Source of the DNA: Fidelibacterota bacterium
GTDB taxonomy: Bacteria > Fidelibacterota > Marinisomatia > Marinisomatales > UBA1611
NCBI GenBank assembly: GCA_018658715.1
Contig: JABHUQ010000004.1
Span: 1-32,060 of the forward strand
Direction: 5' to 3'
DNA length: 32,060 nt
Shown: piece by piece, positions 1 to 32,060 of the stretch
Layout: every line of letters begins with the position of its first letter
Position numbering within the stretch: position 1 is the stretch's first letter
Notes under the pieces: model-generated
What the model saw: the letters and a program-made list of their open reading frames with translations, nothing else
The model's database searches: none
Told to the model about the DNA's origin: nothing
Made by a program: the position numbers and the translations under genes

Positions 1-34
1 TGAATTACCGAGTATTATATCGCCCCTAGAATTT

Positions 35-130
35 GGGAATGAGTGTGAGGCTGGTGCCCACCTCGGCCTTCAAAGCCGCTGTCCCGGTGATGAATCGGGA
101 GCTGGGTTCGATTCCCAGGCGTTCCCGCCA
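35..130 (+). tRNA. selC: Selenocysteine tRNA (anticodon UCA)
   Basis: The 96-nt length, the anticodon loop CTTCAAA (68-74, anticodon TCA at 70-72, which reads UGA) and the long variable arm (stem 82-86/96-100, 9-nt loop) are hallmarks of tRNA-Sec. The T-arm is canonical (102-106/114-118 around TTCGATT) and the 3' CCA is encoded at 128-130. The acceptor stem pairs 35-41 with 120-126 (one T-G pair). The eighth pair expected in bacterial tRNA-Sec would be A42-G119, a mismatch. The D-arm stem is GAGG/CCTC (47-50/61-64), and the fifth anticodon-stem pair (T63-C79) is also mismatched. These mismatches may be real or assembly errors. tRNA-Ser is excluded because its UGA-type anticodon would read TGA, not TCA. 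The gene converges on the minus-strand gene ending at 173. selA, selB and selD are not in the window. Confidence 0.88.
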
Positions 131-156
131 TTTCAAAAAGTCGGTAAATGCAAATA

Positions 157-175
157 TAACACCATCATGGTGTTA
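157..175. terminator. Palindrome between convergent tRNA-Sec and the UpxY-like gene; possible bidirectional terminator
   Basis: TAACACCAT (157-165) and ATGGTGTTA (167-175) are perfect inverted 9-mers around one C. As RNA this folds as a 7-bp stem with a 5-nt loop. It sits where transcription of the + strand tRNA and the minus-strand antiterminator gene would meet, and its right arm includes the latter's stop codon. The U-rich tail is weak: on the minus strand the next bases are TATTTGCATTT, and on the plus strand there is none. An operator-type palindrome is the alternative. Confidence 0.4.
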
Positions 176-670
176 AGATGATTTGACAGACTTTAAATAA
201 CCCCTATGAATAGAGACAGAAACAGAATGTTGAATGGCATCCACTCGAACTAATAATCGGTCTTCTTTGTCAATTCGAATGACTTCACCTTCAATCCCTT
301 TCATGGCGCCTTCTCTGACTTCAACTTTATCCCCTTGAATAAAATAGTCCAATGGTTCTGGTGTATACCCACCTTCGATCAAAAGACGAAGGCTTTCAAT
401 CACCCTAGGGCTCACAATAGCAATTTCTTCACCAAACTTAATGAGTTTTACCACACCAGTTGTTTGTAATACAAATAGGCCTTCCTTTAATTCACATTGT
501 ACAAATAAATAAGATTTGAACAATGGAAATTCAACCCATTTCTTCCTATCACTCCACTTACGGCGTTCTTTTACAATTGGGAGATAAGTCTTAAATCCTT
601 TTTCCTCCAATGCCAACGCAGTGGTTTTTTCATGTCTTGGCTTTGTGTATATAGCAATCCAGTGTTTCAT
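173..670 (-). CDS. UpxY/RfaH-like NusG paralog, transcription antiterminator
   Basis: The 165-aa protein has the NusG architecture. An N-terminal NGN domain (about residues 3-100) opens with the motif WIAIYTKPRHEK and contains the FPLFKSYLF segment. A C-terminal KOW motif lies at about 113-133 (GDKVEVREGAMKG). Specialised NusG paralogs such as RfaH and Bacteroides UpxY ride with RNA polymerase and prevent early termination in long polysaccharide operons, and they usually lie at the head of the locus, as here. This copy is divergent from the operon, not its first gene, which is less usual. A housekeeping NusG would normally lie with secE/rplK, which are absent. The start ATG at 670 gives the expected N-terminus. 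No good Shine-Dalgarno site is visible upstream. Its recruitment sequence in the DNA is not recognisable to me. Confidence 0.85.
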   Translation of the reverse strand: MKHWIAIYTKPRHEKTTALALEEKGFKTYLPIVKERRKWSDRKKWVEFPLFKSYLFVQCELKEGLFVLQTTGVVKLIKFGEEIAIVSPRVIESLRLLIEGGYTPEPLDYFIQGDKVEVREGAMKGIEGEVIRIDKEDRLLVRVDAIQHSVSVSIHRGYLKSVKSS

Positions 671-739
671 ATTCTATCTAAAATTAAGAGTGTTAATTTA
701 ATGGTTATAACTTTTATTTATAGAAGATAAATATATCTG

Positions 740-795
740 TTTTGTTGATAATAAAAAATAATTTGTTTATAAAAATATAGCATTTTGTTGATAAT
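740..795 (+). repeat. Two 13-bp direct repeats flanking the promoter core, possible operator
   Basis: TTTTGTTGATAAT occurs at 740-752 and again, identical, at 783-795. The start-to-start distance is 43 bp, close to four helical turns, so both copies would face the same side of the DNA. The first covers the -35 element and the second lies just after the predicted transcription start. This is a typical layout for a repressor that binds two sites. The neighbouring HTH protein (816) is the obvious candidate binder, but this is inference. Confidence 0.4.
745..773 (+). promoter_or_regulatory. Sigma70-like promoter for the regulator at 816
   Basis: TTGATA (745-750) and TATAAA (768-773) are each one base from the -35/-10 consensus and are separated by exactly 17 bp. 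Transcription would begin near 780, leaving a leader of about 35 nt before the ATG at 816. The 671-815 region is very AT-rich, so chance matches are easier than usual. It is the only strong promoter-like pair I saw at the head of the + strand operon. Confidence 0.5.
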
Positions 796-815
796 GATTT
801 TAGATTAATCCTAGA

Positions 816-1835
816 ATGCAGTCCACTCAAATAAGAAAATTTATTCTAGATAACCTTTCAGAGCATCAGAAAGACATTGTAAGAGCATCCATCCGCAAGT
901 TTGGAATTTCTCGGCAAGGCATATTACGCCATCTAAATTCCCTTATACATGATGGGAAAGTAGCTGTACATGGTAAAACAAAAGATCGGTATTATGAAAT
1001 TATTCCAACTATCGATTTTTCTAAGTTGATTCCAATTTCAGATTCTATAAATGAAAATGATATCGGTGTAAAATATATTTTCCCCTATCTAAATCAACTA
1101 CCTAAAAATATTACAACCATTTGCGAATATGGATTTTCAAATGCATTTAATAATATTCTTTCACATTCGAATGCACATCATGCAACAATCGGGTTTAAGC
1201 AAACATCCCAATTAATTCAAATTACGATCCAGGATGATGGAATTGGATGTTTTGAAAATATTAAAGATGTATATGGGTTATCATCTAATTGGCAGGCCGT
1301 ATTCAACTTAGTAAAAGGGAAAACGACGGTTGCTCCAGATAAATATTTAGGAGAAAGTCTATTCTTTATTCTCCGATTATTTGATATTTGTAAAATTCAA
1401 GCCAACGGCCTATGTCTTACTAGAAAAGAAGGGCGACCAGAATGGGAGCTCAATGAATGTGATGAGAAACCAGGAACAAAAATAATGTTATTTATAAGCT
1501 CAAACTCCAAAAAAGATTTTTATTCAGAATTGGATGAATATTCAGTAGATATGGAGTCTCATAGATTCAATCGAACTATTTTACCCATTACATTATTATT
1601 AAAAAATGGTGAAAAATTAATGTCTCGTTCTCAGGCGCATGATGTATTGCGTGGTGTCAATTTATTCGAAGAAGTTTGTATAGATTTTCAATCTATTGAC
1701 TTTGTAAGTCCAACATTTATTGATGAAATATTTAGAGTATATGCTTTGTCCAATGAACAGATTCATTTCACGTGGAAAAATGCAATTCCAGTTGTGGAAA
1801 AAATGATTTGGCGTACCGTAAATAGGGATGACTAA
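816..1835 (+). CDS. Regulator with HTH, histidine-kinase-like ATPase and STAS-like (DUF4325) domains
   Basis: Three parts are visible in the 339-aa protein. Residues 1-60 resemble a winged helix (IRKFGISRQGILRHLNSL). Residues about 90-230 resemble a GHKL ATPase: an N-box around N109-N113 (NAFNNILSHSNA) and a G1 box D140-D141-G142-I143-G144. Residues about 245-335 resemble the DUF4325 STAS-like module (VCIDFQSIDFVSPTFIDEIF). There is no phospho-acceptor His and no sensor or membrane segment. GHKL ATPases paired with STAS domains are the logic of anti-sigma/anti-anti-sigma switches, here fused to a DNA-binding domain. It probably controls this locus or the divergent antiterminator, but the signal is unknown. 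The start ATG 816 lacks a clear Shine-Dalgarno site. Confidence 0.75.
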   Translation: MQSTQIRKFILDNLSEHQKDIVRASIRKFGISRQGILRHLNSLIHDGKVAVHGKTKDRYYEIIPTIDFSKLIPISDSINENDIGVKYIFPYLNQLPKNITTICEYGFSNAFNNILSHSNAHHATIGFKQTSQLIQITIQDDGIGCFENIKDVYGLSSNWQAVFNLVKGKTTVAPDKYLGESLFFILRLFDICKIQANGLCLTRKEGRPEWELNECDEKPGTKIMLFISSNSKKDFYSELDEYSVDMESHRFNRTILPITLLLKNGEKLMSRSQAHDVLRGVNLFEEVCIDFQSIDFVSPTFIDEIFRVYALSNEQIHFTWKNAIPVVEKMIWRTVNRDD

Positions 1836-1966
1836 CGGACAGTAAATTTCCCATTATTTTTGGGAATAATAGATTATTAGCCTTTTCAGTTCATGTGACT
1901 GACGGGGCGGAGCCTTGTCTGGTGCCACAGAAAAAAAATAATAAGATGAAAAAAGAAGCCACTTAA

Positions 1967-2773
1967 TTGACAGATTTGATTGATTTTCATAATCATGTGC
2001 TGCCGGCTGTAGATGATGGATCAAAGTCATTAGAGATGTCATTATCAATGCTTAGACATGCAGCAGATCAAGGAATAACAGATGTGGTAAATACAGTCCA
2101 TTATCAGCATCCAAAAGTTGAAACGGATGATATTTCCTATGATCGCATTTTTGATGAAACAAAAAAATTACAACTTTCGCTCGATAATGCTTCCATACCT
2201 ATCACGATTCATGTTGGGGCTGAAGTATTTTTTTTACCAAATTTGATGGATTTGGTTGATTGTAAATTGGCAACGATTGGGAATGGGAAATACATGTTGA
2301 TAGAATTTCTGCCACACTATATTCCGGAAAGTCAAAAAAAAGTATTATTCAATTTAAAAATGGCAGGAATTACTCCTATCATAGCCCACCCAGAAAGGTA
2401 TAGGGACGTTCAGCAAAATATAGACATGGTTAGAGATTGGTTGCGGGCAGGTTGTTTAATTCAGATTGATGCAGGAAGCATTTTAGGTCAATTAGGTTCT
2501 AAAGCTGAAGCTACTTCTCATGAAATACTCAAACTACAGTTATGTCAACTTATCGGATCGGATGCGCACGATAATCATAGACGGAATTTTTGTTTAGCAG
2601 ATGCAATTGAATATTGTAAATCCACTATTGATGAAAAATTTGCTAATGAAATTATAACCAATGCAAAAAAAGTTATTAGTGGAATAGATATTAGCCCTGA
2701 ATTTGGAGATGAACCCTACGATGGGAATACGTCATTGTGGTCAAAATTAAGTTCCCGGCTCAATTTGGGATGA
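1967..2773 (+). CDS. PHP-family tyrosine-protein phosphatase (CpsB/YwqE type)
   Basis: This is a metal-dependent protein-tyrosine phosphatase of the PHP fold, which dephosphorylates the BY-kinase encoded two genes downstream and so resets the polymerisation/export cycle. Metal-binding motifs are in family order: HNH (residues 8-10) followed by DDG, GAEVF near 84, HPERY near 141 and GSDAHD near 197. The TTG at 1967 is the chosen start because TAA (1964-1966) immediately precedes it in frame, and the next Met would delete the essential HNH motif. The 268-aa length is slightly above the usual 240-260, with a short extra C-terminal tail. The cytoplasmic phosphatase next to an SLBB protein and a Wzz-kinase is the standard genetic arrangement. 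Confidence 0.88.
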   Translation: MTDLIDFHNHVLPAVDDGSKSLEMSLSMLRHAADQGITDVVNTVHYQHPKVETDDISYDRIFDETKKLQLSLDNASIPITIHVGAEVFFLPNLMDLVDCKLATIGNGKYMLIEFLPHYIPESQKKVLFNLKMAGITPIIAHPERYRDVQQNIDMVRDWLRAGCLIQIDAGSILGQLGSKAEATSHEILKLQLCQLIGSDAHDNHRRNFCLADAIEYCKSTIDEKFANEIITNAKKVISGIDISPEFGDEPYDGNTSLWSKLSSRLNLG

Positions 2774-2847
2774 TGTTGGACAAAACCCCCTTTATCGGTA
2801 ACTTCCCCAGCTTTTTAATTAGTAGCAAATACATAAGAAAATCATGA
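2773..2847 (+). CDS. Possible 24-codon bridging mini-ORF (translational coupling)
   Basis: An ORF begins with ATG at 2773, overlapping the TGA of the phosphatase gene (TGATG). It runs 24 codons without a stop and ends with TGA at 2845-2847, overlapping the ATG of the SLBB gene (ATGA). The predicted peptide begins MLDKTPFIGNF and has no recognisable domain. It may couple translation across a 70-bp gap, may be a small protein, or may be chance. Nothing beyond the geometry supports expression. Confidence 0.22.
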   Translation: MLDKTPFIGNFPSFLISSKYIRKS

Positions 2848-3326
2848 AAAAACAATTCATAATCATATTTTTATTAATGGCTTGTGCCATGGGTCAAGTG
2901 GTACAAACAACTAAAGATTTTCAAGTATCAAGTGAGCGGTTCATTACAGGTGAGAATGGAAATATTTTCATGTTTGTTAATGTTTGGGGACATGTTAATA
3001 GTCCAGGAAGACATGCTGTGTATGATGGAATAGATATGGCAACCCTTCTTTCTACTGTTGGTGGGCCAAAAACAGGAGCGAATTTGAAAAAAGTGAGAGT
3101 ATTTCGTGAATTGCCGGATAATTCGGGACAGTTAACGTATACACTTAATTTAGATTCCTTCTTTAAAACGGGAGACCGATCGGCTTTTATTCAACTTAAA
3201 CCTAATGATACTCTCCTTATCCAACAAAAATGGTCCAATACAATCTTAAGTCAGGTTGGTGCACTGAATACAATTATGAGTATGATTAATCTGTACATCC
3301 AACTTGAAAACCTTGCAAATAAATAA
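2844..3326 (+). CDS. Secreted SLBB-domain polysaccharide export protein (short, no Poly_export domain)
   Basis: The 160-aa protein has a signal sequence (hydrophobic residues 5-13), then an SLBB domain at about 40-135 (VWGHVNSPGRHAVYDG, LLSTVGGPK and a closing LKPNDTLLIQQ). LMAC (11-14) could be a short lipobox with Cys14 as lipid anchor. A signal-peptidase I cut after AMG is the alternative. Wza-type outer-membrane exporters carry a Poly_export domain before one or more SLBB repeats. That domain is absent here, so this is an accessory SLBB protein or works with an exporter encoded elsewhere. Its stop overlaps the next start by one base (TAATG), so it is translationally coupled to the Wzz-kinase. 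Confidence 0.8.
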   Translation: MKKQFIIIFLLMACAMGQVVQTTKDFQVSSERFITGENGNIFMFVNVWGHVNSPGRHAVYDGIDMATLLSTVGGPKTGANLKKVRVFRELPDNSGQLTYTLNLDSFFKTGDRSAFIQLKPNDTLLIQQKWSNTILSQVGALNTIMSMINLYIQLENLANK

Positions 3327-5689
3327 TGAATAATCAATTACCAGCAAATTCAGAGTACCAATCTAATACTAACCTTATAACTGAAATGAGTTTGCAAGAT
3401 TATATAACAATCCTCAGAATCCATCTGAATAAAATTGTAATTATTATCTTATTTGGAATTGGCTATGCACTATATTATACTTATACAGTTCCTCCAACAT
3501 TCCATGCAACAGCGACTGTAATGGTTCGTGAAAAACCTGGTGCAAATATGATTATGGATTTTGGTGGGAATCGAAATATAGATCGCATGGTAAACGAAAT
3601 TCAACTTATAAAATCGCGTGTTTTAGCGAAGGAAGTTGTGAAAGCATTTTGGGAATCTGACCGGCGAAATAGGTTAAATATATTTGGTACAAGAAAATAT
3701 TTTCCAAAAGGATGGAGGGCAAGAGTTTTAATTAAAGAATTATTTTCCCTCGGACTATATGATGCAGGGTTGGATAAAGCTAATAAATATGATGAACCTT
3801 ATTCAGATGAAATTGGTAGTAGATTCGCCGGGAAAATATTGAAAGGACTATCTGTAAAAAATAATCGCTCTACAGATATATTGGAAATATCCTTTAATAG
3901 CGTGTATGCGGATGAGGCGCGGAGAGTAGCAGATAAAGTTGCGGAAACCTATGTGCGGATGGATAGGGAATGGGGTAGCGAAAATGCAATCCAGTCCGTT
4001 GACTTTTTAGAAAAATTAGTATTAGCTCAGGAAAAATCTCTCCATAAAGCAGAAGAAGAGATTAGAGATTATAAATCCACTGAAAAAATGTATGACCTAC
4101 AGGGGAATGCTGGATCCTTTTCTTCTCAGCTTACATCTGTACAGACAGAGATATATAATACGATTGCTGAAATCAATATTAAGAATGAAAAAACAGAATT
4201 TCTGAAATCTAGATTATCCCGTGAAGAAAAGAATTTAGCTAACCAATTACTCAGTAATATAAATATCCAGATGGTATCCTTAAGGGAAGAAATTGGGTTG
4301 CTCGAATCCCAATTAATACAAAATACTGTAACTTATGGTAAGGATCATAGTGCTGTTAAAGAACTTGTTTTAAAAATAAAAGCGTTGAAGAAACAACTGG
4401 ATCAAAAAGTAGGGACATTAATTTCTAAGGGTATAACAGTAGAAGATCCCTTACAAGCCAGGCAGGAAATTATAACTGATTTATTAACGTTAGATTCTGA
4501 AATATTAGGACTTGAACTAAAAAAAGCAGAAACAGAAAAATTAAAACTTATTTATGCTGAAAAATTAGGTGGCCTCCCACAAAAACAATTGGAATATGCA
4601 AGGCTTGAACGAAATTTATCCGTCCTAAATCAAAATTATTCATATGTGAGGCAAAAGCTGGAAGAAGCTAAAATACAACTCGCATCCCAAGCAGGTAAAG
4701 TTCAAATCCTTGATTTAGCACGCAGACCAGGAGCTCCTTCAAGCCCAGATCATAAAAGAAATTTATTAATGGGCATTATACTTGGTTTGGTAGCAGGTCT
4801 AGGCTTAGCCTTTCTTTTAGAATTTTTAGATAATACTGTTAAAACAGTTGATCATATTGAGAAACATCAATTATCAGTTTTAGGTATTATCCCTTCCATG
4901 GGTGAAGAAAAGATAAAAAAGAAAAAGAAACTACCCTTTCCAAGTAGTAAACAACGTTCAAAAAGTTCAAACCAAGGCCTAAGAAGACGCCTTATTACAA
5001 GGGAAGATCCACGCTCGCCTGTGTCTGAAGCTTATCGTAGTTTACGAACCAGTATGATGTATACGTCTGCAGATAAAAAAGTAAAATCTATTCTTATTTC
5101 CAGTGCAGGACCCGGTGAAGGGAAGACAACAACCGTAGCCAATTTGGCCATCACTTATGCAAATCTAGGTAAAAAAACTTTGTTAGTAGACACCGATTTA
5201 AGGCGACCTGTTATCCATAAAGTATTAGAAGCTAAAAAGGATCCGGGAATTACAAATTATTTGTCGGGTGCCACAGATGATTTTAATAGTTTAATCCAAA
5301 ATACATTAATTGATAATCTTTCAGTTGTCACATCTGGAATAATTCCACCAAACCCATCAGAATTATTAGGGTCAAAACGAATGTCTGATTTAGTTGCAAA
5401 ATTAGAATCTGAATGGGATATGATTTTATTTGATAGCCCACCCCTAGTTGCAGTGACAGATGCGACCATGGTTTCTAAAGAAATAGATCAAATCATTATA
5501 GTAGTAAAAGTAGGACAAACAGATAAAAAAGCCTTTAGCCACACAATTAATTCTCTACGAAATGTGAATGCACCACTTGGAGGTGTCATTCTGAATGCTG
5601 TAACACATAAAAATAGCTATGGATCCTACTATTATTATTACCAATATTATCATTATTATGGTAGTGATTCTGATTCAAAAATAGTGTAA
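3326..5689 (+). CDS. Wzz-type chain-length regulator fused to a BY tyrosine autokinase
   Basis: This 787-aa inner-membrane PCP/BY-kinase resembles Wzc/EpsB. A Wzz domain opens at about residue 20, with TM1 at about 36-54. A long periplasmic coiled coil spans about 230-460 and ends in a GNVR-like segment (PQKQLEYARLERNLSVLNQNY). TM2 at about 481-500 follows a Pro-rich stretch (RPGAPSSP). The cytoplasmic kinase has Walker A GPGEGKT (595-601, Lys600), A' motif VDTDLRRP (Asp622, Asp624) and Walker B LFDSPP (Asp703). The C-terminal tail carries ten tyrosines between 765 and 778, the autophosphorylation cluster. Cycles of phosphorylation, reversed by the PHP phosphatase, are known to control chain length and export in such systems. 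The full-length fused form is typical of Gram-negatives. Confidence 0.93.
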   Translation: MNNQLPANSEYQSNTNLITEMSLQDYITILRIHLNKIVIIILFGIGYALYYTYTVPPTFHATATVMVREKPGANMIMDFGGNRNIDRMVNEIQLIKSRVLAKEVVKAFWESDRRNRLNIFGTRKYFPKGWRARVLIKELFSLGLYDAGLDKANKYDEPYSDEIGSRFAGKILKGLSVKNNRSTDILEISFNSVYADEARRVADKVAETYVRMDREWGSENAIQSVDFLEKLVLAQEKSLHKAEEEIRDYKSTEKMYDLQGNAGSFSSQLTSVQTEIYNTIAEINIKNEKTEFLKSRLSREEKNLANQLLSNINIQMVSLREEIGLLESQLIQNTVTYGKDHSAVKELVLKIKALKKQLDQKVGTLISKGITVEDPLQARQEIITDLLTLDSEILGLELKKAETEKLKLIYAEKLGGLPQKQLEYARLERNLSVLNQNYSYVRQKLEEAKIQLASQAGKVQILDLARRPGAPSSPDHKRNLLMGIILGLVAGLGLAFLLEFLDNTVKTVDHIEKHQLSVLGIIPSMGEEKIKKKKKLPFPSSKQRSKSSNQGLRRRLITREDPRSPVSEAYRSLRTSMMYTSADKKVKSILISSAGPGEGKTTTVANLAITYANLGKKTLLVDTDLRRPVIHKVLEAKKDPGITNYLSGATDDFNSLIQNTLIDNLSVVTSGIIPPNPSELLGSKRMSDLVAKLESEWDMILFDSPPLVAVTDATMVSKEIDQIIIVVKVGQTDKKAFSHTINSLRNVNAPLGGVILNAVTHKNSYGSYYYYYQYYHYYGSDSDSKIV

Positions 5690-5769
5690 ACTTATATGAG
5701 TATTCCGGCATATAAATCGTTTATAAATACGTGAATTAATTTATCAACCTACTTAGAGACAATACAAAC

Positions 5770-7467
5770 ATGACAACACATACCGTATCAGAAACATTAA
5801 TGGTATCTGATCAAAATATCGAATTATTAAAAAAAGAATCATTCCACTATCCAGGATGGACCTTAACAGATCGCCAGATTTGTGACTTAGAATTATTGTT
5901 AAATGGGGGTTTTTCTCCATTAACAGGCTTTCTCGGCAAGGATGACTATGAGTCCGTACTAAGCCAAATGCGGCTTTCAACGGGCGAATTATGGACAATG
6001 CCAATCATACTAGATGTTACAACAGAATTTGCTGCACCTCTTTCTACGGGTGAAAAAATCACACTCCGTGATAAAGAAGGATTTGCATTGGCTGTACTTA
6101 CAATTTCTGATATTTGGCAGCCAAATAAAATTGATGAAGCACAAGCTGTTTTTGGAACAACAGATGATACACATCCTGCTGTAAATTATTTAATGAATGT
6201 GAGTCACCCAATTTATATTGGTGGGTCTTTAGATGGAATTAGTTTACCGCACCATTATGATTACCAAGCCCTCAGACATACACCTACAGAATTAAAAGAA
6301 AAATTTGAATCATTAGGTTGGGATAAAATTGTAGCTTTCCAAACTAGGAATCCTCTCCACAGAGCTCATGTCGAAATGACAATGAGAGCATCTGATGAAT
6401 TAGGAGCATCTTTATTGGTTCATCCAGTTGTTGGATTAACAAAACCGGGGGATGTTGATCATTATACTCGTGTTCGTTGTTATGAACATGTGATGGAAAA
6501 ATATCCCGAAAATTCTGCTGAATTAAGTTTACTTCCGCTAGCAATGAGAATGGGTGGTCCTAGAGAAGCTGTTTGGCATGCACAGATACGAAAAAATTAT
6601 GGTTGTACACATTTAGTCGTTGGTCGTGATCATGCAGGACCGGGAAATGACAAAGATGGGAATCCATTTTATGGACCTTATGATGCTCAAGAATTGCTTG
6701 AAAAACATAAGGATGAAATTGGGATTGAAATGGTTCCATTTAAATTTATGGTATATTTACCTGAGTCTGATTCCTATACACCGATTGACGAAGTACCGAA
6801 AGGTGTGGAATATCAGACCATCTCTGGGTCTCAACTTCGCCAATTATTAGATGAAGGGAAAGGGGTCCCTGAATGGTTCACTTATCCTGAAGTTGCAAAA
6901 GAATTAGAATTATCTAGACCACCACTTATTGAACGTGGATTTACCATTTTTTTTACAGGGTTATCCGGGTCGGGTAAATCCACTTTAGCTAACGGATTAC
7001 TTGTGAAATTGCTAGAACAAGGCAGTCGCCCTGTCACATTATTAGACGGGGACATTGTAAGAACACATTTATCCAGTGAATTAGGATTTTCCAAAGAACA
7101 TCGTTCACTCAATGTCCAGCGAATAGGATTTGTTGCAAGTGAAATCACAAAGAATGGTGGAATTGCCATTTGTGCCCCAATCGCTCCATATACAGCGGAT
7201 CGTAGATTTAACAGAGAGTTGATTTCTAAATTAGGTGGATATGTAGAAATATTTGTTTCCACACCTCTTGAAAAATGTGAAGAAAGGGATGTGAAGGGTT
7301 TATATGAATTAGCACGAAAAGGCGTTATTAAAGAATTCACTGGAATTTCCGATCCTTACGAAATTCCTGAAAATGCTGAAATTGTGATTAATTCCAGTGG
7401 AGAAGCACCTGAAATACTTGTGGACCAGATTTACCAAAAAATCCAAGAATTAGGGTATATTAAATAG
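5770..7467 (+). CDS. sat/cysC: Bifunctional ATP sulfurylase / APS kinase (PAPS synthesis)
   Basis: This 565-aa fusion converts sulfate and ATP to adenosine 5'-phosphosulfate and then phosphorylates it to PAPS. The N-terminal ATP sulfurylase (about 1-390) has QTRNPLHRAH (191-200) and GRDHAGPG (285-292). The C-terminal APS kinase has P-loop GLSGSGKST (397-405, Lys403), LLDGDIVRTHL, and the conserved ICAPIAPY segment. Sat-then-CysC fusions are known in Aquifex and scattered bacteria. No cysH or cysI for sulfate reduction lies nearby, while a PAPS-type sulfotransferase lies downstream at 20287. PAPS for glycan sulfation is therefore the most likely role (inference). It starts a precursor-supply block after an 80-bp gap in which I saw no clear promoter. 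Confidence 0.94.
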   Translation: MTTHTVSETLMVSDQNIELLKKESFHYPGWTLTDRQICDLELLLNGGFSPLTGFLGKDDYESVLSQMRLSTGELWTMPIILDVTTEFAAPLSTGEKITLRDKEGFALAVLTISDIWQPNKIDEAQAVFGTTDDTHPAVNYLMNVSHPIYIGGSLDGISLPHHYDYQALRHTPTELKEKFESLGWDKIVAFQTRNPLHRAHVEMTMRASDELGASLLVHPVVGLTKPGDVDHYTRVRCYEHVMEKYPENSAELSLLPLAMRMGGPREAVWHAQIRKNYGCTHLVVGRDHAGPGNDKDGNPFYGPYDAQELLEKHKDEIGIEMVPFKFMVYLPESDSYTPIDEVPKGVEYQTISGSQLRQLLDEGKGVPEWFTYPEVAKELELSRPPLIERGFTIFFTGLSGSGKSTLANGLLVKLLEQGSRPVTLLDGDIVRTHLSSELGFSKEHRSLNVQRIGFVASEITKNGGIAICAPIAPYTADRRFNRELISKLGGYVEIFVSTPLEKCEERDVKGLYELARKGVIKEFTGISDPYEIPENAEIVINSSGEAPEILVDQIYQKIQELGYIK

Positions 7468-7481
7468 CCCAAGATTTAACA

Positions 7482-8444
7482 ATGAAAAAAATATGTGTTG
7501 TTGGCGCTGGTCGTTGGGGCAAGAACCATATTCGTACATTAGATAGTCTTGGTTGTTTGGGAGGAATTGTAGAATCTAATCCTGAGGAACAAAAAGCATT
7601 TCAATTATCTTATCCGGAAATGCCCGTTTATTCTAACATTAAGGATGCATTTCAGGATAGTTTTGATGGGTTCACTTTAGCCACCCCTGCAGAGACGCAT
7701 CTTGAGTTGGGACTCACTATAATGAGTGAAGGATACTCGGTACTTATCGAAAAACCACTCGCTCTAAATCCTGCAGATGCAAAACTTCTTGTAGAAAAAG
7801 CAGATGAAATGGATGTAACATTAATGGTAGGGCATGTTTTATTATTTCATCCAGCCATTCGAAAAATGAAATCACTCATTGATGAAGGTAGAATCGGGGA
7901 TATTCAATATATTTACAGTAATCGATTGAATCTAGGTACTGTCCGTAAGGAAGAAAATGTTTTTTGGAGTTTTGCCCCTCATGATATTTCTATTTTTCAA
8001 TATTTTATTGAATCTGAACCAATAAAAGTATCGTCTAATGGGGCTGCATTTTTACAAGATAATATTTATGATACATCTTTAACGTCTTTAACATATGCAA
8101 ATAATATCCATGGTCATATATTTGTCAGTTGGTTACACCCATTCAAAGAGCATAGGTTGGTGGTCTCCGGGAGTAAAGGTATGATTCGTTTCGAAGATTC
8201 AGCAGAAAATAAACCATTGATGATTTATGATAAAGGGATTGATTGGATTGAAGGGAATCCTGTAAAACGAGATGGGCCTGCAGAATTGGTACCATACGAA
8301 TCAAACATGCCGTTAACGGAAGAATTAAAATATTTTATAAACCATTTGAAAAAAAGGCCACAAATAGCCAATGGAAAAAATGGGATCGAAGTTGTAAAAA
8401 TTCTTAATAAAGCATCTGAGTCCATGTTAGGAAAAACACCATGA
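7482..8444 (+). CDS. Gfo/Idh/MocA-family NAD(P) oxidoreductase, WbpB-like
   Basis: The 320-aa protein has an N-terminal Rossmann fold with VVGAGRWGKNH (6-16), the family motif EKPLAL (about 90-95) and a downstream HDIS near 167, the position of the catalytic His region. Its gene overlaps the next one by 4 bp (ATGA). The partner is a WbpD-like N-acetyltransferase. In known pathways WbpB oxidises UDP-GlcNAcA at C3, an aminotransferase (WbpE) acts, and WbpD then acetylates. The pairing suggests UDP-2,3-diacetamido-uronic acid synthesis, but the WbpE-type aminotransferase and the 6-dehydrogenase WbpA are not in this window, so the substrate is inferred. Confidence 0.82.
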   Translation: MKKICVVGAGRWGKNHIRTLDSLGCLGGIVESNPEEQKAFQLSYPEMPVYSNIKDAFQDSFDGFTLATPAETHLELGLTIMSEGYSVLIEKPLALNPADAKLLVEKADEMDVTLMVGHVLLFHPAIRKMKSLIDEGRIGDIQYIYSNRLNLGTVRKEENVFWSFAPHDISIFQYFIESEPIKVSSNGAAFLQDNIYDTSLTSLTYANNIHGHIFVSWLHPFKEHRLVVSGSKGMIRFEDSAENKPLMIYDKGIDWIEGNPVKRDGPAELVPYESNMPLTEELKYFINHLKKRPQIANGKNGIEVVKILNKASESMLGKTP

Positions 8445-9010
8445 GTGCAAACCCGTACATACATGAATCAAGTTATGTTGACGATAATGTATCTTTAGGC
8501 AATGGAACTAAAATATGGCATTTTTCTCATATTCAATCAGGAACTGTGATTGGGGAGAATTGCAGTGTTGGCCAGAACGTTAATGTCGGAAATAACGTCA
8601 AAATTGGAAATGGCGTTAAGATACAGAATAATGTATCTGTGTATGAAGGTGTTGAGTTAGAAGATTATGTATTTTGTGGACCATCCATGGTTTTTACAAA
8701 TGTCAAATTACCTAGGTCTGAATTCCCCCAACGGGGATCTGAATTTTATGCTAAAACATTGGTTAAAAAATCAGCATCCATTGGTGCAAATGCAACCATT
8801 ATCTGTGGAACTACGATTGGAGAATATGCTTTAATTGGTTCTGGTTCAGTTGTAACGATAGATATTCCACCCCATGCTCTTGTTGTAGGAAATCCTGGAA
8901 AAATTATTGGATGGGTTGATAAGAAAGGCCATAAACTCACTTTTAATGATAGTGGACTTTCGGAATGTAAAAAATATAGGCTAAAAGATAGCCTACTCGA
9001 AGTTTTATAA
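8441..9010 (+). CDS. Left-handed beta-helix N-acetyltransferase, WbpD-like
   Basis: The 189-aa protein is built of hexapeptide repeats ([LIV]-G-x4 pattern, for example VIGENCSVGQNVNVGNNV), with SIGANATIICGTTIGEYALIG near the C-terminal part and the family ending VVGNPGKIIGWV. It uses acetyl-CoA to acetylate an amino-sugar nucleotide. The length and the fused 4-bp overlap with the WbpB-like dehydrogenase point to UDP-2-acetamido-3-amino-uronate acetyltransferase (WbpD). Other sugar O- or N-acetyltransferases of the same fold remain possible. The gene ends shortly before a probable terminator. Confidence 0.82.
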   Translation: MSANPYIHESSYVDDNVSLGNGTKIWHFSHIQSGTVIGENCSVGQNVNVGNNVKIGNGVKIQNNVSVYEGVELEDYVFCGPSMVFTNVKLPRSEFPQRGSEFYAKTLVKKSASIGANATIICGTTIGEYALIGSGSVVTIDIPPHALVVGNPGKIIGWVDKKGHKLTFNDSGLSECKKYRLKDSLLEVL

Positions 9011-9030
9011 TGTATAAATAGGGTTAGGAC

Positions 9031-9067
9031 AATTTCACGATTGTGAAGTTAGTAATTTTTATTTTTT
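9031..9067 (+). terminator. Probable intrinsic terminator after the WbpD-like gene
   Basis: AATTTCAC (9031-9038) pairs with GTGAAGTT (9043-9050), an 8-bp stem with one G-T pair and a GATT loop. It is followed after four bases by a T-rich tract (9055-9067, twelve T in thirteen). The stem is AT-rich, so termination may be partial. It separates the sulfate/WbpB-WbpD block from galE, whose own promoter I could not identify. Confidence 0.5.
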
Positions 9068-9092
9068 CGTAAATAAGTGATTTAATTTAAAT

Positions 9093-10079
9093 ATGAAAAA
9101 TAAACAAATTCTCATTACAGGTGGAGCAGGGTATATTGGTTCCCACGTTGTATTAGCATTATGTGATTCAGGGTATGATGTAACTGTATTTGATGATTTA
9201 TCTCTTGGATTTCGTTCGAATGTGGATGATAGGGCAAATTTTGTACAAGGTTCCACACTTGATCAAGTTGCTTTAAAACATGTTTTTTCTCAACATTTTG
9301 ATGCAGTCATCCATTTAGCTGCATTTAAAGCCGCAGGGGAATCTATGATTCACCCACAAAAGTACTCCACAAACAATATAAATGGAACAGTAAATCTTTT
9401 GAATGCAATGGTTGAAGCGGATGTGAAGCACTTTATTTTTTCATCCACTGCTGCTGTATATGGATTTCCAAAATATTTACCTGTTGACGAAAATCATCCA
9501 CTCAAACCAATCAATTATTATGGATATACAAAATTATTTGTTGAGCAATTATTGGATTGGCATTCCAACTTGAAAAATATATCTTTTGCGGCACTTAGAT
9601 ATTTTAATGCAGCTGGATATGATGAAAAGGGACGTATCCCTAACAAAGAAAAAAATCCTGCAAATTTATTACCCATTGTTATGGAAGTAGCAAGTGGAAT
9701 GCGTGATTCAATGGCAGTTTTTGGAAATGATTATTCTACACATGATGGTACAGGTGTTCGGGATTATATCCATGTGACTGATTTAGCAACAGCTCATGTA
9801 AAAGCGTTGGAATATTTAATGAATTCAAAAAAGAATTTGACCGTCAATTTGGCCACAGGAGTAGGCTATTCAGTCTTGGATGTCATAAAAATGGCTGAAA
9901 AGATAACTGGGGAATCAATTCAATACACACTTGTGGCTCGACGACCAGGTGACCCAGATGAACTTATAGCAATGTCAGCTATTGCAGAACAAAAACTTCA
10001 ATGGACACCTGAACATTCTAATTTAGAAACACTCCTAAAAACGATGTGGGTATTGTATTCCAAAGAGAAATTAATATGA
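9093..10079 (+). CDS. galE: UDP-glucose 4-epimerase
   Basis: This extended SDR protein of 328 aa interconverts UDP-glucose and UDP-galactose (possibly also the N-acetyl forms). The NAD-binding motif [10 protein letters not shown] (9-18) is followed by DDLSLGF, the catalytic Ser/Thr region FSSTAAVYG (about 116-124) and Tyr143-x3-Lys147 (YGYTK). The RYFNAAG and [11 protein letters not shown] segments are classical GalE markers. The length is near the usual 330-340. Its TGA overlaps the next start (ATGA at 10076), so the two epimerase/decarboxylase genes are coupled. Confidence 0.92.
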
Positions 10080-11014
10080 TGGATAGAAAAAAAATTCTTG
10101 TTACTGGTGGAGCTGGTTTTATTGGTTCTCATTTGTGTCAAAAATTATTAGATCAAGGCCATGAGATCATTTGTGTAGATAATTTATTTACAGGATCAAA
10201 ACAAAATATAGAACCACTACTTGATAACAATAGGTTCGAATTTATTCGCCATGATGTAACATTTCCTTTATCTCTTGAGATTGATCAAATATATAACCTA
10301 GCTTGCCCAGCAAGCCCATTACATTATCAACATGACCCCGTACAGACCATTAAAACAAGTGTACATGGGGCTATAAATATGCTTGAGCTAGCAAAAAGGA
10401 CAAGTGCAAGAATTCTTCAAGCATCTACATCTGAAGTGTATGGTGACCCGACAGTTCACCCTCAACCAGAATCTTATGTTGGGAGTGTAAACCCTATTGG
10501 ACCAAGAGCATGTTATGATGAAGGGAAACGTGCTGCAGAAACACTCTTCTTTGATTATCATCGACAACACGAAATTGATATACGAGTCGTTAGAATATTT
10601 AATACATATGGACCAAAAATGGCAATGAATGATGGTAGGGTTGTTTCTAATTTTATCATTCAAGCATTAAATAATAAACCCATAACTTTATTTGGCGATG
10701 GAAAACAGACACGTTCTTTTTGTTATGTGGACGATTTAGTTGATGGCTTGATCAATATGATGAATCAAAATAAGATAGTTGGACCGGTTAATATTGGAAA
10801 TCCAGAAGAAATAACCATATTTGAATTGGCAAATGAAATAATAGAACTTACAGATTCAAATAGCGATATTAGTTTTAACTCTTTACCCAAAGATGATCCA
10901 ATGCAAAGGCAGCCAGATATTCAATTAGCCAGGAAAATATTACAATGGGAACCATTAGTCTATCGATATGATGGCCTTAAAAAAACTATCGATTATTTTT
11001 CAACAAAAATATAA
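10076..11014 (+). CDS. uxs: UDP-glucuronate decarboxylase (UDP-xylose synthase)
   Basis: The enzyme converts UDP-glucuronate to UDP-xylose. Diagnostic segments are [10 protein letters not shown] (11-20 from this start), [21 protein letters not shown], the catalytic Tyr147-x3-Lys151 ([10 protein letters not shown]) and [10 protein letters not shown], all characteristic of the UXS family and not of other SDRs. I chose ATG 10076, which overlaps the galE stop, or equally the adjacent ATG 10079. An upstream in-frame ATG at 10046 would add ten residues inside galE that do not belong to the family. The product is 312 aa, the usual length for bacterial UXS. No UDP-glucose 6-dehydrogenase is in the window to supply the substrate. 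Confidence 0.92.
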
Positions 11015-11053
11015 ATACAATCATAATCTAAACTTTTTAGTGGAGACTAATCT

Positions 11054-11722
11054 ATAGAAACTTATAATCAAAAAAAGAAGTTTTTAAATATAGGATGTGG
11101 GAGTAATCCAATTGATGGTTTTGTTAATTATGATTACAATATTTTTATATTCTTAGCAAAAATCCCTTTCTTGAATATACTGTTGTCTAAAATTCAAATT
11201 ATCCCCAAGCCATTTATTCAGTTTATGGAAATTGTCAAAAAAGATAATATTCAATATTGTAACGCATACAGGAAAATACCTGAGAGTGAAAATTCGGTCG
11301 ATTTGATTTACACATGCCATATGTTAGAGCATTTAGATCCGAAAGAGTCAGAGAAATTTTTAAAGGAATGTAAACGGGTACTGAAAAAAGATGGAATATT
11401 GAGAATTGTTGTTCCTAGTTTTGAAATATTGATCAAGAACTATCAACAAAATAAAAATGTTGATATATTTATTGAAGAAAGCTGCCTTGTCGGAGAGAAG
11501 CCCAAAACATTTATTAAAAAGCTACAATATCTTATACAAGGTCATGGATGGCATCATCAAATGTTTACTGAAAACTCATTGAAAAAAAAATTAGAGATTG
11601 CTGGATTTAGAAACATTACAAATTTTACGGAAGGTAATTCAAATATTCCCTATAAAAACAATATTAATTATGCCGATTTTGCTAGCAAAAGTATATGTTG
11701 TGAATGTACAAATGATTCATAG
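11054..11722 (+). CDS. SAM-dependent methyltransferase (type 11) with apparent ATA start
   Basis: The SAM-binding motif I (FLNIGCGSNP) is encoded at about 11081-11110, upstream of the first conventional start in frame (TTG 11171), so the real gene must begin earlier. The frame is open only back to the TAA at 11048-11050, and the one start-like codon between is ATA at 11054, preceded by GGAG (11042-11045) with 8-nt spacing. From there the product is 222 aa, normal for these glycan-cluster methyltransferases, with the TCHMLEHLDP motif and KRVLKKDGILRIVVPS. It probably methylates a sugar hydroxyl or a nucleotide-sugar. Either AUA initiates or the assembly carries an ATG-to-ATA error. Confidence 0.75.
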   Translation: METYNQKKKFLNIGCGSNPIDGFVNYDYNIFIFLAKIPFLNILLSKIQIIPKPFIQFMEIVKKDNIQYCNAYRKIPESENSVDLIYTCHMLEHLDPKESEKFLKECKRVLKKDGILRIVVPSFEILIKNYQQNKNVDIFIEESCLVGEKPKTFIKKLQYLIQGHGWHHQMFTENSLKKKLEIAGFRNITNFTEGNSNIPYKNNINYADFASKSICCECTNDS

Positions 11723-11785
11723 ATATAATATCGCTTTGTCATTGAATATAAAAATAAATGAATTATTCTCATATGTGGGTTGTTT

Positions 11786-12685
11786 GTGATTATTTATAAT
11801 AAACTGAAACAAAGGTATATAGAATTTTCTAAGCATCCATTAGTAGAGAATCCAGTATACGCTATAGCAAGATATTTGATAGTTAATGTTTTATTTATTT
11901 TTCAAGTTTTTAATTTGAAAGTAAAATGGGTAAATAATTTAAAATATTATTTATCTAATGAAGATTCTTCTATGAAAGAAAATTATTATTGTCATATAGG
12001 AAATTTTGATGATTCATTATTTATTTTAAACTATATCAATCCTGATGAAACTTTTGTGGATGTTGGTGCAAATGTTGGTCATTTTACACTCTTAACAAAT
12101 GGTCTTATAGGAGCTAAAACCATATCAATCGAACCAGTAAAGAAAACCTTTGCCCGACTAGTAGCAAACATAAATTTAAACAAATTGAGTAATGTAATTG
12201 CACATAATATTGCTATATCATCATCAAACGAATATTTAAAAATAATTAATCATAGAGGTGAACTAAATAAAGTTTCTTGTGAAAATGAAAAAAAATATGA
12301 GATTGTAAGAGCACTAACATTAGATCAGTTATTAATGAAAGAAGACAATGTTTCATTGGTCAAGATAGATGTGGAAGGCTATGAGAAATATATACTAAAG
12401 GGCGCAAAGAAAACATTGAGTAACAAAAACTTAAATATTATAATAATCGAGTTAAATGGTCTAAATAATTATTATAAATATAATGAATTGGATGTTATAA
12501 ATATCCTAATAGAGAATAATTTTAGGCCATTTAGATTTATTCCTAATGAAAAGAAATTATATCCGCTGAGTAATAAGAATTCATTAGCTCACAATACACT
12601 TTTTATAAGAAATATCAATCTTGCAAAAGAAAGATTGTCGAAAAGGATAATATCTATTAATAAATCAAATATTTATATATCTTAA
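11786..12685 (+). CDS. FkbM-family methyltransferase
   Basis: The protein is about 299 aa with motif I FVDVGANVGHFTLL (about 91), SIEPVKKTF, and KIDVEGYEKYILKGA, which is the FkbM signature. Members O-methylate sugars or polyketides with SAM. Residues 20-45 are hydrophobic (LIVNVLFIFQVFNL), possibly a membrane-contacting helix. The start is uncertain: GTG at 11786 overlaps the stop of an upstream mini-ORF (GTGA), while TTG at 11780 would add two residues. It follows the previous methyltransferase by about 60 bp. Confidence 0.8.
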   Translation: MIIYNKLKQRYIEFSKHPLVENPVYAIARYLIVNVLFIFQVFNLKVKWVNNLKYYLSNEDSSMKENYYCHIGNFDDSLFILNYINPDETFVDVGANVGHFTLLTNGLIGAKTISIEPVKKTFARLVANINLNKLSNVIAHNIAISSSNEYLKIINHRGELNKVSCENEKKYEIVRALTLDQLLMKEDNVSLVKIDVEGYEKYILKGAKKTLSNKNLNIIIIELNGLNNYYKYNELDVINILIENNFRPFRFIPNEKKLYPLSNKNSLAHNTLFIRNINLAKERLSKRIISINKSNIYIS

Positions 12686-12720
12686 AATATGATTAGGTTG
12701 AAGAATAAGACTATTCATTC

Positions 12721-13815
12721 ATGATAACAAAAATATATACAGATTTTAAGTATCTAACTTCGAGTAAAGAATCTCATCTAAATCCAATAATTTGGGCACA
12801 AATTGATAAAATATCTTTAGAAGAAAAAAAAAGAAAACATCACTTCAGATATACGTCATTCAATCTTGTAGATAATTACAAGGAAGCAGACTACTGGATG
12901 TTACCCAATACGTGGCCCCATTATGTTATAGGGAAGAGCCAACACCTAGCAAAACAATTTTGTGAAATGGCATTCAAAAATGGGAAATATGTCATAGTTT
13001 GGAGTGGAGGTGACCCTGAGTGGATTCTGCCTTATAAAAATGCTATACTATTTCAAGAGGGGATACATAAGAATATCGACCGAAACCATGAATTTGTCTT
13101 TGAACGGCCAGGATTTGTTGAAGATTATATCAATTTATATTTTAATAATCATTGGATGCCAATATTCAATGAAGAGCCAACAATAGGGTTTTGCGGACAG
13201 GCAGATTCACGATTTATTTCAAAAATAAGATTTTATATTAGAAATACAATTACAAAACTGAAATATAAATTTGGAATATCGGCATATTTACCAATTATAC
13301 ATGGGTATCCTGTAAATCTGAGACGTAAGGTATTACAATTATTAAGTAATTCGAGTAGTATTAAATCAGATTTTATTATTCGTAACCAATATTTAGCAGG
13401 CATTCGTACAAAAGATTCTATAATAAAAAAAACGCATACAACACGAATTGATTTTGCTCACAATATATATAATAATATATATACTTTATGTGTAAGAGGT
13501 ACCGGCAATTATTCAAAAAGATTTTACGAAACTTTGTGCTGTGGTCGAATTCCCATACTTCTAAATACTGATTCAATCTTGCCATTCGAAGAATTTATTG
13601 ATTGGGAAAAACATATTATAATGATTGAGATAGATGAAATGAATAATATTAGTGGAATTGTGAATGGATTCCACAAGAAACACTCAAAATTAGAATTAGA
13701 AAAAATTCAAAGAAGTAATAGAGAGCTATGGGTAAACTTTCTTTCTACAACCGGATATTATTCACACTTTCATCTTTATAATAACATAATATTATCGAAA
13801 GACTTAAGTAATTAA
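12721..13815 (+). CDS. Exostosin-like glycosyltransferase (GT47-like)
   Basis: The C-terminal part of this 364-aa protein reads CVRGTGNYSKRFYETLCCGRIPILL then DSILPFEEFIDW, the pattern of exostosin/GT47 donor-binding regions. The N-terminal half contains NTWPHYVIGKSQH and a VIVWSGGDPEW segment. There is no signal peptide or transmembrane helix, so it acts in the cytoplasm, unlike eukaryotic Golgi exostosins. The sugar transferred cannot be read from sequence. GT47 enzymes handle glucuronate, galactose, xylose and arabinose, and UDP-xylose from the adjacent uxs is a reasonable candidate (inference). The start ATG 12721 overlaps the stop of an 11-codon upstream ORF. Confidence 0.7.
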   Translation: MITKIYTDFKYLTSSKESHLNPIIWAQIDKISLEEKKRKHHFRYTSFNLVDNYKEADYWMLPNTWPHYVIGKSQHLAKQFCEMAFKNGKYVIVWSGGDPEWILPYKNAILFQEGIHKNIDRNHEFVFERPGFVEDYINLYFNNHWMPIFNEEPTIGFCGQADSRFISKIRFYIRNTITKLKYKFGISAYLPIIHGYPVNLRRKVLQLLSNSSSIKSDFIIRNQYLAGIRTKDSIIKKTHTTRIDFAHNIYNNIYTLCVRGTGNYSKRFYETLCCGRIPILLNTDSILPFEEFIDWEKHIIMIEIDEMNNISGIVNGFHKKHSKLELEKIQRSNRELWVNFLSTTGYYSHFHLYNNIILSKDLSN

Positions 13816-13835
13816 GAATCGAAAGTAGCAATATT

Positions 13836-14666
13836 GTGATACAGGAAAATATAAAAATAATTATACAACCATCTAAAGGATGGCAACCCATAAACTGGCG
13901 AGAATTATGGCAATATAGGGATTTATTTTATTTTCTTGTATGGCGTGATATTAAAACACGCTATGCCCAATCTGTCCTTGGTATTGGGTGGGCTGTTATT
14001 CAACCAATCTTTAGTATGATTGTATTTACCATTGTATTTGGAAAGTTAGCGAGGATTAATTCCGATGGCGTACCTTATGCTATTTTCAGTTATACCGCTC
14101 TGGTACCATGGACTTATTTTTCGGGTGCTTTGTCTGGTTCTAGCAGTAGTTTATTAAGCGCTTCGGGCATGATGACAAAAGTTTATTTTCCTCGGTTGGT
14201 CATTCCCATATCTCCGGTTATGTCAAAGTTGGTAGATTTTACAATTGCCTTTATCATTTTGCTGGGTATGATGGCTTATTTTGGATTTTATCCAACTATG
14301 CAAATAATTTACTTACCCTTGTTAATATTGCTTATGATGCTTACAGCTTCGGGGATGGGAATGTGGCTCACGGCTATGTCAATCCAATATCGAGATATTA
14401 AATATGCTATGGGTTTTTTTGTTCAACTAATGATGTACGGTGCCCCCGTTGTTTATCCAGCAAGTAATGTCCCTGAACAATTCAGACTTTTGTATGGATG
14501 TTTTCCTATGGCAGGCGTTATTGAAGGGTTTAGGTCTATTTTATTACAAACAAATCCAATCCCTTGGGATTTAATTGGCGTGGGATCCATTGTAGCAATG
14601 GTTCTTTTCATATCCGGTGCATTTTATTTTCGTCGAATGGAACAATATTTTTCTGATGTCGCATAA
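13836..14666 (+). CDS. wzm: ABC-2 type polysaccharide exporter, permease (Wzm-like)
   Basis: The 276-aa integral membrane protein has about six hydrophobic segments and the N-terminal cytoplasmic signature WRDIKTRYAQSVLGIGWAVIQP shared by Wzm/KpsM/RfbA permeases. WLTAMSIQYRDIKYA lies after the fourth segment. With the next gene it forms the transporter that moves undecaprenol-linked glycan across the inner membrane. The GTG start at 13836 is the best placed one, 20 bp after the preceding stop. It is followed by a 135-bp gap holding a repeat, unusual because permease and ATPase genes are usually adjacent or overlapping. Confidence 0.92.
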   Translation: MIQENIKIIIQPSKGWQPINWRELWQYRDLFYFLVWRDIKTRYAQSVLGIGWAVIQPIFSMIVFTIVFGKLARINSDGVPYAIFSYTALVPWTYFSGALSGSSSSLLSASGMMTKVYFPRLVIPISPVMSKLVDFTIAFIILLGMMAYFGFYPTMQIIYLPLLILLMMLTASGMGMWLTAMSIQYRDIKYAMGFFVQLMMYGAPVVYPASNVPEQFRLLYGCFPMAGVIEGFRSILLQTNPIPWDLIGVGSIVAMVLFISGAFYFRRMEQYFSDVA

Positions 14667-14724
14667 TATTTTCTACCATCGAGCACACTGAAAAAAACGA
14701 ATGAAAAATAAAAGCAATAAAAAT

Positions 14725-14793
14725 ACTCGGTGCCTTCGGTGGTAAAAAAATTAAACTAACCTGCCCTAGAAACGACTCGGTGTTCTCGGTGGT
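14725..14793 (+). repeat. Two 19-bp CTCGGTG-type repeats exactly 50 bp apart between wzm and wzt
   Basis: ACTCGGTGCCTTCGGTGGT (14725-14743) and ACTCGGTGTTCTCGGTGGT (14775-14793) match at 16 of 19 positions. Each also contains an internal near-repeat of TCGGTG. They are G/C-rich islands in an AT-rich 135-bp spacer. No other copy was seen in the window. They look like a dispersed intergenic repeat or a protein-binding element; no function is assigned. Confidence 0.6.
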
Positions 14794-14801
14794 TAAAATA
14801 A

Positions 14802-16094
14802 ATGTCTGACATTGCTATAAAAGTAGAAAATCTTTCCAAGCGTTACCGTATTGGCCTCAAGGAAGAAACAAAAGATACCTTTGTAGGTGCCATGGGGTCT
14901 ATACTCAAAAGCCCGTTAAGTAATCTTAAAAGGCTTAAAAAACTCACACAATTCAGCAATGATAATCAGGACCATGATGATATCATTTGGGCTTTGAAAG
15001 ATGTTTCCTTCGAAGTAAAAAGGGGAGAAGTAATAGGCATTATTGGTGCCAATGGAGCAGGGAAAAGTACATTATTAAAAATCCTTGCCCAAATAACGCA
15101 TCCTACATCAGGAAGGGTAGAATTAAATGGACGCGTTGCAAGCCTATTGGAAGTAGGGACAGGGTTTCATCCTGAGCTTACGGGGAGAGAAAATATTTAT
15201 CTCAATGGTACAATTTTGGGTATGACCAAAAAGGAAATCGATAGAAAATTAGATGAAATTATTGATTTTTCTGGTGTTGAAAAATTTATAGATACCCCTG
15301 TAAAACGTTATTCCAGTGGAATGCGCGTTCGATTAGCTTTTTCAGTGGCGGCACACTTGGATCCTGAAATATTGTTAATAGATGAAGTTTTAGCTGTTGG
15401 TGATTTGGAATTCCAAAAAAAATGCCTAGGCAAAATAAATGAAGTTTCTAAAAGAGGTAGAACTGTGATTTTCGTCAGTCATAATTTGGCAGCTATAAAG
15501 AATCTCTGTCCAAAAGTAATATTTTTAGACCGTGGAAAGATAATAAAATTCAGCAATGTAAATGTTGCAATAAGAGACTATTTGGCACTTGATAAAAATG
15601 AAAGTGACAATAATTTTAATGATACTAAAAAAGGGCATGTTGCATTAAACCAAATACTTACCATAAAAAACATATATTATTTAAATAATAAAAGAGAACA
15701 TGTTGATTATATAGTCTCAGGTGAAAAAATGTATTTTGATATATTATTTAATATTGATCAAAAACTTAAGTCTTTAGATGATGTATTATTTGAGATTAGA
15801 ATCAAAGATGGGATAAAAGAAAAATTATTTACTTTATCAACATATTTAACCAATTCTAATTACAACAATTTAATGAATGATAGTTCAGTCTTATGTGAAG
15901 TGAATAATTTCTCTATTGCTCCTGGAGAGTACCATATTGATATTATTTGTAGTGTAGGGAAAGATTATTCTGATTATTTAATAGACTGTAAAAAAATAAA
16001 TGTCGTTGATGGTAATTATCATAATAGTGGTAAGAAATATGAAAATATTTTATATGGTCCTCTGTTAATTGAGCATAATTGGTTAAAAGAATAA
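14802..16094 (+). CDS. wzt: ABC polysaccharide exporter ATPase with C-terminal glycan-binding domain (Wzt-like)
   Basis: The nucleotide-binding domain (about 1-260) has Walker A GANGAGKST (82-90, Lys88), signature YSSGMRVRLAF (170-180), Walker B ILLIDEVLAVGD (Asp194, Glu195) and an H-loop SHN. After a linker, residues about 275-430 form a separate beta-rich domain (IVSGEKMYFDILFNI, APGEYHIDIICSVG) typical of long Wzt proteins. In studied O-antigen exporters this domain recognises the modified non-reducing end of the glycan and so couples capping to export. This makes a terminal modification (methyl, sulfate or other) likely here. The C-terminal half looks more AT-rich than the ATPase, as expected for a part that varies with glycan type. 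Confidence 0.9.
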   Translation: MSDIAIKVENLSKRYRIGLKEETKDTFVGAMGSILKSPLSNLKRLKKLTQFSNDNQDHDDIIWALKDVSFEVKRGEVIGIIGANGAGKSTLLKILAQITHPTSGRVELNGRVASLLEVGTGFHPELTGRENIYLNGTILGMTKKEIDRKLDEIIDFSGVEKFIDTPVKRYSSGMRVRLAFSVAAHLDPEILLIDEVLAVGDLEFQKKCLGKINEVSKRGRTVIFVSHNLAAIKNLCPKVIFLDRGKIIKFSNVNVAIRDYLALDKNESDNNFNDTKKGHVALNQILTIKNIYYLNNKREHVDYIVSGEKMYFDILFNIDQKLKSLDDVLFEIRIKDGIKEKLFTLSTYLTNSNYNNLMNDSSVLCEVNNFSIAPGEYHIDIICSVGKDYSDYLIDCKKINVVDGNYHNSGKKYENILYGPLLIEHNWLKE

Positions 16095-16215
16095 ATTGCT
16101 CTAACTATAGCAGTTTGTATTGAAACCTAAATTTAGAGAATAGGAAGTATCAAGGGATTAATTAAGTCAATAATTGTTTTAGGAAATCAATGTCAAAAAG
16201 CTTAAAAGGTTTTGA

Positions 16216-17382
16216 ATGAAAAATAAAAAAATCCCAAAGATTCTTTTTGTAACTAGAATGGCATTAGGGGGGCGAATAGGTCCAACAATGGATCATATTG
16301 ACAAACTCATTAAATATTATGAAAACCGAATAATTTGGTTTTCTATTAGTGCACAAAATGATAAAACAAATCAGAATTATGATATACCATATAAATCCCA
16401 CCCGCCAATTGATAAGTTTGTTATGATTCCGCTAATTAAAAATTTTATCAGGTATGTTTTAGGTTCAAGATATCTAACATTATTAATTTCTAGATTTGGT
16501 AAAAGACATGGGGCAGATGTTGTCCTTGCTGATTTAAGTAGTGATATTATCTCCATAGGCAGAATGACAGCGAAAAAATTAAGATTACCATTGGTTCTAT
16601 TAATTCATGATGACCCTATATCTAGATTAAATAATAAAGTTTATCCAAAAATTATTAGTAAATATTTGGAAGAAGAATTTAACAAAACGATGACATTCTC
16701 AAAAGAATGTGCAGTTATATCAGATTACATGGGGGAATATTATGATAATCAATATAACATCAGAGCCACGACATTATATATAGGGGCCGATGAAAAAAGG
16801 TGTGCAAAACCAAAAAATTTCTTATCCAATAAGAAAATAATTACAATTGGTTCTTTAGGCAGTGTTCATTGTTTTAGGAACTTAGATATGGTGATCGAAG
16901 CAATTAGCTATCTTAATAAAACATATGATGGTAAATATTTTTCATTAAAGCATATAGGCGATTTGCCGTCAAAGTATTTAAATTTAGAAGATGTCCATGT
17001 CACAGGCTGGTTAGATAAGGAAGAAGTATTGAAAGAGTTAAAAACAATTGATATCGGTTTAATATCTGTTTCTTTTGAAATTTCAAAAAAGGTGACAGTG
17101 ATGACTTCTTTTCCGACAAAAATTCATAATTATCTGGAAGCTCAGGTTCCGCTATTGGGTATAGGGCCAAATTATTCAGCTATAGTAAAATTTATTAAAG
17201 ACTTTTATTGTGGACAGGTTTGCAATAATAATAGTACTGAAAAAATTTCATCTAAGATTATAGATATTATAAATAACAAGGATAATTATGAAAAAACAAA
17301 GTTTGGTCTATTGAATGCAGCCAAACATTTCTCAAGAGACAATTATTTCAAAAATTTTGAAAAAATATTTACAGAGATATAA
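16216..17382 (+). CDS. Glycosyltransferase, GT-B fold (GT4-like)
   Basis: The 388-aa protein has an N-terminal beta strand ILFVTRMALGGRIGPTMDH, a central KIITIGSLGSVHCFRNLDM segment where the donor-binding domain starts, and a C-terminal SFPTKIHNYLEAQVPLLGIG that fits the GT4 E-x7-E region loosely. It is cytoplasmic. Donor and acceptor are unknown. Similarity to family patterns is weaker than for the GT4 genes further right. AAGG (16206-16209) lies 6 nt before the ATG, and a 9-codon ORF overlaps the start. Confidence 0.68.
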   Translation: MKNKKIPKILFVTRMALGGRIGPTMDHIDKLIKYYENRIIWFSISAQNDKTNQNYDIPYKSHPPIDKFVMIPLIKNFIRYVLGSRYLTLLISRFGKRHGADVVLADLSSDIISIGRMTAKKLRLPLVLLIHDDPISRLNNKVYPKIISKYLEEEFNKTMTFSKECAVISDYMGEYYDNQYNIRATTLYIGADEKRCAKPKNFLSNKKIITIGSLGSVHCFRNLDMVIEAISYLNKTYDGKYFSLKHIGDLPSKYLNLEDVHVTGWLDKEEVLKELKTIDIGLISVSFEISKKVTVMTSFPTKIHNYLEAQVPLLGIGPNYSAIVKFIKDFYCGQVCNNNSTEKISSKIIDIINNKDNYEKTKFGLLNAAKHFSRDNYFKNFEKIFTEI

Positions 17383-17399
17383 CAAATTAGGATAATAAT

Positions 17400-18347
17400 A
17401 TGAAGATATTAATAACAGGTGTATTGGGAGTTATTGGCGAAAAACTAGAAAAAGAATTATTAAAAAAGGGAAATAATGTTTTTGGCATTGACCTATTCCA
17501 TACTAACAGAGCTTATGGGCACTATTTGGGTAAGATTTTGAATGACAATTACTATAGGTGTGATATTTCTAATTATAGAAATTTGAGAAATATAATGGAA
17601 TATTGTAAACCTGATTTAGTATATAACTGTGCAGCTGAATTTGGTAGATGGAATGGGGAAGAATACTATGATGATGTCTGGAAAAGTAATGTTATAGGCA
17701 CCAAAAATATTATAAGATTGCAGGAGGAAATGGAATTTAAATTAGTACATTTTTCATCATCAGAAGTCTATGGTGATTATGAATCTGTAATGCATGAGAG
17801 CACTATAGATAAAGTGGCTATTTCTCAAATGAATGACTATGCAATATCAAAAAGGGTTAATGAAATACAAATAAAAAATTCATTTAAATTATACGGTACC
17901 AAATCAGTTATTGTTCGTTTGTTCAATACATATGGCCCTGGAGAATGGTATCATCCCTTTAGAAGTGTAAATTGTGTTTTTACTTATAAATTACTTAACA
18001 ATCTACCTGTGAGAGTATTTAAAGGGCATACTAGAACTAGCACCTACATCGACGACTCGATTAATGCTTTAGTGCAAATTCCTAGAAATTATAAAAACCA
18101 AGAAATATACAATATTGCAAGTTCTACAAATCATACAATAGAAAATCTGGTGGAACTTGTATTAAAACATACTGGGGCGAACAAAGATCTGGTAGAGTAT
18201 GTTGATGACTATGAAGTTTTAACTACTAAACATAAATTAGTTAGTAATGATAAAGCTGTACACGATTTGAACTTTTTTGAATCAGTGAATCTTGAAGAGG
18301 GAGTTCGCAATTCTGTAAACTGGATGAAAAAATATTACAATATTTAA
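17400..18347 (+). CDS. NAD-dependent sugar-nucleotide epimerase/dehydratase (extended SDR)
   Basis: The 315-aa protein carries GVLGVIG (7-13), an NAD-binding motif lacking the usual third alanine. It also has NCAAEFGRW, HFSSSEVYGDY and Tyr147-x3-Lys151 (YAISK), which give the catalytic Ser/Tyr/Lys. RLFNTYGPGEWYHP and TSTYIDDSINAL resemble UDP-glucose 4-epimerase-like proteins of glycan clusters. The exact reaction (4-epimerase, 4,6-dehydratase or decarboxylase) cannot be decided by eye. AGG at 17389-17391 with 8-nt spacing supports the ATG at 17400. Confidence 0.8.
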   Translation: MKILITGVLGVIGEKLEKELLKKGNNVFGIDLFHTNRAYGHYLGKILNDNYYRCDISNYRNLRNIMEYCKPDLVYNCAAEFGRWNGEEYYDDVWKSNVIGTKNIIRLQEEMEFKLVHFSSSEVYGDYESVMHESTIDKVAISQMNDYAISKRVNEIQIKNSFKLYGTKSVIVRLFNTYGPGEWYHPFRSVNCVFTYKLLNNLPVRVFKGHTRTSTYIDDSINALVQIPRNYKNQEIYNIASSTNHTIENLVELVLKHTGANKDLVEYVDDYEVLTTKHKLVSNDKAVHDLNFFESVNLEEGVRNSVNWMKKYYNI

Positions 18348-18354
18348 TATAGAT

Positions 18355-19065
18355 TTGAAATTTGACACTAATTATTACCTATACTTGTTAAGTCTTTTAC
18401 ATAGAAGTCTTTACAAGGTGAAAAGGGCAATACTCAAGATATTGAAAGCTAAGAGATCAAGAGATGATCATGCCACTCACCTTCCCGTACTTATAAGTAT
18501 GGGAAAAATTTATAAGATAAGGAGAGTGATTGAATTTGGTTGTGGTAAATACAGTACTCTTGCATTTGCAGACAAGACATTATTTCCTGATCTGTTATCA
18601 TTAGAATTCTACGAGAATAATTATGATTGGTATAAAAAAATATCCAATATCGTATGTGACGACAAGCGAGTAAAACCCCATTACGTTCAAAAAGAAATAT
18701 CTGAAATTATTGGATCAGAAATGTTAAGTAATGCTGATCTAATATTTATAGATGACTCTGATAATTCAGAATCCAGATCTCAAACAATTAAAAAAGTTTG
18801 TAAATATAGCAATAATAGTATTGTAATTATACATGACTATGAAGTCCCCAAATATATTGATGCATCCAAAGAAATAAGATATAGATATACTTATAATGCA
18901 CTCACTCCAAATACCGGAATCCTATCCAATCAATTAAACTTGAGAAAGAGAATACTGCAGAAAATCAATTTATTCATATGGCTAATGAAAAAAGAAGACT
19001 GTATCCAAAACACACGTTATTGGAATAAACAGTATAAAAAATATGGTTTTATACTATTCAATTAA
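18355..19065 (+). CDS. Putative SAM-dependent methyltransferase-like protein
   Basis: The 236-aa protein has a Rossmann-type opening VIEFGCGKYSTLAF (about 60-73), LLSLEFYENNYDWY where a SAM-ribose acidic residue would sit, and ADLIFIDDSD followed by IVIIHDYEVP, as in class I methyltransferases of the Methyltransf_24 kind. The first 40 residues are basic. The substrate is unknown and the assignment rests on these motifs only. TTG at 18355 is 7 bp after the preceding stop, and no ATG occurs in frame before motif I except within it. Confidence 0.55.
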   Translation: MKFDTNYYLYLLSLLHRSLYKVKRAILKILKAKRSRDDHATHLPVLISMGKIYKIRRVIEFGCGKYSTLAFADKTLFPDLLSLEFYENNYDWYKKISNIVCDDKRVKPHYVQKEISEIIGSEMLSNADLIFIDDSDNSESRSQTIKKVCKYSNNSIVIIHDYEVPKYIDASKEIRYRYTYNALTPNTGILSNQLNLRKRILQKINLFIWLMKKEDCIQNTRYWNKQYKKYGFILFN

Positions 19066-19083
19066 ATATTAAAGATTTTAACA

Positions 19084-20151
19084 TTGCGTCCTAAGATTGT
19101 TCATATCGTTGGCGCAAGACCTAATTTTGTGAAGATGGCTCCAGTACATCATAAATTATCCGATAGAGGTGTATGCCAAAATATTTTACATAGTGGGCAA
19201 CACTATGATGATAAGATGTCATCAGAAATACTAAGCGATCTAAATTTGCCAATCCCTGATTACAATCTTGATGTTGGCAGTAATACCCATGCAAAACAAT
19301 TAGCCAAAATGATGACTGGAATGGAAGAAATTTTAATTAAGCTAAACCCAAATTGTGTTTTTGTCTACGGCGATGTAAATACGACTCTAGCTGGTGCAAT
19401 TACAGCAAAAAAGCTCAATTTAAAGGTTGCTCATGTTGAATCCGGTTTAAGAAGTGGAGATGTTTCAATGCCTGAAGAACAAAATAGGAAAATGGTAGAC
19501 TCAATTAGTGATTTACTTTTTGTTACGGAAGAATCAGGTATGATTAATCTCAGAAAAGAAAACTGTGTTGGTAAAGCATATTTTGTAGGTAATACGATGA
19601 TAGATTCCCTCTCAAATGTTTTTATTGGGCAAAATAAAGATTATAAGGATTTTGTAATAATTTCATTTCATCGACCATCTAATGTGGATAATAAAGATAG
19701 TCTTAAGTCGATTTTAGAATTTATAAAGAGGGCAGATCAAACATTTTTATGGCCAATTCATTATAGAGCAAAATATTCTATAGAAAGTTTTGGATTGGAT
19801 TTTGAATTTAATCAATTAAATAATTTGAAAATGGTAGAGCCAATGGTTTACAGTGATTTTATAAAAATTGTAAGTAAAGCAAAATGTGTTATAACTGATT
19901 CTGGAGGCGTTCAAGAAGAGACCACATACTTGAATATTCCATGTTTAACCTATAGAACGTCCACTGAACGGCCGGCAACAATAGATCAGGGTTCAAATAC
20001 CCTAGCGCCAACATTTGACATAGTTGAAGAGAATTTAGATAAGATTGGGAGAGGAACCTATAAAACTTCAAAGATACCGCAATACTGGGACGGGAAGGCT
20101 TCAGAAAGAATTGTTAAACAAATACAACTGTTAAATTTATTTGAACAATAA
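19084..20151 (+). CDS. wecB: UDP-N-acetylglucosamine 2-epimerase family (WecB/WbpI type)
   Basis: The 355-aa non-hydrolysing 2-epimerase has the N-terminal motif GARPNFVKMAPV, SGQHYDD, VYGDVNTTLAGA, the catalytic region HVESGLRSGD and SMPEEQNRKMVD. It also has the C-terminal ITDSGGVQEE and TERPATIDQGSN. It converts UDP-GlcNAc to UDP-ManNAc, or, if a WbpI, the 2,3-diacetamido-uronate form, which would match the WbpB/WbpD-like pair at 7482-9010. Sequence alone does not separate these. The TTG at 19084 is required because the GARPN motif begins only ten residues later. Confidence 0.9.
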   Translation: MRPKIVHIVGARPNFVKMAPVHHKLSDRGVCQNILHSGQHYDDKMSSEILSDLNLPIPDYNLDVGSNTHAKQLAKMMTGMEEILIKLNPNCVFVYGDVNTTLAGAITAKKLNLKVAHVESGLRSGDVSMPEEQNRKMVDSISDLLFVTEESGMINLRKENCVGKAYFVGNTMIDSLSNVFIGQNKDYKDFVIISFHRPSNVDNKDSLKSILEFIKRADQTFLWPIHYRAKYSIESFGLDFEFNQLNNLKMVEPMVYSDFIKIVSKAKCVITDSGGVQEETTYLNIPCLTYRTSTERPATIDQGSNTLAPTFDIVEENLDKIGRGTYKTSKIPQYWDGKASERIVKQIQLLNLFEQ

Positions 20152-20286
20152 TTATGGCCTAAAAGATTATCAGAACCATATTGAAATATTTTTTATAAAA
20201 TTTTTAAAATTGTTAGTTCACTGAAATTGTATTTTATATAAGACAAATCATTGAATATTATTTTCAACATTAAAAGTCGCAACTAA

Positions 20287-21015
20287 ATGATTAACGAATT
20301 AAAGCGTATATTTAAATCTTATTATTATTCAAATAATTATAAAAAATTTGTAATCGTTGGACATGCTAGAACAGGCTCAAATTTTTTAGCAAATTTATTA
20401 AGATCATCTGAATATTGTAGATGTGTTGGTGAAGTTTTTGCTGAGCATAGAAGAGAATATGGTAAGGGTTATGATAAAATAATAAAAAATGTTTTCGGAG
20501 AGAAAAGAAACAAATTAAAAGCTGTTGGATTTAAGCTTTTTTACTATCATTTAACAAAGAGCGAATGGTTGAAACTTTCTGAAATTGAAAACTTATTTAT
20601 CATCCATTTAATAAGAAGAAATACTTTAAGAACAATAGTTTCTTTAGAAATCGCATTTCAAAATCAGTATTGGTTTTTAGATAAAAATACAATACCTCTA
20701 ATTGCGGAACAAAAAAGAATAAAAATTGATACAAATACTATAATTGATGACATTGATAAAATAAATGAATACCAAAAGAAGGTGAGAAAATATTTTAAAA
20801 ATAACGAGATTGATATAATTTACTATGAAGATATGGTTCAAAACCCACAATCAACCATTGAACTACTCAGAATAAAACTTGGATTAGATAAAATTAATTA
20901 TAATAGAATTATTTCTCAAAAGCAAAATCCAGAATCAATAAAAGATTTGATAATAAACTATAAAGAAGTCGAGGATGTGTTAAATGAAAAAGGGTATTCT
21001 TCCTACTTGGAATAA
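20287..21015 (+). CDS. PAPS-dependent sulfotransferase (Stf0/carbohydrate type)
   Basis: The 242-aa protein begins with the 5'-phosphosulfate-binding loop GHARTGSNFLANLL (25-38) and continues with FKLFYYHLT and LIRRNTLRTIVSLEIA. The latter fits the 3'-phosphate-binding region of Stf0-like sulfotransferases. IIYYEDMVQNP is a common later motif. It would transfer sulfate from PAPS to a sugar hydroxyl. Sat-CysC at 5770 supplies the donor within the same locus. It has no transmembrane segment, so it acts in the cytoplasm before export. The upstream 135-bp gap is very AT-rich with no recognised signal. Confidence 0.82.
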   Translation: MINELKRIFKSYYYSNNYKKFVIVGHARTGSNFLANLLRSSEYCRCVGEVFAEHRREYGKGYDKIIKNVFGEKRNKLKAVGFKLFYYHLTKSEWLKLSEIENLFIIHLIRRNTLRTIVSLEIAFQNQYWFLDKNTIPLIAEQKRIKIDTNTIIDDIDKINEYQKKVRKYFKNNEIDIIYYEDMVQNPQSTIELLRIKLGLDKINYNRIISQKQNPESIKDLIINYKEVEDVLNEKGYSSYLE

Positions 21016-21065
21016 ATAATGATGCAATTAATTAATAAAGTGAAGAAAAATGTAAATATTCAATA

Positions 21066-21782
21066 ATGCTAATTAACATATCTAAGATATATCATTTCTT
21101 GATTTACTATTTATTTTTTTTAATATTTTATAAAAAGAAATTAGTTAAAAAGGAGAAACCTAAAAATATAGTAAATTATTTATTTAGTGAAAATTTATCC
21201 TACATCACTCCTTGGCAACAAAAAGATGAACTAATAAATCTAGCAGAAGTTGTCGACAAGCGATCCCCAAAAGTTATTCTTGAAATAGGAACTGCTAGAG
21301 GTGGTACATTATTATTATGGGCAAGAATTTGTAGCTCAAATGCTATCATTATTTCTATTGATTTACCTGGTGGAAACTTTGGAGGTGGTTATCCAGTATA
21401 TAAGTCCATTCTTTACAAGTCATTTAAGCAGAAAAACCAAATCATTAAATTGATTCGTAGTGATTCACACTCAGAGTATACATTATCAAAAGTTAAAAAA
21501 ATACTTAACGGTAAAAAAATTGATTACTTATTTATCGATGGTGACCATTCTTATCATGGTGTAAAAAAAGATTATCATCAATATAAAAGCTTATGCTCCA
21601 CAGATGCGATCATTGGAATTCATGATATCAATATTGATAATAGGAGTCCTCGGCAAATTTTTGTTTCTGATTTTTGGGATGAGATTAAAAATCAGTACAA
21701 AACAAAGGAATTGTTTTCAATTGAAAATGTGAATGCTATGGGTATTGGAGTTATATACTATGGAAAAAATCATACAGGTTAG
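21066..21782 (+). CDS. CmcI-like class I methyltransferase with N-terminal hydrophobic helix
   Basis: The 238-aa protein has VILEIGTARGGTLLLW (about 70-85), SIDLPGG, and FIDGDHSYHGVKKDYHQY, the pattern of the cephalosporin-hydroxylase (CmcI)/Methyltransf_24 group, most members of which are SAM-dependent sugar or small-molecule methyltransferases. Residues 8-24 (IYHFLIYYLFFLIFY) form a probable membrane anchor followed by a Lys-rich stretch, so the enzyme may sit on the inner face of the membrane. Its TAG (21780-21782) is in the same frame as, and 3 bp before, the next gene. A 15-codon ORF ends on the start codon (TAATG). Confidence 0.75.
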   Translation: MLINISKIYHFLIYYLFFLIFYKKKLVKKEKPKNIVNYLFSENLSYITPWQQKDELINLAEVVDKRSPKVILEIGTARGGTLLLWARICSSNAIIISIDLPGGNFGGGYPVYKSILYKSFKQKNQIIKLIRSDSHSEYTLSKVKKILNGKKIDYLFIDGDHSYHGVKKDYHQYKSLCSTDAIIGIHDINIDNRSPRQIFVSDFWDEIKNQYKTKELFSIENVNAMGIGVIYYGKNHTG

Positions 21783-21785
21783 AAT

Positions 21786-23210
21786 ATTCTTTTCAATTCG
21801 GTAGAATATTTTATCTTCCTAATCGTTGTTTTTTCATGTTATTGGGCTCTAAATAATAAAAAAATAGTTTATCAAAATGCTGTTATTTTGATTAGCAGCT
21901 ATATCTTTTACGGTTGGTGGGATTGGAGATTCTTATCACTTATATTTGCGTCAACTTATGTTGACTATTTTACTGGGCATTATATATTTAATAGTTCGTC
22001 AAGAAAAGATAAAAGAAAATATCTAGGCATTAGTATTGTATTCAATTTAGGTTTATTAGGCTTATTTAAATATTTTAATTTTTTCATTGATTCGTGGGTT
22101 TCATTATTAAATACTTTTGGTTATGAACTAAATAACTTATGGTCATTAAATATAATTTTACCAGTTGGTATATCATTTTATACTTTCCAAACAATGTCGT
22201 ACAGTTTAGATATTTTTTATAAGAAGATAGAACCCACAAAAGATTTCATATCTTTCGCATCTTTTGTCAGTTTTTTTCCTCAATTAGTGGCGGGCCCTAT
22301 TGAGAGAGCTTCGAATCTTCTACCTCAGATGCTAAATAAAAGGAAATTTGATTATTATGACTCTGTCATTGGATTGAGGTTAATGCTTTGGGGAATGTTT
22401 AAAAAGGTGGCTATAGCTGATAGCTTAAGTCCTACGGTAGATTATATTTTTCAAAATTATACGAATCTTGATGGAGGTGTTTTAGCTCTTGGATTAATTT
22501 ATTTTTCATTTCAAATCTATTGCGATTTTAGTGGTTATTCTGATATCGCCATTGGAACAGCTAAACTTTTTGGATTTAAACTATCTTCAAATTTCAAGTT
22601 TCCTTACTTTTCTAGAAACATTGGTGAGTTTTGGAAGAGATGGCATATCTCACTTTCGTCTTGGTTTAGAGATTATTTATATATCCCAATGGGTGGCTCT
22701 AAAGGGTCTATGGCTCAAAATATAAAAAATATTTTTATAATATTTATTATTAGTGGTTTTTGGCATGGTGCAAGTTGGAATTTTATAATATGGGGTTCAT
22801 TTCACTCGATTCTTTTTTTACCAATATTTATCTATGGAACTAATAAAAAATATGGAGTTGATGTAATTGCAAAGGATTCTTTTTTACCAACATTTATTGA
22901 TTTAATAAAAGTATTGGCAACCTATATTTCTACCACAATCGCATGGGTATTTTTCAGAAGCGATAGCATTTATGACAGTTTTTTATATCTAGCATTAATG
23001 TTAAAAAATTTATCAATTCCGAACACAAGTCGTTTTGGATTATTATATGTTTTGATCATAGTATTATTTGATTGGAATTTTCGTCAAAATGAACAAAACC
23101 CACTCAGTTTCAAATCAAAAATAACCAGATATACTGTTTATTATATATTATTGATAATGATAGTTCTAAACATTCATTCCGGAGAACAATTCATATATTT
23201 TCAATTCTAA
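21786..23210 (+). CDS. MBOAT O-acyltransferase (AlgI-like), apparent ATT start
   Basis: AlgI-like MBOAT proteins pass acyl groups across the inner membrane for polysaccharide O-acetylation. Hallmarks here are FWKRWHISLSSWFRDYLYIP, the MGGSKGS turn and SGFWHGASWNFIIWG with the conserved His, plus many transmembrane helices. The first ordinary start (TTG 21888) would cut off about 34 residues. In frame upstream lies ILFNSVEYFIFL, which matches the usual AlgI N-terminus (M)LFNSxEF, with ATT at 21786 where Met should be and AGG (21776-21778) seven bases before it. The frame is closed by TAG at 21780. The product is 474 aa, a normal length. AUU initiation or a sequence error would both explain this. 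Confidence 0.88.
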   Translation: MLFNSVEYFIFLIVVFSCYWALNNKKIVYQNAVILISSYIFYGWWDWRFLSLIFASTYVDYFTGHYIFNSSSRKDKRKYLGISIVFNLGLLGLFKYFNFFIDSWVSLLNTFGYELNNLWSLNIILPVGISFYTFQTMSYSLDIFYKKIEPTKDFISFASFVSFFPQLVAGPIERASNLLPQMLNKRKFDYYDSVIGLRLMLWGMFKKVAIADSLSPTVDYIFQNYTNLDGGVLALGLIYFSFQIYCDFSGYSDIAIGTAKLFGFKLSSNFKFPYFSRNIGEFWKRWHISLSSWFRDYLYIPMGGSKGSMAQNIKNIFIIFIISGFWHGASWNFIIWGSFHSILFLPIFIYGTNKKYGVDVIAKDSFLPTFIDLIKVLATYISTTIAWVFFRSDSIYDSFLYLALMLKNLSIPNTSRFGLLYVLIIVLFDWNFRQNEQNPLSFKSKITRYTVYYILLIMIVLNIHSGEQFIYFQF

Positions 23211-23295
23211 TAAAATAAAAGACAATCATCTAATCACCGTTAAAATATTATGATAAAATATTTTCATTAGAATTCAAAAAATTTCTAAATGCAGA

Positions 23296-24237
23296 TTGTC
23301 AAAGATAAAATTTATTTTAAGGGCTGTCATATTTTTTCTTCCAATAATACTATTGATCATAGCCATAGAATTATATATCACATATGGAGAGAGTAGTTTT
23401 GCTAATAAAGCAAACCATTTGAAAGATAATTTAGGAAATATAGAAATATTAATATTAGGTTCGAGCCGTACCCAGAATTCTATAAATCCAGAATTATTAA
23501 GTATGAAATCGGCGAACCTTGCATATGCAAACCAAGACTACATGATAAATGCAGCTATATTTTCTCATTATGTGGATAAACTAGAAAAGCTAAGATATGT
23601 AATCTTGGAATTAGATTATTTATCACTTTTACATGGGACTAAAAGTGATTATTTTAGAATACCATGGTACTATAGGTACCATAGTATAAATATTAATGAC
23701 ATCTCAAACATAGAAAAAATTTCATTACTATTTTCATCCCCAGATTATTTCAAAAAAATTATAAATAGACAAATCTATGATATAGACAATAAAGTAGAAG
23801 TAAATAAATATGGGTTTTTTAATAATAATTATTCAGGTCCATTTCATAAAATTAGGTATGATAGTACTTTAGTTAAACCAAGCAAATATTTAACAAATTT
23901 CCATAATAATTATGAAAATGATAATTATATTGATAATGTGAATTATTTAAAGTCAATTATAAATCACTGTCAAAAAATATCACTGCCAATAATATTTATA
24001 AAAAATCCTGTTTATAAAACATTTTATAATGGATATGATCCAATTTTGATGAAAAAAATTCTTGAGACTGAGGATAGTCTAATAAATAATTTAACAAATG
24101 TACATGTATTTAATTTTGAAAATTATTTTCCTAACAAAATTCACTACTATATAGATGAGCAACATTTGAATTCTCAAGGTGCATTATTACTTACATCGCA
24201 ATTTGAAGAAGAATTAAATATATTACAATTGCAATAA
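23296..24237 (+). CDS. Membrane-anchored SGNH/GDSL-like protein, possible O-acylation partner
   Basis: The 313-aa protein has a single N-terminal membrane segment (about 8-26, VIFFLPIILLIIAIELY). Its body starts with LGSSRTQNSINP (54-65), a GDSx-like nucleophile Ser block, and has DEQHLN near 287-290 as the Asp-x2-His pair. This pattern resembles DltD/AlgX-like periplasmic partners that follow MBOAT genes. Identification is by motif only. It would face the periplasm. The TTG at 23296 is the sole workable start that keeps the hydrophobic helix at the N-terminus. Confidence 0.6.
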   Translation: MSKIKFILRAVIFFLPIILLIIAIELYITYGESSFANKANHLKDNLGNIEILILGSSRTQNSINPELLSMKSANLAYANQDYMINAAIFSHYVDKLEKLRYVILELDYLSLLHGTKSDYFRIPWYYRYHSININDISNIEKISLLFSSPDYFKKIINRQIYDIDNKVEVNKYGFFNNNYSGPFHKIRYDSTLVKPSKYLTNFHNNYENDNYIDNVNYLKSIINHCQKISLPIIFIKNPVYKTFYNGYDPILMKKILETEDSLINNLTNVHVFNFENYFPNKIHYYIDEQHLNSQGALLLTSQFEEELNILQLQ

Positions 24238-24317
24238 TTCTTTTTTAATTATTGATAGATATTTTTGAACGATACTTTAATTAAATAGTAGATTATGAAA
24301 ATAAAAAAAATCATTTA

Positions 24318-25379
24318 ATGGATAAATCAATCTCATCGTTCTTTGTAAAAATATTAATATTTATTTTCGGGGCATTCATGATTCTTCTCGTTGCAGAAAC
24401 AGCCATATCTCCCACAGTATATACATTCAGAGTTTGGGAAGCATTACAAAGAAAGAGTCGACTATTTATAGGCCCTTTTTATCCTAATAGTAAGATTTCC
24501 ATGTTGGAACAAGGTGGATTGGCATACTATACAAAATTTGCAGTGGAAAAACCAGTAATGTGGCAAACAGACTCTTTTGGTTATAGAAATAATTCAAATC
24601 CTATGAATCCCAAAATAATTTTGTTAGGGGATTCATTTATTGCGGGTTCGTCACTTGATCAAAAAGATCTATTATCTGTCAGATTGCAAAATCAAATCGA
24701 TAAAGAAGTATATAATATTGCGCCAGGAACGATTAATGACTTTATTGCTTTGAGAGAATCTAAATTGTTCGGATCACCTGAGTTAATAATTTTAAGTGTC
24801 ATAGAAAGAAATTTGGTTAAGTTAAGAAAAATCAATCGTGAATCAAAAATCAGGTATTTTAATTTCAGGGTGAATAGATGCTTTACTCAAATTGCAACAG
24901 TAGTTGATAAAATATTAAGATATAATTCCATTTCATTTTTGAAGGCACGATTAGAGGGTAAAAAAGGGACTGGGTATCAGTCTCAAAATAATCCGAATCA
25001 ATATTTTTTAAGAAAAAATATTAATAATAAGTCTAACCTTAGTTATACAAAAATAAACAACTTGGTAGATATTCTTTATCAGTATAAACTTTATTGTGAG
25101 AGTATAAATACTGATTTTTTATTTATGGTTATTCCAAATAAAAGTACTATTCATTGGGAAGATGCCGGATTTATTAATAAACCAAGAAATATAAATAAAT
25201 TAAATAATGCATTGTTAGAAGCGAATATTCCATTTATTAATGTAGATAGTATCGTGACTCAATTGAATGTGAGCGGAGGGCAACCATATCATTTAGATGA
25301 TACTCACTGGAATGGGACATCTACGCATATGATTTCAATAGAAATTAGTAAAGTTATTGATAGATTTAGTAAAAGATAA
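24318..25379 (+). CDS. AlgJ/AlgX-like SGNH O-acetyltransferase partner
   Basis: The 353-aa protein has an N-terminal transmembrane helix (about 8-27), then ILLGDSFIAGSS (Asp105-Ser106 as the GDS block) and near the C-terminus LDDTHWNG (Asp328, His330). GDSF together with DxHWN is the signature of AlgX/AlgJ periplasmic acetyltransferases that act with AlgI-type MBOAT proteins. With the MBOAT gene (21786) and the SGNH-like gene (23296) it forms an O-acylation cassette. Acceptor sugar and acyl group are unknown. A 7-codon ORF ends on its start codon (TAATG). Confidence 0.78.
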   Translation: MDKSISSFFVKILIFIFGAFMILLVAETAISPTVYTFRVWEALQRKSRLFIGPFYPNSKISMLEQGGLAYYTKFAVEKPVMWQTDSFGYRNNSNPMNPKIILLGDSFIAGSSLDQKDLLSVRLQNQIDKEVYNIAPGTINDFIALRESKLFGSPELIILSVIERNLVKLRKINRESKIRYFNFRVNRCFTQIATVVDKILRYNSISFLKARLEGKKGTGYQSQNNPNQYFLRKNINNKSNLSYTKINNLVDILYQYKLYCESINTDFLFMVIPNKSTIHWEDAGFINKPRNINKLNNALLEANIPFINVDSIVTQLNVSGGQPYHLDDTHWNGTSTHMISIEISKVIDRFSKR

Positions 25380-25392
25380 ATGGAAATAAAAA

Positions 25393-26628
25393 ATGGAGCC
25401 TAAAAAAATATTTTTTTATACAAAAGTAGTTCCTAGTCATACAGGAAGTGGATCAAGAGTACGTGTATTTACAAACATCCGAGCTTATTATGATTTGAAT
25501 TATGAAGTTATAGTGTGTTTATTTACAGATAAAAGTGACCTTATAATTCCAAAAGAATTATTAAAGGCCAGAATTGAGTTTAGAATTATTCAAATAAAAT
25601 CTGAACCACAAAATTTAAACACATTGTTGGGAATACCCCACCCCAACAGTTATATACTCGACCGTCTATTCCCTATAAGAGTATTACTTAAATCGGTAGT
25701 TATTAATAATCTGGATAAAGACAAAGATGCATTGCACCATTTTGAATACTTAGAATCTGTTTCTGCTGTTTATGGCTTAAATGGTAAATTTATTTGGAGC
25801 AATCATGATCTTGTAGAAGAACGATTTAAATTGATACAAATTATGAGAGAAAAAATAGGGAAAGGGAAAAGTGTTTTTACCAGATATATTAAAAGTTATG
25901 GATTAAAATACTCTGAATACCTAATGATTAAATCATGCTGTCTAATATTCACTATTTCAAATTACGATCAAAAGAAGTATATGGAACGTTTTAATACAAA
26001 AAAAATTAAATTATTACCATTCAGTTGGCCAAAAGAATCATTAGTTACTCGAAGAAGGGAATGGGTAGAAGACAAGAGACTAAAAATATTACATCTTGGG
26101 AGTACTAATTCAGTTTTAACATATTCATCTTTAAAATATATTTTCACTGAAATATTTAAAATATTGCCGCAAGATCTTATAAATAAAATTGAATTAACGG
26201 TCGTAGGGAATCATCCAGATGCTCCATATAGTAATAAAATTAGAAAATGGGCAATGAATTATAAACATGTTACTTTTTGTGGATATCAAAAGGATTTGAC
26301 CCCATATTTTGCCAATCATGACTTACAGATTGTTGGGACACAGGTTGCAACAGGTATACGTACGAAAATAATTGAATCTTTTGCTTGCGGATTGCCTGTC
26401 CTAAGCAGTGAAATTGGTGCGCGGGGTTTATATGGTATTCAAAATGCTATAAATATAATTCTGGCGAAAAAGCCCAATGAATTTGTGGGGATATTAAGGA
26501 AAATCATTAATGGTGAATATAATTTAAATGAAATATCAATAAATGCCAGAGAACTATATGATAAAGATTATTCACGAAAAACCCAAGCAACCAGATTACG
26601 GGAATATTTGGAACCATTATACAATTGA
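25393..26628 (+). CDS. Glycosyltransferase family 4
   Basis: The 411-aa GT-B enzyme begins with IFFYTKVVPSHTGSGSRVRV, the N-terminal acceptor-domain loop. It contains LKILHLGSTNSVLTYSSL and GTQVATGIRTKIIESFACGLPVLSSEIGARGL, which is the C-terminal donor-site E-x7-E region with the usual GLPV turn. It adds one sugar to the growing repeat in the cytoplasm. The donor is not predictable. Its stop overlaps the TTG of the next gene (TTGA). Confidence 0.85.
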   Translation: MEPKKIFFYTKVVPSHTGSGSRVRVFTNIRAYYDLNYEVIVCLFTDKSDLIIPKELLKARIEFRIIQIKSEPQNLNTLLGIPHPNSYILDRLFPIRVLLKSVVINNLDKDKDALHHFEYLESVSAVYGLNGKFIWSNHDLVEERFKLIQIMREKIGKGKSVFTRYIKSYGLKYSEYLMIKSCCLIFTISNYDQKKYMERFNTKKIKLLPFSWPKESLVTRRREWVEDKRLKILHLGSTNSVLTYSSLKYIFTEIFKILPQDLINKIELTVVGNHPDAPYSNKIRKWAMNYKHVTFCGYQKDLTPYFANHDLQIVGTQVATGIRTKIIESFACGLPVLSSEIGARGLYGIQNAINIILAKKPNEFVGILRKIINGEYNLNEISINARELYDKDYSRKTQATRLREYLEPLYN

Positions 26629-27644
26629 ATCCCTCAAATAGATATTATCTTATACTTTCTTTTAAATCTATTTTTTATAACTGGTTGGGAAATATGTCAA
26701 ATATAAAAAAGCTATTAAATGAGTCTATCCATTTTTTATCATCAATTAAACATTTAATATTTTATAAAGCAAAAAAAGATAATTGTGAAATTGAAATAAT
26801 TACATTTTCAATTATTCCGAAGTTGACAAAATTATGGTATAAAATAGCTGATACAAAATTGCTAAATAAAAAAATAATTATTGGAGACTGTTCGGGAGAA
26901 CTACATTCTTATTTGCATGAGACTAAACCTACAATCCTACCAATGACAAACTTAGATCATGGATTTAAAATAGATTATTTTTTAAGAAATGCATGCTCGA
27001 CTCAATATACTATTATTTCCGATGATGATATAATGATTTATGATGAAGAACCTATTAAATGGGCTGTTGATCAATTGAAAAATCATAAGCACTTAGCTGT
27101 TGTATCATTAATGCCTCGACCCAATAAAACACAATGGGTTCCAAATGTTGAAGCAATAATGGGAGCTTACTGTCTCGTTGTAAATAGAAACATAATTGTC
27201 AATAATAATATATTATTTCAGGTTGTAAAACCATCAGGGTGGAAAAAAGTTGGAAATCATTTTGATACAGGAGATTATGCCCACAAAAGATTAATCGAGC
27301 TTGGTTACGATGTTATTATTGCGCCCAAACATGTTAGGGAAAAAATTCTTTCATTCACAAGTATTAGTTTATGGGGAAAAAGAATATTATCTACAAAGGG
27401 ACATATTAACAGAGCTGTTAGATCTAGCAGACCTGATGAATACAAGAAAGCTTTTCGAACTTCTCTCGTTCTTAAATATCTTGAATCAATAGGCAAACAG
27501 AATGGGAATGATTTAGATCGTACCTACATTGACAGATCAATTCAAGTATGCAGAAAAATATTGGAGACATCAACAATCCTAGATATTGAAAATGATATAT
27601 ACGGAAAAATTGAAAAAATAAATAGTAATATGGCTCATGTTTAA
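26625..27644 (+). CDS. Glycosyltransferase, GT-A-like (DDD motif)
   Basis: The protein is up to 339 aa. A metal-binding DxD-type motif appears as YTIISDDDIMIYDEEP (about 127-142), followed by a GAYCLVVNR segment and DTGDYAHKRLIELGYDVI. This suggests a GT-A glycosyltransferase, but the family is not clear. The start could be TTG 26625, overlapping the previous stop (as at 28679), or ATG 26694 preceded by GGGA. The second removes 23 residues before the conserved part. Confidence 0.62.
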   Translation: MNPSNRYYLILSFKSIFYNWLGNMSNIKKLLNESIHFLSSIKHLIFYKAKKDNCEIEIITFSIIPKLTKLWYKIADTKLLNKKIIIGDCSGELHSYLHETKPTILPMTNLDHGFKIDYFLRNACSTQYTIISDDDIMIYDEEPIKWAVDQLKNHKHLAVVSLMPRPNKTQWVPNVEAIMGAYCLVVNRNIIVNNNILFQVVKPSGWKKVGNHFDTGDYAHKRLIELGYDVIIAPKHVREKILSFTSISLWGKRILSTKGHINRAVRSSRPDEYKKAFRTSLVLKYLESIGKQNGNDLDRTYIDRSIQVCRKILETSTILDIENDIYGKIEKINSNMAHV

Positions 27645-27659
27645 AAATTATGGTATAAA

Positions 27660-28682
27660 TTGAGTCGAATTGGCCAAAACCCATTTAAATGGATTGAAAT
27701 TGGTGACATTCCCAAAAAAATAACCATTGTAACCGTGGTATACATACCAGAATTATCTGGTTTTTGGAAAAAGAATCTTGATGTGCTAAGGAAGTTTTTT
27801 AATAGTCTTTATACTAACACAATTCCCGAATTCGATTTAATGGTATTAGATAATGGAAGTTGCAAAGATGTAAAACAATTTCTACAAAAAAAACAATCCG
27901 AAGATAAGATACAGTTTTTATCATTTTCAGCATATAATTTAAGGAAATTGGGTGCAATGAATTATTTGTTTGCAAGTGCGCCAGGAGAGATCATTTCATT
28001 TGTGGACAGTGACGTTTATTTTTTTAAAGGCTGGTTAAATGAATCAATAAAGATTCTTGATGAATTTCCTAAAACTGGTATGGTATCTGCTCTACCCACA
28101 ATTGATAAAACTAAAGATTTCTACGATAGTACATATAAGGCGATAGAAAAACATAATAATATTCATATACAAAGAGGAAACGATCTTATCCCAAGTAATT
28201 ATATTAATGCACATAGGCAAAGTATAGGGAAAACAGATTTTGAGTATTCTAAAGGTATTATGGACCGTATGGATGTAAAAATAAGTCGAAATGGAATTAA
28301 TGCTTTTGTTTGCGCCCAAGATTTTCAATTTACAACTCGAAAATCCATTATTAATAAAGTACTTCCCCTAGAAGTCCGGAATAATAATGAATACTATGAC
28401 CCAATTTATAGTCCAATATTTGAAGCAAAGGTGGATGAACTGGGGTATTGGCGACTATCAACTGAAAAATATTTAATTCATCACATGGGAAATGATTTAA
28501 CAGAATTTGAAAAAGAAATTTCGATGCTTGAAAGTGTACATTTGTCAAAGGGATTTACTAATAATAATGTCAAACTAAAGAAATCATACACATTAAAGAG
28601 AAGAGTTATTGAGCATCCCATCATTCGAAGAATATTAAAAAAAATATATTCTCGCATTTATAATTGGTTGTATAGAATTTGA
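27660..28682 (+). CDS. Glycosyltransferase family 2
   Basis: The 340-aa GT-A enzyme opens with KKITIVTVVYIPELSGFWKK and has FDLMVLDNGSCKDV (nucleotide-binding strand), KLGAMNYLFASAPGEIISFVDSDVYFF with the DxD motif, and a WRLSTEKYLIHHMGND segment typical of the family's acceptor end. The last 50 residues are basic. The TTG at 27660 is required because the next in-frame Met lies inside the donor-binding strand. Its TGA overlaps the TTG start of the following gene. Confidence 0.85.
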   Translation: MSRIGQNPFKWIEIGDIPKKITIVTVVYIPELSGFWKKNLDVLRKFFNSLYTNTIPEFDLMVLDNGSCKDVKQFLQKKQSEDKIQFLSFSAYNLRKLGAMNYLFASAPGEIISFVDSDVYFFKGWLNESIKILDEFPKTGMVSALPTIDKTKDFYDSTYKAIEKHNNIHIQRGNDLIPSNYINAHRQSIGKTDFEYSKGIMDRMDVKISRNGINAFVCAQDFQFTTRKSIINKVLPLEVRNNNEYYDPIYSPIFEAKVDELGYWRLSTEKYLIHHMGNDLTEFEKEISMLESVHLSKGFTNNNVKLKKSYTLKRRVIEHPIIRRILKKIYSRIYNWLYRI

Positions 28683-29824
28683 AAATTGTATTTATCACTT
28701 TGTATGATTTGCAGGATATAAATAGAGGATCAGGGACATATTATCATCTATATAAAGAATTAATTAAACAAGGGCATACTGTTGAGCCTATTAATGTATC
28801 AAACTTTAAATTCCCCTTTTTATCAAAGATGTTTCGATATATTTCAAAAAGAATTTTTAATAAAAAATATAGATCATACCAAGACCCATTCGTCGGAAAA
28901 GAAATTTCAAAAAAAAGTACCATTTCTTTAGGAAAAATAGATTTTGACCTAGTCCTTACTAATGATTATACAGTTGCAGCATATACTGTCGTAGAAAAAC
29001 CAATTATTCTTTGGACAGATGCAGTATTTCCATCCGATTATAAAACAAATACTCATCCTTGGTTAGCTAATCTATCTTTCTTTTCAGTTTATTTTTGTCA
29101 AACAATTATTCGTAAGGCATTGAAAAATTGTTCCTTATGTATAGTTCCAGGTGATTGGAACCGTACTGAACTAGAAAAATATAACTCTATAAACACTGAT
29201 TCTATAATAGTGATTCCATTTGGATCTAATATGCCAGATCCAGGTGTGGAAATTGCAAATGAGCGTGACTTTAATAATGTTATAAAAAGAGGTGAATTAA
29301 GGTTGCTATTTGTAGGAAAAGATTGGAGTAGGAAAGGAGGGAATATTGCTGTTTCCGTTGTTAGAGAGCTAAATAAGATTGGGCATAATACAATATTAAA
29401 TATAGTCGGTGTTGATAGGATCGATGATATAGATGATTCATTTATTCAATTCCATGGTATACTATCTAAGCACTCAAAAAAGGATATGAAAATATTGGAT
29501 AGATTATACCAAAAGTCAGACATATTTTTTCTTCCGAGCTCTATTGAGGGGTTTGGGATAGCTTATACTGAAGCTGCATCCTACGGCTTACCTTCCTTAG
29601 GATTTCGTTCAACAGGTGTGTTAACGGCTGTACAAAATGGTATAACCGGGTTGTTAATTAATATCGATTCTGACTATGGTAAATATATCGACGTAATAAA
29701 ACGATGGTATGAAATTCCTGAAGAATATAATAAGCTTTCGGAAGGGGGAAGAAAGTTATACCTGTCAACAATGAATTGGCCCATGTCTATTAAAAATTTT
29801 ATTAACCATATTGAAAGGATATAA
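28679..29824 (+). CDS. Glycosyltransferase family 4
   Basis: The 381-aa GT-B enzyme has MKIVFITLYDLQDINRGSGTYYH at its start. LRLLFVGKDWSRKGGNIAVSV marks the beginning of the second domain, and FFLPSSIEGFGIAYTEAASYGLP contains the E-x7-E pair of GT4. The TTG start at 28679 overlaps the previous stop, and the last base of its TAA is the first base of the next ATG (29824). It is part of a tightly coupled four-gene run at 27660-30540 (overlaps of 1-4 bp). Confidence 0.88.
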   Translation: MKIVFITLYDLQDINRGSGTYYHLYKELIKQGHTVEPINVSNFKFPFLSKMFRYISKRIFNKKYRSYQDPFVGKEISKKSTISLGKIDFDLVLTNDYTVAAYTVVEKPIILWTDAVFPSDYKTNTHPWLANLSFFSVYFCQTIIRKALKNCSLCIVPGDWNRTELEKYNSINTDSIIVIPFGSNMPDPGVEIANERDFNNVIKRGELRLLFVGKDWSRKGGNIAVSVVRELNKIGHNTILNIVGVDRIDDIDDSFIQFHGILSKHSKKDMKILDRLYQKSDIFFLPSSIEGFGIAYTEAASYGLPSLGFRSTGVLTAVQNGITGLLINIDSDYGKYIDVIKRWYEIPEEYNKLSEGGRKLYLSTMNWPMSIKNFINHIERI

Positions 29825-30540
29825 TGAGTAGCAGTAATCCAAAAGGCATACAAGAGTCATTTTATAACTTACCGTATCATTGGTTTCCCGAAGATCGACT
29901 GAAAGAATTTGAGCGTAAGGAAAAGCAAAGAATAATTTTTGAAATAATTGAAAACTATTCAATTAAACCACTTAAAAAATACCTAGATGTTGGTTGTGGT
30001 GACGGCAGATGGACTAGTGATATTTATAATTATTTAGACAGGAATGTTAATACATTTGGTACAGATTTTTCTAAAAGAGCGATAAACTTTGCAAATCTAA
30101 TAACTCCTGAGATCGAATTTAAAAATCATGTAGGAGAGGATTTACCCTATGCTGATAATACATTTGATTTGTGCACAAGCATTGAAGTGATAGAGCATGT
30201 AGAAGATGGGAATGAAGAAGTTTTCTTACAAGAATGTTCAAGAGTAATGAAGCCTAGTGGGCTATTTATTTTAACAACTCCTAGTTGGAATTTACAGCTT
30301 ACTGAACATCATTATCGCCATTACACAGTCGAGCGGATAAAACGGTTGATCAGTGCAAATGGTTTTGATGTCTTATCAATAAGAGGACAATCTCTACCAT
30401 GTTATGGAGTCAAACGTAGAATTAGAAGAATAATGTCCAGAAACTCTAAAATTTGGAAATTTTGGAAATACACATATAAAGAAGTGTCTCAATATAAAGC
30501 TCTAAATTTAATTATTGCAGCCAAACCAATTAATAAATGA
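29824..30540 (+). CDS. SAM-dependent methyltransferase (type 11)
   Basis: The 238-aa class I methyltransferase has KYLDVGCGDGRWTSDI (about 52-67, motif I), GTDFSKRAINFA (motif II region) and DLCTSIEVIEHVEDGNEE. It also has SRVMKPSGLFILTTPS (motifs IV-V). It is clearly a functional family member by motif completeness. It probably O-methylates a sugar of the nascent glycan or a nucleotide-sugar. Overlaps of 1 bp upstream and 4 bp downstream (ATGA at 30537) tie it to the flanking GT4 genes. Confidence 0.85.
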   Translation: MSSSNPKGIQESFYNLPYHWFPEDRLKEFERKEKQRIIFEIIENYSIKPLKKYLDVGCGDGRWTSDIYNYLDRNVNTFGTDFSKRAINFANLITPEIEFKNHVGEDLPYADNTFDLCTSIEVIEHVEDGNEEVFLQECSRVMKPSGLFILTTPSWNLQLTEHHYRHYTVERIKRLISANGFDVLSIRGQSLPCYGVKRRIRRIMSRNSKIWKFWKYTYKEVSQYKALNLIIAAKPINK

Positions 30541-31670
30541 AAATTCTATATGCAGCATTTAGACGTAATCCATTAGACCCTTTAGCCGCAAGTAGTGCGC
30601 ATTATTATTTTTTTAAAGCGATGGAAAAAATGAGTCATGAAGTAAAAATTATTGGACCATTCATTGACACACCACTATTTACAGAGAGAGCATTAAAAAA
30701 AATATATAATAAATCAAAAGATAAACGATATATAAAATATAATTGGTCTAATACCTTTAAAGCCTCAAAAGCACTAAATGAAATTGATTTAGTTTGGAAG
30801 CCAGATCTCATTTTTACAATGACACCGTCTCCTTTATTTTTTTATCGTGGTAAAACACCTTGTATTTTTAGAACAGATACTACATTTCTAGGTATGAATA
30901 ATCAGGGTGCACAATTCTTGAATCATGATCTGATAATGTTGAAACAAATGGTCTGGCAGGAAAAAAAGGCTTTTTCAAAATGTGCAAAAATCATTACCCA
31001 TAGCAAATGGTCAAAACAAGTATTGATTGAACATTATGGTATTAATGAAAAGAAAATATCTTATTTCCCCAATCCTGCTGCGATTCAGCATATTAAAAAA
31101 GATGAATTACTAAACATAAAAAAGGCGAAGAATCTTAATGGACCTTTAAGATTATTAATTGTTGGTAGAGATTTTCATAGAAAGGGTATTGATATCGCAA
31201 TTGGTATTGTAAATAAACTTAATGAGCAAAACACACTGGTCACATTATCCATTGTTGGGTTGTTAGGAAAAGATGGCCTGTATCACAAGTATTATGGAAA
31301 CTTCAATAAAACTGATCCAAATCAATATAATAATTATATCCAGTTTTATCAGAATGCCCATCTATTATTGCATCCCGCCCGGTTTGATGCATCGCCCATT
31401 GTTACATCAGAAGCAGCGGCATTTGGTTTACCAACCATTACAAATAATAATGGTGGTCTAGCAACTAGCGTAATACATGGTATTTCCGGAATTGTTCTTC
31501 CAAAAAATACCAATACTAATAGTTATGTTAATGCAATCCAACACCTGATAAATAATCCTAAGAGATATACTAGATTGTGCGAATCTACTAGAAAGAGATA
31601 TGAAAAAGAGCTTAACTGGAATCAAGCAAGTAAAATATTGAATTCAATTATATATAATGCAGTCAAGTAA
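30537..31670 (+). CDS. Glycosyltransferase family 4
   Basis: The 377-aa GT-B protein has MKILYAAFRRNPLDPLAASS at the start. Domain-joining LRLLIVGRDFHRKGIDIAIG matches its neighbour at 28679 in design (VGKDWSRKGGNIA), and LLHPARFDASPIVTSEAAAFGLPTI is the donor-site region. The two proteins share the VGxDxxRKGxxIA pattern and may be related paralogs acting on similar substrates (inference). It ends 3 bp before a further gene starts. Confidence 0.88.
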   Translation: MKILYAAFRRNPLDPLAASSAHYYFFKAMEKMSHEVKIIGPFIDTPLFTERALKKIYNKSKDKRYIKYNWSNTFKASKALNEIDLVWKPDLIFTMTPSPLFFYRGKTPCIFRTDTTFLGMNNQGAQFLNHDLIMLKQMVWQEKKAFSKCAKIITHSKWSKQVLIEHYGINEKKISYFPNPAAIQHIKKDELLNIKKAKNLNGPLRLLIVGRDFHRKGIDIAIGIVNKLNEQNTLVTLSIVGLLGKDGLYHKYYGNFNKTDPNQYNNYIQFYQNAHLLLHPARFDASPIVTSEAAAFGLPTITNNNGGLATSVIHGISGIVLPKNTNTNSYVNAIQHLINNPKRYTRLCESTRKRYEKELNWNQASKILNSIIYNAVK

Positions 31671-31673
31671 AGC

Positions 31674-32060
31674 GTGTATTTTGTAAATAAAAAACATATT
31701 GTAGTCATTGTCGCACGGGGTGAAGCTGTGCGTAATTTTATTTTTACAGATTTTCTAAAATCATTATCCAATAAATATAAAATAACCCTTTTAACACAAA
31801 TCAATCATCTGGATGTTATAAAAGCCGCAAAGCCTCATGTGAATACCATTATTCCATTACACGAGTATAAAGAAAATCGCTGGGTGATTTTATTTAGAGA
31901 AATATTGCATACTGCTCATTATAGGTGGATCTGGACAGAAGCAGTCAAATATTACTGGGGGCGCCATAATCAAAGAGTAAAAGGGAATATACACGAATGG
32001 GTTCGATTAAAAATATGGCGAATTATCAGTTATTTATTTGCAAATCATTTCATGTTGGCA
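31674..32060 (+). CDS. Partial gene cut by the window end; unknown, possibly a GT-B-type glycosyltransferase
   Basis: An open frame starts with GTG at 31674, three bases after the preceding stop, and stays open for 129 codons to the last base of the window. The N-terminus HIVVIVARGEAVRNFIFT followed by KYKITLLTQ looks like the first beta-alpha-beta unit of a nucleotide-sugar-handling GT-B protein. That is a fold impression, not a family match. Later residues are rich in Trp and Arg (RWIWTEAVKYYW). Spacing and strand place it in the same operon. Confidence 0.7.
   Translation, partial: MYFVNKKHIVVIVARGEAVRNFIFTDFLKSLSNKYKITLLTQINHLDVIKAAKPHVNTIIPLHEYKENRWVILFREILHTAHYRWIWTEAVKYYWGRHNQRVKGNIHEWVRLKIWRIISYLFANHFMLA

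Follow-up and report, generated by a model that had tools for sequence, protein, structure and literature searches.

Near-cognate start codons in described systems

Passages of a study on Staphylococcus aureus (PMC13009471) describe start codons that differ from AUG at the third position in ordinary genes, AUU in cvfC1 and AUA in ccpN and citZ, which give about 10% of the reporter expression of AUG in poor medium and, for ccpN, up to 30% in rich medium; the same passages give AUA as the start of S. aureus infC. A GTC start in Streptomyces sigR is described in part of another report (PMC5472188) as repressed by IF3 within a demonstrated regulatory circuit that is conserved in the genus, and autoregulation of infC is described there with ATT in E. 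coli and ATC in Streptomyces. In E. coli, ribosomes are known to reinitiate close to a stop codon, and extra IF3 lowers this reinitiation (PMC2268962).

The locus analysed here has an ATT where a gene for an MBOAT-family O-acyltransferase would be expected to start. An AUU start in this gene would belong to a rare class of weak start signals that has been described before. It resembles the S. aureus genes in being a third-position near-cognate codon in an ordinary gene; however, as those passages present them, cvfC1 and ccpN have conserved starts preceded by extended Shine–Dalgarno (SD) sequences, whereas the ATT is unconserved and follows a 4-nt core. Like the sigR start it would be missed by annotation, but the sigR passages concern another codon (GTC) and a demonstrated circuit conserved in the genus. 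The infC gene offers a comparison within the same genome, with an ATH start, an SD upstream and the end of the upstream gene close by, as at the MBOAT gene. The two differ in that every one of the 39 infC loci read across the order has ATH, behind a strong AGGAGG SD in this genome, whereas for the MBOAT gene ATT was found in this genome alone, its SD is average and no regulatory role is known for it.

An ATT codon at the conserved start of an MBOAT gene

The window, the whole 32,060-nucleotide stretch of DNA that was analysed, is contig C86 of a genome of 2.46 Mb in 115 contigs (G000) and has a G+C content of 31%. Positions 21786..23210 (plus strand) encode an AlgI-like O-acyltransferase that matches Pfam PF03062 (6.4e-24, 85.3 bits against a cut-off of 27) and aligns with its homologues from residue 1. 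The protein contains FWHGASWN, whose histidine, residue 327 counted from the ATT, we take to be the conserved histidine of MBOAT O-acyltransferases. The frame is open for 474 codons from the ATT at 21786-21788 to a stop at 23208-23210, with no other lesion, and its beginning reads ..ATACAGGT TAG AAT ATT CTT TTC AAT TCG GTA GAA TAT TTT... The TAG (21780..21782, plus strand) ends the upstream gene 3 nt before the ATT and in the MBOAT frame, and an SD-like AGGT with a 4-nt core lies 6 nt before the ATT (21776..21779, plus strand).

The homologues came from a set of 150 relatives, 12 of which (this genome included) gave a match, and from the best 80 of at least 576 confirmed relatives in genome_contigs. 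In 97 of the 106 BLAST rows a codon aligned with residue 1, the nine omitted rows beginning further inside the protein: ATG in 80, TTG in 8, GTG in 7 and ATT in 2, where both ATT rows (L002, L003) are the window's own locus and the genome's own second MBOAT, with ATG, is entered twice (L001, L015). Conservation of the ATT was absent from these relatives (the best 80 of at least 576 from genome_contigs), the other 95 of 97 rows having ATG, GTG or TTG. Among the matches listed, the closest are G003 (ATG), Aurantibacter crassamenti (ATG) and G014 (TTG), and the gene has no match in two genomes of the same genus, G001 and G002 (89% and 92% complete).

No canonical in-frame start is compatible with the conserved N-terminus. 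Between the ATT and a TTG at 21888..21890 (plus strand), 34 codons downstream, there is no in-frame ATG, GTG or TTG, and a start at that TTG, which falls after conserved residues 3-31, would cost residues 1-34. An alignment of 61 homologues shows no variation at F3, S5, F11, W20 and N31 and 98% conservation at Q30, and this protein keeps all six residues. The placement of the start at the ATT is therefore sound, because the starts of homologues align there and a start at 21888 would drop invariant residues. The initial annotation had placed an ATT start directly after the previous stop, with seven bases (21779-21785) separating it from an AGG (21776-21778), and had read ILFNSVEYF as the usual N-terminus with ATT replacing the ordinary start codon; every element of that description agrees with what we find.

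The gene thus shares with AlgI/MBOAT surface-polysaccharide O-acyltransferases the Pfam domain, the N-terminal (M)LFNSxEF, the FWHG motif and an AlgX-like neighbour (a weak match), and differs from them in its start codon. Elsewhere the genome carries a second member of this MBOAT family (G000:C102:7778-9220), which begins with an ordinary ATG, and one of the homologues collected (L010, G061:C47) carries an internal TAG.

Start context and neighbouring genes

The upstream gene (21066..21782, plus strand) encodes a Methyltransf_24/RMNT_CmcI-type methyltransferase, according to Pfam. Downstream, 23296..24237 (plus strand) lacks a Pfam match and is a probable surface-polysaccharide acetylation partner, judged from its position, and 24318..25379 (plus strand) is an AlgX-like SGNH gene, the likely acetylation partner of the MBOAT protein, whose match to PF16822 (2.1e-05, 24.8 bits) falls below the 26.5-bit cut-off. 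Window positions 165-10920 match contig C11 of G001 (359,060 bases of G001 compared), which beyond the match continues into sequence found on contigs C23 and C9 of this genome. The remainder, 10920-32060, is probably a variable sugar-coat region.

The SD of the MBOAT gene is average: among the 298 canonical starts of this genome its duplex energy of -3.7 ranks at the 51st percentile, and one as good is found at 47% of those starts and in 27% of shuffled upstream sequences. A strong or extended SD is absent at this start, which has the AGGT core.

Since the upstream gene and the MBOAT gene share a reading frame, with a TAG and a single codon between them, read-through of the TAG could in principle join them into a methyltransferase-MBOAT fusion. 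We consider this extremely improbable: no homologue looks fused, the 97 rows each having an in-frame stop at a distance of 0-132 nt ahead of the start, and the same explanation applied to the ATA methyltransferase described below would demand that two stops be read through.

A second candidate in the window

The initial annotation also referred to an ATA case, which we took to be the ATA at 11054-11056, the putative start of a class I methyltransferase, ETYNQKKKFLNIGCGSN (11054..11722, plus strand; Methyltransf_11, 2.7e-10). An SD-like GGAG lies 8 nt before it (11042..11045, plus strand), and the first canonical codon, TTG 11171, falls after SAM motif I. In the one close homologue found among 130 genomes of the order (G026, 48% identity), an ATG precedes that motif by a nearly equal distance. 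The ATA appears to be the most sensible choice of start, with the thin support that one homologue gives.

Survey of start codons across the genome

The survey set 918,488 bases of this genome against 1,118,261 bases of G001, using reciprocal pairs filtered on codon score; homology surveys without this filter were swamped by shadow ORFs. A stricter criterion proved unsuitable, since the DNA ahead of a gene is also conserved where genes overlap, and a looser test was used. Among 312 orthologue pairs with comparable N-termini, 288 passed this test automatically and 24 were flagged and judged by eye. A plausible canonical start was present on the side of this genome in 310 of the 312 pairs, by a test that would miss a non-canonical start with a canonical codon nearby by chance. 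The first canonical codon of the 312 frames, which is not always the true start, is ATG in 236, TTG in 50 and GTG in 26.

The two genes of this genome that lack a plausible canonical start are infC and one encoding an aminotransferase with a Tat signal; on the G001 side infC alone was seen without one. Putative non-canonical starts amount to 2 of 312 pairs, infC being one, together with the two in the non-syntenic part of the window. A codon-usage scan upstream of first canonical starts (324 predicted genes, 428,064 bases) gave a weak signal, in which the MBOAT gene ranks seventh and infC is absent among the 45 matches listed.

The aminotransferase gene (L240, G000:C37 about 40884-42305, minus strand) has a putative ATA start where its G001 orthologue has ATG, the two N-termini aligning as IKNSTFTRR and MKQPSVTRR. 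No canonical codon occurs in it until after the twin-arginine motif, and in each of eight other close homologues (L295-L302) a canonical codon stands just ahead of that motif. The C-terminal tail is FlgD/T9SS-like.

All four ATH sites, in the MBOAT, methyltransferase, aminotransferase and infC genes, have an SD core of at least 4 nt. Measured against the 298 canonical starts, the SD energies of the methyltransferase and aminotransferase fall in the best quarter and that of infC in the best 2%. At the three putative ATH starts other than that of infC, a same-strand stop is found 3, 12 and 39 nt upstream, while infC is overlapped by the gene that precedes it. These three starts also share their frame with the upstream stop (11014/11054, 21782/21786 and L240 17683), for which the chance is 1 in 27.

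The initial annotation had read the MBOAT start, with the ATA case, as a hint of relaxed start selection in this organism, to be dropped if the pattern were absent elsewhere. Since ATA also occupies the start position of the aminotransferase and infC genes, the pattern does recur and that ground for dropping the reading does not apply; against its extension to the organism as a whole are the plausible canonical starts in 310 of 312 pairs and an IF3 of full length. A genome-wide relaxation of start choice is no more than a possibility.

Constraint on the N-termini

The ATT could instead mark a recent loss of the start codon, ATG having changed to ATT in a decaying surface-polysaccharide locus and leaving the MBOAT gene silent or truncated from TTG 21888, a truncation that would remove the invariant F3, S5, F11, W20 and N31. 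The lack of a match to the gene in G001 and G002 and its position outside the part of the window syntenic with G001 fit such decay, as do features of the protein itself. Its relative N-terminal conservation is 0.872 against a median of 1.028, the second lowest of 62 sequences, which hints at a slightly relaxed constraint on this part of the alignment; at position 13 it has I where 92% have P. Over its whole length its unique changes outnumber those of each of four partners (e.g. 43 versus 18). However, the changes on its own branch show no significant N-terminal excess over the rest of the protein in comparisons with the four partners (Fisher p 0.43, 1.0, 1.0 and 1.0). A decay specific to the MBOAT N-terminus, hinted at by one conservation measure, was not adopted, the relative-rate counts being non-significant.

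The aminotransferase gene bears on the same question. Compared with G001, its codons 2-26 hold 9 nonsynonymous and 4 synonymous changes and the rest of the gene 42 and 128, so that nonsynonymous changes make up 9 of 13 in the N-terminus and 42 of 170 elsewhere. This excess, which would favour start loss, could reflect relaxed constraint or the usual fast evolution of signal peptides, and the relative-rate count for this gene was not significant (p 1.0 and 0.21). Against start loss, the MBOAT frame is fully open with no other lesion, and two further genes show a similar third-position change while infC itself begins with ATA here. On balance we regard a recent loss of the MBOAT start as rather unlikely.

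Assembly quality

An assembly error, which the initial annotation had raised as the alternative to relaxed start selection, would make the true MBOAT codon an ATG miscalled in the consensus of a fragmented genome, and the 115 contigs make this worth weighing. We aligned G001 proteins to the DNA of this genome and obtained 23 ORFs flagged for internal stops or frameshifts, of which 20 have a low or negative coding score or are shadows of genes with a stronger signal, one is unclear (L283, 229 residues with stops, coding score 21.7) and two are real genes with frameshifts (L133 against L263 and L184 against L290). The two frameshifts point to some error or decay. In the reverse direction the DNA of G001 gave 39 stops and one frameshift, a count unsorted by coding score.

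From two frameshifts and at most one gene with stops in 110,929 aligned codons, we estimate that substitution errors occur at a rate no higher than about 1e-4 to 4e-4. By this estimate about 0.3 to 1 damaged starts would be expected in roughly 850 genes (918 kb), against three seen. With so few disruptions over the aligned codons, an error rate able to hit three start codons is unlikely; each of the three changes alters the third position and yields an ATH codon, a type already known to serve as a start. We therefore judge an assembly error unlikely.

infC and IF3

The infC start was read locus by locus in 39 loci from 39 genomes, out of 80 genomes with a match, the same gene being present in loci L148-L156 and L098-L127. 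Behind a strong SD, the start codon is ATH in all 39: ATC in 21, ATT in 9 and ATA in 9, the last comprising this genome and eight others read from its family. The infC of this genome (G000:C42, L148 minus) has ATA, as do those of G001 and G002, and no canonical codon before the IF3 domain. Two loci have a canonical codon after the SD, a TTG about 2 nt behind it and so too close in L152, and a TTG inside the conserved domain in L154. Four others (L099, L104, L124 and L153) have an in-frame canonical codon upstream of the SD with the frame open, and a longer product is possible in these.

These ATH starts fit the infC autoregulation described above for E. coli and Streptomyces, and the ATA of infC is the usual sign of working IF3 discrimination. 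Inspection of infC, which the initial annotation had proposed as a check on relaxed start selection, yielded an ATA start behind an SD and an IF3 that is full length and aligns with a solved IF3 over residues 7-168 of 170, which would argue against a broken start-fidelity system. Gene callers would miss the infC start.

Proposed initiation at the MBOAT AUU

The ATT stands where homologues have their start codons, ahead of an intact frame, and ATA recurs at start positions elsewhere in the genome. The reading we favour, to which we give a probability of about 0.6, is that of an intact MBOAT gene whose translation begins, by a real but weak initiation, at the AUU in positions 21786-21788. The initiator Met-tRNA would pair with two bases of the AUU and mispair at the third; since it would read the codon despite this mispair, residue 1 should be methionine and not isoleucine. 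Initiation would be weak and positioned by the AGGU motif, ribosomes that terminate on the TAG of the preceding gene, 3 nt before the AUU, may help to place it through termination-reinitiation, and IF3 would be expected to restrain it. The ATT may have arisen from an ancestral ATG by a third-position change, or from GTG or TTG by more steps, within a variable surface-polysaccharide locus, and the outcome would be a low level of a putative O-acetylation enzyme.

A broader proposal is that the lineage tolerates and recurrently evolves AUA and AUU starts in ordinary genes through coupling to upstream stops and not through strong SDs, with surface-polysaccharide and export genes held at an IF3-dependent low expression linked to the AUA of infC; we find this improbable. 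Should several genes of the lineage really use such starts, these starts would form a natural set for the study of near-cognate starts without a strong SD, and for asking whether the level of IF3 tunes the modification of surface sugars. Because gene callers usually accept only ATG, GTG and TTG, the MBOAT protein would be annotated 34 residues short and the Tat protein without its export signal. A literature search conducted without the organism's name recognised no report of AUU or AUA starts in this lineage.

A mutant initiator tRNA was also considered. ARAGORN, run on 57 stretches of this genome outside the window, predicted one tRNA-Met(CAT), elongator and initiator not being told apart, and nothing follows for this idea because the sample is partial. 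The same run predicted a selenocysteine tRNA on a small contig (L170:12-107, minus strand).
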